From Melioribacteraceae bacterium (GTDB taxonomy: Bacteria > Bacteroidota > Ignavibacteria > Ignavibacteriales > Melioribacteraceae): a stretch of DNA of 64,000 nucleotides. The position numbers and the translations under genes were made by a program. The stretch covers positions 1-64,000 of the forward strand of contig JAIPBD010000002.1 in NCBI GenBank assembly GCA_021739765.1. The letters run 5' to 3'. The notes below the pieces were generated by a model that saw only the letters and a list, made by a program, of their open reading frames with translations, searched no databases and had not been told where the DNA came from. How positions within the stretch are numbered: the stretch's first letter is position 1; the number at the start of each line of letters is the position of its first letter. This document shows, piece by piece, positions 1 through 64,000 of this stretch.

Positions 1-164
1 TTCTTAAAACAATCATTTATTGTAGATGAATTTAAATTTATTTAACATTTAATTCAAGCTTTACTATTAATTTATTTCACATTCACTAATCAAAAACTCT
101 ACTGGAAGGTGATCAATTTTATATAGTGATATTATGTCCGTTTATTCGGCTCCTTTCATTTCAG

Positions 165-330
165 ATTTCCTCGGTTGTCAAAGCCCCTGCTTTGAAAACA
201 TAAATACGGCACACTTCCATGTTTAGAACTCGATGCTCCCGCAGTGCGGAGCTATCTTTTTCTAATTTACCGCAAGTAGCCATACAACTTTAACTATTCC
301 AAGGGCAAAGAATGGGCTTTGCCCTCCGGG
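165..330. repeat. Structured intergenic repeat, copy 1
   Basis: First of three related copies; the others are at 472-641 and 1658-1854. All share the same order of blocks: a hairpin (here 174-184 with 189-199, one mismatch, loop CCCT), a block with GCGGAGCTATC, then a second perfect hairpin GGGCAAAG/CTTTGCCC (303-310 with 317-324, loop AATGGG). No convincing protein is encoded; an open frame across 312-515 runs from this copy into copy 2 and resembles nothing recognised. The remaining sequence of 1-665 outside the two repeats shows no gene, promoter or terminator that I can support. Confidence 0.75.
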
Positions 331-471
331 AAACACTCCAAAGTATTTCCAAATTTCATTCCATTAAGCGACTTTATCGATTAAATTTGCAATCCTTTAA
401 ATCCGATACAGAACCGATTCTAATCCGTATAAAATGGCTTCTGCAAGAAATGGGAGGTGTTGCATTAAAGG

Positions 472-641
472 GCAGAATTTCCTCGGTTGTCGAAGCCCAT
501 GCTTTGACAATATAAATTCTGCACACTTCTATGTTTAGAACTTGGTGCCCCGCAGTGCGGAGCTATCTTTTTCTAATTTAACTCAAGTATCTATACCATT
601 TCAACTATTCCAAGGGCAAAGAATGGGCTTTGCCATCTCAG
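472..641. repeat. Structured intergenic repeat, copy 2
   Basis: Second copy, closely similar to copy 1 over most of its length. The first hairpin is extended by an outer perfect 9-bp arm, GCAGAATTT (472-480) with AAATTCTGC (514-522), around the inner arm 486-496 with 501-511 (loop CCAT). Inner mismatches are the type that would be G-U pairs in RNA. The second hairpin is 614-621 with 628-635, with one terminal mismatch. It lies just downstream of the minus-strand YqaA-like gene. Confidence 0.75.
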
Positions 642-665
642 GAAGAAAGTAAATCCGAAGTGTGA

Positions 666-1103
666 TTAATTGACGACGAGATAAGCTACTACTAAATACC
701 GAAGAAATTTCCCGATTGTTACTAACAGTAAAAACAATGAGAAATTAATTTTTAATGATCCCGCCACAACGGTGAGCGGATCACCAATTATCGGGACCCA
801 CGCGAATAACAAACTGATTATTCCGTATTTCTCGAATCTTTTTCTCGTTTTTTCGAATTCTAATTCGGAGATCCGTAAAACTTTTCTAACCAATAAAATT
901 GAACCGCCAAATCCGATTGCATAATTTGTAACCGCCCCCAAAGTGTTTCCGATTGTCGCAATTATTACAACATAAACCGGATCGAATCCATTCGCGAGCA
1001 AATATGTTAAAACCAGTTCGGAGCTTAACGGAAGGATTGTCGCGGCGAGAAACGAAGCAAGGAAAAGTCCTTGATAACCATATTCGGTAAGGTATTCGAG
1101 CAA
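666..1103 (-). CDS. YqaA/DedA-family inner-membrane protein
   Basis: A 145-residue polytopic membrane protein. The N-terminal stretch GLFLASFLAATILPLSSE, the Gly-Asn-x-x-Gly-Ala-x-x-Asn-Tyr segment and the later WVPIIGDPLTVVAGSL segment are the VTT/DedA-fold hallmarks of the YqaA subgroup, whose usual length is about 140 residues. The wider DedA superfamily is linked to membrane lipid homeostasis and proton-dependent transport; the substrate here is unknown. The only available start is TTG at 1103. An ATG five codons further up is separated from it by an in-frame TAA, so either TTG is used or the extreme N-terminus is damaged. The GNAT gene lies 46 bases upstream on the same strand, so the two may be cotranscribed. 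Confidence 0.8.
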   Translation of the reverse strand: MLEYLTEYGYQGLFLASFLAATILPLSSELVLTYLLANGFDPVYVVIIATIGNTLGAVTNYAIGFGGSILLVRKVLRISELEFEKTRKRFEKYGIISLLFAWVPIIGDPLTVVAGSLKINFSLFLLLVTIGKFLRYLVVAYLVVN

Positions 1104-1149
1104 TTATAAATTCTTCATAATATTTGTGTTGCCTGGTAATTCCATACGT

Positions 1150-1629
1150 TCAATCAAGTTTATAAATATACTCGATTACTTTCGAGTTTCTCGCGTTTGC
1201 GAATCCTTTATCTTCACCGATTTTCTTAAATCCATTTCTTTCCAAAACTTTTATGGAAGCTATATTATCAAAAATGACTCTTGCAAATAGAGGGCGAACA
1301 TCTGAAAGTTTTAAGAATTGATTCAATGCCTCGCTGGTGATTCCCTTTCCCCAAAATTTGTTTCCGATCCAGTAAGTTAATTCAGGATCGCCAAACCAGG
1401 AATGGATTGCCAAATGCCCGGCGATTTCAGAACCGAATTGAATCGTTCGCATGAATATATCTTTGTCGGCTAATATTTTATCCCATTTCGCCAAAAAGGA
1501 TTTTATATCGTTAGGATTCTCTGATGTAAACCCCGCCATGTATATACCGTCAATTTCACATTGATGATTAAAAAAAACATCTAAATCGGAAAATTCAAAA
1601 TGCCTTAGTTTTATAAGGTCTTTTTCCAA
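1150..1629 (-). CDS. GNAT-family N-acetyltransferase (RimJ/RimL-like)
   Basis: A 159-residue single-domain acetyl-CoA-dependent acetyltransferase. ELTYWIGNKFWGKGITSEAL near residue 90 is the conserved strand plus acetyl-CoA pyrophosphate-binding loop of the Acetyltransf_3 group. The C-terminal segment with N-x-A-S-I-K-V-L-E-R-N-G-F-K is the usual end of the fold. The substrate cannot be read from sequence. The start is TTG at 1629, chosen because AGGAGG (1635-1640) sits five bases upstream. Repeat copy 3 begins about 30 bases upstream and may carry or disturb its promoter. Confidence 0.85.
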   Translation of the reverse strand: MEKDLIKLRHFEFSDLDVFFNHQCEIDGIYMAGFTSENPNDIKSFLAKWDKILADKDIFMRTIQFGSEIAGHLAIHSWFGDPELTYWIGNKFWGKGITSEALNQFLKLSDVRPLFARVIFDNIASIKVLERNGFKKIGEDKGFANARNSKVIEYIYKLD

Positions 1630-1657
1630 ACCGACCTCCTATTTTATAAAATACTAT

Positions 1658-1854
1658 GCCGACAAGTTTCTCGGTTGTCAAAGCCCATGCTTTGACAACA
1701 TAAATTCGGCACACCCGACGCGGTCGTCATGGCCTAAAAAACAATATTAGTACTTGATGCCCACGCAGTGCGGGGCAAACTGTTTGTGAATTACCTTCAG
1801 TATCGATACCACTTCAACTGTTCCATGGGCAAAGAATGGTCTTTGCCCTCCGAG
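1658..1854. repeat. Structured intergenic repeat, copy 3
   Basis: Longest and most diverged copy, with about 24 extra bases in the middle. The first hairpin is a perfect 11-bp stem (1674-1684 with 1689-1699, loop CCAT), with an outer arm TGCCGA (1658-1663) / TCGGCA (1706-1711). The second hairpin GGGCAAAG/CTTTGCCC is at 1827-1834 with 1841-1848. The copy is bracketed by a perfect 16-base direct repeat, ACTATGCCGACAAGTT, at 1653-1668 and 1859-1874. Within 1630-2049 the other contents are the terminator at 1942-1975 and the 8-mer array at 2004-2043. Confidence 0.75.
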
Positions 1855-1941
1855 AATAACTATGCCGACAAGTTCTATAAATTCAAAGATTAATAACTAC
1901 TTTTAAAATCGTATGACGCACAAGATTTTGTTTATAAAGAT

Positions 1942-1975
1942 AAAAAAAAGCCTTGCCCCAAATAGGAACAAGGCT
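1942..1975 (-). terminator. Rho-independent terminator after the T9SS cargo gene
   Basis: Read on the minus strand, AGCCTTG (1969-1975) pairs with CAAGGCT (1949-1955) and is followed by a run of eight T. It closes the transcript of the large minus-strand gene that ends at 2050. Confidence 0.85.
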
Positions 1976-2003
1976 GAAAAATTCGTTAATCAGTCAATCT
2001 GCC

Positions 2004-2043
2004 AATTCGACAATTCGACAATTCGACAATTCGACAATTCGAA
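2004..2043. repeat. Short tandem array of AATTCGAC
   Basis: Five consecutive 8-base units of AATTCGAC, the last ending in GAA. The array sits between the stop codon of the T9SS cargo gene and its terminator. It is probably a slippage-prone spacer; no function is implied. Confidence 0.85.
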
Positions 2044-2049
2044 AAATTC

Positions 2050-5000
2050 TTATTTAAGCAACATCATTTTCTTGCTCTCCATTTTTCCGTTTACGCGAAT
2101 TGAGTAAATATACATTCCGGATGCTATGGCATTTCCTTCATTATCCTTTCCATTCCAAACAACCGAATTTGCTCCCGAGGACATTGTTTGATTTACAAGA
2201 GTTCTAATTTCTTCTCCTAGATAGTTGTAAATAACCAACTGAACTTCACCACTCTCCGGAATTGAAAAACTAATTGTTGTAGTAGGATTAAAAGGATTAG
2301 GATAGTTTTGGTCCAATTTGAAGACTTCGGGTAAAGAGTTTATCGCGTCTTCGATATCGGTTAATGGTGAACTATTTTTATATAAATATCCGTCATTACT
2401 TCCGGCTAAAAGAGTGCCGGTTTTGTTATCAAAATAGAGTGAGCTGATACCAAGTCCGCCAAGCCCGAGGTTTCCCCAGATTTCAGCTTTTTTATTGTCG
2501 TTTGGAAGATAGAACACACCCATCGTCCAAGAACTCACAAAAAGATCATCGCTTTCATCAATACGAATTGAATAAATATGAGTAGCAGGTAGATTATTAT
2601 TTACATTAACCCATGAATCGTTGAGGTCGGACGATCTCCAAATTCCCGCTCCGTAAGTTCCGGCCCAGAGCCGATCTTGAGAATCGATTTCAAGAGTCCA
2701 AACGTAATTATTACCGAAGGAAACTTCGTTCCACGAATCGCCGTCATCTTCGGATTTTGCTACTCCGCCGCCAAATGAACCAGAGTATATATTCCCTTGA
2801 GAATCGACTGTTAAAGCATGAATAACATTCGAGACCAATCCGTTATTCGAAGGATTCCAGGAGCTGCCATCATCTGTAGATTTAAATACACCGCCGCCCC
2901 AAGTTCCGGCAAAGATATTATCACCGACTTTAAGAACCGCGCGAATATCATAAGTTTCTAACGCTAATAATTCCCAATTTGCTCCATCATCGTTTGAAAT
3001 ATAAAGCCCTCGATCGGTCGCCGCGATAATTTCAGAACCATCAACAGCCAAATCCCAAACAAATCCAACCGACATTGAAGAAATTATTTGAGTCCAATCG
3101 GTACCGTTATTAGTTGATCGAAATATTTTCCCACCCCAAGTTCCGGCAAGCAAATTACCATTTTGGTCGTCATCCATTACCCAGATTAACTCGTTCTGAG
3201 AAAGTTTTGAAGTGACTTCCCAATTTATACCACGAACATTTTCCGGATCAGCATAACCGCTTAATTGAAGACTCACAGATGAAATATTATTCTCTTCATC
3301 GGGGTCAAATTGATCGGCTTCCGTAATTTCCGCTTCGTTTACAAGGTTTTCGCTAACCGGTACATTGCCGATAAAATAATGCTTCTGGTTTTCACCTGAG
3401 TTAAACTGTCCGCTTCCATCCATTGAGTTAGCAATTACTTGTCCGTTGATTTGACCGGTAGGATATTCAAGAGCCGCGAATGGCGCAAGTATTGAACCAT
3501 TTACGGAGATACTTTGAATTTTTAGTCTTTTTGTTCGTGGAAAGTTGAAAAGCACATTATTGATCGCGGTTCCGTTAATTGTTAAATCCCCGCTCCAATC
3601 AACGTCTTTACCGATAACATTAATCAGTGCAACAGATCCGTTTGGAACAGACATCGTAAAACTGACAGCTTCGGATAAATCTTCGGCCGGTACACTGAAA
3701 ACATTAAGAAACGGTTCTGATCCGGTAAGAATTAAACCACTGTTTTGTTTAATCACGTCGCCGGTAACGTCATATTTACTAAGTGATCGGCTTAATGATT
3801 TAAGATGGCTTTTCGCTTTTCCCCAATTAATTACATTCCGTTCTTTTCGTAAAGAACCGTTAACTACAGAAACTTCATTCTCCGGTAAATTTGTGTTTCT
3901 TCCATAAACCGCGTTTCCGTTAAATACAGATCCGCTCAAAAATATTAAATCTCGCTGTGCGATTAACACATCAACGGTGCTGTCGGGATTTGACAACTTA
4001 TCACCCACACTATATTGAGCTAAAAGAGCGTCACGCCCGACCGCGATTCTGCCTTCAGTATCAGCGGATGGTTGGTTCAGATCTTGAAAAATAAATAAAT
4101 TGAAGTCCTGCGCCGGTCCGAGATCAAAAGCGCTTTGTGAAATTTGTTCGAGATCGACTAATGCTTTTATAACAAGTGTGTGTTCTTCCCCGCTGTTAAT
4201 AACAGCGATCGACCAAATTCCATCCTCCAGATTGTACGAACCCACAGAAGCATCAGCAGAGATAAATGATAAACCCTCCGGCAGATGATCCCTTACTTGA
4301 ACATTTTCCGCTTCAATTTGACCATTATTTTTAAGTGTAATCGTAAACTGAATTTCATCCTTGTCACTCGGACTTGGATTATCAATCACTTTATCTATGC
4401 TTAAATCAGTATAAGTAGGTCTGTTCGGATCAATTATTTTTACAACTTTGTCTTTATTAAACGATGATGGAGGATTTGAGGATGCATAAAAAATCGCGTC
4501 GTTAAAATCCTCATCGCCGCCTCTGTCGCGCTGAATATCTTCAAATGCTATTACAAAACGATTTGTTAATTCATCATTTAGCAAGACAACATGTTGTTTT
4601 TTGGCGGGGTCAGAAGGTGAGTTGAGTTGTGTATTTGAATAAACTTGCCAGTAGCCGGGTGTGACCGCAGGCGGACGAAAACCATTTGCGGCAACGAACC
4701 AACCAATTGTAGTTCCGGCGGCGAATCGACCAATTTTAACTTTATCACCAGGTTGTAAACTTCCACCGCTTCCATAATTTGAGACATTCGGAAAAATTAC
4801 TTTACGGGAATCTTCAATATCAGCAACAGAAGTTGGGGGATTGCTCGAATCGTAGGTATAATATCCTAATACATTTCTATATCCGGCTCCTTCAGTAACA
4901 TAAGAAACAAATACATCAGCCTCTTGCGTTAATGTTATATTTGAAACCACATCATCGGTAAACCACTCCGGATGTTCATTTGGTGTTCTGACTCCTTCTG

Positions 5001-5175
5001 AGACTGATGCTCTAATCCGAGACAAAAAATCATCGCTGATTTCATCCCTCGTTGCTTCCGCATAACTCGGGAAACCCCAATAATCCCAACTACCAAGAGT
5101 CGGATATGCTGAATTTTGGGCCGATAACGAAATAAATAGAAAAAACAACGGTATCAGTAAAAATATTTTCTTCAT
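2050..5175 (-). CDS. Large secreted composite protein, T9SS type A cargo
   Basis: A 1041-residue extracellular protein. It has a signal peptide (residues 1-19), a DUF4114 region near 120-230 (IQRDRGGDEDFNDAIFY), a DUF11-type beta-sandwich near 260-345 (LSIDKVIDNPSPSDKDEIQF, LPEGLSF) and a choice-of-anchor-A region near 350-605. A beta-propeller follows at about 650-940 with five Asp-box-like motifs (STNNGTDW, SNDDGANW, STDDGSSW, SEDDGDSW, SSDLNDSW). It ends in a type IX sorting domain (about 951-1041) with NYPNPFNP and a final KKMMLLK. The sorting domain implies export through T9SS and attachment to, or release from, the surface. Adhesion or carbohydrate contact is plausible from the domain types, but no enzyme active site is visible. 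It ends at a strong terminator. Confidence 0.85.
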   Translation of the reverse strand: MKKIFLLIPLFFLFISLSAQNSAYPTLGSWDYWGFPSYAEATRDEISDDFLSRIRASVSEGVRTPNEHPEWFTDDVVSNITLTQEADVFVSYVTEGAGYRNVLGYYTYDSSNPPTSVADIEDSRKVIFPNVSNYGSGGSLQPGDKVKIGRFAAGTTIGWFVAANGFRPPAVTPGYWQVYSNTQLNSPSDPAKKQHVVLLNDELTNRFVIAFEDIQRDRGGDEDFNDAIFYASSNPPSSFNKDKVVKIIDPNRPTYTDLSIDKVIDNPSPSDKDEIQFTITLKNNGQIEAENVQVRDHLPEGLSFISADASVGSYNLEDGIWSIAVINSGEEHTLVIKALVDLEQISQSAFDLGPAQDFNLFIFQDLNQPSADTEGRIAVGRDALLAQYSVGDKLSNPDSTVDVLIAQRDLIFLSGSVFNGNAVYGRNTNLPENEVSVVNGSLRKERNVINWGKAKSHLKSLSRSLSKYDVTGDVIKQNSGLILTGSEPFLNVFSVPAEDLSEAVSFTMSVPNGSVALINVIGKDVDWSGDLTINGTAINNVLFNFPRTKRLKIQSISVNGSILAPFAALEYPTGQINGQVIANSMDGSGQFNSGENQKHYFIGNVPVSENLVNEAEITEADQFDPDEENNISSVSLQLSGYADPENVRGINWEVTSKLSQNELIWVMDDDQNGNLLAGTWGGKIFRSTNNGTDWTQIISSMSVGFVWDLAVDGSEIIAATDRGLYISNDDGANWELLALETYDIRAVLKVGDNIFAGTWGGGVFKSTDDGSSWNPSNNGLVSNVIHALTVDSQGNIYSGSFGGGVAKSEDDGDSWNEVSFGNNYVWTLEIDSQDRLWAGTYGAGIWRSSDLNDSWVNVNNNLPATHIYSIRIDESDDLFVSSWTMGVFYLPNDNKKAEIWGNLGLGGLGISSLYFDNKTGTLLAGSNDGYLYKNSSPLTDIEDAINSLPEVFKLDQNYPNPFNPTTTISFSIPESGEVQLVIYNYLGEEIRTLVNQTMSSGANSVVWNGKDNEGNAIASGMYIYSIRVNGKMESKKMMLLK

Positions 5176-5249
5176 GGTTACATCCTTGTAAGATTATTTC
5201 CGAATGTCTAAAACGGAAATAAAAATCCATAATCGTGCCATTAATGGCT

Positions 5250-5831
5250 CTATTTGATACGGGTAAAAACGATTTCCATCGATTTGAACATTTGCCCTTC
5301 CATTTCCATCCACATTTCCAACTTTTGCGAATCGGCAGAAAGATTGGTCATTTTTTCAGTCACATTCATATATGATCCGGTCATCGGGTCTACCATTTCA
5401 CCTTTGTAATCAATTGAGTTCTCTTCTTCGTTCCATTTTCCTTTTAACACCATCGTTCCGGTTCCCATATTATCAACCCATACGGAAGTAAATTCCTTGG
5501 TCGCGTTATCATAACCTTCTATACTCATTCCTTCCATCGGCATACCAAATGAGGTACCGGAGTTTTTAGAAACCAAATACCTGCCTCCCAATATCATTTC
5601 ATTGGTAGCTGTTCCTTCACTTACCATTGGTTCGGTACCCGGTGCCATCCAGAATTTAATATCTGTTTTCCACTCACCGGCATGAGAAGCCAGCATTTTA
5701 TGAACATCGCCCGGCGTCATATATTCCATCCACACCTTTTGTGCTTCAGCCATATAATCCGCATCCTGTGCTAAGGTTTTGGTGGAAATCAACAAAGAAT
5801 AAATAAGGCATATAAATAGTAATTTTTTCAT
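5250..5831 (-). CDS. Secreted DUF1579-family protein
   Basis: A 193-residue protein with a cleavable signal peptide (residues 1-21, ending TLAQ). The mature part carries the DUF1579 pattern: HAGEWKTDIKFWMAPGTEP, ILGGRYLVSKNSG, MEGMSIEGYDN and a final strand ending in FTR. This family forms a single beta-barrel-like domain of unknown function. The methionine-rich composition (MWMEMEGQM, GMPMEGM) is noticeable. It lies 74 bases upstream of the T9SS cargo on the same strand, with no visible terminator between them, so the two may share a transcript. Confidence 0.75.
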   Translation of the reverse strand: MKKLLFICLIYSLLISTKTLAQDADYMAEAQKVWMEYMTPGDVHKMLASHAGEWKTDIKFWMAPGTEPMVSEGTATNEMILGGRYLVSKNSGTSFGMPMEGMSIEGYDNATKEFTSVWVDNMGTGTMVLKGKWNEEENSIDYKGEMVDPMTGSYMNVTEKMTNLSADSQKLEMWMEMEGQMFKSMEIVFTRIK

Positions 5832-6008
5832 TTTTACTCCTTTGGATATTTTTAATCAGACAATAAATCTGAATTTTGATTTGAAATGAAATTCCATAAT
5901 TTTATCGATTATCGCAAGTATAAAATTGACTGGCGAAAATAGAATTTTGGTGACAAAAATTTTACATTGAAAACAATAAGAAGTCAATTTATTTTTCGTA
6001 AAAAATTT

Positions 6009-6371
6009 ATGAAAAAAGCCGCCGTTTACATATTTGTTATCGCAACTGTTTTAATAGCAGGATGTCGTGAAAAAAATCCTGTTGAATCTAATTATCCCGA
6101 GTGGATTGATGATGTGATAGCTTCAATAGAGGAAAAACCGGTGGCCCGGCCTCCTGCAATAATTACAATCTATGAGTACAACGGTCAAACTGTTTTCTAT
6201 ATTGGGAAATACGGCAGCTCAAATCGAAGTACCCTTTTCAATTATGAAGGTCAGGTTATTTGTTATCCGGATGGAGGATGGAATGGATTGGGAGACGGCC
6301 GGTGTGATGATTTTTTTGTAACTCGATCAAATCCGAAAATTATATGGGAAGATCCTCGGGGCACTCAATAA
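6009..6371 (+). CDS. Small lipoprotein, DUF6970-like
   Basis: A 120-residue predicted lipoprotein. The start at 6009 is preferred over the upstream TTG at 5967 because it gives a compact signal sequence (MKKAAVYIFV) ending in the lipobox LIAGC. The mature domain holds two features resembling small cysteine-containing lipoproteins of Bacteroidota: a stretch with VARPPAIITIYEYNGQTVFYI, and a Cys pair in VICYPDGGWNGLGDGRCDDF. No function is known. It is the first of five small plus-strand genes whose products are mostly exported. Confidence 0.65.
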   Translation: MKKAAVYIFVIATVLIAGCREKNPVESNYPEWIDDVIASIEEKPVARPPAIITIYEYNGQTVFYIGKYGSSNRSTLFNYEGQVICYPDGGWNGLGDGRCDDFFVTRSNPKIIWEDPRGTQ

Positions 6372-6449
6372 TATTGATGTTTTTTGTTGCTTTCTCCCCA
6401 ATAATTCTATCGAAAGTGCACTTCATGTCTTTAATCACTATAATCATAT

Positions 6450-6806
6450 ATGATTTTAATAATTATTAGTCTTGTAGTATTATTAATTGGTGAAAGCGGC
6501 GCGTTTGCCATCGGGATGAATTTGAAAATTAATGAATCATCCATCTGGAGAAATAAGAAAAACTTCAGTTTGCTGATTACAGATATTCTATTCGGTTTAC
6601 TTTTGATTTATTCCGAATATTTTATCAGAAACAACTATCTGCCATTAATATTTTTAAGTCTCCTTTTAATTTCAACCCACCTATTTCGACAAATTGAATA
6701 TTATACAAATAAAAAAAGACCATTCATATTTAATAAAGGAATGCTTATCGTAAACGGAGTAAAACTCTTCCTATCTTTTTCTCTTCTATTTTTATTGCTG
6801 TCCTAG
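6450..6806 (+). CDS. Small integral membrane protein, unrecognised
   Basis: A 118-residue hydrophobic protein with about four membrane segments (near residues 2-22, 40-58, 62-80 and 98-117) separated by short basic loops (WRNKKN, NKKRPF). I recognise no family. It starts 78 bases after the preceding lipoprotein gene and ends 53 bases before the next one, in the same direction. The function is unknown. Confidence 0.55.
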   Translation: MILIIISLVVLLIGESGAFAIGMNLKINESSIWRNKKNFSLLITDILFGLLLIYSEYFIRNNYLPLIFLSLLLISTHLFRQIEYYTNKKRPFIFNKGMLIVNGVKLFLSFSLLFLLLS

Positions 6807-6859
6807 TCGAATTTCTCAAAATTATTTGATAATTTCAGAATTAATGAAATGGTTGGCTG

Positions 6860-7462
6860 ATGAAACTTAAACTTACCCTACCAATAATTATTTGTTCTTT
6901 TCTTCAATTTTCATGTTCATCGGAAAGATCTCTGAACGATTTTTTCGGGATTAATATGTTCGAGAATGATGAGAAATATTTCAAGATTGTCTCTTTTTCG
7001 AATCAAAATGGAGCGTCATATTATAGCAGTAAATCTATGAATCCGGATTTATTTGCTTACGCCGGTTTATCGGTTAACATGATGGATTTTAAAATCGTGA
7101 ATCATACAAACGAAAAGGTTGAATTAAATTTTGTCACTGATCAATATTATATTGTTGATAATGAAGGGATCGAGTACTTTTTTAGCAAAGGAAACAGCTA
7201 CGATTATCCGAACGAAAAAGAAATTCATCCAAACGAATCGGTAGAAATCTCTTTAGAATTGCCTTCTGATTTTTGGAAAAATGTGGGAATGAATGATTCT
7301 CAAGCGACAACAAAAAATCTTATAACCGAATTCTGGAAAGGGAATAATGAACTTAATCTTGTTAAATCAAATATCGCAAAAATCGTTATTCGCCTTGAAA
7401 ATTTTACTACAATAATCTTAAAACCAATTTTTACGGAAACTGAAACCAAAGGAAATAAATGA
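6860..7462 (+). CDS. Predicted lipoprotein of unknown function
   Basis: A 200-residue protein with a lipoprotein signal (MKLKLTLPIIICSFLQFSC, modified Cys at 19). The mature part is rich in beta-strand-like, Asn- and Glu-heavy sequence, with a segment (FKIVNHTNEKVELNF) reminiscent of immunoglobulin-like DUF4352-type domains, but the resemblance is weak. Its stop overlaps the next start by ATGA (7459-7462), so it is translationally coupled to the coiled-coil gene downstream. Confidence 0.6.
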   Translation: MKLKLTLPIIICSFLQFSCSSERSLNDFFGINMFENDEKYFKIVSFSNQNGASYYSSKSMNPDLFAYAGLSVNMMDFKIVNHTNEKVELNFVTDQYYIVDNEGIEYFFSKGNSYDYPNEKEIHPNESVEISLELPSDFWKNVGMNDSQATTKNLITEFWKGNNELNLVKSNIAKIVIRLENFTTIILKPIFTETETKGNK

Positions 7463-7935
7463 AAAATCTATTTACAATTTTTATTCTTCTATTATTTACA
7501 CTAACAATCTCCAATATTAGCGGACAGGATTTTGAAACGGATTTCAAGAATTTGTCGGATAAAAAAGCAGAATTAGAAAAAAATAAACAGCTCCTTCAGG
7601 CAGAATTGGATAACCTCCGACAAAAATTTTCAGATCAAGAATCCGCAATCACAAATTGCAAGGAAGAAATACTTGTGCTCAAATACGGACAAGAGTATGG
7701 AATGAGAGTTTCGATGGGGCGAGTTTGGAAAGGAATGAGTGAAAACATGATGAGGGATAGTTGGGGCGAGCCGGACAAAATTGACAAAAACAAAGAAAAA
7801 TGGGGTGTTTTTAGTCAATGGTATTATGGAGAAATTGTCTACTTTTTTAAAGATGGTAAATTAACCGAATGGGAACAGGGATTTGACGAAGCGGCTCTCG
7901 AAAAAGAGAGGCAGAGAAGAATCAAAAGAAAGTGA
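7459..7935 (+). CDS. Exported coiled-coil protein with a SmpA/BamE-like domain
   Basis: A 158-residue protein with a signal peptide (about 1-22), a coiled coil at about residues 25-70, and a C-terminal module containing VWKGMSENMMRDSWGEPDKID followed by WYYGEIVYFFKDGKLTEW. That pairing of a G-M-S-x-x-x-V/M-x-x-x-W-G-x-P helix with a Y-x-F-x-x-G-K-L strand is the pattern of the SmpA/OmlA-like fold, often found in periplasmic lipoproteins. The assignment is by motif only. It overlaps both neighbours by four bases (ATGA upstream, GTGA downstream), which marks a tight operon. Confidence 0.65.
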   Translation: MKNLFTIFILLLFTLTISNISGQDFETDFKNLSDKKAELEKNKQLLQAELDNLRQKFSDQESAITNCKEEILVLKYGQEYGMRVSMGRVWKGMSENMMRDSWGEPDKIDKNKEKWGVFSQWYYGEIVYFFKDGKLTEWEQGFDEAALEKERQRRIKRK

Positions 7936-8267
7936 AAAAACTTGCGTTAATATTTCTAATACTTATTCTCGTTTCTTGCGAGAATTCGACCGAACCGGAA
8001 GACGGTCTTCAAAGTGAAATCGGAATTATTGTTGAAATAATCGATGCAACTCCGGTTGATGGCGGCATAGAGATTAAAGTAAGAAAAGATAATTATGAAA
8101 TAATAGAAGTTCAATTCGGATCACTTTTTACTTATCCGCCTCCAGACGACGAGAAACTAAAATTATTGGAGAAAATCCGGAAAGTAAAAGTTGGTGATTT
8201 AGTTATCCTAAAATATCGATTCGAAAACGATCAACAAAACCTCGTAGATATCCAAAAATTAAATTAA
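7932..8267 (+). CDS. Small predicted lipoprotein
   Basis: A 111-residue protein that starts at GTG (7932), overlapping the upstream stop by GTGA. The signal sequence MKKLALIFLILILVSC ends in a lipobox, with the modified Cys at residue 16. The mature part is short, acidic and probably beta-rich (IGIIVEIIDATPVDGGIEIKV), perhaps an OB-like barrel, but no family is recognised. It is the last gene of the plus-strand lipoprotein run and faces a convergent TPR gene 33 bases away. Confidence 0.6.
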   Translation: MKKLALIFLILILVSCENSTEPEDGLQSEIGIIVEIIDATPVDGGIEIKVRKDNYEIIEVQFGSLFTYPPPDDEKLKLLEKIRKVKVGDLVILKYRFENDQQNLVDIQKLN

Positions 8268-8300
8268 TTTCTCGTTCTTCCTTCACTTCATTCAATATGT

Positions 8301-8918
8301 TTAATTGGCATTGAGTTTATTCAATGCCTCTTGAGAAAATTTAGCAACTTCGGTACCGGGAAATTTTTGAACTAAACTTTTCCAAACACTTATCGCTTTT
8401 GCATCCTCTCCCTTCGCTTTAGCGATTGCAGCTACGTTATAATTTGCTTCCTGGTTTTCGGGAGCAAATAATAAGATTTTATTATTAACATTCTCTGCTT
8501 TATCAAAACTTCCAGCGTTATAATAAATGTAGGTCAGTTGAGTTAATACATAAACACTTTCCGGTTCCAGTTCCAGAGCACGCATATAATAATCTATTGC
8601 AGTTGTTGATTGATGAGCGCTCGTTAGAAAGTCCGCATAATTTTTTTGTGCTTCAAAATCATTTGGGTTTGCGTCGGCAATTTCTTTTAGCTCTTTTAAC
8701 TTAACTTTTATTTCCGCCATAACATTAGAGCCGGTTGCATTCGAAGCGCCCGGAGGAGTATTTAAGTTGCTGTGAACTTCATCATCCGGCATTCCCGAAT
8801 TATCATGAATGTGTTTATCAGCTGTTTGAATTGAATTTCCCTCATAACTGAAAACTGAAATAAGCGCAATAATTAATACAAAGCCGCCGAGATATATATA
8901 AATAGGTTTTAATTTCAT
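8301..8918 (-). CDS. Membrane-anchored TPR protein
   Basis: A 205-residue protein with one N-terminal membrane anchor (about residues 8-25), a low-complexity linker to about residue 65, and three TPR-like helix pairs (about 85-190; for example DFEAQKNYADFLTSAHQSTTAIDYYMRALELEPE). TPR arrays bind other proteins; the partner is unknown. It is similar in design to CcmH/NrfG-type membrane TPR proteins, but no cytochrome maturation genes are nearby. It lies 23 bases downstream of the YtxJ pair and is probably part of the fkpA-ytxJ-ytxJ transcript. Confidence 0.75.
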   Translation of the reverse strand: MKLKPIYIYLGGFVLIIALISVFSYEGNSIQTADKHIHDNSGMPDDEVHSNLNTPPGASNATGSNVMAEIKVKLKELKEIADANPNDFEAQKNYADFLTSAHQSTTAIDYYMRALELEPESVYVLTQLTYIYYNAGSFDKAENVNNKILLFAPENQEANYNVAAIAKAKGEDAKAISVWKSLVQKFPGTEVAKFSQEALNKLNAN

Positions 8919-8941
8919 TTATGCCTTCCGATTCCTTTATT

Positions 8942-9283
8942 CTAATTAATTAAAAGATGATTCAGCGTATCAAATTTAATTAAATGATGATGCGCTGTCC
9001 ATTTTAATTCCAAATTCTTTTTTAACCAGATCAGTTGAGGAGATTCATGTTTTATATTCTGCTCAGAGCTGATTTTTAAACTAAGCTCCTTTGATTTTAC
9101 GACGTTTACCTTATAACAATCAATATTTTCATGAGCGTTTTTACCGGCCCACATTTCGAATTGTTTCTCAATTACAAAACTAACGGTACTCATTTCGCTA
9201 AATTTAAAAATTATAATTTCGCATGAAGTGTTCTTCTTAATATCTTCCCATTCGTTCAAGGAATGTATTTCTCTACATTTCAT
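8942..9283 (-). CDS. YtxJ/BrxC-like protein lacking the active-site cysteine
   Basis: A 113-residue thioredoxin-fold protein of the monothiol bacilliredoxin (YtxJ/BrxC) family, recognised by the cis-Pro-region motif KHESPQLIW shared with its neighbour. Where the neighbour has SPYCPIS, this protein has SEMSTVS, so the catalytic Cys is replaced by Ser (residue 32). The remaining Cys residues (3, 21, 57) are not at the active site. It therefore cannot act as a normal bacilliredoxin and may be a binding or regulatory paralogue. It overlaps the upstream paralogue by 11 bases, so it is cotranslated with it. Confidence 0.75.
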   Translation of the reverse strand: MKCREIHSLNEWEDIKKNTSCEIIIFKFSEMSTVSFVIEKQFEMWAGKNAHENIDCYKVNVVKSKELSLKISSEQNIKHESPQLIWLKKNLELKWTAHHHLIKFDTLNHLLIN

Positions 9284-9629
9284 TTACTTTCAGATTTTCG
9301 TTTAATTGTTCAGTCGAAATTCCATAATGACTCTCATGCCATTTGATTTTTCCTGTTTTCGTGAACCATATCAACTGAGGGGATTCATGTCTAATTTGAA
9401 ATTTTTCGGCAACATAATTGCTCAAATTTCTTGCACTGATAACATTTACTTTTCTGATATCCAATTCCGGATCATTTTCCAGATTTTCGGCCCACCTATC
9501 AAAGTTAGACTCAACACTATGACTTATCGGGCAATATGGGCTAACCTTCAGAAGAATTAGTTCCTTCTCATTATCTGTGAGAAGATTTTCAAGTTCAAAT
9601 TTTTCACTAATTGATTCGATACTATTCAT
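9273..9629 (-). CDS. ytxJ: Bacilliredoxin-like monothiol protein YtxJ/BrxC
   Basis: A 118-residue thioredoxin-fold protein with the family motifs KVSPYCPISHSVE (active Cys 33) and RHESPQLIWFTKTGKIKWHESHYGI. In Firmicutes, BrxC-type proteins remove bacillithiol from oxidised protein thiols, which suggests that this organism makes bacillithiol. I choose the ATG at 9629 because it overlaps the FKBP stop by 8 bases. The longer reading from 9674 would overlap by more than 50 bases and adds a lysine-rich, unconserved N-terminus. Confidence 0.8.
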   Translation of the reverse strand: MNSIESISEKFELENLLTDNEKELILLKVSPYCPISHSVESNFDRWAENLENDPELDIRKVNVISARNLSNYVAEKFQIRHESPQLIWFTKTGKIKWHESHYGISTEQLNENLKVNEM

Positions 9630-10404
9630 TTTTACCGGACTCAAGTTTATTAATTTTTTCAATAGCTTCATCATTTTCCGGATTTACCCCAATCACTTTT
9701 TTGTAAAAACTCAATGCTGTTTCCATTTCGTTATTGAATTCAGCGCATTCCGCTAATCCCATCAAACTGTATTCAGATTTAGGATAATTATCAAGATTTA
9801 ATTCAAATACAGCGTTCGCGAAATCAATTTTTTCTTCCCGCATCAATTTATATCCGAGTTTAACTAATTCCATTTCGCGAAAATCGAAAATCTCGGGAAA
9901 GTTTCGTTTTAACTCATAATATTTTGCTTTGGCTGAGTCTGCACCACTTTCTTCAAGAACGATATATAATGCTTCGGCGGTAGAAATTAATGGATTTTCC
10001 TGCTTTACAACCTCAACATCAAAAACCAGAGTTGAATTTGGCGGAATAATATCTCCGGCGCCTTTTTCGCCGTATGCAAGAGAAGGAGGAATAATAAATG
10101 TGTATTTATCGCCGACATTCATCAAATTAATCCCCTCTTCCCATCCCGGTATCACATTTCCGTTTCCAAGTATGAAATAAATCGGTTCATTTCTATCGTA
10201 TGATGAATCAAACTTTTTGCCATTTAAAAATTTGCCGGTGTAATGAGCGTGTATTTCCTGCCCCTCAACTACTTTTTCTCCATCTGTTTTTTTTACAATA
10301 ATATATTGAAGACCACTTTCGGTAGTTAATGTATCCGATTGTGCAAAAAGTAGAATAGGTGATATCAGCAAAAACAAAAATATTTTTAAGAATTGGAATT
10401 TCAT
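9622..10404 (-). CDS. Exported FKBP-type peptidyl-prolyl isomerase with TPR tail
   Basis: A 260-residue protein with a signal peptide (about 1-21), a complete FKBP domain (about 28-135) and two TPR-like helix pairs (about 175-250). FKBP landmarks are VEGQEIHAHYTGKFLNGKKFDSSYDR, VIPGWEEGINLMNVGDKYTFIIPPSLAYGEKG and IPPNSTLVFDVEVV. It should catalyse proline isomerisation during folding of exported proteins in the periplasm. It is the first gene of a minus-strand set FKBP - YtxJ - YtxJ paralogue - TPR protein with overlapping or nearly touching frames, mixing periplasmic folding and cytoplasmic thiol repair. Confidence 0.85.
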   Translation of the reverse strand: MKFQFLKIFLFLLISPILLFAQSDTLTTESGLQYIIVKKTDGEKVVEGQEIHAHYTGKFLNGKKFDSSYDRNEPIYFILGNGNVIPGWEEGINLMNVGDKYTFIIPPSLAYGEKGAGDIIPPNSTLVFDVEVVKQENPLISTAEALYIVLEESGADSAKAKYYELKRNFPEIFDFREMELVKLGYKLMREEKIDFANAVFELNLDNYPKSEYSLMGLAECAEFNNEMETALSFYKKVIGVNPENDEAIEKINKLESGKNE

Positions 10405-10653
10405 GTCAATCCAGATTGTTATTAAATATGATGATCATTATCTGTTTTCGTTGCGAATAATAATTGGGAAGTCAAAAGTACTTATCCCGCAGAATAAATA
10501 AAAACTGATTCTCTTACCTGATGAACAATAATTTGTTCCTTTCGGAGATAAACTTGAAAATTATCGGCATGACGACATTATGGGTGAACTATTGAATCGA
10601 TTTTGTAATCTGAACATCCTACTGAATAAAGAAATTAATTATAAGAGGGAAAA

Positions 10654-11022
10654 ATGACTGTTCAATTAACAAAAAATGATTTTCTTGAAAAAGTTTTTAA
10701 TTATGAAAACAGCAAGGATTGGAAATTCGAAGGTGAAAAACCGGCCATCATAGATTTTTATGCTGATTGGTGTGGACCTTGTAAAATGGTTGCTCCCGTG
10801 TTGGAAGAACTCTCTGAAGAATATTCCGACAAAATAAACATCTACAAAGTTGATACGGAAGTAGAACAAGAGCTTGCCGGTGTATTCGGAATCAGAAGTA
10901 TTCCTTCTATCCTGTTCGTACCGAAAGATGGGAAACCACAAATGGCGCAAGGTGCTTTACCAAAAGACGCCTTAAAAGATGCAATCGAGAATGTATTATT
11001 GAGCGAAAAACAAGTTAACTAA
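10654..11022 (+). CDS. trxA: Thioredoxin
   Basis: A 122-residue cytoplasmic thioredoxin with the redox-active WCGPC (Cys 40 and 43), the preceding FYADW, and the cis-Pro loop RSIPSILFVPKDG. It is a dithiol reductant for ribonucleotide reductase, peroxidases and other proteins. The N-terminal 25 residues are somewhat longer than in E. coli TrxA. A GAGGG Shine-Dalgarno lies just before the ATG. It is monocistronic: an intrinsic terminator follows at 11055-11085. Confidence 0.93.
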   Translation: MTVQLTKNDFLEKVFNYENSKDWKFEGEKPAIIDFYADWCGPCKMVAPVLEELSEEYSDKINIYKVDTEVEQELAGVFGIRSIPSILFVPKDGKPQMAQGALPKDALKDAIENVLLSEKQVN

Positions 11023-11054
11023 GTTATCTTCCGATATATTAGTTAGGTAGATCG

Positions 11055-11085
11055 AAAGCCGGACTCTTTGGAGTATCCGGCTTTT
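11055..11085 (+). terminator. Rho-independent terminator after trxA
   Basis: AAAGCCGGA (11055-11063) pairs with TCCGGCTTT (11076-11084), with an inner CTC/GAG pairing, followed by a short T run. It separates thioredoxin from the sigma factor. Confidence 0.85.
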
Positions 11086-11140
11086 GAATTTAACGCGATT
11101 CAGAATGCAACTTTTTATGGCAATTGGTAGTCTAAAGTTG

Positions 11141-11160
11141 TATCTTTGGAACTATTTTTG
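11141..11160 (+). promoter_or_regulatory. Possible promoter elements upstream of the sigma-factor gene
   Basis: Two boxes match the Bacteroidota -7 consensus TAnnTTTG: TATCTTTG (11141-11148) and TATTTTTG (11153-11160), about 90 bases before the start codon. Neither has a TTG at the ideal 19-21 base distance, so this is tentative. Confidence 0.25.
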
Positions 11161-11233
11161 TATGAAAATGTTACAACCTCACATATTGTTTCTGCCCGCA
11201 AAAATCCTTTCAAGCAATATAAAAATCTTTAAA

Positions 11234-11249
11234 AAGGAGATGTAAATTG
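11234..11249 (+). promoter_or_regulatory. Shine-Dalgarno and TTG start of the sigma factor
   Basis: AAGGAG (11234-11239) lies seven bases before TTG (11247), an ideal spacing that decides the start. Between them sits ATG-TAA (11240-11245), a start codon directly followed by a stop. Confidence 0.6.
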
Positions 11250-12107
11250 AAAATAACTAAGCAATATACTAACAGAGAAAGTCAAAGCTTAGACAGATAT
11301 TTACAAGAAATCGGTAAAGTTGACCTAATCAATGCTCAACAAGAAATCGAATTAGCTACAAGAATTAAAAAAGGCGACCAACAAGCATTGGAGCAATTAA
11401 CAAAAGCTAATCTTCGTTTCGTAGTAAGTGTTGCAAAACAATACCAAAACAAAGGGTTATCCCTCGGCGATTTAATAAATGAAGGAAATATCGGACTTAT
11501 TAAAGCCGCACAAAAATTTGACGAAACCCGCGGATTTAAGTTTATTTCGTACGCGGTTTGGTGGATTAAACAGTCTATCATGCAAGCGATTGCTGATCAA
11601 TCCAGAATGGTTCGTTTACCTCTAAATAGAGTTGGTGCGCTTACAAAAATTAGCAAAGCTGCCGGAAACTTAGAGCAGGAATTAGAAAGAAACGCAAGCG
11701 TTGAAGAAATTGCCAACGAATTAGAAATGGATATTGATGATGTTGCTTTCGCTTTACAACATGCCGGAAGACATATCTCGGTTGATGCGCCAATCTCACC
11801 AGGCGACGACGGTAAAAATAGTTTACTCGATATTATGCCGAACGAGCAACAATCTTCACCCGACACTGTTTTGATGGATGATTCGTTACGAAAGGAAATT
11901 CAGAACTCAATTGCTTCTCTTTCGGAAAAAGAGCAAACCGTGATAAAACTTTATTTCGGATTGGAAAGCGGTCGTTCGCTTACATTGGAAGAAATTGGTG
12001 AGATATTAAATCTTACTCGTGAAAGAGTTCGTCAAATAAAAGAAAAAGCACTTAGAAGATTAAGACACGCTTCACGAAGCAATAATCTGAAAGCATATCT
12101 TGGTTAG
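11247..12107 (+). CDS. rpoD: Primary sigma-70 factor, short Bacteroidota type
   Basis: A 286-residue primary sigma factor that directs RNA polymerase to housekeeping promoters. Region 1.2 opens with [20 protein letters not shown]. Region 2 has [39 protein letters not shown] and the -10-binding [13 protein letters not shown]. Region 3 and linker follow, and region 4 ends with [30 protein letters not shown] (a helix-turn-helix). Region 1.1 and the long non-conserved insert of E. coli RpoD are absent, as is usual for the Bacteroidota primary sigma. Translation starts at TTG with a strong Shine-Dalgarno. A terminator follows directly. Confidence 0.9.
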
Positions 12108-12135
12108 TATTTCTTTTTCGATTTACTTTTTACTC

Positions 12136-12162
12136 AAAGCCGGTTTATTAGCCGGCTTTTTT
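12136..12162 (+). terminator. Rho-independent terminator after rpoD
   Basis: AAAGCCGG (12136-12143), an 8-base loop, CCGGCTTT (12152-12159) and further T. The hairpin overlaps the stop codon of the convergent symporter gene (12148-12150), so the two 3' ends interlock. Confidence 0.85.
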
Positions 12163-13845
12163 ATTTCCAAAATAAATCTGATTTAGAATCATACCAATCA
12201 CAACCACCAAAACGCATCCAACGAAATTAAACCACAAGTATGGTAAATCGGTAAAAATAAATAGCGCCACAACGGATATTTCAGCGATGATTGCAGCGAT
12301 AAAAGTTGGAGTTCCTTTTATTGATTTGAAGTAAAAAGCGACCAGAAAAATTCCGAGGATCGTTCCGTAAAATAACGATCCCAAAATATTCACCGCTTCT
12401 ATTAAAGAACCGAGCATGTTTGCAAATGAAGCAAAAATGATGGCGTAAATTCCCCAAAAAATTGTCGCGATTTTTGAGACCTTCAGATAATGTTCATCAG
12501 ATTCATTCTTAGAAATTAACCTTTTGTATATATCGATTACTGTTGTCGATGCTAGCGCGTTTAATTCGGCTGAGGTTGATGACATGGACGCGGAAAGAAT
12601 CGCGGCGAGTACAAGCCCGATCATTCCGACAGGTAGAAAGTTGATTACAAAATTTATAAAAATATAATTTGTATCATTTGCATCAGAATCCGGATTGGCT
12701 TTTTTGACAATTTCGATAGCGGAGTTACGGACTGACTCTTCTTTCGACTTTATATCCATCAATTCATTTTGAAAATTATCCGCTGCAATATCATCTCCAT
12801 CATCAATAGAATTGACCATTTCTCTTATTTTGAGCTGTTTGGCTTCAAACAAATCGGAGTATTCATCTTCCAATTTTCCGTATTCATCCGCATATTCAGA
12901 TTCATAAACTGCGGTTTGTTCAACGGGATTGAAATAAAGCGGAGGCATTACAAATTGATAAAAAACGAAAACCATCGCGCCGATAAATAGAATAAAAAAT
13001 TGCATCGGAATTTTGACGACACCATTTACCAATAGTCCGATCCGGCTCTCCTTTACTGAACTTCCGGAGAGATATCTTTGAACTTGAGATTGATCAGTTC
13101 CAAAATATGAAAGCATTAAAAATGTCCCGCCAATAATTCCACTCCAAAACGTGTATTTGTTCCCGAGGTCGAAGGTAAAATCGATTGCGTTAAGTTTGCC
13201 CATTTTACCGGCAACGTAAGCTGCGTCAAGAGGAGAAATATCATCGGGAAGCAAGACATAAATAGTAATAAATGCAGTAATCATTCCAACAAAAATTATC
13301 GTCATCTGCTGAAGATGAGTTTTATTGACCGCGTTTGTTCCCCCGACAGCGGTGTAAATTGTAACTAATCCGCCGATAACAATAATTGTGGCTTCGATAT
13401 TCCAACCGAGAATTACCGATAAAATTAAAGATGGGGCAAATATTGTAAATCCGGCCGCTAATCCTCTTTGAGTTAAAAATAGGACACTTCCTAATACACG
13501 ATTTTTAACATCAAATCTGGATTCCAAATATTCGTATGCAGTGTACACATTTAATTTATGATAAAGCGGAATGGCGGTTATTGAAAGAATAATCATCGCG
13601 AGCGGCAAACCAAGATAGAACTGTACAAATCTTAATCCATCAACATAAGCTTGCCCGGGAGTTGAAAGAAAAGTTATCGCGCTGGCTTGTGTTGCCATAA
13701 TAGAGAGTGTTATGGCGTACCATTTGGTAGTTTTGTTCGCAAGCAGATATTCTTTTACATTTTTACTTCCTTTGGTTTTTACAACTCCGTAAATAACAAC
13801 GAAGAGCAGAAAACTGCTCATCACAATCCAATCAATAATACTCAT
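12148..13845 (-). CDS. Sodium:solute symporter (SSS family)
   Basis: A 565-residue transporter with about 13 membrane helices. SSS hallmarks are MATQASAITFLSTPGQAY (about residues 50-67), GLRFVQFYLGLPLAM, and FGTDQSQVQRYLSGSSVKESR (about 248-268). A strongly acidic, hydrophilic insert (about 305-395) interrupts the helices. It imports a solute with Na+; the substrate is not readable. Its ATG overlaps the stop of a 49-residue membrane ORF by four bases, which in turn overlaps a PIG-L deacetylase gene. Uptake and deacetylation of an N-acetylated sugar or conjugate is a reasonable guess, not more. Confidence 0.85.
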   Translation of the reverse strand: MSIIDWIVMSSFLLFVVIYGVVKTKGSKNVKEYLLANKTTKWYAITLSIMATQASAITFLSTPGQAYVDGLRFVQFYLGLPLAMIILSITAIPLYHKLNVYTAYEYLESRFDVKNRVLGSVLFLTQRGLAAGFTIFAPSLILSVILGWNIEATIIVIGGLVTIYTAVGGTNAVNKTHLQQMTIIFVGMITAFITIYVLLPDDISPLDAAYVAGKMGKLNAIDFTFDLGNKYTFWSGIIGGTFLMLSYFGTDQSQVQRYLSGSSVKESRIGLLVNGVVKIPMQFFILFIGAMVFVFYQFVMPPLYFNPVEQTAVYESEYADEYGKLEDEYSDLFEAKQLKIREMVNSIDDGDDIAADNFQNELMDIKSKEESVRNSAIEIVKKANPDSDANDTNYIFINFVINFLPVGMIGLVLAAILSASMSSTSAELNALASTTVIDIYKRLISKNESDEHYLKVSKIATIFWGIYAIIFASFANMLGSLIEAVNILGSLFYGTILGIFLVAFYFKSIKGTPTFIAAIIAEISVVALFIFTDLPYLWFNFVGCVLVVVIGMILNQIYFGNKKAG

Positions 13846-13991
13846 TCAAAAAACCGGGTAAAGATGTAAAAAAACAGCACCAGAACCGCCGTTTGAAGCA
13901 GCACAAAAAGATATAGTTTATTCCACGAACCCCAGTGAGGAGCATCGCTTCCCACTTCTTCGTTAATTTTTTTTATTTCTTCAATTTTCAT
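13842..13991 (-). CDS. 49-residue single-pass membrane protein, likely symporter partner
   Basis: A small ORF that starts at ATG 13991, 11 bases inside the end of the PIG-L gene, and stops at 13842-13844, overlapping the symporter ATG as ATGA. The N-terminal half is charged (MKIEEIKKINEEVGSDAPHW), followed by GSWNKLYLF and one hydrophobic helix ending FFYIFTRFFE. Overlap on both sides and a plausible membrane topology argue that it is translated. Other SSS transporters have small membrane subunits encoded directly upstream (for example YhdT with PanF, and DUF4212 proteins); this one is shorter and I do not recognise its family. Confidence 0.65.
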   Translation of the reverse strand: MKIEEIKKINEEVGSDAPHWGSWNKLYLFVLLQTAVLVLFFYIFTRFFE

Positions 13992-16461
13992 TCTGTTTCC
14001 CCCCGGAAATTAAATTAACAAATAGTCGATAAGCACCCGGCACACCTGCCGGAAGTTGTCTGAAAAATGAGATTCCGGTATAGATAAAAACTCCCTCGCC
14101 AAATTGTGTATACAAAAGACTCCCATTTTTTAAACTTTCTCCTTTATCGTTGCCGGAAAGCAGTGGAACATATTTTTCATCCCATTCACCCGCGAAATAT
14201 AAACCACGCTCTTGCACCCAATTTTCAAAATCCTTTTGTGTGATTTTATTCGGGTAATGCATCAACGGATGAGTCAGATCTAATATATTTATTTTTGCGT
14301 CTTCCTCAGTTATTCGATCCCGTGAAATTGTAAACGGATAGGGACCGACTTGATCGACTTGAATTCCAAATGAAACATTATATTGAACCAGAAGTGTTCC
14401 ACCCTCCTCAACATATTTTAATAATCCCGGAAGGTAATTTTTCATTTCAGATTGAGTATTAAACGCACGGATACCCGTAACGATAGCGTCGAACTTGTTT
14501 AGGTTGCCATTAAGCAATTCGGCATCTGATAGGAATTGAACCTCGCAGCCCAATTGTATCAACGCTCCAGGTATTTCATCGCCCGCACCTTCAACGTAAC
14601 CGATTTGTTTAGCCCGGTTCTCTAATTCTACTTTAACCAGCTTTGAAACCGCAAGAGGTAAATAGCTTATTTTGGGGATATGCGAATATTCAACTTCATT
14701 AATTGATTGATTATACTGCTTTCCACCCGCACTTATAACCACTTTCAGTTCAGATTCTGTTTGACCGGCGGGGGGAGTAAAAATAAATTCAATGATTTTT
14801 TCTTGATATTTTGAATCGAATAAAACAGTCCGCGCATTATTTTCAATCTTCCATTCCGGGTCTGCGTTCAAACGAACTTTCACTTCATGATTTTCAGCGA
14901 AGTTTTTAAGTTTTACCGCAACAGTGAATTTATCGTTTGAAGATGACAAATAAACGGGCTTTTCAAAATTTGCCGTTATTGGTGGTCGGATTTCAAATTT
15001 ACGATAAATCTCTCCATCAACACGATCAACACTTCTGTGAAGGATTGGGATATCAGCAGCAATTTCGGTCCCATTAAAATCAAATATAAATTTACCGGTC
15101 AATCCTGAAGTAACCGGTTTTCCGATCAAATTTTCGTCTTCAATATCGAAAAGGAAATTTGATGATTTGTTTCTAAGCCAGTATGGATTTGAGATTTCAG
15201 CCGATTCGGGGATTTTCAATGTGTAAAGGAACGACTCAGGAGTATTATTTTTAAGTTCAAGGTTTTCTTTTTCTATTTTTTGATCAAATGGCAATTCAAT
15301 CGACTTTAATTTTACGGGAAAATCAGAACGGTTGACCAGCTCAAAATTTAGTTTACCAATTCCACCCGGGATTGAGGAATAATCCTCAGAGATTACTTCG
15401 AACCATAATCCGGTACAATCGAGAATGATTTGGTTAATCTCATCAATCTTGATTTTCGTCCAATGATTTTCGTCCAATTTCTCTATTGCTTTTCTTAAAT
15501 TTAAAAGATCATCAATTATTTCCGGTAGTTCGCTTGAGTCAAATTTTTCGATGATATTCTCAATAAGAGCAGGTATCTGTTTTGCACCTTTAACTCTGTT
15601 CCAATTTGTTTCAATTCCATCCATAATTTCTGTGGAAGCCGGTTCGCCGTCTAAAAGTCTGACAAAATTAAAATATTCACCCCGTTTTCCGCGATCTCCA
15701 AATCCTTGGCTTTTGTGCATTGATCGGCTTTCCGCGCCTATTTCGGAATACGATTTCCCGAAATCTTTAGAATATTCTCCAACATTTAATTTGATAAAAT
15801 CTTTTTTGTCAACCGATTCATCGAATCTCGGGCGCCAATCATTGTGAAAAATTCTGGTTGGTTGAAAGGGTTCCAACACTTTTAATTGCTCCGGAAAAGT
15901 GTCGGTCTTTCCAGATATTCGAAATGCTTTGAGGGCAAGCATCGCTGAAGCTGTATGATGCCCATGAGTTTGAAATCCGGCAACCGGAAATCGGGTAATG
16001 ATTACATCAGGTTTGAACTTTCTGTAAACCCTCACAATGTCCGATAAAATATTATCCTCACCCCAAAACTCAATAGTTTCATCAATTGTTTTGCTATAAC
16101 CAAAATCAATAGCACGCGAAAAGAATTGCTCTGCACCGTCAATTTTCCTCGCTTCAAGCAATTCATACGTTCTAATTAGACCCATCTGCGCGCCAATTTC
16201 AGGTCCGATTAAGTTTTGTCCACCATCGCCCCGTGTTAAAGACATATACGCCGATCTGTATTTTTTCCCTAGAGCCAAATATGCCAAAAGCGGTTCATTT
16301 TCATCATCTGGATGAGCGGCGATATAAAGCACGCTGCCAAGAACTTTCAACTTTTCGATTTTTGATTTGATCTGGGTTGGAGTGTCAATTTTTACCGGTT
16401 GTGCAACATATTCGATAAAAAAGGATAAAGTGAAGACGAAAGTGAAAATAATTTTTTTCAT
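13981..16461 (-). CDS. Exported PIG-L (LmbE) family deacetylase with C-terminal extension
   Basis: An 826-residue protein with a signal peptide (about 1-20). The PIG-L domain (about 40-270) carries the zinc and catalytic motif AHPDDE (His50, Asp52, Asp53, Glu54), TRGDGGQN and the second zinc site HGHH (166-169). These enzymes hydrolyse N-acetyl groups from GlcNAc conjugates. The remaining 550 residues include beta-sandwich regions and a terminal Rossmann-like, glutamine-amidotransferase-like domain (about 620-815). The export signal and length argue against it being the bacillithiol enzyme BshB, which is cytoplasmic and about 230 residues. It leads an operon with the small membrane ORF and symporter. 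Confidence 0.8.
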   Translation of the reverse strand: MKKIIFTFVFTLSFFIEYVAQPVKIDTPTQIKSKIEKLKVLGSVLYIAAHPDDENEPLLAYLALGKKYRSAYMSLTRGDGGQNLIGPEIGAQMGLIRTYELLEARKIDGAEQFFSRAIDFGYSKTIDETIEFWGEDNILSDIVRVYRKFKPDVIITRFPVAGFQTHGHHTASAMLALKAFRISGKTDTFPEQLKVLEPFQPTRIFHNDWRPRFDESVDKKDFIKLNVGEYSKDFGKSYSEIGAESRSMHKSQGFGDRGKRGEYFNFVRLLDGEPASTEIMDGIETNWNRVKGAKQIPALIENIIEKFDSSELPEIIDDLLNLRKAIEKLDENHWTKIKIDEINQIILDCTGLWFEVISEDYSSIPGGIGKLNFELVNRSDFPVKLKSIELPFDQKIEKENLELKNNTPESFLYTLKIPESAEISNPYWLRNKSSNFLFDIEDENLIGKPVTSGLTGKFIFDFNGTEIAADIPILHRSVDRVDGEIYRKFEIRPPITANFEKPVYLSSSNDKFTVAVKLKNFAENHEVKVRLNADPEWKIENNARTVLFDSKYQEKIIEFIFTPPAGQTESELKVVISAGGKQYNQSINEVEYSHIPKISYLPLAVSKLVKVELENRAKQIGYVEGAGDEIPGALIQLGCEVQFLSDAELLNGNLNKFDAIVTGIRAFNTQSEMKNYLPGLLKYVEEGGTLLVQYNVSFGIQVDQVGPYPFTISRDRITEEDAKINILDLTHPLMHYPNKITQKDFENWVQERGLYFAGEWDEKYVPLLSGNDKGESLKNGSLLYTQFGEGVFIYTGISFFRQLPAGVPGAYRLFVNLISGGKQNEN

Positions 16462-16536
16462 AAATTTTGGATCATTGATTCAAGAATTTAAAAAATAGGT
16501 GATGTCCTTTTTATATGAACATCACCCACAAATGTA

Positions 16537-17625
16537 CTAAAGTGTATCCAAAATTCCTTTAATTCTTGCCTTTTGTGCTTCCGGCGCTAAGTCATGTGCT
16601 TTTTGATAAAGTTTTTTAGCTTTGTCGGTATTTCCGGCATTTTTATTCGCTTCTGCAAGGCTATCATGGGCATTCCATGATTCTGGATGTCTTTTGAGAT
16701 TCGTGCTGAAAATTTCCAAGGCTTTTTCCATATTTCCGTTGTTCATCAGCTGATAACCGTAAGTATTAAGTTCAGCTTCCGTTGCTATTTCAAAAGCTTG
16801 TTCGAGGGCTTCCTCTGCTTCTTTATTTTTATCTTGTAAATTTAGAAGTCCGGATTTTGTGTTTAGATAATTAAAATTCGGGCCGCCGTTAAGGGTTAGC
16901 GCTTTATCAATCCAAATCATCGCCTCATCAAGGTTTACATTATTTTGGAAACAATAATTCGCCGCTTGACCAAATCCTATGTGGCCAAACCCGGCCAAAC
17001 CGGATAACTGATCTCTAAAATTTTCTAATACTATTGCGTGTACATCAAATTCGATATTAAAGCCCGCTTTCATTTTTTCCCAGTGTATATAGGCTCGAGT
17101 TGATCGGTTCGTGATGTTATCAAAACCATAGATCAAACGTTCAACAAATTCCGCTTCCTCCGGTTTGACCGAAACCCTCAATTCATCTTCAGACTTATCA
17201 TAGAAGAAACTACCCCATGCCTGAAACTGTCTGTTAAAAACGAATGTCCACTCATCAGGATTCACAATTATGTGTAGTCCGTATGTCCCGGCTTTTAATA
17301 ATTTTCCCTCAATTCTGCAATCATCGGTAATTGAAATGGTCGTATTCTCATTTGCGCCAGCACGCCAAGGAGCGGGATTTCCGGCTCCAAAGCCGAAGTT
17401 TGTTAAACCATAAGGAACGAGTGCACCCCAAATTTTACGTCCGTTAACCGCCGGTCTTGAATAATTTATCTCAATTTCACTAAACCCTATTGTTTGCGAA
17501 ACTTCTGCCTGCGGACTGGCTCGGGGAAATGTTAAAGGTTGCTGCGAAAAAACCGGTGCTGATAAAAGTAGAAGAGAAAAAAGAAGTCCGGAAAAGAGAA
17601 ATTTTGTAAAACGTGTTCGCGACAT
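16537..17625 (-). CDS. Exported DUF2911 protein with TPR repeats
   Basis: A 362-residue protein with a signal peptide ending APVFSQ (about 28). The DUF2911 domain (about 32-200) is recognised by RASPQAEVSQTIGFSEIEINYSRPAVNGRKIWG, PYGLTNFGFGAGNPAPWRAGANENTTI and LKAGTYGLHIIVN. It is followed by TPR helices (about 225-355). DUF2911 is a common secreted domain in Bacteroidota with no assigned activity. The gene stands alone: 75 bases separate it from the PIG-L gene and about 200 from the M14 peptidase gene. The 17626-17827 gap shows nothing clear. Confidence 0.8.
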   Translation of the reverse strand: MSRTRFTKFLFSGLLFSLLLLSAPVFSQQPLTFPRASPQAEVSQTIGFSEIEINYSRPAVNGRKIWGALVPYGLTNFGFGAGNPAPWRAGANENTTISITDDCRIEGKLLKAGTYGLHIIVNPDEWTFVFNRQFQAWGSFFYDKSEDELRVSVKPEEAEFVERLIYGFDNITNRSTRAYIHWEKMKAGFNIEFDVHAIVLENFRDQLSGLAGFGHIGFGQAANYCFQNNVNLDEAMIWIDKALTLNGGPNFNYLNTKSGLLNLQDKNKEAEEALEQAFEIATEAELNTYGYQLMNNGNMEKALEIFSTNLKRHPESWNAHDSLAEANKNAGNTDKAKKLYQKAHDLAPEAQKARIKGILDTL

Positions 17626-17827
17626 ATTGTTGCTCCTATATATTTAAAAAGTTCTATTGAGCTCCCACAAATTCATGTTAAAGTAAAAATTTCAAAAAAA
17701 TGGATTAGCATCAATGTAAATTAGGACGTTATGTCAGAGTTACAGTTCCGAAAATGTGCCCTATATTTTGGAGAAAAATTCTTCTCTTTTTTAACGAAAA
17801 CTGCTGAATACTGATGAAGAATTTAAT

Positions 17828-20362
17828 TTATATTGCTGAGCCGAAATAAATAGCATTAAACATCAATTTATTTGTCCCATACCAAAAAGATCTAAAGTCC
17901 ACTGAAGTTGTAAATATAATTACACTTCCCCTTCCGGCTTTTTCGGTGATGACTACACTACTGTTTTTTAAATTTTCATAATTGTCTTTTGAAATATAAC
18001 CGGCCAGAAGTGGTTCTTTCGAAAATACGATTGGAGTTGCGTAAGGATCGGCCGTTGGCTTTATAAAAATTGTATTGTCCTTAAAAACCGGCAGTTGTTC
18101 TTCGCTGTACCCAAAACAAATGGGATTGGTTAAATCCATAACAGCATTGAAGATTGTACCGGCAATATATTGCGCGCCTCGATCATTTCTTTTTTTATTA
18201 AATGGGCGCCTCTCGATTTTGTCATTTTCTGTACGGATAAAATTTAGGCTCACAATTTTTTGAGAATTAATCCATCGAGCTGAACTTCCGACGGCAATTA
18301 AATTGCCTCCCTTTTGTAACCATCTTTTCAAATCATTTACTTTAGAAGAATCAATCGAAGAATAATTTCCATCAGGTAAAATTATTGTCGAATAGTTTTC
18401 AAAATCTATTCTTCTGATATTCCTTAAATCCAGCAATGTTACTTCGGTCTCGAATTTTTTATCAATCAGATGCCATAACTCTCCGGCTTCAGATGTCGAT
18501 ATTCCATCTCCAACAATCAAGCCGATTTTACTTTTTTTAATCGGGGCAAACGAAGGACTGCCGATATCAATGCCGGATATTGTTAGCCCGGATTTTATGG
18601 CAAAAACATCAACTCCGTCTTTTTCAACACATGTTTCAAATATCTTTTCAAGTTCGTCCGGTGATAATTCTTGAATCCCCACAGGGATTAAAAGTGTTCC
18701 GCGGTCAAACACTTTCAAACCAATTGATGTCTCTGTGGTAATTTTTTCAAGTGAGAACTTTACTCTTAAATCTTTTTTTAACAGACGGTTTAATGTCCTC
18801 GGAGAAAAATATTTATCCCACTCAATCAAATAAGCATAGGCATTTTCCACATTATTGAATTTACCGGGCGAATTGATTTTTGGAATTTGATCATCAATTA
18901 TTTTCGATACGTTACCGGAATATTTAGATATTGGCAGATTAAAAGCGTAATTCATTGTCCAGGCTGACACATCATAAAAAATGCTATCTTGAAATACTGT
19001 CCGATCATCAAACATTGCCTCAATTAATCTGTACTGATTTTGTTCCAATGGGATTACGAAACTATTTTGAGTTTCATATTTATGATTTGGTAAATTCAGC
19101 TCTTCTTTTAACGGAAAATAAACGATCTGATGCAAATCCAAAACTTCGAGAAATTTTTGAGTTCTAACTTGATCTTTAGTACCCCCAAAAACATAAGCGG
19201 AGAAATTTTCATTTTTGGCATTATTCAACGATTCTTTAAAAAATTGTTTTTGATGAATAAAAAACTGCTCCTTCTCACCTATAGCAGCTTCAATTGAAGA
19301 TAAAGAGGACAAGAACTGATTTTTAATCGTAAATGGAAATGTCAATTCCCCATTGATACTTTCTTGTATATGACCTCGGGAACTCGCTTGCTCAAAAAGG
19401 ATCCCTATTCCACCGTTTACATCAGGATATGTCGAACCCTTTCCAAAATAAAAATCATCAAAACTTTCTTTTGAATAATAAAGTCGGTTGAGGCTATCCA
19501 AAGCATCCGCATGATATTGAGCAACTTTTTGAGTTAAATCGAAAACCTCCAATGGGGTATTTGGATTGTTTCGTGAAGGAATGCCCGGTTGGAAAAAAAA
19601 GGTACTATTCGTTCCCATCTCATGGTGATCAGTGAGAAGGTTCGGTTTCCACTCGTGAAAATTTTTAATTCGCGCGCGAGATTCAGGATGTTGAAGCAGC
19701 AACCAATCCCGATTCAAATCAAACCAATAATGATTCGTTCTGCCGCTTGGCCAATATTCACGGTGCTCCCGGTTATTCGGATCACTAACCGGAACATTAC
19801 CTTTATGCATATTTGCCCAATTTGCAAATCGCGCTAATCCATCCGGATTGATATTGATATCGAGCAAAATTACTGAGTTGCTTAGTGTATTTATTACTTT
19901 TTGATCCATTCCGGCGGCTAAATGATAAAGCAATAACGGAACTGAATTACTACCGCTCGGCTCATTACCATGAACGCTGTATCCCAACCAAACAACTACC
20001 GGATTTTCTGAATTTAGCTCTTTTGCACCCGGGTCAGTGCGCTGAATATGTTTTGTTTTAATCTCTTCCAGGTTTAGCAAATTTTCCGCAGCAGAGATTG
20101 TAAGAAGGATTAATGGCCGATTTTCGTGCGAGAATCCGTAAATCTCAAAATTAACTCGATCAGAGAGTTTCGCAATTTCTTTTGCGTAATCAACAATTTG
20201 GTTTGGGTACAAATGCCATTCGCCGGGTGTGAATCCGAAGAATTCAGTTGGCGTTGGTATACTTTTCGAATAATTAGATTCTTCGGAAAAATAATAATCA
20301 AGTGAAATTTGACCTGATATATTTGCCGCAATCAGAAAAAGAAATAAGACTATTTTTTTCAT
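17828..20362 (-). CDS. Exported M14-family zinc carboxypeptidase-like protein
   Basis: An 844-residue protein with a signal peptide (about 1-18). The M14 peptidase domain spans about 45-370: zinc ligands His131 and Glu134 in VHGNEPSG, a substrate-site region DLNRDW, the third-ligand region DHHEMG (about 245-250), and a probable catalytic Glu324 in GILFEQASSRG. The C-terminal 300 residues include a Rossmann-like, amidotransferase-like domain (about 610-700). It likely trims peptides in the periplasm or outside the cell. It follows gldC by 21 bases, so the two are probably cotranscribed. Confidence 0.8.
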   Translation of the reverse strand: MKKIVLFLFLIAANISGQISLDYYFSEESNYSKSIPTPTEFFGFTPGEWHLYPNQIVDYAKEIAKLSDRVNFEIYGFSHENRPLILLTISAAENLLNLEEIKTKHIQRTDPGAKELNSENPVVVWLGYSVHGNEPSGSNSVPLLLYHLAAGMDQKVINTLSNSVILLDININPDGLARFANWANMHKGNVPVSDPNNREHREYWPSGRTNHYWFDLNRDWLLLQHPESRARIKNFHEWKPNLLTDHHEMGTNSTFFFQPGIPSRNNPNTPLEVFDLTQKVAQYHADALDSLNRLYYSKESFDDFYFGKGSTYPDVNGGIGILFEQASSRGHIQESINGELTFPFTIKNQFLSSLSSIEAAIGEKEQFFIHQKQFFKESLNNAKNENFSAYVFGGTKDQVRTQKFLEVLDLHQIVYFPLKEELNLPNHKYETQNSFVIPLEQNQYRLIEAMFDDRTVFQDSIFYDVSAWTMNYAFNLPISKYSGNVSKIIDDQIPKINSPGKFNNVENAYAYLIEWDKYFSPRTLNRLLKKDLRVKFSLEKITTETSIGLKVFDRGTLLIPVGIQELSPDELEKIFETCVEKDGVDVFAIKSGLTISGIDIGSPSFAPIKKSKIGLIVGDGISTSEAGELWHLIDKKFETEVTLLDLRNIRRIDFENYSTIILPDGNYSSIDSSKVNDLKRWLQKGGNLIAVGSSARWINSQKIVSLNFIRTENDKIERRPFNKKRNDRGAQYIAGTIFNAVMDLTNPICFGYSEEQLPVFKDNTIFIKPTADPYATPIVFSKEPLLAGYISKDNYENLKNSSVVITEKAGRGSVIIFTTSVDFRSFWYGTNKLMFNAIYFGSAI

Positions 20363-20383
20363 AATAGGGCGATATTCTTTCTG

Positions 20384-20722
20384 TTATTCATCATCCAGTA
20401 TATCCAATTTGCGCCCAAATTCTTCCGAAAAATTACGAATCATTTCAGCGATATCTTTTTTCCCCGTAGCGCTTTCATACGTATCGGCGAGTGAAAGAAA
20501 TGTTTTAAAGAAATGAAAATTCATCTCGGATTTAGGCAACTTTCCTGTATAAAGATTTACATTATAAGTGTTAAAATCCAACCTATCCCACATAGAAATA
20601 AATAAAGCATCACAACCTCTTCTTCCCCTGAAGGAAGATTCCGAGGCTTCCCAGTCGATCGAGTTTGGCATACCGCTTTCACCTACATTTATGTGGAAAG
20701 TCATTGTTGCTTCTCTAGTCAT
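20384..20722 (-). CDS. gldC: Gliding-motility-associated protein GldC
   Basis: A 112-residue cytoplasmic protein matching GldC in length and motifs: a start resembling TFHINVGESGMPNSIDWEA, then ALFISMWD, LYTGKLPKSEMNFHFFKT and LADTYESATG. In Flavobacterium, GldC supports gliding and stabilises other Gld proteins but is not essential for T9SS export. It fits with the T9SS sorting domain on the protein encoded at 2050-5175. It is the first gene of a pair with the M14 peptidase. No other gld genes lie nearby. Confidence 0.8.
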   Translation of the reverse strand: MTREATMTFHINVGESGMPNSIDWEASESSFRGRRGCDALFISMWDRLDFNTYNVNLYTGKLPKSEMNFHFFKTFLSLADTYESATGKKDIAEMIRNFSEEFGRKLDILDDE

Positions 20723-20918
20723 TTTATTTCCCTTTGTAAAATTTAATTTTATTCAAAAATTGCTGATTCTTATTGGTTTCTAAGATAGGAATTTGACAGA
20801 TTATTTATACAAAAATTTGCGACCAAAATTTTCGACCTAATCCCGGCAAGATTACTATTTCTTACTCATCACTTATCCTCAAGTCTTTGTATATTTCTAC
20901 ACTTAAAAAAATGGCGGT

Positions 20919-22418
20919 ATGATGGACTTAGAATCATATTTTTCCGAATATAGAAATAATATTATTGGTATCAATAAACATTTTCGCTCCCCGTACGGTG
21001 ATAAAAAAATAATTTATGCCGATTGGGTTGCAAGCGGAAGATTATACAAACCGATCGAGAACTCACTTCTCGAAGACTTTGGACCTTATGTTGGAAATAC
21101 TCACACCGAAACGAGTATAACCGGAACGACAATGACAAACGCTTACCACAAATCACATGAAATTATTAAAAATCATGTCAATGCCGGTCCGGACGATGTA
21201 ATTATCACTGCAGGATTTGGGATGACAACTGTAGTGAATAAATTCCAGCGAATTCTCGGTTTAAGAATCTGCGAACAATTTCGTGACCGAATTCATTTAG
21301 ATACAAATGAAAAACCGGTAGTTTTTTTGACTCACATGGAGCACCATTCAAATCAAACTTCGTGGTTGGAAACTTTAGCCGATGTAGTCGTGATCGAACC
21401 AGACGATATGGGATTAGTTGATCCGGAAAAATTGATTCCTTTATTGGAAAAGTATAAAAACAGAATTGTTAAAATTGGCTCGTTTACCGCAGCTTCAAAT
21501 GTAACCGGAATCAGCCCGGATTACAGACGGTTAGCTAAAATAATGCATGATTTTGGGGGATTGTGTTTTATCGATTTTGCAGCTGCCGCTCCCTATGTTA
21601 ATATTGATATGCATCCGGAAAATTCAGAAGAAAAATTGGATGCGATTTATTTTAGTCCACATAAATTTTTGGGTGGACCGGGCGGATCGGGTGTTTTGGT
21701 GTTTGATAAAAAATTATATAAAAGAACTGTTCCGGATCATCCCGGTGGAGGAACGGTTGATTGGACGAACCCCTGGGGCGAATATAAATTCGTAAGTTCA
21801 ATCGAAGCCCGAGAAGACGGGGGCACTCCCGGATTTTTGCAATCAATAAAAGCAGCCTTAGCAATTCGACTTAAGGAAGAAATGGGCGTTTCGAACATCT
21901 TAAAACGAGAAGAAGAATTACTTGAAATTGCACTTCCGGCTTTAAGATCAATCTCTAAAATCCACATCTTAGCAAATGAAATGGATAGCAGACTGGGTAT
22001 TCTTTCTTTTTATGTGGAAGATATTCATTATAATCTAATAGTTAAATTATTGAATGATAAGTTCGGGATTCAAGTTCGTGGCGGCTGTTCATGCGCCGGT
22101 ACATACGGGCATTATCTGCTTCATGTCGATCCGACCAGATCTAAAACCATTACCGATAAAATCAATAAAGGCGATCTTTCAGAAAAACCCGGATGGATTC
22201 GACTATCATTGCATCCAACTATGACAAACGAAGAATTGAAATATATTCTTAACGCGATTGAAGAAGTCTCCGAAATTGCTTCGGTATGGGAACAAGATTA
22301 TACATATTCATCAAAGACAAATGAATACTATCATAAATCCGGCTATGATTCGAATGTGGAAATCGATGAATTGTTTACCTCATTTCAAAAGGAAATTGGA
22401 GAAAAATTAACGATTTAA
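20919..22418 (+). CDS. Class V aminotransferase, cysteine-desulfurase-like
   Basis: A 499-residue PLP enzyme of aminotransferase class V. The PLP lysine is in SPHKFLGGPGGSGVLVF, preceded by the cofactor-binding aspartate in FIDFAAAAPY. A loop with VRGGCSCAGTYGH near residue 390 resembles the cysteine-bearing active-site loop of cysteine desulfurases. At about 500 residues it exceeds SufS/IscS (about 400), with extra sequence at the C-terminus. It may be a desulfurase or a related lyase; no suf or isc genes are adjacent. It ends 60 bases before the trp leader peptide on the same strand with no terminator visible in between. Confidence 0.75.
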   Translation: MMDLESYFSEYRNNIIGINKHFRSPYGDKKIIYADWVASGRLYKPIENSLLEDFGPYVGNTHTETSITGTTMTNAYHKSHEIIKNHVNAGPDDVIITAGFGMTTVVNKFQRILGLRICEQFRDRIHLDTNEKPVVFLTHMEHHSNQTSWLETLADVVVIEPDDMGLVDPEKLIPLLEKYKNRIVKIGSFTAASNVTGISPDYRRLAKIMHDFGGLCFIDFAAAAPYVNIDMHPENSEEKLDAIYFSPHKFLGGPGGSGVLVFDKKLYKRTVPDHPGGGTVDWTNPWGEYKFVSSIEAREDGGTPGFLQSIKAALAIRLKEEMGVSNILKREEELLEIALPALRSISKIHILANEMDSRLGILSFYVEDIHYNLIVKLLNDKFGIQVRGGCSCAGTYGHYLLHVDPTRSKTITDKINKGDLSEKPGWIRLSLHPTMTNEELKYILNAIEEVSEIASVWEQDYTYSSKTNEYYHKSGYDSNVEIDELFTSFQKEIGEKLTI

Positions 22419-22438
22419 CGTATTTTCATTTTATTATC

Positions 22439-22470
22439 TTGACATTATAATTTTATTTTAGATATTTTCG
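22439..22470 (+). promoter_or_regulatory. Candidate promoter of the trp leader and operon
   Basis: TTGACA (22439-22444) is followed after TTG plus 21 bases by TATTTTCG (22463-22470), one base from the Bacteroidota -7 box TAnnTTTG. If used, transcription would start only a few bases before the leader ATG at 22479. Start-site mapping would decide. Confidence 0.4.
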
Positions 22471-22478
22471 CATCAGTT

Positions 22479-22556
22479 ATGAAATCAAATACAACATACG
22501 GCAAATTTTATTTCTTTTTCTGGTGGTGGTTTACCATTACATTCGGACAAGAGTGA
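22479..22556 (+). CDS. trpL: Aromatic-rich trp operon leader peptide
   Basis: A 25-codon ORF (ATG 22479, TGA 22554-22556). After MKSNT it reads TYGKFYFFFWWWFTITFGQE. Three consecutive TGG codons at 22521-22529 sit inside a run of Tyr and Phe codons: two Tyr, six Phe and three Trp in 25 residues. Trp-codon clusters directly before a terminator and trpE are the hallmark of transcription attenuation by a translated leader. The peptide itself is not expected to act. No clear Shine-Dalgarno precedes the ATG. Confidence 0.85.
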   Translation: MKSNTTYGKFYFFFWWWFTITFGQE

Positions 22557-22622
22557 ATTAAGCTGTAGGAAAATAAATAATTAAAAGACCCTTCGCAGTA
22601 AAACACTCCGAAGGGTTTTTTT
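22542..22622 (+). promoter_or_regulatory. trp attenuator: antiterminator and terminator
   Basis: Terminator: ACCCTTCG (22588-22595) pairs with CGAAGGGT (22609-22616), followed by T to 22622. Competing antiterminator: TTCG (22542-22545) plus GAGTG (22551-22555) can pair with CACTCCGAA (22604-22612), with a 5-base bulge, taking away the 3' arm of the terminator. The upstream strand of the antiterminator lies inside the last codons of the leader ORF. A ribosome stalled on the Trp codons (22521-22529) leaves it free, so transcription continues. A ribosome that reaches the stop covers it, so transcription terminates. The pairing is read by eye; the logic follows the known E. coli trp mechanism. 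Confidence 0.75.
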
Positions 22623-22641
22623 ATATATAAATGGATTTTTA

Positions 22642-24102
22642 ATGACATTTGAAGAATTTCAAAATTTAGCAAAAAGTTACAAACAAGTCCCGGTTTTCAA
22701 AACATTGCCGGCGGATCTTATCACACCCGTTTCGGCTTTTCTCAATATCCGGAAATCCGGTAACAACCCGTTTCTTTTTGAGTCGGTTGAAGGAATCGGA
22801 AATTTTGCTAGATTTTCCTTTTTGAGTAAAAATCCTGCTAAGACATTCAAAAATCACGGAAAAATAATTACAGTAAATGAAAATGGTTCTGAATATTCAT
22901 TTGAGGGAGATTTTTTCGAATTTATTAAAAATGAGAAGGAAAAATTTAATCTCGCTCCGATTAAAGAGTTACCCGATTTAACCGGTGGAATGGTTGGATT
23001 TATAAGCTATGAGAATATCTCTTTAGTGGAGGATTCGATCAGTTTCCGGCAAAAAAGTGAGCTTGGAATTCCGGACGGATATTTTGGATTATACGAATCT
23101 ATCGTTGTGTTCGACCACTTTACCCATCAGATCATCATTATTAAAAATGTCACCATCGACAGCGAGCCATCTCTCGAATCTCAATACGAATCGGCGCTGG
23201 AGGAAATCGGTAGAATGCAATCCGACATCTTTAGCAATCAAGCAGTCACTGAATCATTTAGATTAACTGATGATATTAGAACTAATATTGATGAGAATTT
23301 TACAGAAATAATTGAATCTTGTAAGAAGAATATATTTGAAGGCGATGTTTTTCAAATTGTTTATTCAAAACAATTTTCAACATCGTATGAAGGAGACGTT
23401 TTTAATATTTACCGTTCACTCAGAATTATTAATCCTTCGCCATATATGTATTTTTTAGATTTTGAGAAGGATTTTCAAATAATCGGAACTTCACCCGAAG
23501 ATTTGTTACAAGTTCACGGAAAACGTGCCACCATTCTCCCGATTGCCGGAACCAGAAAAAGAGGAAATACTCCTGAGAAAGATTTGGAGCTTGAGAATGA
23601 ATTATTAAACGACCCAAAAGAAATTGCCGAACATACAATGTTGGTTGATCTGGCGAGAAATGATCTTGGCAGAGTGTGTGACTTTGAATCAATAAAAATT
23701 ACCGAAGACAAAAGAATTAGTAAGTTTTCTCATGTAATGCATATTGTTTCAAGAGTTGAGGGAAATTTAAAAAATGATAAAGATTGCATTGATGCTCTTC
23801 GCGCAAGTTTCCCCGCTGGAACAGTTACCGGAGCACCAAAAATTCGAGCGATTCAACTTTTAGAGGAATATGAAAAAACAAGAAGAAATATTTATGCCGG
23901 CGCGATTGGCTATATTGATTTTCATGGAAACCTCGATCTTTGTATCGCGATAAGGACACTTTTTACGAAGGCCGATAAAATTTATTGGCAAGCAGGAGCC
24001 GGAATTGTTGCCGATAGTAAACCAGAATTAGAAGCAAAAGAGATTCAAAATAAGGCCGCTGTTCTTATAAACGCGTTGAGATTTGCAGAGGAATTAGGAT
24101 GA
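22642..24102 (+). CDS. trpE: Anthranilate synthase component I
   Basis: A 486-residue chorismate-utilising enzyme that turns chorismate and ammonia (from TrpG) into anthranilate, the first committed step to tryptophan. The N-terminal [18 protein letters not shown] corresponds to the tryptophan-binding feedback site. The catalytic half has [59 protein letters not shown] and [13 protein letters not shown]. It is the first structural gene after the attenuator and overlaps trpG by four bases. Confidence 0.95.
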
Positions 24103-24665
24103 AAATATTAGTTATTGATAATTATGATTCGTTTACTTACAACTTGGTGCAGTTGATAGGTTTTTTTACGCACGACATCATCGTGAAAAGAAATGACAAA
24201 ATATCTATCGACGAAATTCAAAAACTGAACCCGGATAAAATAGTTATCTCACCAGGACCCGGTAAACCGGAAGATTCTAAAATTTCGCTGAATGTAATAA
24301 GTGAACTTGGTGATTCGATTCCCGTATTAGGGGTTTGTTTAGGACACCAGGGAATTGGCCACATTTTCGGCGCTAGGATAACAAATTCCCCAACATTAAT
24401 GCATGGGAAATCTTCCCGGGTAAAACATGACGGGAAAGGGATCTATAAAAACATCCCCCAAAATTTTGAAGCCGGAAGATACCATTCATTAATTATCGAT
24501 TCTTCAACACTTCCTGATGAATTGGAAATCACCTCAACTTCCGATGAGGATGTAATTATGGGAGTCAGACATAAACAACTTCCGATTGAAGGAATTCAAT
24601 TTCACCCCGAGTCGGTTCTAACACCATTGGGTAATAAATTAATAAATAACTGGATGAATTTATAA
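24099..24665 (+). CDS. trpG: Anthranilate synthase component II (glutamine amidotransferase)
   Basis: A 188-residue class I glutamine amidotransferase that supplies ammonia to TrpE. The catalytic triad is visible: Cys80 in GVCLGHQGIG, and His169 and Glu171 in FHPES. The N-terminal LVIDNYDSFTYNLVQ is typical. It is a separate gene, not fused to trpD as in enterics. Starts overlap: ATGA with trpE upstream, and trpD begins on the last base of its stop codon. Confidence 0.95.
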   Translation: MKILVIDNYDSFTYNLVQLIGFFTHDIIVKRNDKISIDEIQKLNPDKIVISPGPGKPEDSKISLNVISELGDSIPVLGVCLGHQGIGHIFGARITNSPTLMHGKSSRVKHDGKGIYKNIPQNFEAGRYHSLIIDSSTLPDELEITSTSDEDVIMGVRHKQLPIEGIQFHPESVLTPLGNKLINNWMNL

Positions 24666-25675
24666 TGCTTGAATTAATACAAAAAGTGATTGAGAGAGAA
24701 AATCTTTCTCTTTACGAAGCCCATTTTGCCATGAGCCAAATAATGACCGGGGAAATTAACAATTCACAGATCGCGGCTTTTCTGACGGCAATAGCAGCGA
24801 AAGGTGAAACCGCTGAAGAGGTAGCCGGATTTATTAAAGCGATGCGAGACCGATCTCAAAAAGTTCATTCCAAAGATAATAACGCAATTGATGTTTGTGG
24901 AACAGGCGGTGATTCTTCGGGTACTTTTAATATTTCAACCGCGGTTGCGTTTGTTGTAGCAGGAGCGGGAGTTACAGTTGCTAAACATGGAAATAGATCG
25001 ATAACAAGTAAATCGGGCAGTGCAGATGTTCTTAAATCCTTAGCTGTTAACATCGATGTTTCCCGCGATCAAAACGAAGCTATCTTAAATGAAATTGGAA
25101 TAACTTTTATGTTTGCTCCATTATATCACCCTGCTATGGTTTATGCGGTCCCCGTGCGAAGAGAGCTGGGCTTTCGTACGGTATTTAATATTCTTGGACC
25201 GCTGACAAATCCCGCATCGGTTAAAAAACAAATAGTGGGAACTTTTAATAATCGGACTGCTAAACTAATGGCGGAGGCCGCAAAATTTTTGGGCTATGAA
25301 TCTATAAAATTTGTTTGCACCGAAGACAAATATGATGAATTAACGCTAACATCGAACTCGAAAATAATAACTGTTAGCGGCGATCAATTAGAAGAATCTG
25401 AGTTTATTCCTGTTACTTATGGTTTCAAAAACATTCAAATTGGTGAAATTAAAGGTGGAGCTGCTGAGGAAAACGCCAATATTATTCTTTCAATTATAAG
25501 GGATAACAAAGATTCCGCAGCCAAAGAAGTTGTTTTGGCTAATGCATCTTTAGCACTTCAAGTTGCGGGAGTATCGGATGATTTGAATGTGTGCAAAGCA
25601 ATCGCGCTTGAAAGTATCGCCGGAGGAAATGCCCTCAAAAAATTAAATCAGCTAGTTGATAGGACTAATTCATAA
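24665..25675 (+). CDS. trpD: Anthranilate phosphoribosyltransferase
   Basis: A 336-residue enzyme that transfers phosphoribose from PRPP to anthranilate. Conserved elements are the PRPP loop VCGTGGDSSGTFNISTAVAFV, KHGNRSITSKSGSADVL, and the magnesium and anthranilate region FNILGPLTNPA. Full length, with one base shared with trpG and one with trpC, so the operon is tightly coupled. Confidence 0.95.
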   Translation: MLELIQKVIERENLSLYEAHFAMSQIMTGEINNSQIAAFLTAIAAKGETAEEVAGFIKAMRDRSQKVHSKDNNAIDVCGTGGDSSGTFNISTAVAFVVAGAGVTVAKHGNRSITSKSGSADVLKSLAVNIDVSRDQNEAILNEIGITFMFAPLYHPAMVYAVPVRRELGFRTVFNILGPLTNPASVKKQIVGTFNNRTAKLMAEAAKFLGYESIKFVCTEDKYDELTLTSNSKIITVSGDQLEESEFIPVTYGFKNIQIGEIKGGAAEENANIILSIIRDNKDSAAKEVVLANASLALQVAGVSDDLNVCKAIALESIAGGNALKKLNQLVDRTNS

Positions 25676-26469
25676 TGCAAATTCTTGATGAAATAATTGA
25701 AGTAAAAAGGGAGGAAATCAAATTACTTCACCGCGATTATTCTTACTCAAGATTTCAGGATTCGCGCTTTTTTGAAGTGGAAAAATTAAGTCTTTTCGAT
25801 TCATTAAAATCAGAATCTGAAATAACCGTAATTGCCGAGATCAAGAAAGCAAGCCCGTCAAAAGGTGTTATTCGCGAGGATTTTAATCATATCAAAATAG
25901 CTGAAGAATATATGAAAGCCGGAGCAAATGCGATTTCGGTTCTTACGGATGCAAAATTTTTTCTAGGCGACATAAACTATTTGAAAGAGATTGCCCTAAT
26001 TAAAGAATGTCCGATTCTACGAAAAGATTTTATCCTCGACGAATTTCAAATTTATGAAGCAAAATCAAACGGAGCTGACGCGGTTTTATTAATCTGCGAA
26101 TGTTTGAGCCACAACCAAATAACCGAACTATCACAATGTGCACAAGAAACCGGACTCGAAGTTTTACTTGAATTACATAGTTCAGAACAAATTTTTAAGA
26201 TAGACTTTAACTTGAATAAAATTATCGGGATCAACAACCGAGATTTAACAAATTTTGTAACCTCCCTTGAGACCACAGAGATTATTAAAAAATTAATTCC
26301 CGCCAAGAATTTGATCGTATCTGAAAGTGGAATTAACGATCGAAAAGATATTGATTTTTTGTTGAATCTTGGCATCAACTCAGTATTAGTCGGCGAATTT
26401 TTTATGAAGGAAAAATCCATTTACGATGGATTAAAATTGTTTAAAGACTGGTGCCAAATTGAAAGTTAA
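25675..26469 (+). CDS. trpC: Indole-3-glycerol-phosphate synthase
   Basis: A 264-residue (beta-alpha)8 barrel that closes the indole ring, releasing CO2. Family motifs are VIAEIKKASPSKGVI (catalytic Lys), CPILRKDFILDEFQIYEAKSNGADAVLLI, GINNRDL and SESGI. It is a stand-alone TrpC, not fused to TrpF. The 3' end overlaps the TTG start of trpF by 11 bases. Confidence 0.95.
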   Translation: MQILDEIIEVKREEIKLLHRDYSYSRFQDSRFFEVEKLSLFDSLKSESEITVIAEIKKASPSKGVIREDFNHIKIAEEYMKAGANAISVLTDAKFFLGDINYLKEIALIKECPILRKDFILDEFQIYEAKSNGADAVLLICECLSHNQITELSQCAQETGLEVLLELHSSEQIFKIDFNLNKIIGINNRDLTNFVTSLETTEIIKKLIPAKNLIVSESGINDRKDIDFLLNLGINSVLVGEFFMKEKSIYDGLKLFKDWCQIES

Positions 26470-27076
26470 AATCTGCGGTATCACAAATATCGAAGATGCG
26501 CTTTATTGTGCAAATTTAGGCGCGGATGCACTAGGGTTTATTTTTTATAAAAAAAGCCCAAGATTCATCAAGCCAAAAACCGTAAGCGAAATTATAAACG
26601 AGTTACCTCCGTTTATTTCAACTGTAGGGGTTTTTGTAAATGAAAACATAAGTGTAGTAAATGAAATTTCGAATAAACTTCAACTATCTTATGTGCAAAT
26701 TCATGGTGATGAATCACCGGTTTACTTAAATCAAATTAATGTTCCGAGCATTAAAGCATTCCGAATATCCAAGGATTTCGATTTTGATAGTATTTATAAT
26801 TATAATTCTAAATACTATTTGCTTGACGCGTTTAAACCAACTGAATATGGTGGCACCGGAACAACCTTTAATTGGAGAAATATTCCTTCCGGTATTTTAG
26901 CGAAAACTATTCTCGCGGGTGGAATTTCATCAGACAATTTGGAAATAATAATGAGTGAAATAAAACCGGCAGCAATTGATGTTTCTTCAAATCTTGAAAA
27001 AAGTCCCGGTATTAAAGATCATAAAAAAATAAGTGAATTTTTTAAAACAATAAATAAATTGGAAAACAGATGCTAG
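26459..27076 (+). CDS. trpF: Phosphoribosylanthranilate isomerase
   Basis: A 205-residue barrel that isomerises phosphoribosylanthranilate. It has the catalytic Cys in VKICGIT at the N-terminus, ADALGFIFYKKSPRFI, LLDAFKPTEYGGTGTTFNW with the catalytic Asp, and a phosphate-binding ILAGGISSDN. The start is TTG at 26459: it directly precedes KVKICGIT and overlaps trpC. It overlaps the DAHP synthase gene by 7 bases (ATGCTAG). Confidence 0.92.
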   Translation: MKVKICGITNIEDALYCANLGADALGFIFYKKSPRFIKPKTVSEIINELPPFISTVGVFVNENISVVNEISNKLQLSYVQIHGDESPVYLNQINVPSIKAFRISKDFDFDSIYNYNSKYYLLDAFKPTEYGGTGTTFNWRNIPSGILAKTILAGGISSDNLEIIMSEIKPAAIDVSSNLEKSPGIKDHKKISEFFKTINKLENRC

Positions 27077-28089
27077 TAGTTATGAATCCAAACGCTCCGA
27101 AGGAGCATATCGAACGGGTAAGAGAAAAAATACTAAAATTAGATTGCAAACCTCACGAAATCTTTGGCAAGGATAATATTGCCATCGCGGTTTTAGGAAA
27201 TACTAAAGATATCGATAAAGAAGATTTGTCAATTCTTCCTTCCGTACAACACGTTTTACGTGTGTCAAAAAAATATAAACTAGTGAGCAGAATGATGAAA
27301 AATGAAGACACGGTGCTCGATCTCAATGGAACTACAATTGGTGGAAAGGATTTGTTCATCGTGGCAGGACCTTGTTCTGTGGAAGAGAGGGAAAGTGTAT
27401 TAGAAACTGCCGGGCAACTAAACGAACTCGGTGTTAAATTTTTTAGAGCCGGGGCTTACAAACCACGCTCAAGTCCATATGCTTTTCAAGGTTTGAAACT
27501 TAAAGGTCTTCAATATTTAGATGATGTAAAAAAAGAGTTCGGTATGCAAATTGTAACTGAAGTATTAAATCCTCGAACCATTAATGAAGTGGCGGAAGTT
27601 GCGGATATACTTCAAATTGGCGCAAGAAATATGCAAAACTTTACACTTCTGGAAGAGGCCGGTGCAACCGGAAAGCCGATTCTTTTAAAAAGAGGAATGT
27701 CGGCAACCGTCGAAGATTTGTTGCTCAGTGCCGAATATATTGCCGCGCAGAATAATAGTAAAATTATTTTATGTGAAAGAGGTATCCGAACCTTTGAAAA
27801 AGCGACTCGTAATACATTAGATTTGAACGCTATTCCGGTAGTTAAAAAACACTCACATTTACCGATTGTTGTTGATCCTTCTCACGGTATCGGAATTGCC
27901 GACAAAGTCCCGGCAATGGCGCTCGCTTCAGTTGCTGCCGGAGCGGATGGTTTGATGCTCGAAGTTCATCACAGTCCCGAAGATGCTTGGTCTGATGGAT
28001 TTCAAACGCTGAATATGGCTGATTTTAAATCGCTGCTGGATAAAGTAAAACAACTTGCACCAATTGTTGGAAAGGAATTGACTATATGA
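27070..28089 (+). CDS. aroF: DAHP synthase inside the trp operon
   Basis: A 339-residue 3-deoxy-7-phosphoheptulonate synthase of the AroA-I-beta type (as in Thermotoga and Bacillus): an N-terminal ferredoxin-like regulatory domain (about 1-75) and a (beta-alpha)8 barrel with [59 protein letters not shown] and VVDPSHGIG. It joins PEP and erythrose-4-phosphate, the entry step for Trp, Phe and Tyr. The N-terminal domain is the part that binds aromatic feedback inhibitors in relatives. It is coupled by overlaps to trpF and trpB, so it is under the same attenuator. Confidence 0.92.
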
Positions 28090-29282
28090 TTGCTGATAAA
28101 TACAGTATGCCCGATTCGGATGGGAAATTTGGCATCTTCGGCGGAAAATTTGTTCCGGAAACTTTGATTGCGGCTTTAACCGAATTGGAAAAAAATTACA
28201 ATGAAGTAAAAGCTGAACCCGGTTTCCTGAGCGAACTGGAGGAATTGCAAACTAATTATAACGGAAGACCCACACCTCTGACTTACGCAAATAGATTGAC
28301 CGAACATTTTGGGAAAGCGGAAATATTTCTAAAGCGCGAAGATTTGAACCATACAGGGGCACATAAACTTAATAATGCCTTAGGTCAAATTTTACTGGCC
28401 CGGAAAATAGGTAAAAAAAGGATTATTGCGGAAACGGGTGCCGGTCAGCATGGAGTTGCTACTGCCACTGTCTGCGCAAAATTTGGAATGGAATGTATCG
28501 TTTATATGGGCTCCAAAGATGTTGAAAGACAAAGTTTAAATGTATTTAGAATGGAAATGCTCGGAGCAAAAGTAATTCCGGTAGAGTCAGGAAGTAAAAC
28601 CTTAAAGGATGCCACAAACGAAGCAATCAGAGATTGGGTTACCAATGTGTCCGACACCCATTACATAATTGGTTCAGTTGTCGGACCACATCCATATCCG
28701 ATGATGGTGAGGGATTTTCAGTCCATTATCGGCTCGGAAACAAAACAACAGTTGCAGCGGGTTCGGGGTAAAGGGCCCGATCATATAATCGCCTGTGTTG
28801 GAGGTGGTTCAAACGCAATCGGTATATTTTATCCATTCATTAATCATAATACAAAAATGTATGGAATTGAAGCGGGTGGATTTGGGATTGATACCGATAA
28901 ACATTGTGCCACTTTAACTCTTGGGAGCCCCGGGGTATTTCAAGGAATGAAAACTTATTTATTGCAGGATGAGTCGGGTCAAATAAGCGAAGTTCATTCG
29001 ATTTCTGCAGGATTAGATTATCCGGGTGTAGGACCCGAACACAGTTATTTAAAGGATACCAATCGTATTATTTACGACTCCATCACAGACGCTGAAGCAC
29101 TTGAAGGAATCAAACTACTGTCTGAAAAGGAAGGAATAATACCGGCATTGGAAACAGCACATGCTGTAGCCTATTTAAACAAATTGATGCCAAATACCAA
29201 TGAAGGCGAAATTGTAGTTGTAAATATTAGTGGAAGAGGCGACAAGGATCTTAATACAATTATTGCAAACCTTAAGAGATAA
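28086..29282 (+). CDS. trpB: Tryptophan synthase beta subunit
   Basis: A 398-residue PLP enzyme that condenses indole with serine. The PLP Lys is in [13 protein letters not shown]. Other motifs are [20 protein letters not shown], the phosphate-binding GGGSNAIG, and [15 protein letters not shown]. Length and motifs are of the standard TrpB1 type that forms the alpha2-beta2 complex with TrpA. Its ATG overlaps the DAHP synthase stop by ATGA, and trpA follows after three bases. Confidence 0.95.
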
Positions 29283-29285
29283 ATA

Positions 29286-30062
29286 ATGTCAAAAATTCAT
29301 AATTATATTGATGCGATAAATAAAGAAAATAGAAAAGCATTAAATATTTTTTTAACCGCCGGATTTCCGGAGAAGGAAAATTTCACTGAACTTGCTTGTT
29401 CTGTTTTGGACGCCGGTGCTGATATACTCGAAATCGGTGTGCCCTTCAGTGATCCACTCGCTGATGGACCTATCATCCAAAAATCTTCAAAAGCCGCTTT
29501 AGATAACCACATCACGTTAAATGATTCTTTGAGATACGTGTCGGAAATACGTGAACAACGAGATAATCCTTTAATTTTAATGGGTTATGCAAACCCGATA
29601 ATTAAATATGGATTATCGAAGTTTTTAGCGGATGCGGAATCTGCCGGTGTTAATGGATTAATAATTCCCGATGTTCCTCTCGAAGAAAATGATAATTTTT
29701 TCAATGAACTAAATCCGGAAATTGATACGATCCTCTTAACAACTCCCACTTCAAGTGATGAAAGAATCAAAACTATTGACGAAAAAAGTAGCGGGTTTGT
29801 TTACTGTGTGAGTGTTACGGGTACAACCGGAACTCGAGAGGTTTTTGATGAAGAGATCAAAAAGAATCTTATTCGCACAAAATCGTTAGTCGCAAAGAAT
29901 AAATTGTTGGTGGGGTTTGGGATATCAAAACCACAGAACGTTTCCGATCTTTATGATACGGCAGACGGATTTATTGTTGGGAGCGCTGTTATCAAATATC
30001 TGTTGGATAATAATAAAAAATCAGCCTTAGATTTAGTGCGATCCTTGCGAAACGTCTGTTAA
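29286..30062 (+). CDS. trpA: Tryptophan synthase alpha subunit
   Basis: A 258-residue barrel that cleaves indole-3-glycerol phosphate to indole, channelled to TrpB. The catalytic Glu and Asp are in LEIGVPFSDPLADGPIIQ. Also visible are GLIIPDVPLEE, CVSVTGTTGTRE, VGFGISKPQNV and VGSAVIKY. It is the last gene of the trp operon. No terminator hairpin is obvious in the 145 bases before the cyclophilin gene, which may receive readthrough. Confidence 0.95.
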   Translation: MSKIHNYIDAINKENRKALNIFLTAGFPEKENFTELACSVLDAGADILEIGVPFSDPLADGPIIQKSSKAALDNHITLNDSLRYVSEIREQRDNPLILMGYANPIIKYGLSKFLADAESAGVNGLIIPDVPLEENDNFFNELNPEIDTILLTTPTSSDERIKTIDEKSSGFVYCVSVTGTTGTREVFDEEIKKNLIRTKSLVAKNKLLVGFGISKPQNVSDLYDTADGFIVGSAVIKYLLDNNKKSALDLVRSLRNVC

Positions 30063-30207
30063 TGATTAAGCTCAGCCGGTAATCAATTATAATTACAAAC
30101 AGCATGGCAGATTTATCCGCCCTAATTTTAATAAATCGCCATTTATAGCAAAATAGACATGATGATTTATTTATATTTGTCCCATTAATATTTTTAGAGA
30201 GATAAAT

Positions 30208-30861
30208 ATGAATAAAGTCTTAAAATTATTGCTGTTTTTTGTAATCGCAATTCTTACAACGAATTGCTCATCACAGAAATATCTGTTACATCCGGAGGAA
30301 TATGAATCTGATGTGACCGCTCCGGATTCCTTCAACGTTCGTTTTGAAACTACGGAAGGCAATTTCTTTATTGGTATTAATAGAGAATATTCCCCTCTTG
30401 CTGCCGATCGGTTCTATTATTTATGTGAAAATAATTTCTTTGAAAATGCCGGATTTTTTAGGGTAGTTCCGGGATTTGTAGTTCAGTTCGGACTGTCAGC
30501 AAAACCAGAACTTAACAAAATTTGGCAAGAGCGAAATATTGTTGATGAACCCGTTAAATATTCAAACAAAAAAGGAACTATCGCATTCGCGAGAGCAGGT
30601 AAAGATACAAGATCGATTCAGCTTTATATTAATTTGGGTGATAATGAAAGGTTGGATAGTTATGAAGGTCCCGGAGTTGTCGGTTTCCCCGCATTTGGAA
30701 GGGTTTATCATGGTATGGATGTAGTTGAATCAATAAATGCCGAGTACAAACAAGATCCTCAGCAAGATCGAATTGCATCAGAAGGTAAAGAATATCTTAA
30801 GCAAAATTTTCCCAATTTAGATTATATTCTAAAAACAGAAATTGTATACGAATCAGATTAA
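30208..30861 (+). CDS. Cyclophilin-type peptidyl-prolyl isomerase, lipoprotein
   Basis: A 217-residue predicted lipoprotein (signal sequence to the lipobox LTTNC, Cys 21) with a cyclophilin domain at about 45-190: FETTEGNFFIGINREYSPLAADRFYYLC, FFRVVPGFVVQFG, GTIAFARAG, FGRVYHGMDVVESI. It should isomerise prolines in envelope proteins. QLYINLGDN stands where classical cyclophilins have QFFI, so activity may be altered. A TATATTTG box (30172-30179) lies 29 bases upstream and may be its own promoter element. A terminator follows at 30870. Confidence 0.85.
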   Translation: MNKVLKLLLFFVIAILTTNCSSQKYLLHPEEYESDVTAPDSFNVRFETTEGNFFIGINREYSPLAADRFYYLCENNFFENAGFFRVVPGFVVQFGLSAKPELNKIWQERNIVDEPVKYSNKKGTIAFARAGKDTRSIQLYINLGDNERLDSYEGPGVVGFPAFGRVYHGMDVVESINAEYKQDPQQDRIASEGKEYLKQNFPNLDYILKTEIVYESD

Positions 30862-30863
30862 AC

Positions 30864-30900
30864 AAAAAAGCCCAACTTTGAAAAAGAGTTGGGCATTTTA
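30864..30900. terminator. Bidirectional terminator between cyclophilin and nuoF
   Basis: GCCCAACT (30870-30877) pairs with AGTTGGGC (30887-30894). Read on the minus strand the hairpin is followed by six T, a strong stop for the nuo operon. On the plus strand it is followed by ATTTTATT, a weaker stop for the cyclophilin gene. Confidence 0.85.
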
Positions 30901-30918
30901 TTAATTGTTTTGTTGAAA

Positions 30919-32241
30919 TTAGTGTTTGATATTTGCCAAAGGGTTTGCGGTATTTCTCATTGAATGAACCTTATTATTAACCGGAATCACTACATCGGTT
31001 TTTACATACTTTTCAAATTCATCTCTAAATCTATCAACCATAAATTTAACCGGCCATGCAGCAGCTTCTCCAAGAGCACAAATCGTATTTCCTTCAATAT
31101 TATTAGCAACGCTTATCAGTAAATCAAGATCAGCGGAAGTTCCATTTCCGGAATCCAATCTCCTGAGAGTTTTTTCCAACCAGCCGGTTCCCTCCCTACA
31201 AGGCGTACATTGGCCGCAACTTTCATGATGGTAAAACCGGGAAATTCGAAGCAACACTTTAAGAAGATTTGTGTCTTCATCCATTACCATAATACCGGCA
31301 GTTCCAATTGCGGAACCTGCGGCTCTTAAGGAATCCGCATCCATCTTTATCCCTTCGAGCTGATCACCACGCAACGGCGGCATTGATGACCCTCCCGGTA
31401 TTACACATTTAATCTTTTTATTGCCGATTACACCGCCGGCTTCATTGTTAATTAAATCAAGAAGAAGCGTGCCTGAAGGTCTTTCATAAACTCCGGGTTT
31501 ATTTACATGTCCACTAATTCCGTAAAGAATTGTCCCGGGGTGTTTTTCCGCTCCAATCTTAGAGAACCATTCCCATCCCTTTTCGATAATTTTTGGGACG
31601 TTCGTAATTGTTTCAACATTATTAATAGTTGTCGGGCAACCCCATAATCCTTTTGAAGCCGGGAATGGGGGTTTTATGCGCGGATAGCCGCGATGTCCTT
31701 CAAGCGAATTCATAAGTGAAGATTCCTCTCCACAAATATATGCTCCGGCTCCTTTGTGAATATAAATCTCACATGAAAAATCGGTTCCAAAAGTCTTTTT
31801 CATTTTTTCGCCGACAAATCCATCTTTATATGCCGTTTCCAATGCCTCTTGCATTAGTTTCACCCACTTATGATATTCACCTCGAATATATATGTATGCC
31901 GATTTCGCGCCAATCGCATAACAGGTGATTAATATGCCTTCAATTAATTGAAACGGATTATATTCAAAAATTTGCCGGTCTTTAAAAGAACCCGGTTCCG
32001 ACTCATCACCATTTATACATAAGTATTTTGGTTTGTCGGTGGTTTTCGGCATAAAACTCCATTTGAGTCCGGCTGAAAATGCAGCTCCGCCTCTTCCACG
32101 TAATCCGGATTTTTTTACGGTATCAATTACGTCATCCGAAGTCATTTTGAATGCTTTTTTTGCAGCTCCAAAACCACCATGTTTTTTATAAACTTCTATT
32201 TTATCGAAATTGGGTATATCCGGTAATACGATTTTTTCCAT
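30919..32241 (-). CDS. nuoF: NADH-quinone oxidoreductase subunit F
   Basis: A 440-residue subunit holding FMN and iron-sulfur cluster N3, where NADH is oxidised. It shows the nucleotide and FMN motifs SGLRGRGGAAFSAGLKW and ICGEESSLMNSLEG, and the cluster motif CGQCTPCREG with a distant Cys in NTICALGE. Last gene of the local nuoABCDEF set and closed by a terminator. The NADH-input subunit NuoG is not next to it. Confidence 0.95.
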   Translation of the reverse strand: MEKIVLPDIPNFDKIEVYKKHGGFGAAKKAFKMTSDDVIDTVKKSGLRGRGGAAFSAGLKWSFMPKTTDKPKYLCINGDESEPGSFKDRQIFEYNPFQLIEGILITCYAIGAKSAYIYIRGEYHKWVKLMQEALETAYKDGFVGEKMKKTFGTDFSCEIYIHKGAGAYICGEESSLMNSLEGHRGYPRIKPPFPASKGLWGCPTTINNVETITNVPKIIEKGWEWFSKIGAEKHPGTILYGISGHVNKPGVYERPSGTLLLDLINNEAGGVIGNKKIKCVIPGGSSMPPLRGDQLEGIKMDADSLRAAGSAIGTAGIMVMDEDTNLLKVLLRISRFYHHESCGQCTPCREGTGWLEKTLRRLDSGNGTSADLDLLISVANNIEGNTICALGEAAAWPVKFMVDRFRDEFEKYVKTDVVIPVNNKVHSMRNTANPLANIKH

Positions 32242-32714
32242 TATTGCAACGACTTAATAATTTCAAGTGCTTTGTCTTTATCTAGATTTTCGTAATAATC
32301 TTCGTTTACGGCTATCATAGGAGCAGTTCCACACGACCCCATACATTCAACCTCTTCGAGTGAGAATTTGCCGTCAGTTGATACTCCGAGATGTTCTAAT
32401 CCGAGTGATTTGGAAACCTCATCGTAGATTTCGGCACCGCCTCTTAACATACATGAAACATTCGTACATACTTGTACATGATGTTTTCCCATTGGTTTGG
32501 TGAAATACATTGTATAGAACGTAACAACACTCAACACCTGAACTTTATCTATTCCTAAAATCAGTGCTATTTCCGTCATGACTTCATCCGAGATATAACC
32601 GTTCTGTTCTTGAGCAATCCAAACGGTATCCATGATTGCGGCTAAAGCGGTAGGGTACTTCTTGCGAGCTAAATCTATTCTTCTCGTATTCTCTTCAGTA
32701 AACTTAAATGCCAT
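32241..32714 (-). CDS. nuoE: NADH-quinone oxidoreductase subunit E
   Basis: A 157-residue thioredoxin-like [2Fe-2S] subunit (cluster N1a) of the NADH-oxidising arm. Cluster ligands are in VCTNVSCMLRGG and EVECMGSCGTAPM. Helical N-terminal region (TALAAIMDTVWIAQEQNGYI) as in the family. Its stop shares a base with the nuoF start. Confidence 0.95.
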   Translation of the reverse strand: MAFKFTEENTRRIDLARKKYPTALAAIMDTVWIAQEQNGYISDEVMTEIALILGIDKVQVLSVVTFYTMYFTKPMGKHHVQVCTNVSCMLRGGAEIYDEVSKSLGLEHLGVSTDGKFSLEEVECMGSCGTAPMIAVNEDYYENLDKDKALEIIKSLQ

Positions 32715-32722
32715 TTTTTTCC

Positions 32723-33976
32723 CTATTTATCTGCTTCGCCCATTACAGGATCAAGACTTCCAATAATCGCAACAACATCCGATATCATAGCCCCTTTACA
32801 TGTAATTGGAATTGCTTGTAGGTTACAAAAAGAAGGTGATCTAATTTTCATTTTCCACGGGTGGCCGGTTCCATTACTTACCATGTAAAAACCAAGTTCC
32901 CCTTTTGGATTTTCGTATGCAGAATAAACATCCCCAACAGGCGGATTGATTCCAAAATTAACAATCATAAAATCATGAATCAGTTCTTCCATCTTCGTAT
33001 AAACTTCATCCTTCCTGGGAAGTACCTTTTTAGGATCATTCGCCATAATTTCGCCCGGTTCAAGTTTGCTTAAAACTTGACGGATAATTTTGGCACTTTC
33101 TCTAATTTCATCAACTCTTACAAAATATCTGGCTAAGCAATCCCCTTCGGTATAAACCGGAACTTTAAAATCGAACTCGTTATAGAACAAATATGGATTA
33201 GCCCTTCGCAAATCATGTTCTACGCCCGATGCTCTTAAATTTGGGCCTGTAATACCCAACGCGATCGCGTCATTTTTAGAAAGGTGACCGATATCTTCCA
33301 GTCTTTCGATAAAGATTCTATTTGAATTCAACAGTTTTTCAAATTCATCAATAGCACCGTCAAAATCATCCAAAAACTTTCTGATCATTGCGACAATTTC
33401 TTCGGTGATGTCGGAAGCAAGCCCACCAATTCTGGTATAACTTGTCGTAAAGCGCGCACCACAGATTTTATCAAAAATATTTTGAACATTTTCACGTTCT
33501 CTGAAAGTCCACATAAAAGGAGTAATAGCTCCCACATCTAGAACAAATGTACCAATTGCGACCAAATGTCCCATAATACGAGCTAACTCGTAAATAATCA
33601 TTCTCACTAATTGTGCCCTACGAGGGACTTCAATTCCAGCTAATTTTTCAACTCCTAAAACGTATGCAACATTGTTTGCGAGATTTGCCGTATAATCGAG
33701 ACGATCAGTATGGGGTATGTATTCGTAATAGGACATGTCCTCAGCCATCTTTTCGTAACCACGGTGAAGATAGCCGAGCTCGGGGATGCAAGACATAACG
33801 GTTTCCCCGTCGAGTCTCACCAACAATCTTAATACACCATGGGTTGCAGGATGCTGCGGTCCCATGTTAATAATCATTTCATTCTCTAGCGCATCTTCGA
33901 TGGTGATATCCGTATCCTGGGCTAGAAGCGCTTCAAGAATTCTTTTATCACTATTTATATCAATTCCTCTTTTCAT
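32723..33976 (-). CDS. nuoD: NADH-quinone oxidoreductase subunit D
   Basis: A 417-residue 49-kDa-type subunit lining the quinone site in the peripheral arm. Conserved elements are MGPQHPATHGVLRLLVRLDGE, ELGYLHRGYEKM, FTTSYTRIGGL and the C-terminal ISDVVAIIGSLDPVMGEAD. NuoC and NuoD are separate genes here, unlike the fused NuoCD of enterics. One base is shared with nuoC. Confidence 0.95.
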   Translation of the reverse strand: MKRGIDINSDKRILEALLAQDTDITIEDALENEMIINMGPQHPATHGVLRLLVRLDGETVMSCIPELGYLHRGYEKMAEDMSYYEYIPHTDRLDYTANLANNVAYVLGVEKLAGIEVPRRAQLVRMIIYELARIMGHLVAIGTFVLDVGAITPFMWTFRERENVQNIFDKICGARFTTSYTRIGGLASDITEEIVAMIRKFLDDFDGAIDEFEKLLNSNRIFIERLEDIGHLSKNDAIALGITGPNLRASGVEHDLRRANPYLFYNEFDFKVPVYTEGDCLARYFVRVDEIRESAKIIRQVLSKLEPGEIMANDPKKVLPRKDEVYTKMEELIHDFMIVNFGINPPVGDVYSAYENPKGELGFYMVSNGTGHPWKMKIRSPSFCNLQAIPITCKGAMISDVVAIIGSLDPVMGEADK

Positions 33977-34470
33977 TAGTCTTCCTTGTCAGGTAGTGGA
34001 AGCGAACCCGGAATACCCATAACCGGAAACTCTTTTCTCAAAGGATGGTATTCAAATTCCTCGGGCATGTACATTCTTCTTAAATCCGGGTGATTGAGAA
34101 ATTTAATTCCGTACATATCCCAAGTTTCTCTTTCGTACCAATTTGCGCTAGGCCAAATTGACGATACAGATTCAATCTCAAAGTCATCATTATCAATAAC
34201 GGCTTTAATTCGAATTCTTTCCTTCAGCAGCAATGAATATATATGATAAACGACCGTAAATCTTTTTGTCCTTTTCGCCCAATCGATTGCTGTTACATCT
34301 TCACAAAGTTCGAATTTAAGTTCAGGATCTTCCTTGATAAGTTTTGCGATTTCAACGATAGATTCACCGGAAACCGTGAAAGATAATTGATTACGAAATT
34401 CACTTGCCTCTAAAATGATATCATCCGAAAGTGAATTTAGCTTAGTTTCAACATTTTCTTTTAGGTTCAT
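33976..34470 (-). CDS. nuoC: NADH-quinone oxidoreductase subunit C
   Basis: A 164-residue 30-kDa-type subunit of the complex I peripheral arm. The signature ANWYERETWDMYGIKFLNHPDLRRMYMPEEFEYHPLRKEFP is present near residues 110-150. It lies between nuoB (2 bases away) and nuoD (overlapping). Confidence 0.93.
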   Translation of the reverse strand: MNLKENVETKLNSLSDDIILEASEFRNQLSFTVSGESIVEIAKLIKEDPELKFELCEDVTAIDWAKRTKRFTVVYHIYSLLLKERIRIKAVIDNDDFEIESVSSIWPSANWYERETWDMYGIKFLNHPDLRRMYMPEEFEYHPLRKEFPVMGIPGSLPLPDKED

Positions 34471-34472
34471 AA

Positions 34473-34988
34473 TTATGAGATTACGATTGGTTCACGACTT
34501 GGTATATCTTGCCAGTCTCTTGCGCGTGAATTATCAATTTTGTTTTGGATAGCCATTAATGCATTAATTAAATTCTCCGGTCTTGGCGGGCAACCGGCAG
34601 TATAAACATCCACAGGAATAAATTGATCAATACCTTGAACCACAGAATATGAACGATACATTCCACCCGATGAAGTGCAGGCTCCCATGGCAATCACCCA
34701 TTTAGGATCGGGCATTTGATCATAAACTCTTCTAACTACATGAGACATTTTATAAGTTACGGTTCCGGCAACAATCATTAAATCACATTGCCGAGGAGTG
34801 AATCTCATTACTTCCGAGCCAAATCTGGCCATATCGTATTTGGGATCAACCGCAGACATCATTTCGATTGCGCAACATGATATTCCCATCGGCATCGGCC
34901 AAATTGAATTTTTCCTTGCCCAAGCAATAACAGAGTCGAGTTTTGTCGTTAAATAACCATCAGATACTAATTTAGCCTCTAATCCCAC
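34473..34988 (-). CDS. nuoB: NADH-quinone oxidoreductase subunit B
   Basis: A 171-residue subunit carrying the terminal [4Fe-4S] cluster N2 that reduces quinone. Ligand cysteines are visible in [21 protein letters not shown] and [11 protein letters not shown]. It overlaps nuoA by 10 bases. Confidence 0.95.
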
Positions 34989-35347
34989 TTAAGGCCTCCT
35001 TTCACGTAGATATATAGAAATCCCAGTTCTAAAACTATTAAAAATACCAACATTGGAGTGAACGCTAGAATTCCAAAATCCGCAAAAAGCTTCTTAAATT
35101 CTACACCCCACGGATAGACGAAAATAACTTCAATATCAAAAATGATAAAAAGCATCGCGACTAAATAATACTTTATTGACATTCTTTCGCGCGCATCACC
35201 AACCGGATCTTTTCCACTTTCATATGGCATAAGTTTAAATTTATTCGGTCGGTTGGGTCCAAATATTTTGGATGCAAATATCACTCCAAGCCCGAAAATA
35301 ATGGCAAAAACCATCACCATAAATATTGGAATGTATTGTTCGATCAT
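34979..35347 (-). CDS. nuoA: NADH-quinone oxidoreductase subunit A
   Basis: A 122-residue membrane subunit with three helices (about 5-27, 62-85, 92-115). The conserved loop [35 protein letters not shown] is diagnostic. First gene of the nuoABCDEF run. The 103 bases to engB should hold the promoter, but I can support no specific element there. Confidence 0.93.
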
Positions 35348-35450
35348 TAATTTCTCATATGATTTTAATTCGTCAAATTATCCAAATAACGAGTAAAAAG
35401 CAATTTAGTAAAAATAGATTTGAAAGGAATATTCGGCATTTTAGCGAAGA

Positions 35451-36026
35451 CTAAAGATAGGTAGTTAATTTAGTTAAAACTTGTTTTTTTCCAATTCCCT
35501 TTACCGAAGAGAAAAAGAATAAATTCTCATTTAATGAATAATTTTCAAAGATCCCCTGGATTGATTTCGCGGCTTTGGATTTCTCGGCTTGTTTAAGCTT
35601 ATCAACTTTTGAAAGGATTATTGTAGTTACTATTCCACTTTTCATTAAAAATTCGTGAAGCATATAATCAAGTTCCATCGGATTATGCCTGCTGTCAATC
35701 AAATGATAGGCTTCAACTATTTGATCTCTATCTTGAAGAAAAGTTGTAATTAATCTCTGCCAGCCATCCCGTTCTTTTTTGGAAACTTTTGCGTACCCAA
35801 ATCCGGGGAGATCAACCAAATAGAATTTGTCATCAACAAGATAATAATTAAGTGAGCGTGTTTTTCCGGGAGTAGAACTGGTTTTGGCCAGATTTTTAGC
35901 ATTAAAAAGGGTATTGATAAATGAAGATTTTCCAACATTTGATCTTCCGCACAGAATTACTTCGGGAAGATTATCTGAAGGGAGATCTTTCATCTTAAAA
36001 ACAGACTTTTTAAATTCAGCTTTCAT
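35451..36026 (-). CDS. engB: Ribosome biogenesis GTPase EngB/YsxC
   Basis: A 191-residue TRAFAC GTPase needed for assembly of the large ribosomal subunit. G1 is GRSNVGKS (27-34), the switch region has TSSTPGKTRSLNYY, G3 is DLPGFGYAK, G4 is LSKVDKL and G5 has FSSVKG. It lies directly downstream of the rplQ terminator on the same strand. Cotranscription with the ribosomal operon would require readthrough. Confidence 0.93.
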   Translation of the reverse strand: MKAEFKKSVFKMKDLPSDNLPEVILCGRSNVGKSSFINTLFNAKNLAKTSSTPGKTRSLNYYLVDDKFYLVDLPGFGYAKVSKKERDGWQRLITTFLQDRDQIVEAYHLIDSRHNPMELDYMLHEFLMKSGIVTTIILSKVDKLKQAEKSKAAKSIQGIFENYSLNENLFFFSSVKGIGKKQVLTKLTTYL

Positions 36027-36030
36027 ATAT

Positions 36031-36066
36031 AAAAAAAAGAGTAACCACCATGGCGATTACTCTTTT
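36031..36066 (-). terminator. Rho-independent terminator after rplQ
   Basis: AAAAGAGTAA (36035-36044) pairs with TTACTCTTTT (36057-36066), with a CGCC/GGTG inner pairing. On the minus strand it is followed by a run of eight T. It closes the long ribosomal protein transcript just five bases before the engB start codon. Confidence 0.88.
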
Positions 36067-36087
36067 CGTATAAAAATATTAAAGAAG

Positions 36088-36726
36088 TTATTTTGATTCT
36101 TTTTTAGGCTCTTCAGCATCATCTGAAGGTTTAGTTTCCGGCTTTTCCTCTTTTACAACCTCGTCTTTAACGGGTTCTACTTCCGGAACCGATTCAGTTT
36201 TAGTTTCGGCTTTTGCTTCCTCTTTAGGAGCTTTGGGTTTTTCTTCTTTCTCAACAACTTCTTCGATTACCTCAGCATCTTGAACTTTAGGTTCTTTTTT
36301 GGTCTTAGCTTTTGGAGCATCTGTTTTAGCTGTAGTTTTTTTCTTTGGTTTTGAAGTTGGAGCAACCTCATTATAATCAACTAACTCCAATATAGCCATT
36401 TCAGCCGCGTCACCTTGACGTTGGCCTAATTTAATAACCCTGGTATAACCACCTGGTCTATCACCTATCTTTTCAACGATATCACCAAATAATTCTTGAA
36501 TTACGGAATTATCATTTAGATGCCTTGCAATAATTCGTCTGGCGTGAACTGTACCGGTTTTTGCACGGGTAATCATCGGCTCAACAAAAGTTCGAGTTTC
36601 TTTTGCTTTAGCAACAGTAGTTTTAATTTTTTTGTGTTTGAACAAAGCAGTAGCTAAGGCATTCAGCGTAGCATCTCTATGGCTTTTTGTTCTGCCTAGT
36701 TTTCTTCCTTTTAGTCTATGTCTCAT
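36088..36726 (-). CDS. rplQ: Ribosomal protein L17 (bL17) with a long charged tail
   Basis: A 212-residue protein. Residues 1-120 are a normal bL17 (MRHRLKGRKLGRTKSHRDA, YTRVIKLGQRQGDAAEMAILELVD). About 90 further residues form a low-complexity tail of Lys, Glu, Pro and Ala, rising in acidity toward the end. E. coli L17 is about 127 residues. The tail is in frame and ends in an ordinary stop, so it is genuine. It is probably disordered on the ribosome surface; its role is unknown. Confidence 0.95.
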   Translation of the reverse strand: MRHRLKGRKLGRTKSHRDATLNALATALFKHKKIKTTVAKAKETRTFVEPMITRAKTGTVHARRIIARHLNDNSVIQELFGDIVEKIGDRPGGYTRVIKLGQRQGDAAEMAILELVDYNEVAPTSKPKKKTTAKTDAPKAKTKKEPKVQDAEVIEEVVEKEEKPKAPKEEAKAETKTESVPEVEPVKDEVVKEEKPETKPSDDAEEPKKESK

Positions 36727-36747
36727 GGTTTGGCCTTATCGAAAAAT

Positions 36748-37743
36748 TTAATTTGATTCTTGATTATCTTTCAAATAACGGTCAACGTCCATACCGAATT
36801 CCAGACCGTAATTATCTACTATTTCAATTAATTCAGCTAATGATTTTCTACCAAAATTTCTGAATTTTAACATTTCGCTTTCATCTTTTCTAACCAAATC
36901 GCCAAGAATTTTAATATTAGCAGCTTTAAGGCAGTTATGTGAACGAACGCTTAATTCAAGATCATCTACATTAGTTGAAAGTATTTTTCGAATTCTTTCG
37001 AATTCTGCGTCTTTTTCAGATTCAACTTTTTCTTCTTCAGGTTCCATGTCAAAATTGATAAACATGTTAACATGGTCTTTTAAAATTTTACCGGCCCCTG
37101 AAAGCGCTTCTTCAGGAGTAATTGAACCATCGGTGAAAATTTCGAGATCTAATTTTTCATAATCGTTTTTATCGCCAATACGCACATTTTCTATATTATA
37201 TCTCACATTGGTAATCGGTGTGAAAATAGAATCAATCGGAATTAAACCAATGGTTTGATCGGCAAATTTCTGTTCTTTTGAAGGAACATAACCTCTTCCT
37301 GTTCCAAATCTTAACTCAATAGTCAATTTAGCTTGTTCGCTTAAATGCGCAATTGTTAAATCCGGGTTTAATATTTCAACATCGGGGCAGTGTTTTTGAA
37401 TATCCGAGGCTTTAAATTCTCCGGGCCCAATAATAGTTAATTCAGCCTGAGTTGGTTTTTTGTTTCCCATCTTAATTCTAACTTGTTTTAAGTTTAGAAT
37501 TAAATGTGTAATATCTTCATGAACTCCTTCAATAGTAGTAAACTCATGAAGTACTCCGTCTATTCTTATTCCGGTAATTGCAGCGCCAGTGAGAGAAGAT
37601 AACAAAACTCTTCTGAAAGAATTTCCTAACGTTACTCCAAATCCTCGTTCCAACGGTTGAACCGTGTATTTACCATAATTATTACTATAAGTTGATTCAT
37701 CTACTACAACACCATCTGGCATCTTAAATGAAGGTGCACTCAT
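36748..37743 (-). CDS. rpoA: RNA polymerase alpha subunit
   Basis: A 331-residue subunit. The N-terminal dimerisation and assembly domain (about 1-230) includes LERGFGVTLGNSFRRVLLSSL. The C-terminal domain (about 255-325) with LELSVRSHNCLKAANIKILGDLV binds DNA and activators. Standard length and position between rpsD and rplQ. Confidence 0.96.
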   Translation of the reverse strand: MSAPSFKMPDGVVVDESTYSNNYGKYTVQPLERGFGVTLGNSFRRVLLSSLTGAAITGIRIDGVLHEFTTIEGVHEDITHLILNLKQVRIKMGNKKPTQAELTIIGPGEFKASDIQKHCPDVEILNPDLTIAHLSEQAKLTIELRFGTGRGYVPSKEQKFADQTIGLIPIDSIFTPITNVRYNIENVRIGDKNDYEKLDLEIFTDGSITPEEALSGAGKILKDHVNMFINFDMEPEEEKVESEKDAEFERIRKILSTNVDDLELSVRSHNCLKAANIKILGDLVRKDESEMLKFRNFGRKSLAELIEIVDNYGLEFGMDVDRYLKDNQESN

Positions 37744-37762
37744 TTATTCCCTCACGTTTATT

Positions 37763-38389
37763 TTACTTAGAATAAAGCTCAACGATCAATTGTTCGTTAG
37801 CGTTTAATGGTACTTCATCTCTTTCAGGAATTTGCATAAATGTTCCAGATAATGAAGCCTTATCGACATTCAGCCAGCTATACATGTTATCTTTCGTTCT
37901 TCTTAACGAATCATGTATAAGGTCCAGCTTTTTACTTTTCTCTTTAACAGAAATAACATCATTGGGAGATACAAAGTATGATGGTATGTTTACAATCTTT
38001 CCATTAACTAAAAAGTGTCGATGTGTGATTAATTGCCGTGCAGCTTTTCTTGAGGATGCAAATCCTAACCGGTACACTACATTGTCTAATCTTCTTTCTA
38101 GCAACTTAATTAAGTTTTCACCTGTAACGCCTTTTTGGCTGTTCGCACGGCTAAAATACCCACTAAATTGAGATTCTAAAATTCCGTATATTCTTTTAAC
38201 TTTTTGTTTTTCTCTTAACTGCACTCCATATTCAGAAAACTTGACTCTTCTATTTAAGCCATGCTCTCCGGGAGGATAATTTTTGCTTTCAATCGGGCAT
38301 TTTTCGGTATTACATTTATTACCCTTTAAGAAAAGTTTCGTCCTTTCTCTTCTGCACAATTTACAACTTGGTCCAGTGTATCTAGCCAT
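37763..38389 (-). CDS. rpsD: Ribosomal protein S4 (uS4)
   Basis: A 208-residue small-subunit assembly protein. It keeps the zinc-binding form: Cys 9, 12, 26 and 31 in [10 protein letters not shown] and [12 protein letters not shown]. The S4 RNA-binding domain ([25 protein letters not shown]) follows. It lies between rpsK and rpoA in the alpha segment. Confidence 0.96.
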
Positions 38390-38402
38390 CTAATTCTCCT
38401 TG

Positions 38403-38789
38403 TTAAACTCTTCTTCTTTTTGGTGGACGACACCCATTGTGTGGGATCGGAGTAATATCTTTAATAGAAAGTATTTGCAATCCCGCAGTATTTAATGCTC
38501 TAATAGCAGCTTCCCTTCCGGCACCAGGTCCCTTCACAAAAACATCAATTTTCCTCATTCCTAAATCATGCGCTTCTTTCGCGGCAGACTCTGCAGTAAC
38601 TTGAGCAGCAAAAGGTGTATTCTTTCTGGATCCTTTAAAACCGTTTTTACCGGCCGAAGACCAAGAAACCGTATTTCCATAGACGTCAGTTAAAGTAACA
38701 ATCACATTATTAAAAGACGCCATAACATGGGCAACGCCCATAGCATCAACATGTACTTTCTTTTTCGTCTTTCTAACTGTTTTAGCCAA
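38403..38789 (-). CDS. rpsK: Ribosomal protein S11 (uS11)
   Basis: A 128-residue protein of the small-subunit platform. Diagnostic segments are [32 protein letters not shown] and the C-terminal [17 protein letters not shown]. Gene order rpsM-rpsK-rpsD is standard. Confidence 0.96.
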
Positions 38790-38811
38790 AATTAATTCTC
38801 CTTGAAATTAT

Positions 38812-39195
38812 TTACTTCTTACCGGGAGCTTTTTTCTTGCCGGCAACGGTTCTTCTTCTACCTTTACGCGTTCTAGAGTTGGTTCTTGTCCTTTGACCAC
38901 GCGCAGGTAAACCTCTTCTATGTCTCAAACCACGATAAGCTCCGATATCCATTAATCGTTTGATATTTTGTTGAACTTCACTTCTAAGAGCACCTTCAAC
39001 TTTATAATCCGCAGTCATTACAGCTCTGATTTTAGCTGCATCTTCCTCAGTAAATTCTGAAATCTTTTTATCGGGATCCAGATTAGCTTTTTTCAATATT
39101 GCATATGAAGTTGCAACACCTATTCCGTAGATATAAGTAAGAGCAATAAATGCTTTCTTATTTTTTGGTAAATCTACACCAGCGATACGTGCCAA
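38812..39195 (-). CDS. rpsM: Ribosomal protein S13 (uS13)
   Basis: A 127-residue protein of the small-subunit head that touches the P-site tRNA. Conserved [26 protein letters not shown] and [20 protein letters not shown], with a basic tail that ends KKKAPGKK. First gene of the alpha segment after rpmJ. Confidence 0.96.
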
Positions 39196-39213
39196 ATCGA
39201 ATTCCTCCTCTTA

Positions 39214-39327
39214 TTAGCCTTGACGTTGTTTGTGTTTAGGATTCTTGCAAATCACACGAACAACACCCTTTCTTTTAATAATTTTGCAGTTTTCACAAAT
39301 TTTCTTCACAGAAGCTCTTACCTTCAT
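39214..39327 (-). CDS. rpmJ: Ribosomal protein L36 (bL36), zinc form
   Basis: A 37-residue protein read directly from the sequence (ATG 39327, stop 39214-39216): [17 protein letters not shown], then [20 protein letters not shown]. The Cys-x-x-Cys, Cys and His make it the zinc-binding type. It lies 10 bases after infA and 18 before rpsM, its usual place. Confidence 0.95.
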
Positions 39328-39337
39328 TTCAGCCTCA

Positions 39338-39556
39338 CTATTTATACCTGTATGTAATTCTTCCCTTATTTAAATCATAAGGCGAAAGTTCGATAGCGAC
39401 TTTGTCGCCTACCAAAATTTTAATAAAATGCATTCTCATTTTACCGGAGATATGCGCTAAAATTTGATGCTCATTTTCTAATTTTACTTTAAAAGTTGCA
39501 TTAGGTAACGTTTCGGTTACAATTCCATCAACTTTTATTGGTCCTTGCTTTGCCAT
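39338..39556 (-). CDS. infA: Translation initiation factor IF-1
   Basis: A 72-residue OB-fold factor binding the ribosomal A site in initiation. Typical motifs are [65 protein letters not shown] in sequence order, matched over the whole length. Its ATG directly abuts the stop codon of map. Confidence 0.95.
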
Positions 39557-40318
39557 TTACCTACTTGTTAATATTTCCGGTTTTCCATTTATAATTGCAA
39601 CAGTATGTTCAAAGTGCGCCGAAGTGCTATTATCGGCAGTTTTCACTGTCCACCCATCTTTTTCAACTCTTACAGCATGTGTTCCAAGATTTATCATGGG
39701 TTCAATCGCAAACGTCATACCATTTTTAATTTTTGGTCCAGAATTACTTTTACCAAAATTCGGGATTTGAGGATCTTCATGTAAATATCTTCCAACTCCA
39801 TGTCCACAAAGTTCTCTTACAATCCCATATCCATATTGATTAACATGTTCTTCAATCGCATATGAAATATCACCAAATCTATTTCCTTCAACAGAAGCTT
39901 CAATACCTTTATAAAGAGCTTCTTCAGTAACCTTCATCAATTGCTTTTTTTCATCAGATATTTCACCGATCGCAATCGAAACTGCCGAATCACCGTAATA
40001 TTTATTTTTAATTACGCCGACATCAATACTAAGAACTTCACCGTCAACTAAAACTCTATTGCTCGGTATTCCGTGAACAACTTCACTTTCAACAGAAGTA
40101 CAAAGTGTTCCCGGAAAATCAATTGAACCCGCTTGTGAATAACCTTTAAAAGCAGGAATGGAATTGTTACTTCTGATAAAATCTTCAGCAATTTTATCTA
40201 ATTCTAATGTAGTAACTCCAACTTTCGCATAAGTGCTAACCAATTTAAGTGTATCTGCAACTATTTGGCAGCTTTCTCTTATGTAATCAATTTCATTTTT
40301 TGTTTTTATAAGAATCAA
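39557..40318 (-). CDS. map: Methionine aminopeptidase, type I
   Basis: A 253-residue metalloprotease that removes initiator methionine. The five metal ligands are visible: Asp in SIDVGVIK, Asp in YYGDSAV, His in GHGVGRYLHEDP, Glu in FAIEPMI and Glu in AHFEHTVAI. It lies between secY and infA; no adk gene is present between secY and map. Confidence 0.95.
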   Translation of the reverse strand: MILIKTKNEIDYIRESCQIVADTLKLVSTYAKVGVTTLELDKIAEDFIRSNNSIPAFKGYSQAGSIDFPGTLCTSVESEVVHGIPSNRVLVDGEVLSIDVGVIKNKYYGDSAVSIAIGEISDEKKQLMKVTEEALYKGIEASVEGNRFGDISYAIEEHVNQYGYGIVRELCGHGVGRYLHEDPQIPNFGKSNSGPKIKNGMTFAIEPMINLGTHAVRVEKDGWTVKTADNSTSAHFEHTVAIINGKPEILTSR

Positions 40319-40331
40319 ATTAAAATCCGAA

Positions 40332-41672
40332 TTAGAATTTACGTCCCTTCATTTTTCCGGATTTCATAAAACCGTCGTAATGTCTCATCAATAAATGAGA
40401 TTCAATTTGTTGAAGCGTATCCAATGCTACTCCAACAATAATTAACAAACTTGTTCCACCAAAGAATGATGCAAATAGACTTGAAACTCCGAAACGGGTA
40501 ACAAAAGCCGGTAAAATCGCAACTATCGCCAAAAAGATCGAACCAGGCAAAGTAATCTTTGTAAGAATATTATCAATAAATTCAGCAGTTTGTTTCCCTG
40601 GTCTAATTCCCGGTACAAAACCACCTTGTTTCTTCATATTCTCCGCAACATCTTGCGGATTAAACGCAATCGCTGTATAAAAGTATGTAAAGAAAATTAT
40701 CATTATCGCGTAAATGACCGAGTATGAAACAGAAGTAAAAACAAAATATCCGGAAAGAGTCTGCATAAATTCACTATCCGGGAAAAACGCTAATACTGTT
40801 GACGGTATAAACATAATTGACTGCGCAAAGATAATCGGCATTACACCGGCAGTATTCACGCGTAAAGGAATGTACTGAGTAACTCCTCCATAAACTTTTC
40901 TTCCAACAACTCTTTTTGCATACTGAACCGGAATTCTTCGTGTTCCTTGAGTAACTAATACAATTCCGGCAATAATTAGCAACATAAAAGCAAGTATTAC
41001 TATTTCAATTACAATATTGCGTGATCCAGCAGCAATCAATTCATATTCATTTAACAATGCAACCGGAAATTGATTAATGATACCTATAAAAATTATAAGC
41101 GATATTCCATTTCCAATGCCTTTTTCAGTTATCTGCTCTCCCATCCACATCATCATTACCGTACCGGCAGTCAGATAGACAACGGAAGTGAAAATGAATC
41201 CGATACCTTGAACTTCTTGCGGAACAACGGAGACACCATTGTGGGTCATATTCATCAAAACGCCTGTCACAATTCCGATGGCTTGAAACGCTGAAATAAA
41301 AACCGTACCGTATCTTGTAAGCTGAGTTATTTTTTTACGTCCTTCCTCTCCTTCTCTTTGTAATTTTTGGAAGTAAGGAACAACGGCACCGGCAAGCTGG
41401 ATAATAATTGAAGCACTGATGTAAGGCATAATACCAAGCGCAAAAATCGCAGCATTTGAGAACGCGCCACCAACAAAAAGATCATATAAACCGAAAAGAT
41501 TATTACTTGTCCTGTTAGCCATCGCATCAGCTAATAAAGATGCATCAATACCTGGTAAAGTAATGTGTGCACCAAGTCGGACAATAACCAATAAAGAAAG
41601 CGTATATATAATACGCTGTCTTAACTCGTGGATCTTAAAGATATTTCTAAAAGTGTCCTGTAATTTTCCCAT
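40332..41672 (-). CDS. secY: Protein translocase subunit SecY
   Basis: A 446-residue channel protein with ten membrane helices. Landmarks include LPGIDASLL, ISASIIIQL, GQEI-type loop GEQITEKGIGNGISLIIF, RRIPVQYAKRVVGRKVYGG and FNPQDVAENMKKQGGFVPGIRPGK. It shares one base with the rplO stop and exports proteins with SecA and SecE. Confidence 0.95.
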   Translation of the reverse strand: MGKLQDTFRNIFKIHELRQRIIYTLSLLVIVRLGAHITLPGIDASLLADAMANRTSNNLFGLYDLFVGGAFSNAAIFALGIMPYISASIIIQLAGAVVPYFQKLQREGEEGRKKITQLTRYGTVFISAFQAIGIVTGVLMNMTHNGVSVVPQEVQGIGFIFTSVVYLTAGTVMMMWMGEQITEKGIGNGISLIIFIGIINQFPVALLNEYELIAAGSRNIVIEIVILAFMLLIIAGIVLVTQGTRRIPVQYAKRVVGRKVYGGVTQYIPLRVNTAGVMPIIFAQSIMFIPSTVLAFFPDSEFMQTLSGYFVFTSVSYSVIYAIMIIFFTYFYTAIAFNPQDVAENMKKQGGFVPGIRPGKQTAEFIDNILTKITLPGSIFLAIVAILPAFVTRFGVSSLFASFFGGTSLLIIVGVALDTLQQIESHLLMRHYDGFMKSGKMKGRKF

Positions 41673-42136
41673 TAAGCTTCTATCACCTTAATTGAACCGC
41701 CGGCGGCTTCAATTTTTTGTTTTGCTGATTCACTAAATTTATGTGCTTCAACGGTTACTTTAGCTTTTAATTCACCATTACCAAGAATTTTGTATGGTGC
41801 AACTGCTTTAGAAAGTAAACCGTTTTTATACAAAGTGATTTGATTTACGATACCATCTTCAATTTTCTTATCATCAATCAATTTTTGGATTCTATCCACA
41901 TTAATTGGTTGATAATTAACTCTAAAAATATTGGTAAATCCTCTTTTTGGTACACGTCTTTGAAGTGGCATTTGACCACCTTCAAACCAGGCTCTACTTG
42001 AATAACCTCGACGAGACTTTTGTCCATTCATACCGACTGTTGATGTACCGCCATGACCAGAACCTTCTCCGCGACCGATTCTTTTTCGATTCTTTTTAGA
42101 ACCCTTATTGTATTTTAGATTACTTAAAACGTTCAT
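41672..42136 (-). CDS. rplO: Ribosomal protein L15 (uL15)
   Basis: A 154-residue large-subunit protein with the glycine-rich N-terminus GRGEGSGHGGTSTVGMNGQKSRRGYS and PLQRRVPKRGFTNIF. It lies between rpmD and secY. Confidence 0.96.
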   Translation of the reverse strand: MNVLSNLKYNKGSKKNRKRIGRGEGSGHGGTSTVGMNGQKSRRGYSSRAWFEGGQMPLQRRVPKRGFTNIFRVNYQPINVDRIQKLIDDKKIEDGIVNQITLYKNGLLSKAVAPYKILGNGELKAKVTVEAHKFSESAKQKIEAAGGSIKVIEA

Positions 42137-42146
42137 ATAAATTCAC

Positions 42147-42335
42147 CTATTTTTCAATTTCTTCGACAACAACAAGATGCGATACTCTATTAATCATTCC
42201 TCTAATTTGAGGGGTATCGTTATGCACCTTTACATAATTAGGTCTGCCTAAACCAAGAGCTTCAATAGTTCTTTTTTGTCTTTTAGGTCTATCAATAATG
42301 CTTTTTGTTTGCTTAATTTTTAACTGCTTGGCCAT
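42147..42335 (-). CDS. rpmD: Ribosomal protein L30 (uL30)
   Basis: A 62-residue protein. I use the ATG at 42335 (MAKQLKIKQTKSIIDRPK); a GTG five codons upstream lies on the rpsE stop and adds only MSERI. The conserved core is LGLGRPNYVKVHNDTPQIRGMINRVSHLV. Confidence 0.93.
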   Translation of the reverse strand: MAKQLKIKQTKSIIDRPKRQKRTIEALGLGRPNYVKVHNDTPQIRGMINRVSHLVVVEEIEK

Positions 42336-42349
42336 AATTCTTTCACTCA

Positions 42350-42862
42350 CTATGCATTAAAAAGTTCTGTTAAACTAATACCTCTTTTCGCGCTCATTGT
42401 TCTTGCATCAATCAAGTCGAGCAAACCGTTTAGTGTGGCTTTAACTTGATTATGAGAATTGCTTGAGCCGAGAGATTTAGTTAAAATATCCTGAATACCG
42501 GCTGATTCTAAAACTGCTCTTACACCACCACCGGCAATAAGTCCTGTACCCGGCGAAGCTGGTTTAAGAAGAACCCGACCGGCACCATATTTGCCAATAA
42601 TTTGATGAGGAATAGTTCCCTTAATTATCGGTACTTTATAAACGTTTTTCTTTGCATCATCAATTCCTTTGGAAATAGCATCGGTAACTTCATTAGCTTT
42701 ACCTAAACCGACTCCAACATGACCATTACTATCGCCAACCACAACTATAGCGTTAAAACTAAATCTTCTACCACCTTTAACAACTTTAGCAACACGGTTG
42801 ATATGAACAACTTTTTCTTTAAGATTATCTAAACCAGATACTTTTTTATGCTTCAATTCCAT
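42350..42862 (-). CDS. rpsE: Ribosomal protein S5 (uS5)
   Basis: A small-subunit protein important for decoding accuracy. [45 protein letters not shown] and [20 protein letters not shown] are diagnostic. The start is uncertain: ATG at 42862 (170 residues) or an in-frame TTG at 42877 (175 residues); neither has a well-spaced Shine-Dalgarno. A tRNA gene ends just upstream, between this gene and rplR. Confidence 0.94.
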
Positions 42863-42894
42863 CTCCGATATTTGCAATTCTTAATTAAAATCTG

Positions 42895-42965
42895 CTGGCC
42901 GAGGAGGATTTGAACCCCCACTGACGGGACCAAAACCCGATGTACTACCATTATACTATCGGCCA
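42895..42965 (-). tRNA. tRNA-Gln (anticodon TTG)
   Basis: On the minus strand a full cloverleaf folds. The acceptor TGGCCGA pairs with TCGGCCA and the discriminator is G. The D arm is short (GTA/TAC). The anticodon stem CGGG/CCCG carries loop TTTTGGT, giving anticodon TTG. The T arm is GGGGG/CCTCC with loop TTCAAAT. The lowest anticodon-stem position is a T-T mismatch. No CCA is encoded. It sits between rplR (5 bases away) and rpsE, inside the spc ribosomal operon and on the same strand, so it must be cut out of the mRNA. Confidence 0.93.
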
Positions 42966-42970
42966 GTTTG

Positions 42971-43336
42971 TTAAAACTTTAAGCCACCCTCTCGCGCACC
43001 GTCTGCTACTTCTTTTACGCGACCATGATAATTATAAGGTCCTCTATCAAACACAACTTGAGATACACCAACTTCTTGAGCTTTTTTTGCGATTAGTTGC
43101 CCAACTAATTTACTTTTACCGATTTTACCTTCAGCTTTCTGTACATCTTCAATAATATCGGACGATTTAGTAGAAGCCGCGGCAATCGTAATATTTTTTG
43201 TATCATCGATAAGCTGAGCATACATATGATTAAGACTTCTAAAAACGCTTAATCTTGGTTTTTCGGCAGTACCAAAAATCTTTTTACGGACACGTATAAC
43301 TTTTCTTAATTTTCGTTGTTTTTGTTTCTTTAACAT
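42971..43336 (-). CDS. rplR: Ribosomal protein L18 (uL18)
   Basis: A 121-residue 5S-rRNA-binding protein. [20 protein letters not shown] and [28 protein letters not shown] are diagnostic. Its stop lies five bases before the tRNA-Gln. Confidence 0.95.
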
Positions 43337-43355
43337 TTCTCTAACATGCTCCTAA

Positions 43356-43892
43356 TTATTTACCAGCTGTTTTACCGGCTTTTCTCGCAATAAATTCATC
43401 AGAGTACTTAATTCCTTTTCCTTTATATGGCTCAGGTTCTCTGATTGATCTGATTTTAGCAGCAACTTGACCAACTAATTCTTTATCAATTCCTTTTATA
43501 ACAATTTGAGTAGGAGCCGGGACTTCAAGAGTAATTTCCGGAGGAGGAATAAAATAAATTGGATGAGAGTACCCAATATTAAGCAAGAGATTATTTCCTT
43601 TTAACTCAGCTCTAAATCCCACACCCACAATATCAAGTGTTTTAGAAAAACCATCCGTAACACCGGTTACTATATTCTGAATTAATGCCCTCGTCAAACC
43701 ATGAAGAGCACGAATTTGTTTCTCATCATTTGGTCTTTCGACTAAAATTTCATCGCCTTCAACTTTTACATTTATACTTGGATTAACCTTTAACTGTAAT
43801 TCGCCAAGTTTACCTTTAATTTTCAGCAAATCACGCTTATGATCTACTGTTAATCCCTTAATATTTACCGGTTTTTTTCCAACTCTAGACAC
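43356..43892 (-). CDS. rplF: Ribosomal protein L6 (uL6)
   Basis: A 178-residue two-domain large-subunit protein: MSRVGKKPVNI at the start, ALHGLTRALIQNIVTGVTDGFSK in the middle, and IRSIREPEPYKGKGIKYSDEFIARKAGKTAGK at the end. Between rpsH and rplR. Confidence 0.96.
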   Translation of the reverse strand: MSRVGKKPVNIKGLTVDHKRDLLKIKGKLGELQLKVNPSINVKVEGDEILVERPNDEKQIRALHGLTRALIQNIVTGVTDGFSKTLDIVGVGFRAELKGNNLLLNIGYSHPIYFIPPPEITLEVPAPTQIVIKGIDKELVGQVAAKIRSIREPEPYKGKGIKYSDEFIARKAGKTAGK

Positions 43893-43909
43893 TTAAAATC
43901 TCCGCTATT

Positions 43910-44305
43910 TTACCAAATGTGACAAATAATTTCGCCGCCAATTGACTCATTCTTCGCTTGCTTGTCGGATAACAAACCCTTCGACGTAGAAATAATTGCT
44001 ATACCCAAACCATTAAGAACTCTGGGAATATCATCTTTACCTACATACCGACGCAAACCGGGACGACTAATTTTCTTCAACCCACTAATAGAGGGTGTAC
44101 CATCAACATATTTAAGAAAAACCCTTAATATGTTTTGTTTATTATCTTCAGTTACAGCGAAATCTCTAATAAAATTATTTGATTTCAAGATTTCTGATAA
44201 CTGCAACTTCATATTCGAAGATGGAATATCAACAAATCTTTTACGTGCTTTAACCGCGTTTCTAACTCTTGTTAAATAATCTGCAATTGGATCAGTTACT
44301 AACAT
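43910..44305 (-). CDS. rpsH: Ribosomal protein S8 (uS8)
   Basis: A 131-residue 16S-rRNA-binding protein: DPIADYLTRVRNAVKARKRFVDIPSS at the start and GLGIAIISTSKGLLSDKQAK with GGEIICHIW at the end. In E. coli S8 is the spc operon autoregulator; no such site was identified here. Confidence 0.95.
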   Translation of the reverse strand: MLVTDPIADYLTRVRNAVKARKRFVDIPSSNMKLQLSEILKSNNFIRDFAVTEDNKQNILRVFLKYVDGTPSISGLKKISRPGLRRYVGKDDIPRVLNGLGIAIISTSKGLLSDKQAKNESIGGEIICHIW

Positions 44306-44323
44306 TTAACCTAAACCTCCTAA

Positions 44324-44593
44324 TTACCAACTAGACTTTTTAATACCGGGAATTTCACCTTTAAGAGCCATTTCTCTTAAAACTAATCTAGAGCAACCAA
44401 ATTTTCTGTAGTATGAACGTACTCTTCCCGTGAATTGACATCTGTTATTTAATCTAACAGGAGAAGCATTTTTAGGAAGTTTCTGTAATGCTTCATAATC
44501 TCCATTTTCTTTCAGCTCTTTTCTGAGATCTGCATACTTTGCAACAAGTTTCTCTCTTTTCTCTTGTCTGGCAATTAATGATTTCCTAGCCAT
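44324..44593 (-). CDS. rpsN: Ribosomal protein S14 (uS14), zinc-free long form
   Basis: An 89-residue protein with [40 protein letters not shown]. It lacks the paired CxxC zinc motifs and has the length of the zinc-independent class. Confidence 0.95.
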
Positions 44594-44602
44594 GAATATC
44601 CT

Positions 44603-45241
44603 TTAGTTTTGTACTTCTTTTTTCTTAAATGGGAACCCGAATCCTTTTAGCAACGAATGTGCTTCAGCATCGGTTTTAGCGGTAGTAACAAAAGTAATGT
44701 CCATACCAACTATTCTTGAAACTTTATCAACGTCAATTTCCGGAAAAATAATTTGTTCCTTCACGCCCATGGTATAGTTGCCTCTACCATCAAATGATTT
44801 ATCGGGAACACCTCTAAAATCGCGCACACGAGGAAGCACTATTGAAATTAAACGATCCAGAAATTCGTACATTCTTTCACGACGAAGTGTTACCTTCGCT
44901 CCGATCTTCATTCCCTCACGAAGCTTAAAATTAGAAATAGCATTCTTTGCTTCCCTAATAGAAGGTTTTTGACCGGTTATTAATTCCAAATCTTTTACAG
45001 CTTCATCGATTAGTTTTGAATCTTGAGTAGCACCGCCAACACCCATATTAATTACAATTTTTGTCAGCTTTGGAACTTCCATTACATTTTTGTATGAAAA
45101 CTCTTTCATTAAGCTGGGTGTTAACTCATCTTTATAAAAATCAAATAAACGAACAGGTACTTTAACTTTTGTAGTTACCTTATCATCAGATTTTTTAGTT
45201 TTAGTCGATTCTTTCTTTTTGCTTTTAGTTTCTTTTGCCAT
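44603..45241 (-). CDS. rplE: Ribosomal protein L5 (uL5) with basic N-terminal extension
   Basis: A 212-residue protein read from the ATG at 45241; an in-frame TTG two codons earlier is less likely. After about 30 Lys/Ser/Thr-rich residues the normal L5 begins ([60 protein letters not shown]). The extension is longer than in E. coli L5 (179 residues). Confidence 0.94.
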
Positions 45242-45261
45242 TTCCAAACTCTTTAGTCAGA

Positions 45262-45591
45262 TTATTTAGTTAACATTTCGCCGCTGGCTTTGCTAATCCG
45301 GACGCTACGTTTTTTACCTGTTTTTTCATCAATAATAATTTTAGCACCAACTCTTGTAGGTTCATTAGATTTCGGATCAAGAACCATAACATTCGAGACA
45401 TTAATAGGAGCTTCTTTTTCAATAATTCCACCTTGTGGATATTGTTGATTGGGTTTAGTATGTCTCTTACGAATATTCACACCTTCAACAATTACCGTGT
45501 TCTTCTTCGGAAAAACTTTAAGTACTTTGCCGGTTTTACCTCTATTGTTGCCTGCAACTACTTCTATCATGTCATCTTTTCTAATTTTCAT
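45262..45591 (-). CDS. rplX: Ribosomal protein L24 (uL24)
   Basis: A 109-residue KOW-domain assembly initiator: [37 protein letters not shown] and [22 protein letters not shown]. Between rplN and rplE. Confidence 0.96.
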
Positions 45592-45606
45592 AAATCTAAT
45601 TCCGTT

Positions 45607-45975
45607 TTATAATACTTCTGGAGCGAGTGAAACAATTTTCATAAATTTTTTGTCTCGTAATTCCCTAGCAACTGGTCCAAAAATACGAGTTCCTCTTGGT
45701 TCATCTTGCGCATTTAATAAAACTGCTGCATTTTCATCAAATCTGATATATGAACCATCTTTTCGTCGAATTTCTTTTTTCGTGCGAACAATAACAGCGC
45801 GTGAAACTTCACCTTTTTTTACGTTACCGTTAGGAATCGCTGATTTAACCGAAACCACAATTTTATCCCCTACGGACGCATATCGTCTTCTACTTCCGCC
45901 GAGTACTTTAATGCAGGTAATTTTTTTTGCACCCGAATTATCGGCAACCACTAAACTTGACTCTTGTTGAATCAT
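45607..45975 (-). CDS. rplN: Ribosomal protein L14 (uL14)
   Basis: A 122-residue large-subunit protein: [37 protein letters not shown] and a C-terminus with [28 protein letters not shown]. Highly conserved throughout. Confidence 0.96.
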
Positions 45976-46001
45976 TTTCTAAGCTCCTTATTCAAACCCA
46001 A

Positions 46002-46259
46002 TTACTTAGCTTTCTCTACAATTTCGATTAAACGCCATGTTTTATTTTTGCTAAGTGGTCTTGTTTCCATCACTCTAACTAAATCACCTAGTCCACTTTC
46101 ATTTTTTTCATCGTGAACCATTAGTTTGGTCGTTTTCTTAAAATATTTTTTATAAAGAGGATGAGCCACACGTCTTTCAATCGAAACAACAACGCTCTTT
46201 TCCATTTTGTCTTTAACTACTAAACCAACTCTTGTTTTTCTTAAACCGCGTGTTTTCAT
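46002..46259 (-). CDS. rpsQ: Ribosomal protein S17 (uS17)
   Basis: An 85-residue OB-fold protein: [40 protein letters not shown] and [25 protein letters not shown]. Between rpmC and rplN. Confidence 0.95.
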
Positions 46260-46267
46260 TTACTGGT

Positions 46268-46492
46268 TTATCCTTCTTTTTTATTTTTACTTTCTTTCAG
46301 AGCTTCTAATTCTCTTTCCTTTAAGACTGTTTTCATTTTAGCAATATCTTTTTGTGTAGTGCTAACTTTTGCAGTATTAGTAAGATTTTTTAATTCTAAT
46401 TGAAATCTGAGATCAACTAAGTTTTTCTCTTCCTCTTCAATTCTATTTAATAGCTCTTCATCGGACATTTCACGAATTTCATAAATTTTCAT
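46268..46492 (-). CDS. rpmC: Ribosomal protein L29 (uL29)
   Basis: A 74-residue two-helix protein at the exit tunnel: MSDEELLNRIEEEEKNLVDLRFQLELKNLTNTAKVSTTQKDIAKMKTVLKERE in order. Slightly longer than the E. coli protein (63 residues). Confidence 0.94.
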   Translation of the reverse strand: MKIYEIREMSDEELLNRIEEEEKNLVDLRFQLELKNLTNTAKVSTTQKDIAKMKTVLKERELEALKESKNKKEG

Positions 46493-46503
46493 CTTATCAA
46501 CCT

Positions 46504-46920
46504 CTAATCGTAATCTGGTCTAACAGATATTTTAGTTTTAATAGGAAGTTTATTCGAAGCCAATTTCAAAGCATCTAAAGCAATTTCTTTAGAAACACCG
46601 GCAACTTCAAACATAACTCTACCCGGTTTAACAACTGCTACCCAAAATTCAGGATTTCCTTTACCTTTACCCATTCTAGTTTCGAGAGGTTTTTTAGAGA
46701 CTGGTTTATCGGGAAATATTCTTATCCAAACCTTTCCATCTCTCTTCATTCTTCTGGTAATTGCAACCCGACAAGCCTCAATTTGTCTACTTGTTATCCA
46801 AGCGGCATCAAGTGCTTTTAGTCCAAAATCACCAAAAGAAATAACACTTCCCCGTTTAGCAAAACCGGCTCTTCTACCTCTATGTGATTTTCTATATTTT
46901 ACTCTTTTCGGCATTAACAT
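46504..46920 (-). CDS. rplP: Ribosomal protein L16 (uL16)
   Basis: A 138-residue protein near the A site: [19 protein letters not shown] start (family-typical, so the first ATG is kept), [30 protein letters not shown] and [30 protein letters not shown]. Confidence 0.96.
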
Positions 46921-46941
46921 TGAAACTACTCTCCTAAATCT

Positions 46942-47583
46942 TTAGTCAGCTAATCTTTTGCCGAGAATCTCACCGCGGCAAATCCAAACTTTAACTCCAA
47001 TTGCACCATAAATAGTTTGTGCAGTTGCAGTTGCATAATCGATATCAGCTCTAATAGTATGAAGTGGAATCCGACCATCTTTATACTGTTCTGTTCTAGC
47101 CATTTCAGCACCACCCAATCTTCCGGCACACATAATCCTGATTCCTTCCGCACCCATTCTCATCGATGATTGAATCGATTGCTTCATTGCTCTTCTGAAT
47201 GAGATTCTTCCTTTCAATTGGGATGCAACATTTTCAGCAACTAAATTAGCATCTAATTCCGGGCGTTTAATCTCATTGATCTGAACTTTCACTTCTTTAT
47301 CAGTTACTTTCTTTAATTCTTGTTCCAGTTGAGAAATTTCTTTTCCACTTTTCCCAATCACAACACCAGGTCTTGAAGTATGAATAGTAACAATGATGTT
47401 TTTGGTAGTCCGGTCAATAATCATTCTTGAAATACCGGCCTTTTTCAACCTGTTCTTAATATAAACTCTAAGTTTTCTGTCCTCAGCTAACTTTTCAGCA
47501 TAACTACCGTTTTCGTACCAGTTAGATTCCCAACCGCGAATAACACCAACTCTAAAACCTATTGGATTTGTCTTTTGTCCCAA
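46942..47583 (-). CDS. rpsC: Ribosomal protein S3 (uS3)
   Basis: A 213-residue protein with a KH domain ([28 protein letters not shown]) and the C-terminal domain [41 protein letters not shown]. It begins [12 protein letters not shown] as usual. At the mRNA entry site of the small subunit. Confidence 0.96.
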
Positions 47584-47596
47584 AAAATCCTCCTAA

Positions 47597-47941
47597 TTAA
47601 CCTTTAGTAGCTACTACTATAGTTAAGTGATTTGATCTCTTTCTTACTCTAAATGCTCTACCCATCGGGGCAGGCAAAACTCTCTTTGCAACGGGTCCAT
47701 TGTTAACAAATACTTCTTTAACAATAAGAGCCGACGGATCATGAGAAGCATCTTCATCTTTATTATAAAGATTGCTTACTGCTGACCTCAAAACCTTTTC
47801 CGCATCTTTCGAAGCGTGCTTGGGATTGAAGTGTAATATTTCAATTGCTCTATCAACAGATATCCCTCGGATTAAGTCAATGACTAATCTCATTTTCCTT
47901 GGTGATGTGCTGATATATTTGTGAGTTGCTCTAGCTTCCAT
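47597..47941 (-). CDS. rplV: Ribosomal protein L22 (uL22)
   Basis: A 114-residue tunnel protein: YISTSPRKMRLVIDLIRGISVDRAIEIL and the tunnel loop region GPVAKRVLPAPMGRAFRVRKRSNHLTIVV. Between rpsS and rpsC. Confidence 0.95.
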   Translation of the reverse strand: MEARATHKYISTSPRKMRLVIDLIRGISVDRAIEILHFNPKHASKDAEKVLRSAVSNLYNKDEDASHDPSALIVKEVFVNNGPVAKRVLPAPMGRAFRVRKRSNHLTIVVATKG

Positions 47942-47955
47942 TTCAAACCTTAAAC

Positions 47956-48243
47956 TTATTTAGCCTTTGAGGCTTTTTCTGCCTTAGTTCCGGGATGACC
48001 TCTAAATATTCTGGTTGGCGAAAATTCGCCTAACTTATGACCAACCATATTTTCAGTAATGTATACCGGTATCATTTTATTACCATTATGAACTGCTATT
48101 GTGTGACCGACAAAGTCGGGAATAATCATACTAGCACGTGACCATGTTTGAATAATTTTCTTTTGATTAGATTCATTCAACTTATCAACTTTAGCTAATA
48201 ATTTAATATCTACGTATGGACCTTTTTTAAGTGATCTAGGCAT
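47956..48243 (-). CDS. rpsS: Ribosomal protein S19 (uS19)
   Basis: A 95-residue protein of the small-subunit head: [38 protein letters not shown] and [20 protein letters not shown]. Confidence 0.96.
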
Positions 48244-48251
48244 CTTTTACC

Positions 48252-49079
48252 TTAGCTTTTTCTTCGTTTAACAATATACTTGTTAGATGTTTTCTTTCGT
48301 TTTCGTGTTTTAAGACCTTTAGCTTTTTGTCCCCAAGGAGATACCGGATGACCACCACCCGAAGTTCTTCCTTCACCACCACCCATAGGATGATCGACCG
48401 GGTTCATTACAACACCTCTAACATTTGGTCTAATACCTAACCAACGACTTCTACCTGCTTTTCCTAGTGAAATATTTTCATGATCGGTATTTCCCACAAC
48501 TCCGTATGTTGCCATACATTCTAGTTGAACCATTCTAACTTCGCCTGAAGGGAATTTTAATGAAGCGTACTTACCTTCTTTAGCTAATAATTGAACAGAC
48601 GATCCAGCCGACCTTGATATTTGCGCTCCTTTACCAGGTTTTAATTCAACGTTGTGAATAAAACTACCTAATGGTAAATTTCTCAGAGGCAATGCATTGC
48701 CAACTCTGATTTCCGAACCCTCACCAGATGTAATTTTATCGCCAACCTTTAAACCATTTGGTGCAATAATATATCTTTTCTCACCATCAGCATAATGTAA
48801 AAGTGCAATTCTGGCAGAACGGTTTGGATCATATTCGATAGAAAATACTTTTGCGGGTACACCGTGTTTATCACGTTTAAAATCTATTATTCTGTATTTT
48901 CTTTTATGCCCACCACCTCTATGGAAAGAAGTAACTCTACCATGATTATTTCTACCACCGGATTTCTTTAAAGAAACCGTAAGGGATTTTTCAGGAGTAG
49001 TTTTTGTAATTTCATCAAATGATGAAATTGACATGTATCTCGTTCCGGGTGTATTTGGTTTTAATTTTCTAATAGCCAT
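48252..49079 (-). CDS. rplB: Ribosomal protein L2 (uL2)
   Basis: A 275-residue protein needed for peptidyl transfer and subunit joining: [28 protein letters not shown], and [29 protein letters not shown] containing the conserved histidine of the peptidyl-transferase region. Confidence 0.97.
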
Positions 49080-49104
49080 TATCTAAAACTCCAAACGGGG
49101 TGAA

Positions 49105-49401
49105 TTAAACTTCACCAATTAAATCTATTGATTGACCTTCTTTCAAAGTCACAATTGCTTTCTTAAATCTCGAGGTTCTACCAACAGTTCTACCCTTTCG
49201 TGTAAACTGACTCTTAACCTTACCCTTGTACCTCATCGTATTAACCGAATCAACCTCTACACCAAACTTTGATTTGATTGCTTTTGCAATTTCAATTTTA
49301 TTTGCGTCGTAGTCGACAACAAAACCAAATTGATTTAATCCGCTTTCGCTGATTCCGGTAATTTTTTCAGTTATGAGAGGTCTAATTAAAACATTACGCA
49401 T
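49105..49401 (-). CDS. rplW: Ribosomal protein L23 (uL23)
   Basis: A 98-residue protein at the exit tunnel that docks SRP and trigger factor: LIRPLITEKITGISESGLNQFGFVVDYDANKIEIAKAIKSKFGVEVDSVNTM in order. Between rplD and rplB. Confidence 0.95.
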   Translation of the reverse strand: MRNVLIRPLITEKITGISESGLNQFGFVVDYDANKIEIAKAIKSKFGVEVDSVNTMRYKGKVKSQFTRKGRTVGRTSRFKKAIVTLKEGQSIDLIGEV

Positions 49402-49414
49402 TCTATAAAACCTA

Positions 49415-50041
49415 CTAATTTAATATTGTTTCTAAAGTTTCAATTGCCCCTTTTTGAAGAACAAGAACTTGATTGTTAAGCAAATCATATGCGGAAGCGT
49501 TTCTAGCTTCTAAAATATTTACTTTAGGAATATTGCGTCCCGATTTGTAAATATTCGCATTGTGTTCATTTGTAAGCAATAAAGTTTTCTTTCCTGCAAT
49601 ATTTAAAGCATTTAATACCGCTGCAAATTCTTTTGTTTTCGGAGCTTCGAAACTAAAATTTTCAACTACGATCACTTGTTCAGATTTCGCTTTATAAGAA
49701 AGCGCACTTCGTCTAGCTAATTGATTTACTTTTTTATTGATTTTTTGTCTGTAATTACGCGGCTTCGGTCCAAATATTCTGCCACCACCGACCCATAAAG
49801 GAGAGCGAGTTGTACCGGCTCTAGCGGTACCGCGACCTTTTTGTTTCCAGGGTTTTCTGCCACCGCCACGTACTTCATTTCTTTCTTTAGATTTATGAGT
49901 ACCTTGACGTTGATTAGCCAAAAATGCTTTGACAGAAAGATAAATTACATGGTCATTTGGTTCAATACCAAAGATGGATTCCGAAAGCTCAACACTTTCA
50001 CCACTTTTCGAACCATCTATTTTTAATACATCAACTTTCAT
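49415..50041 (-). CDS. rplD: Ribosomal protein L4 (uL4)
   Basis: A 208-residue protein lining the exit tunnel: QRQGTHKSKERNEVRGGGRKPWKQKGRGTARAGTTRSPLWVGGGRIFGPKPRNY is the tunnel loop. In E. coli L4 represses the S10 operon through its leader; no such leader was identified upstream of rpsJ. Confidence 0.96.
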   Translation of the reverse strand: MKVDVLKIDGSKSGESVELSESIFGIEPNDHVIYLSVKAFLANQRQGTHKSKERNEVRGGGRKPWKQKGRGTARAGTTRSPLWVGGGRIFGPKPRNYRQKINKKVNQLARRSALSYKAKSEQVIVVENFSFEAPKTKEFAAVLNALNIAGKKTLLLTNEHNANIYKSGRNIPKVNILEARNASAYDLLNNQVLVLQKGAIETLETILN

Positions 50042-50052
50042 TTAAAGACCGC

Positions 50053-50673
50053 TTACTTATTAATTTCTACGATTGAATTTATTGCACCGGGTACAGCACC
50101 TTTAACAAAAACAACATTTTCTTCAGGAAGTATTTTGATTACTTTCAATTTTGGTGAAGTTATTTGTTTACCACCTGTTCTACCACCCATTTTCATACCT
50201 TTCAATACTCTTGAAGGATCGGAACTTTGACCGATTGAACCAGGAGCTCTTTCCCTATCACCTTGTCCGTGGGTTCTTCCACCAACTCCGCTAAAACCAT
50301 GGCGCTTAATAACCCCTTGAAAACCTTTACCTTTAGATTTACCAACGACGTCAACTTTGTCACCAACTTTGAGAATTTCCACAGTCACATTGTCGCCAAC
50401 TTTATAATCACTGATATCAACATTTCTAAATTCTTTCAGCACTCTAGTAGGTTCAATACCAGCTTTTGCAAAATGTCCTGTTTCCGGTTTATTAACCCCT
50501 TTTTTGCTTTTCTTTCCATATCCGATTTGGATCGCGGTATAACCATCTTTTTCTTTGGTTTTAATCGCTACAATTGGACAAGGACCAGCTTGAATAGCTG
50601 TAACAGGAGTTGAATCTCCGGCATCGTTGTAAATGTTAGTCATTCCTAATTTTTTACCTAATATTCCAGGCAT
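50053..50673 (-). CDS. rplC: Ribosomal protein L3 (uL3)
   Basis: A 206-residue protein near the peptidyl-transferase centre: MPGILGKKLGMTNIYND, GKGFQGVIKRHGFSGVGGRTHGQGDRERAPGSIGQSSDPSRVLKGMKMGGR. Between rpsJ and rplD. Confidence 0.96.
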   Translation of the reverse strand: MPGILGKKLGMTNIYNDAGDSTPVTAIQAGPCPIVAIKTKEKDGYTAIQIGYGKKSKKGVNKPETGHFAKAGIEPTRVLKEFRNVDISDYKVGDNVTVEILKVGDKVDVVGKSKGKGFQGVIKRHGFSGVGGRTHGQGDRERAPGSIGQSSDPSRVLKGMKMGGRTGGKQITSPKLKVIKILPEENVVFVKGAVPGAINSIVEINK

Positions 50674-50684
50674 CTTACAATTCC

Positions 50685-50993
50685 CTATAACTTAATTTCT
50701 ATATCCACACCGGCAGGTATATCTAACTTGCTGAGTGAATCAACTGTTTTGTTGTTAGAATTATGAATATCGATAATTCTTTTGTGAGCTCTAATTTCAA
50801 ATTGTTCTCTCGACTTCTTATCAACATGAGGTGATCTCAATACTGTAAAAACAGACCTCTTTGTAGGCAAAGGGATCGGACCGGATACAACAGCACCAGT
50901 AGTTTTTACCGTCTTGATAATCTTCTCAGTAGACTTATCAATCAAAATATGATCATACGATTTTAATTTAATTCTAATCTTTTGTCCGGGCAT
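50685..50993 (-). CDS. rpsJ: Ribosomal protein S10 (uS10)
   Basis: A 102-residue protein, also the NusE antitermination factor: [56 protein letters not shown]. First gene of the S10 segment, just after the tuf terminator. Confidence 0.96.
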
Positions 50994-51016
50994 TTAAGAA
51001 CTCTCCGTTAAGAATC

Positions 51017-51042
51017 AAAAAGCGAGCAGAAATCTACTCGCT
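51017..51042 (-). terminator. Terminator hairpin between tuf and rpsJ
   Basis: On the minus strand AGCGAGTAG (51034-51042) pairs with CTGCTCGCT (51021-51029, one G-T pair), followed by TTTT. It lies 25 bases downstream of the tuf stop and 24 upstream of rpsJ. It probably terminates part of the transcripts, raising EF-Tu and EF-G over the downstream genes. Confidence 0.75.
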
Positions 51043-51066
51043 TTTATAAAGTTATCTTGTATTCTA

Positions 51067-52275
51067 TTATTCTATAATCTTTGTCACAACACCAGCACCA
51101 ACTGTTCTGCCGCCTTCACGAATAGCAAAACGTAAACCGTCTTCCATCGCAATTTCAGAGATAAGTTCAATGCTTAATTTCACATTATCACCAGGCATTA
51201 CCATTTCAGTACCTTCAGGTAATGTAGCAACACCGGTTACATCAGTTGTTCTAAAATAGAACTGTGGTCTATATCCATTGAAAAACGGAGTATGTCTTCC
51301 ACCTTCATCTTTAGAAAGGATGTAAACTTCACCTTCAAATTTTTTGTGAGGTGTAATAGAACCCGGTTTAGCTAATACCATTCCACGTTCGATTTCATTT
51401 TTATCAATTCCTCTCATCAATACACCAGCATTGTCACCGGCTAAAGCTATATCAAGTTCTTTTCTGAACATTTCAATACCGGTTACAACTGTTTTCTTGT
51501 GCATTCCGAGACCGACTAATTCAATTTCTTCAGATAATTTTACTTGGCCTCTTTCAACTCTACCCGTTGCAACGGTACCACGACCGGTAATAGAAAAAAC
51601 GTCCTCAACAGGCATCAAAAATGGTTTATCAACTGATCGTTCAGGAACCGGGATATAAGTATCCACAGCGTCCATCAATTCAAATATACATGTAAGTCTT
51701 TCGTCGTCAGCGCTTGAATCGGCAGAAGAAGAAGCTTCAAGAGCGTGTAATGCAGATCCTTTAACAATAGGAATATCATCACCAGGAAATTCATATTCAG
51801 TCAATAATTCTCTTAATTCCATTTCAACTAATTCGATTAATTCTTCATCATCAACCAAATCAACTTTATTCATAAACACAACCATTCTTGGCACACCAAC
51901 TTGACGAGCAAGAAGAATATGTTCTCTAGTTTGAGGCATCGGACCATCAGTTGCCGCAACAACCAGAATTGCACCGTCCATCTGTGCAGCACCAGTAATC
52001 ATGTTTTTTACGTAATCCGCGTGACCAGGACAGTCAACGTGTGCATAATGTCTTTCAGCTGTTGAATATTCAACGTGAGCTGTAGCGATAGTAATACCTC
52101 TTTCTCGCTCTTCAGGAGCATTATCAATACTATCAAATGATCTTTGTTCCGATAAACCTTTTTTAGCTAGAGACATAGTTATAGCTGCAGTCAAAGTTGT
52201 TTTACCATGATCAACGTGTCCGATAGTACCAATATTTACGTGAGGCTTACTCCTGTCAAATTTTGCCTTTGCCAT
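51067..52275 (-). CDS. tuf: Elongation factor Tu
   Basis: A 402-residue GTPase that delivers aminoacyl-tRNA. G1 is [10 protein letters not shown]2 region [13 protein letters not shown]3 DCPGHADY and G4 NKVDLVDD. A short Ser/Asp insert ([12 protein letters not shown]) lies in the G domain near residue 185. A Shine-Dalgarno (AAGGAG) precedes the ATG. Followed by a terminator hairpin. Confidence 0.97.
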
Positions 52276-52314
52276 CGAGTTCTCCTTTGTTATTTACTTT
52301 TTGTTAAAATTTAA

Positions 52315-54417
52315 CTAAGCAGTTTGTAATGAACTTTTACCTTGTGATTTTTCCGAAATCTCATCTGCTACAGACTTCGGCACTTCAGTATAATGTGAAA
52401 ATTGCATTGTATAAATTGCTCTACCTTGAGTCGCTGACCTAAGAGTAGTAGCATATCCAAACATTTCAGCTAATGGAACCATTGCTTTAATAACTTGTGC
52501 ATCTTTCCGGGCACTAAAGCCTTCAATTTTTCCTCTTCTTGAACTCAAATCGCCCATAACATCACCTAAATACTCTTCAGGCGATACTACCTCAACGGAC
52601 ATCATCGGTTCAAGTAAAACCGGTTTAGCTTTCCGGGCTCCATTTTTGAATCCCATAGAACCGGCTGTTTTAAATGATATTTCATCAGAATCAACATCAT
52701 GAAATGAACCATCATACAACTTAACTTTTACATCAACTACTGGGTAACCTGCGATTACACCACTCTGCATAGCTTGTTGAATACCTTGTGATACCGGATT
52801 TATATATTCCTTTGGAATAGAACCACCCACAATAGCATTTACAAATTCAAATCCTTTTCCCGGCTCGTTAGGCGCAAGTTCTAAAACAACATGACCGTAT
52901 TTACCACGACCACCACTTTGTTTAACGAATTTACCTTCAGCCTGGACAACTTCAGTAATAGTTTCACGGTAAGCAACCTGTGGTTTTCCAATATTCGCCT
53001 CAACCTTAAACTCTCTTCTCATTCTATCTACTAAAATTTCCAAGTGAAGTTCACCCATTCCACTTATCAAAGTCTGACTGGTTTCATCGTCAACTTTTAC
53101 GCGGAAAGTAGGATCTTCATCCGACAGCTTAACTAATGCATCGGATAACTTATCTTGATCTGCTTTAGTTTTTGGTTCAATCGCGATTTGAATTACAGGC
53201 TCAGGGAAAAGCATTTTTTCTAAGACGACAGCGTCATCTTCCGTGCATAAAGTATCACCGGTTCTTGTATTTTTCAAACCAACTAACGCACAAATATCAC
53301 CTGCTCTTACTTCTTTCATATCTTCGCGATGATTCGCATGCATTAATAAAATTCTACCAACTCTTTCTTTTTTATCAGAAATTGAGTTATAAATATAGGA
53401 ACCTGCTTCAAGTTTACCGCTGTAAACCCTAATAAATGTAATCTTCCCAACATAAGGATCTGTCATTACTTTAAAAGCTAACGCGGAAAATTTTTCTTTC
53501 GGATCAGCTTTTCTGATTACCTTATCATCTCTAAAAATATGATGAGCTTCGACATCACCAACATCTACCGGAGAGGGAAGCAATTCAATAATTGTATCTA
53601 ATAATTTTTGAACACCTTTATTCTTAAATGAAGACCCACAGAGAACAGGAACAATTTTATTGGAAATTGTAGCTTGTCTCAATACGCGCATCACTTCTTC
53701 TTCGGTGATCTCTTCGCCTTCTAAATATTTTTCAAGTAATGAATCATCAACTTCAGAAACTGCTTCCAGCATCAATGTTCTATATTTATTAGCCATCCCG
53801 AGTAAATCATGAGGAATCTCTTTATCTTCAAAAGTCGCGCCTAAGGTATCATCGTGATACATACGAGCGGTCATAGACATCAAATCAATAACGCCGGTAA
53901 ACATATCACCCTCACCAATCGGAAGACTGATCGGAACCGCATTCGCACCAAGTCGATCTTTCATCATTTGGACGCCGTTATAAAAATCGGCACCAATTCG
54001 ATCCATTTTATTAATGAACGCTATTCGCGGAACACCATATTTATCGGCTTGACGCCAAACAGTTTCGGATTGTGGCTCTACGCCACCAACTGCACAAAAC
54101 AAAGCAACAGCGCCATCTAAAACTCTTAATGATCTTTCAACTTCCACGGTAAAATCAACGTGACCGGGTGTATCAATGATATTGATTTGATGGTCCTTCC
54201 AATATGCGGTTGTAGCAGCAGAAGTAATTGTAATTCCACGTTCTTTCTCTTGCTCCATCCAGTCCATAGTGGCACCGCCATCATGAACTTCGCCCATTCT
54301 GTGTAATTTACCGGTATAATATAAAACCCTTTCCGTAGTAGTGGTTTTACCGGCATCAATATGGGCCATAATACCTATATTTCTAACATTCTTAAGTTCT
54401 ACTCTTTTAACAGACAT
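52315..54417 (-). CDS. fusA: Elongation factor G
   Basis: A 700-residue translocase GTPase. G1 is [14 protein letters not shown]3 [10 protein letters not shown]4 NKMDRIGAD. Domain IV has [17 protein letters not shown] and the C-terminus carries [11 protein letters not shown] and [21 protein letters not shown]. Standard length; between rpsG and tuf. Confidence 0.97.
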
Positions 54418-54437
54418 CTAATCAACTATCCTTTCAT

Positions 54438-54905
54438 TTACCATTTAAAGTGAGCAAAGGCTTTGTTCGCTTCAGCCATTCTGTGCGTATCGTCTTTTTT
54501 CTTAACTGCGGGGCCTTCACCGTTTGATGCTGCCATCAGTTCATTTGCTAATTTCATAGTCATCGATTTATCTTTTCTATCACGCGCATAATTTTTTATC
54601 CATCGTAGAGCCAATGCAATTCTTCTTTCCGGTCGAACTTCCATTGGAACTTGATATGTAGCACCACCTACTCTTCTACTTCTAACTTCCACTAACGGCG
54701 ATACATTGCTAACAGCCTTTTTGAAAACATCCATAGCAGGTTTTTTAGTTTTTTGTTCAATGATTTCAAAACTATCATAAACTAATTTCCGTGCAACTGA
54801 TTTTTTGCCGTCTAACATTAAATAATTGACAAATTTGGCAACCAAAAGATCATTGAATTGTGGATCTGGTTTTACGTAACGTTTTTCTGCTCTTCTTTTT
54901 CTCAT
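54438..54905 (-). CDS. rpsG: Ribosomal protein S7 (uS7)
   Basis: A 155-residue protein of the small-subunit head: [40 protein letters not shown] and [23 protein letters not shown]. In E. coli S7 autoregulates the str operon. Confidence 0.96.
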
Positions 54906-54922
54906 GCTTATTCTATCTCAAT

Positions 54923-55297
54923 TTAGCTTTTTGGTTTTTTTGCACCGTACTTAGAACGGCCTTGTTTTCTTTCATCAACTCCACTTGTATCTAATGTACC
55001 ACGAATTATATGGTAACGAACTCCCGGAAGATCTTTAACTCTTCCACCTCTGATCAACACAATCGAGTGTTCCTGAAGGTTGTGCCCTTCTCCGCCAATA
55101 TAAGCAGTGACCTCATAACCTGTTGTCAGTCTGACTCTCGCAACTTTTCTCAAAGCAGAATTTGGTTTTTTTGGTGTAGTAGTATACACTCTGGTACAAA
55201 CACCTCTTTTTTGAGGGCAGTTACGTAAAGCCGGAGCCTTACTTTTTGTTACAATTTGTTTTCGGCCTTTCCTAACTAACTGATTTATTGTTGGCAC
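54923..55297 (-). CDS. rpsL: Ribosomal protein S12 (uS12)
   Basis: A 124-residue decoding-centre protein: [53 protein letters not shown]. The KKPNSA and [12 protein letters not shown] segments show the unmutated, streptomycin-sensitive residues. The start is GTG at 55297 with GGAGG six bases upstream. First gene after the promoter at 55333-55361. Confidence 0.96.
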
Positions 55298-55332
55298 AAA
55301 ATTCCTCCATTCTCCAAAAATTTCAGACTTTT

Positions 55333-55361
55333 AATATAGATATTATTCTAAAAATTGTCAA
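55333..55361 (-). promoter_or_regulatory. Strong sigma-70-like promoter for rpsL
   Basis: On the minus strand TTGACA (55356-55361), a 17-base spacer and TATATT (55333-55338), about 36 bases before the rpsL start. It lies directly after the rpoC terminator, so the str-S10-spc-alpha run can be transcribed independently of rpoBC. Confidence 0.65.
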
Positions 55362-55383
55362 GAATACTTATGTAGCTAAAGAA

Positions 55384-55406
55384 GAAAAAAGGAGCCTAAG
55401 ACTCCT
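55384..55406 (-). terminator. Rho-independent terminator overlapping the rpoC stop
   Basis: On the minus strand AGGAGTC (55400-55406) pairs with GGCTCCT (55390-55396, one G-T pair), followed by six T. The rpoC stop codon TAG (55396-55398) lies inside the hairpin, so the last ribosome would cover it. Confidence 0.8.
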
Positions 55407-58400
55407 CTTTTTCCTTTTCAACTTCATCTTCAACTTCTATTTCTTTTGGTTTTTCTTCTTCTTCGAGAATTATACCTTTATATTTCTTAAGGCCGGTTCC
55501 CGCAGGAATCAAATGACCCATTACAACATTTTCTTTCAGACCGGTTAAGTAATCAGTTCGTGCTTCGATTGCAGCATTTGTGAGTACTTTAGTGGTTTCT
55601 TGGAATGACGCAGCTGATATGAAACTTTCGGTAGAAAGAGCAGCCTGTGTTATTCCTAATAAGATATTATCGAAAGTTGCCGGTTCCGCATCTCTAACTT
55701 GCAGCTCTTCTTTCTCTTTTCTTTTTAGGTCAGCCGAGATTTCTCTGTATTTTGACCTTGTAATTAAGAATTGCCCATCTTCAAGTTTAGAACCGCCTTT
55801 ATCCAATACATATACCATATTTCTTATATTTTGATTCTCTTCAATGAATTTAGTTCTATCAACTAAATCATCCTCGATGAAAATCGTGTCGCCCGAGTTA
55901 ATAACTTTTAACTTTTGCAACATTTGTTTTACGATAATTTCAATATGTTTATCATTAATTTTCACACCTTGCAATCTATAAACATCTTGGATTTCATTTA
56001 CCAGATATTCCTGAACCGCATTGGTTCCTTTTATCTTGAGGATTGCATGAGGATCGGTTGGTCCGTCAGTTATTTTTTCACCAGCCGGAATCTCATCACC
56101 TTCTTGAACAAGAATGTGTTTTCCGTAAGGGACGTTGTATACTTTTTGGTCAACGCCGTCCAAGGACTCAACGATAATTTCACGGGATCCTTTTTTCCTA
56201 GCTCCAAATTTTACTATACCCTCGATCTCTGAAACAATTGCAGGATCGTGAGGACTGCGCGCTTCGAATAATTCGGTAACCCTCGGTAAACCACCTGTAA
56301 TATCTCGTGTTTTAGATTGAGATTTTGAAATCTTTGCAAGAACCGTACCCGGTTGAACTGTTTCATTTTCATCGACTGATAAATATGCACCGGTAGGAAG
56401 ATTAAATACCTTTTCATTACCGACTTCATCTCTTACGATTATACTTGGTGTCAATGTTTTATCTTTTGATTCGAGTACAACTTTTTGCACATGGCCCGTT
56501 TGTTCATCGGAAACTTGTTGTAATGTTACATTATCAACTAAATCCGTGAATACTACTTTACCGCCTGCATCTGTAAGAATTACAGCATTGTAGGGATCAT
56601 GATTATAAAGCGGTTCACCTTTCTTAACATCCTGATCTTCATTTACCAATAATTCAGAACCGTATGGAATATCATATCTTTTGATTTGTCTATTATCATC
56701 ATCAAATATACCGATTGAACCTCTACGTCCAAGAACTACTTTTACAGTACCAAAGAAGTCGGTTTTTTCAACAAAATTGATTCTATCGAATTTAATTTTA
56801 CCATCGATAGTAGTTTCAACTTGTGACTGACTGGCAATTCTCGAGGAAGTACCACCCAAGTGAAATGTACGCAATGTTAACTGAGTACCCGGCTCACCAA
56901 TTGATTGAGCAGCAATAATTCCTACAGCTTCTCCAATTTCAACCAATTTACCGGTGGTTAAATTTCTTCCATAACATTTTGCACAAACACCACGTTTGGA
57001 TTCACATGTAAGTACAGTTCTGATATAAACTGAGTCGATATTTGCTTCATCGATAGCTTCGGCAATTTCATCCGTTATCAGTTCGCCATTTTCAATTAGA
57101 ACTTCGTCCGTCTTAGGATCGTAAACATCCTCTTGAGCTGTTCGTCCCGCGATTCTTTCGGCTAAAGGTTCTCTTTCAAGTTCAACATCTTTTAGGGCAG
57201 AGACTTGAACACCCAAAATCGTTCCACAATCATCTTGTGAAACAATTATATCTTGAGCCACATCGCAAAGTCTTCTCGTCAGGTAACCCGCATCGGCTGT
57301 TTTAAGCGCAGTATCCGCCAAACCTTTTCGAGCACCATGAGTTGAAATAAAATACTCAAGTACCGAAAGACCTTCCTTAAAGTTCGCAACGATTGGATTT
57401 TCAATAATTTCACCGGATTGACCCGTTAAACTCTTTTGGGGTTTCATCATCAATCCACGCATACCGGCCAACTGACGCACCTGTTCTTGAGAACCCCGAG
57501 CACCGGAATCAACCATCATGTGTACTGAATTGAATCCACCTTTATCAGTTTTAATTCGGTCCATCAATTTTCGACTAACGTTATTGGTTGTATGAGTCCA
57601 AACGTCAATAATTTTATTATATCTTTCAGCGTCAGTGATAAATCCTTGCTCATGTTCACTCATAATTCCACTAACCTTTTTGTTAGATTCATCTATGAGA
57701 CCCTTCTTCTCATCAGGAATAATCATATCACTATAACTGATTGAGATACCGGCCGCAGTCGCATATCGGTATCCTAATTCTTTCAAATCGTCCAAGAATT
57801 TAGCTGTTCTTTCGTTTCCAATTCTCATGAACATTTTGTAAACGAAACCACTAAAGATCTTTTTGATCAACAGCTCATTAAAATATCCCATTTCGTGAGG
57901 AACGATTCGATTAAATATTACTCGTCCCACGGTGGTTTCAACAAGCTGATCGTTAATATTTACTTTTATTTTAGAGTGTAGTTCAATAATCCGGTTATCA
58001 TAGGCTATTGTAGCTTCTTCGCCATTACTAAATATCAGCCCCTCTCCTTTACCTTCAGATTTTACTTTGGTTAGGTAATAACATCCAAGAACAATATCCT
58101 GTGTAGGAACTACAATAGGCCGACCATTTTGAGGTGAAAGAATATTATGAGATGAAAGCATAAGTAATCCGGCTTCCAGCTGAGCTTCATACGAAAGCGG
58201 AACATGAACAGCCATCTGGTCACCGTCAAAGTCAGCGTTAAACGCTGTACAAACCATCGGGTGAAGTTGAATAGCTTTGCCATCGATTAATTTTGGTTGG
58301 AATGCTTGAATTCCGAGCCTATGCAGCGTTGGGGCACGGTTCAACATTACAGGATGACCAACAATCAACTTTTCGAGAATGTCCCAAATCTCATGATCTT

Positions 58401-59643
58401 TTCTGTCAACAGCTTTTCTCGCACTTTTTACGGTCTTGTAAATACCGCGTTCAATTAGTTTTCTAATGACAAATGGTTTGAATAATTCGACGGCCATATC
58501 TTTCGGAAGTCCGCACTCGTGCAGTTTTAATTCAGGACCGACAACAATTACCGAACGTCCTGAATAATCAACACGTTTACCGAGAAGGTTTTGACGGAAG
58601 CGACCTTGTTTTCCTTTCAGCATATCACTAAGAGATTTTAACGGTCTGTTCCCATCACTTCTAACGGCGCTTGCGCGTCGGGAATTATCAAATAAAGCAT
58701 CAACAGCTTCTTGAAGCATACGTTTTTCGTTACGCAAAATTACTTCAGGCGCTTTAATATCGATTAATCTTTTCAATCTGTTATTTCTAATTATAACTCG
58801 ACGATAAAGATCATTCAAATCACTTGTAGCGAACCTTCCACCTTCCAATGGCACTAAAGGACGAAGTTCCGGTGGAATAATCGGAATGACATTTAAAACC
58901 ATCCACTCCGGTTTGTTCACGAATCGATCTTCTTTATCTCTGAAAGCTTCAAGCACTCTTAATCTTTTTAAGAAATCGTTTCTTTTTTGTTGCGAGTTCT
59001 CAGTTTTAATTGCTGCTTTAAATTGTTTGAACAATCCGTTTACATCTGTTCTTTTAAGCAATTCTTTAACAGCAGGGCCGCCAATCATAGCAACAAATTT
59101 TCTTGGATCATCCGCTTCCAATGAATCATTATCGTGAGGCAAAGAGCCCAAAATTTCAAAATATTGATCTTCTGAAATTAAATCCTTTACTTCCAATCCC
59201 GTAGTACCCGGATTGATAACAACATACGATTCATAGTAAATAACTTTTTCAAGTTCTTTTGTTGTCATTCCAATAATATTACCGATTTTGGAAGGCAACG
59301 CTTTAAAGAACCAGATATGTACAACAGGCACCGCTAAACCAATATGCCCCATTCGTTCGCGTCGAACACTTTTTAACGTAACCTCGACACCACATCTATC
59401 ACAAACGATTCCTTTGTATCGAATTCCTTTGTATTTACCGCACGCACATTCCCAATCCTTTACAGGTCCGAAAATCTTTTCACAAAATAAGCCATCTTTT
59501 TCAGGACGGAACGATCTATAATTAATTGTTTCCGGTTTTGTGACTTCGCCATGTGACCGCGATAAAATATCATCAGGACTTGCCAGACTTATTGTCAGTT
59601 TTTCAATGTGTTTAAATTTATTGTCTTGCGTCCTAACTCTCAT
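55396..59643 (-). CDS. rpoC: RNA polymerase beta' subunit
   Basis: A 1415-residue catalytic subunit. N-terminal zinc site ([20 protein letters not shown]), the catalytic [16 protein letters not shown] with three Mg-binding Asp, the trigger-loop region [18 protein letters not shown], a second zinc site ([13 protein letters not shown]) and [25 protein letters not shown]. It ends in an acidic Glu/Lys-rich tail whose codons form part of the terminator. Confidence 0.97.
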
Positions 59644-59679
59644 AGGATTTCTCCTTTAAACTTTATGGAGTAAAATTGT

Positions 59680-62600
59680 TTAGTTAACCTTAATATCAAG
59701 TCCTAATCCTTGCATTTCTTTTATCAGTACATTAAATGCTTCAGGTATATTTGGTTTGGATAAATTTTCGCCTTTAACAATAGATTCGTAAGTCTTTGCT
59801 CTACCGGCGACATCATCCGATTTAACCGTTAATACTTCTTGAAGTACATGTGAGGCGCCATAACCTTCAAGAGCCCACACTTCCATCTCCCCAAATCTCT
59901 GGCCACCGAACTGCGCTTTTCCACCCAACGGTTGTTGAGTGATTAAAGAGTATGGTCCAATAGACCGGGCATGAATCTTATCATCAACCATGTGTCCCAA
60001 TTTCAGCATATAAATATATCCACATGTAACACGCTGATGGAAACGTTCACCGGAGCGACCGTCAACCAACCAAGCTTTACCGCCTTCAGGAAATCCGGAT
60101 TCTTGAAGATAACTTTCAACATCCTGAACGGTAGCACCATCAAAAATTGGTGTTTCAAATTTTACACCTATTTTTTTACCAACCCAGCCTAAAGCCGTTT
60201 CATAAAGCTGTCCAAGGTTCATTCTGGAAGGCACACCAAGTGGATTGAGAATAATATCTACCGGAGTACCATCTTCGTGGTAAGGCATATCTTCAACAGG
60301 AACAATTTTGGCAACAACACCTTTGTTACCATGTCGTCCTGCCATTTTATCACCAACTTGCAACTTACGTTTTTTAGCTACGTACACTTTTGCAAGCTGC
60401 ACAATTCCTGGAGAAAGTTCATCACCACTTTGAATTTTTAATTTTTCTCTTTTATATTCTTCTTCAAGGTCAGCAAGAATAGTAAAGTAATTTCTGAAAA
60501 GAGTTTTTATCAGAAGGTTAGTTTCTTCATCACTAAACCATTCTTGTGTATAGTCCAATTTGGTAACGTCATCTAAAGATTCAAACGCTTCTTCATTTAA
60601 AACCTTTCCATTTCTAAAAACAACGGTTCCATCAAGATCTCTGATACCGGTTGTTGTTTTATCGGTGATGATCGTAATCATCTTTTCAAACAACTTCTTA
60701 TAAATACTTTGTCTATTTATTTTGTATTCGTGTTCAAGGTTTTCTAATTGTTTCTTTTCAAGTTTTTTGGATTCCGGATCCTTTCGTTTTCTACTGAATA
60801 GCCGTGTTTTTATAACGATACCACTCAATCCCGGAGGTGCCTTTAGTGATGCATCTTTTACGTCACCGGCTTTGTCGCCAAAAATTGCTTTCAATAATTT
60901 TTCTTCGGGAGTAGGATCAGTTTCTCCTTTCGGTGTAATTTTACCGATTAGTATATCACCTTCTTTAACATTTGCACCCTCTCTAATGATACCGGTCTCT
61001 GTTAAATTCTTAGTTGCTTCTTCACTAACGTTCGGGATATCGCGAGTTAACTCTTCTTCCCCACGTTTTGTTTCTCTTACCTGAAGTTCAAACTCTTCTA
61101 TATGAATCGAAGTGTATACATCCTCAGCGACTAATTTTTCACTGATAATAATCGCATCCTCGAAGTTATAACCCCTCCACGGCATAAAAGCGACTGAAAC
61201 ATTCTTACCGAGAGCTAATTCACCTTTGTCAATTGCAGGACCATCGGCTAAAACATCACCTTTTTTAATTTTCTGACCGGTTTTCACAATAGGTTTTTGA
61301 TTAAAACATGTCTCTTGATTTGTACCGGAGAATTTCGTTAATGTGTACTCAATTCTTCTGTCATCATCAAAATTAGTTTTTGATTCGAAACTTTCCGGAT
61401 CGACATTGTATTTAGCAATGATTTTATTAGCGTCAGCATATTCTATAACACCATTATCTTCCGCCGAAACTACATTTCTAGAATCACGCGCTATCTTATA
61501 TTCCATACCCGTTCCAACAATCGGAGAATCGGGAATTAATAATGGAACAGCCTGACGCTGCATGTTTGAACCCATCAGGGCTCTGTTAGCATCGTCATGT
61601 TCTAAAAATGGAATCAATGAGGCCGCAGCGCTAACGATTTGTGCAGGTGCAACGTCCATGTACTGTAATTCACTCGGTCGAACAACGGGAAATTCACCTT
61701 TATGACGGCATTTCACTCTTTCATTTATATAATTGCCATTTTCATCAATTGGCGCATTCGCCTGGGCAATTGTAAACTCATCTTCTTGATCAGCACTTAA
61801 ATATTCAACTTTCTTTGTAACAATACCATTTTCAACCTTTCTATACGGAGTTTCTAAAAATCCGTAATTATTTACAGTTGAATAAATGGTTAGAGAAGAA
61901 ATCAACCCAATATTTGGACCTTCAGGAGTTTCGATCGGACATAAGCGGCCATAATGCGAATGGTGAACGTCACGAACTTCAAATCCTGCTCTTTCTCTTG
62001 TTAAACCACCTGGTCCAAGTGCGGAAACTCTTCGTTTATGAGTAAGTTCCGAAAGAGGATTGGTTTGATCCATAAATTGAGAGAGCTGATTGGTACCAAA
62101 AAACGCGTTGATAACACTGCTTATAGTTCGCGCATTTACCAAATCTTGAGGCTGCATATTTTCTTGATCACGCATGTTCATTCGTTCTTTAATTGTTCTA
62201 GCCATTCTGGCTAAACCAACATTATACTGTTGCATTAATTGCTCGCCAACAGTACGAACTCTTCTGTTACCAAGGTGATCGATATCATCAACGTTAACAT
62301 TACCGTTTTTTAAATGAATGATATTTTTCATAATTGAAATAATATCTTCAACGGTTAATACGGTAACTTCTTTAGGAATATCAAGGCCCAATTTATCATT
62401 CATTCTGAAACGACCAACTTCACCTAAATCATATCGTTTTTCGTTAAAGAATAATTTATCAATTAATCCTTGCGCTGTATCTAAATCCGGAGCTTCACCC
62501 GATCTAAGTTGGCGATAAATCGCAAACAAAGCTTCTTCTTTTGTTTGTGAAGTATCCTTTTTTAAGGTATTTAATACCAAATCTTGATCAATTGAAGCAG

Positions 62601-63477
62601 TTGCGGAAATTAATTTAATTTTCTCAACTGAGGACGCTTTAATATTATTTAACACTTCTTCAGTTACTTCACCTTCTTTGGCGACATAGATTTCACCGGT
62701 CTGCATGTCGATCACATCCTCAGAAGCAACTCTTCCGATATGATCTTCGTCCATTTTTTTAACTTCGACTTCTTCTACGAGATTAAATAGATTTAGAATT
62801 TCTTCATCCGATTCATAACCCAAAGCTCTTAAAAGAGTAGTTGAAGGAAATTTTTTCCTACGATCGATATAACAATAGAGAATGTGATTAATATCAGTCG
62901 CGAACTCAACCCAGGAACCGCGAAATGGAATAATTCGAGCCGAATATATTGGCGTACCATTAGGGTGAACAGTTTGAGCAAACGCAACACCGGGCGATCT
63001 ATGTAACTGACTTACAATTACCCGTTCCGCGCCGTTTATTATGAACGTCCCTCTGTTGGTCATAAATGGAAGGTTGCCAAGATAAACTTCTTGTTCAACC
63101 GAATTTACGAACTCATTCGTTTCGTCGTCTTTCGTTGATAACCTTAATTTTGCCTTTAGAGGAGCATTATAGGTCAGCCCTCTTTCTTCACATTCAGGAA
63201 TCGAAAATCTTGGTTTTTCAATATTATATCCAACAAAATCCAATCTATAAAATTCTTTATTATCAAGAATTGGGAAATTTGAACTAAATACAGTCTGAAG
63301 TCCGAAATTTTTTCTTTCATCCGGTCTTACCCGTAGTTGAAGAAAATCTTCGAAGGATTCAACTTGAACATTTAATAAATCCGGAATCTCGATTGCAGAA
63401 GTGATTGAGGAAAAAGAAATTCTATTGTTTTTCTTATTTAACTTCTGTTTTTCCAATCTTTGCCTCCCTTTATTCAA
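59680..63477 (-). CDS. rpoB: RNA polymerase beta subunit
   Basis: A 1265-residue catalytic subunit. The rifampicin-pocket segment [45 protein letters not shown] is fully conserved, so it should be rifampicin-sensitive. Also visible are [52 protein letters not shown] and the C-terminal [19 protein letters not shown]. Thirty-six bases separate it from rpoC. Confidence 0.97.
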
Positions 63478-63496
63478 AGGTGATTAATAATGTAAC

Positions 63497-63533
63497 AAAG
63501 TGGTAGAGCAGAAATATTCCGCAATACCACTTT
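63497..63533 (-). terminator. Hairpin between rplL and rpoB (likely attenuator or processing site)
   Basis: On the minus strand AAAGTGGTA (63525-63533) pairs perfectly with TACCACTTT (63497-63505), with an inner GCGGAA/TTCTGC stem (one G-U). The following sequence TGTTACATTATT is only weakly T-rich, so termination would be partial. In E. coli the same gap holds a partial terminator and an RNase III site that lower rpoBC relative to rplL. Confidence 0.6.
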
Positions 63534-63563
63534 AATTTTTAGAACTAAATTAGGGTAAGAATC

Positions 63564-63938
63564 TTACTTCAACTCTACGGTTGCGCCAGCTTCTTCTAAT
63601 TCTTTTTTAAGTTTTTCAGCGTCTTCTTTCGAGGCAGCTTCTTTGATTGCTTTAGGAGCAGTGTCAACTAAATCTTTGGCTTCTTTCAAACCAAGACCGG
63701 TCGCTGCACGAACAACTTTAATAACGTTGATTTTTTTATCGCCAACGCCTGCTAAAATTACATCGAATTCAGTTTGCTCTTCAACCGGAGCCGCTGCTTC
63801 ACCACCACCGGCTGCCATCATCATTGGAGCCGCTGCGGTTACACCGAATTCTTCTTCTAAAGCTGTTTTTAATTCTGAAGCTTCTACTAACGTAAGAAGT
63901 TTAATTTTTTCTACTAATTCTGATACTTTTTCTGACAT
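63564..63938 (-). CDS. rplL: Ribosomal protein L7/L12 (bL12)
   Basis: A 124-residue stalk protein: N-terminal dimerisation helix region, an Ala/Gly/Met-rich hinge ([20 protein letters not shown]) and the factor-binding C-terminal domain [45 protein letters not shown]. Present in multiple copies per ribosome, consistent with a processing or attenuation site after it. Confidence 0.96.
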
Positions 63939-63970
63939 TTTATTTGTCCCCTTTGATTTTAAAATTTGAC

Positions 63971-64000
63971 CTATGCGGCTTTCTTTTTACTTATTTCATC
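63971..64000 (-). CDS. rplJ: Ribosomal protein L10 (uL10), 3' end only
   Basis: Ten minus-strand codons running off the window edge: DEISKKKAA followed by TAG (63971-63973). The position 32 bases upstream of rplL, the reading direction and the polar Lys/Ala ending fit the C-terminus of L10. The call rests mainly on the conserved rplJ-rplL order. Confidence 0.6.

Follow-up and report, generated by a model that had tools for sequence, protein, structure and literature searches.

Upstream of trpE in the window, by which we mean the whole stretch of 64,000 nucleotides (nts) that was analyzed, lies what is probably an attenuator through which the ribosome controls transcription of the trp operon. 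Its layout would be 2:4, in which the antiterminator strand (segment 2) takes the loop and the 3′ arm of the intrinsic terminator (segment 4). Judged from sequence, it is a trp attenuator in the broad sense of the term and a conserved variant of its order, lacking the 2:3 pairing that characterizes E. coli-type attenuators.

Leader ORF, terminator and operon in the window

The features of the locus are as follows.

22439-22470, + strand: likely promoter, TTGACA (22439-22444) and TATTTTCG (22463-22470), 8 nts upstream of the leader ATG; assigned by motif, with the transcript start inferred
22479-22556, + strand: leader peptide ORF MKSNTTYGKFYFFFWWWFTITFGQE*, 25 codons with an ATG start; from ORF reading
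22497-22502, + strand: segment 1, UACGGC, which pairs with GCUGUA to form a protector hairpin around the Trp codons; from folding, with 1:2 covariation in the order
22521-22529, + strand: three Trp codons (WWW), the sensing site; from ORF reading
22542-22555, + strand: segment 2, the antiterminator strand, UUCGGA (22542-22547) and GUG (22553-22555); from folding
22554-22556, + strand: stop codon of the leader ORF; from ORF reading
22562-22567, + strand: GCUGUA, the partner of segment 1; from folding
22583-22622, + strand: intrinsic terminator (segments 3 and 4 and the U-tract); from folding and shuffles
22604-22612, + strand: segment 4 target, the loop end and upper 3′ arm, CACUCCGAA; from folding of free RNA and covariation in relatives
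22642-30062, + strand: controlled operon, trpE, trpG, trpD, trpC, trpF, DAHP synthase, trpB and trpA; from NCBIfam models

The preliminary description had placed a 25-codon ORF with three consecutive Trp codons ahead of a terminator and trpE, and its coordinates proved correct. Across both strands of the 64 kb, no second ATG-started ORF of 10-45 codons contains WWW. The terminator is built from a 5′ arm AAAAGACCCTTCG (22583-22595) and a 3′ arm CGAAGGG (22609-22615), followed by seven T up to 22622, and the fold energy of 22536-22619 (-21.4 kcal/mol) was equalled by none of 200 shuffles. A simple terminator scan called no terminator at this locus, probably because of the mismatch within the stem. 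Two features of ribosome-mediated amino-acid attenuators in the broad sense are therefore present: a short ORF rich in codons for the product of the operon it precedes, and an intrinsic terminator between this ORF and the first gene.

The first gene, trpE, starts at 22642, and its product scored 507.1 bits against TIGR00564, slightly below the NCBIfam cut-off of 517.7, while each of the other seven genes exceeded the cut-off of at least one fitting NCBIfam model. Between trpF and trpB the operon includes the gene for DAHP synthase (27070-28089), and upstream of WWW the leader peptide has a Tyr codon and several Phe codons; because of these two features, the switch may also respond when aromatic amino acids in general run short. 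Preceding the leader, the gene at 20919-22418 resembles SufS-type cysteine desulfurases, although its score falls well short of their cut-off (131.7 against 475.1 bits).

The Rfam family Trp_leader (RF00513) gave no match at gathering score in the window. In 22430-22660, where 30 matches had E values of at most 5, it was not among them, and the best sub-threshold match was His_leader (29.9 against 49 bits). No T-box or other Rfam riboswitch reached gathering score, and the sole Rfam match in the whole window was a tRNA (42895-42965).

Promoters of the Bacteroidota type have the consensus TTG followed by a -7 box TAnnTTTG. The -7 box of the window, TATTTTCG, has one mismatch to it and does not count among the 56 of 98 order loci (described below) where an exact promoter of this type ends 4-13 nts ahead of the first in-frame ATG; the expectation from shuffling is a -7 box within 60 nts in about 4 of 95. 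Shine-Dalgarno-like motifs (GGAG, GAGG or AGGA) upstream of the leader ATG were found in none of the 98 loci. This short distance, together with the lack of a Shine-Dalgarno-like motif, suggests that the trp leader mRNA is probably nearly leaderless. The his leaders of the same family showed a promoter box in 15 of 28 cases, and in 11 of these 15 it was located 21-28 nts before the ATG. A tRNA-Asn (gtt) gene immediately precedes the trp leader in three order loci (L040, L050 and L137), two of which (L040 and L050) lack the usual promoter box; the leader may be co-transcribed with the tRNA at these three loci.

Conservation of the leader and its pairings across the order

TrpE was present in 105 of the 165 genomes of the order (E ≤ 1e-80). 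The order is probably Ignavibacteriales, judging from its named relatives, among them one Melioribacteraceae and several Ignavibacteria metagenome genomes. After exclusion of four genomes with split or partial trpE (G151, G218, G255 and G275), 101 trpE loci with usable upstream DNA were obtained; L055-L057, repeats of three loci, were also excluded. In 98 of the 101 loci, a script detected clustered Trp codons within an ORF that has a terminator behind it, and 92 of these 98 leaders have at least three Trp codons. With two loci recognized by hand, L038 and L087 (the leader of the latter lies further upstream and was identified via its named copy L140), clustered Trp codons occur in 100 of the 101 loci, the single locus with just two separated Trp codons being L096. 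Homologues without the Trp codons or the hairpins, which the preliminary description had named as evidence against its reading, were sought in the 101 loci, and none was found except L096. Chance was considered as well and is rejected in view of this conservation. In a sample of the class outside the order, 15 of 28 loci had no leader. At L122 (family f4), a leader-like ORF without a terminator is probably due to chance.

The antiterminator had been described as 22542-22555 pairing with 22604-22612, and folding gave the same result when 22540-22613 was free: UUCGGA (22542-22547) pairs with UCCGAA (22607-22612), and GUG (22553-22555) with CAC (22604-22606). An alternative register of segment 2, as in relatives, is GAGUG (22551-22555). 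The energy of the 2:4 duplex in the window (-8.5) was equalled by 358 of 2000 shuffles and that of the 1:2 pairing by 379 of 2000, neither being significant on its own. When the entire linker was considered, the two sides of the window's terminator tied (5′ side -8.7, 3′ side -8.6). In growing-chain folding of the window, the 9 bp of 2:4 were matched by 2 of 200 shuffled linkers and its 5 steps by 31 of 200. The case for the window pairing, a sequence-based one, is weak for the window alone and rests on the comparison with relatives.

Most order loci carry an element such as CTCAGTGA, CCGGTGA, CCCAGTGA, CCAAGTGA or CTTAGTGA approximately 20-31 nts beyond the last Trp codon. The element is translated in differing frames (MTQ*, SVT* and PVN*), and in 14 of the 98 loci the antiterminator helix lies entirely 3′ of the stop codon, indicating that it is an RNA element and not a peptide motif. 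The distance from its 3′ end to the last Trp codon is nearly constant among order loci (median 29 nts, IQR 29-31, sd 3.6), whereas its position relative to the stop codon is scattered (sd 7.7).

When segment 2 was paired with the loop and 3′ arm of its own locus or of another, the energies averaged -11.43 kcal/mol for own and -8.88 kcal/mol for swapped partners over 93 distinct loci, and none of 2000 swaps was as good. The same test with 23 divergent representatives gave -11.36 and -7.91, respectively (0/5000). With the 5′ side, loop counted, the effect was small (own -4.98, swapped -4.28, 0/2000; 13/5000 for the 23 representatives), and when the loop was excluded, the 3′ arm gave 0 of 2000 swaps as good against 92 of 2000 for the 5′ arm. 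The 3′ side was stronger than the 5′ side in 95 of the 98 loci (49/49, 41/44 and 5/5 by family). The variant layout put forward in the preliminary description, with the antiterminator on the terminator loop and 3′ arm, is thus upheld by these 95 loci together with the covariation (0/2000).

These data bear on the reading in which the switch is an ordinary E. coli-type 2:3 attenuator and the match to the 3′ side a by-product of the resemblance of segment 2 to segment 3. The tie of the two sides over the whole linker of the window and the slight covariation of the 5′ side with the loop counted would fit it, but the 5′ arm pairs with segment 2 at only about -3.0 kcal/mol on average and its covariation without the loop falls far behind that of the 3′ arm, so that we consider this reading improbable. 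Across the order the antiterminator is accordingly not located on the 5′ arm of the terminator, although the window itself is weak on this point. Pairing of segment 1 with the 5′ arm (1:3), considered as the reason why segments 2 and 3 are alike, had a weak signal (10/2000 for the 93 loci, 57/2000 for f1 and 506/2000 for f2). The three exceptions favoring the 5′ side, L112, L114 and L116, all belong to f2 and are possible reversions or transitional forms; L112 is the clearest 5′-arm case within the order (-16.2 versus -6.6).

Regarding the protector hairpin, the codons of a conserved TY or TYY motif form, among the loci listed, a pairing that encloses the Trp codons; their partner is either segment 2, mainly in f2, or the sequence immediately 3′ of it, frequently in f1. 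The leader covaries with segment 2 (0/2000 for the order and 0/5000 for the 23 divergent representatives), and the 1:2 pairing can explain the retention of the TY/TYY peptide motif. The protector hairpin of E. coli-type attenuators is hence present in the order, though the window alone is non-significant. A direct pairing between segment 2 and the Trp codons was rejected, as it is absent in the order (531/2000).

A further alternative assumes no sensing of Trp at all, the terminator being constitutive or otherwise regulated and the leader ORF incidental. The long-range pairings of the window, non-significant alone, would agree with this; however, 100 of 101 loci have clusters of Trp codons whose distance to the covarying element is fixed, and no Rfam family reaches gathering score in the leader region, which makes the alternative extremely improbable. 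On sequence comparison, then, the leader, the Trp codons, the terminator, the 1:2 and 2:4 covariation and the constant distance between the Trp codons and segment 2 are established for the trp attenuator.

Folding during emergence and the proposed switch

A ribosome covers approximately 10 nts beyond the codon being decoded, and approximately 8-14 nts of RNA are held within the polymerase; these footprints were used in the folding, with a model that excludes pseudoknots. With the ribosome on the Trp codons, 2:4 was the best fold in 92 of 98 loci when the RNA had emerged up to 4 nts before the U-tract (-4), in 74 at -2 and in 16 at 0. With the ribosome at the stop codon, 3:4 was the best fold in 81 of 98 loci at -4, 89 at -2 and 97 at 0, and 2:4 was still seen in 12 of 98 at -4. 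Without a ribosome, the loci were split at -4 (53 terminator, 42 antiterminator), and the terminator was formed in 81 of 98 at -2. At least three steps with 2:4 were observed in 95 of the 98 loci versus 34% of shuffled linkers. The window behaved alike: with the ribosome on the Trp codons, 2:4 had 8 bp at -4 and 9 bp at -2; with the ribosome at the stop, the terminator had 6 and 8 bp, respectively; and at 0 the terminator was formed in both ribosome states. Mutually exclusive RNA structures chosen by ribosome position, a further feature of attenuators in the broad sense, are thus found in silico, and the window conforms at -4 and -2.

In the full-length RNA, folding favored the terminator over any other structure in 95 of 98 loci, a stalled ribosome notwithstanding. 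The earlier proposal that a stall frees the antiterminator strand and a ribosome at the stop masks it is supported by folds that follow ribosome position during emergence. Beyond the reach of the preliminary description were the 1:2 hairpin, the his control, the differing layout in other parts of the phylum and the loss of the antiterminator to the terminator at full length. Since the terminator wins there, antitermination must, according to the folding model, be a race, and the antiterminator would work only kinetically.

Another possibility is a pseudoknot in which segment 2 is bound to the loop and the lower stem still forms, so that the terminator is weakened or delayed without full strand displacement. 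This is consistent with segment 2 covering only the loop and the upper 3′ arm and leaving the lower stem free in most relatives; nevertheless, UUCGGA in the window also covers bases of the lower stem, and we regard the pseudoknot as rather unlikely, though less so than the 2:3 reading above.

Under the kinetic 2:4 reading, the stalling, masking, kinetic capture and Trp response that we infer would proceed as follows. When charged tRNA-Trp is short, the ribosome would stall on the Trp codons and leave segment 2 free to capture the terminator loop and upper 3′ arm during their emergence from RNA polymerase. Because of this 2:4 capture, no terminator hairpin would form until the U-tract has passed, and trpE would be transcribed. 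When Trp is sufficient, the ribosome would reach the stop codon and mask segment 2, allowing the terminator to form. With no ribosome, segment 1 would pair with segment 2 and the terminator would tend to form.

Control attenuators, origin of the layout and related systems

The his attenuators of the window's family were analyzed in the same manner. Searching 58 genomes of the family, hisG was present in 40, and 31 hisG loci, that of the window's genome included, were inspected. Leaders with a run of His codons precede hisG in most of them, 28 of 31 by script and L245 by hand, and these 29 were tested; at L222 and L224 the script found no his leader. Segment 2 preferred the 5′ side of the terminator in 26 of the 29 and covaried with this side only (0/2000 versus 1516/2000 for the 3′ side). 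L245, in the window's own genome (G000:C1, 2853 onward, before hisG), has a his leader MLGTHRTYHHDNNFQRKVSV and a terminator in the ordinary 5′-arm layout (5′ side -14.9, 3′ side -4.7).

For trp attenuators outside the order, 340 of 395 phylum genomes proved to have TrpE (E ≤ 1e-60), and 39 distinct upstream regions were taken from them. Of these, 30 had an ORF with clustered Trp codons and 27 were carried forward, with L273 and L284 (far-off non-ATG ORFs) and L251 omitted; L269 has no terminator, leaving 26 phylum loci. Together with three named Balneolales, one Calditrichaeota and three class loci (L029, L030 and L124), 33 non-order trp attenuators were compared. The 5′ side was stronger in 29 of the 33, the exceptions being L029, L030, L247 and L266, and only the 5′ side covaried (0/2000 versus 1051/2000 for the 3′ side). 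In the class sample outside the order, the 5′ side was preferred in 5 of 5 loci of f6 and the 3′ side in 2 of 3 of f19. A Desulfobacteria locus not among the 33 (L214) is also of the 5′ kind. The occurrence of 2:3 in the his attenuators of the family and in the non-order trp attenuators lends some plausibility to a 2:3 switch in the order too; these same two sets, however, serve as a control showing that the method detects 2:3 where it is present.

A quick tree was built from 46 TrpE rows, with even-numbered order loci above L032 left out; in it the order formed a single clade (SH-aLRT 100) with 25 rows of the 3′-side layout and 3 unclear. The minimum number of layout changes was three. A switch of layout on the stem of the order is the simplest reading and probably the right one, the count of changes giving by itself no direction. 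We lean, with moderate confidence, to the fuller account in which the trp attenuator is purely kinetic, its strand capturing the emerging loop and 3′ arm while the terminator is the equilibrium fold; in which it arose on the order's stem from a 5′-arm layout that the his attenuators of the family have kept; and in which the transcript begins only shortly before the leader ORF.

In the trpL attenuator of E. coli, the antiterminator takes the 5′ arm of the terminator (2:3). The attenuators described here have in common with it (RF00513) a leader peptide with Trp codons, a protector hairpin 1:2, a terminator 3:4 and a downstream trp operon. They differ in using 2:4 (loop and 3′ arm) in place of 2:3, and in the position of the Trp codons, which lie in the loop of 1:2 and not in the 1:2 strand as in E. 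coli. The his attenuators of the same family, in the same genomes, share the codon-run leader, the terminator and the 1:2 pairing, and differ by their 5′-arm antiterminator and by a leader ATG usually 21-28 nts from the promoter box.

The trp attenuators of Actinobacteria are described as classical, with leader peptides of two or three UGG codons, a terminator and an antiterminator (PMC1262725); they share these three elements with the present ones and, belonging to another phylum, have the layout of Proteobacteria. The trpL of Sinorhizobium meliloti, from a different phylum, shares with the present leaders an ORF at the very 5′ end of the transcript; it is reported to be leaderless (PMC7298713), and the leaders here would be near-leaderless. 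The three-hairpin attenuator of Corynebacterium glutamicum ilvBNC has its overlap at the base of the terminator and has in common with the present system an antiantiterminator, an antiterminator, a terminator and rapid switching (PMC11857589). According to a 2010 paper, Proteobacteria and Actinobacteria were until then the only groups with demonstrated leader-peptide control, to which it added a Firmicutes case (PMC2965389). A survey of leader genes by distance includes Bacteroidetes (PMC4833913), and a treatment of the his genes of this superphylum does not use the word "leader" in its main text (PMC8305728). In the literature searched, which covered subscription journals thinly, there was no trp attenuator of Bacteroidota and no 3′-arm antiterminator, weak evidence of novelty.

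The present comparison of sequences would place leader-peptide control of both trp and his in a phylum for which that literature has no such case. A textbook 5′-arm antiterminator gains a head start by pairing with the arm that is made first, whereas the target here, throughout an order, is the late arm. The classical his switch in the same family is a natural control, and with it the roles of folding order and stability in attenuation are directly testable. Finally, the finding suggests that evolution can rewire such a switch without giving up its leader peptide.
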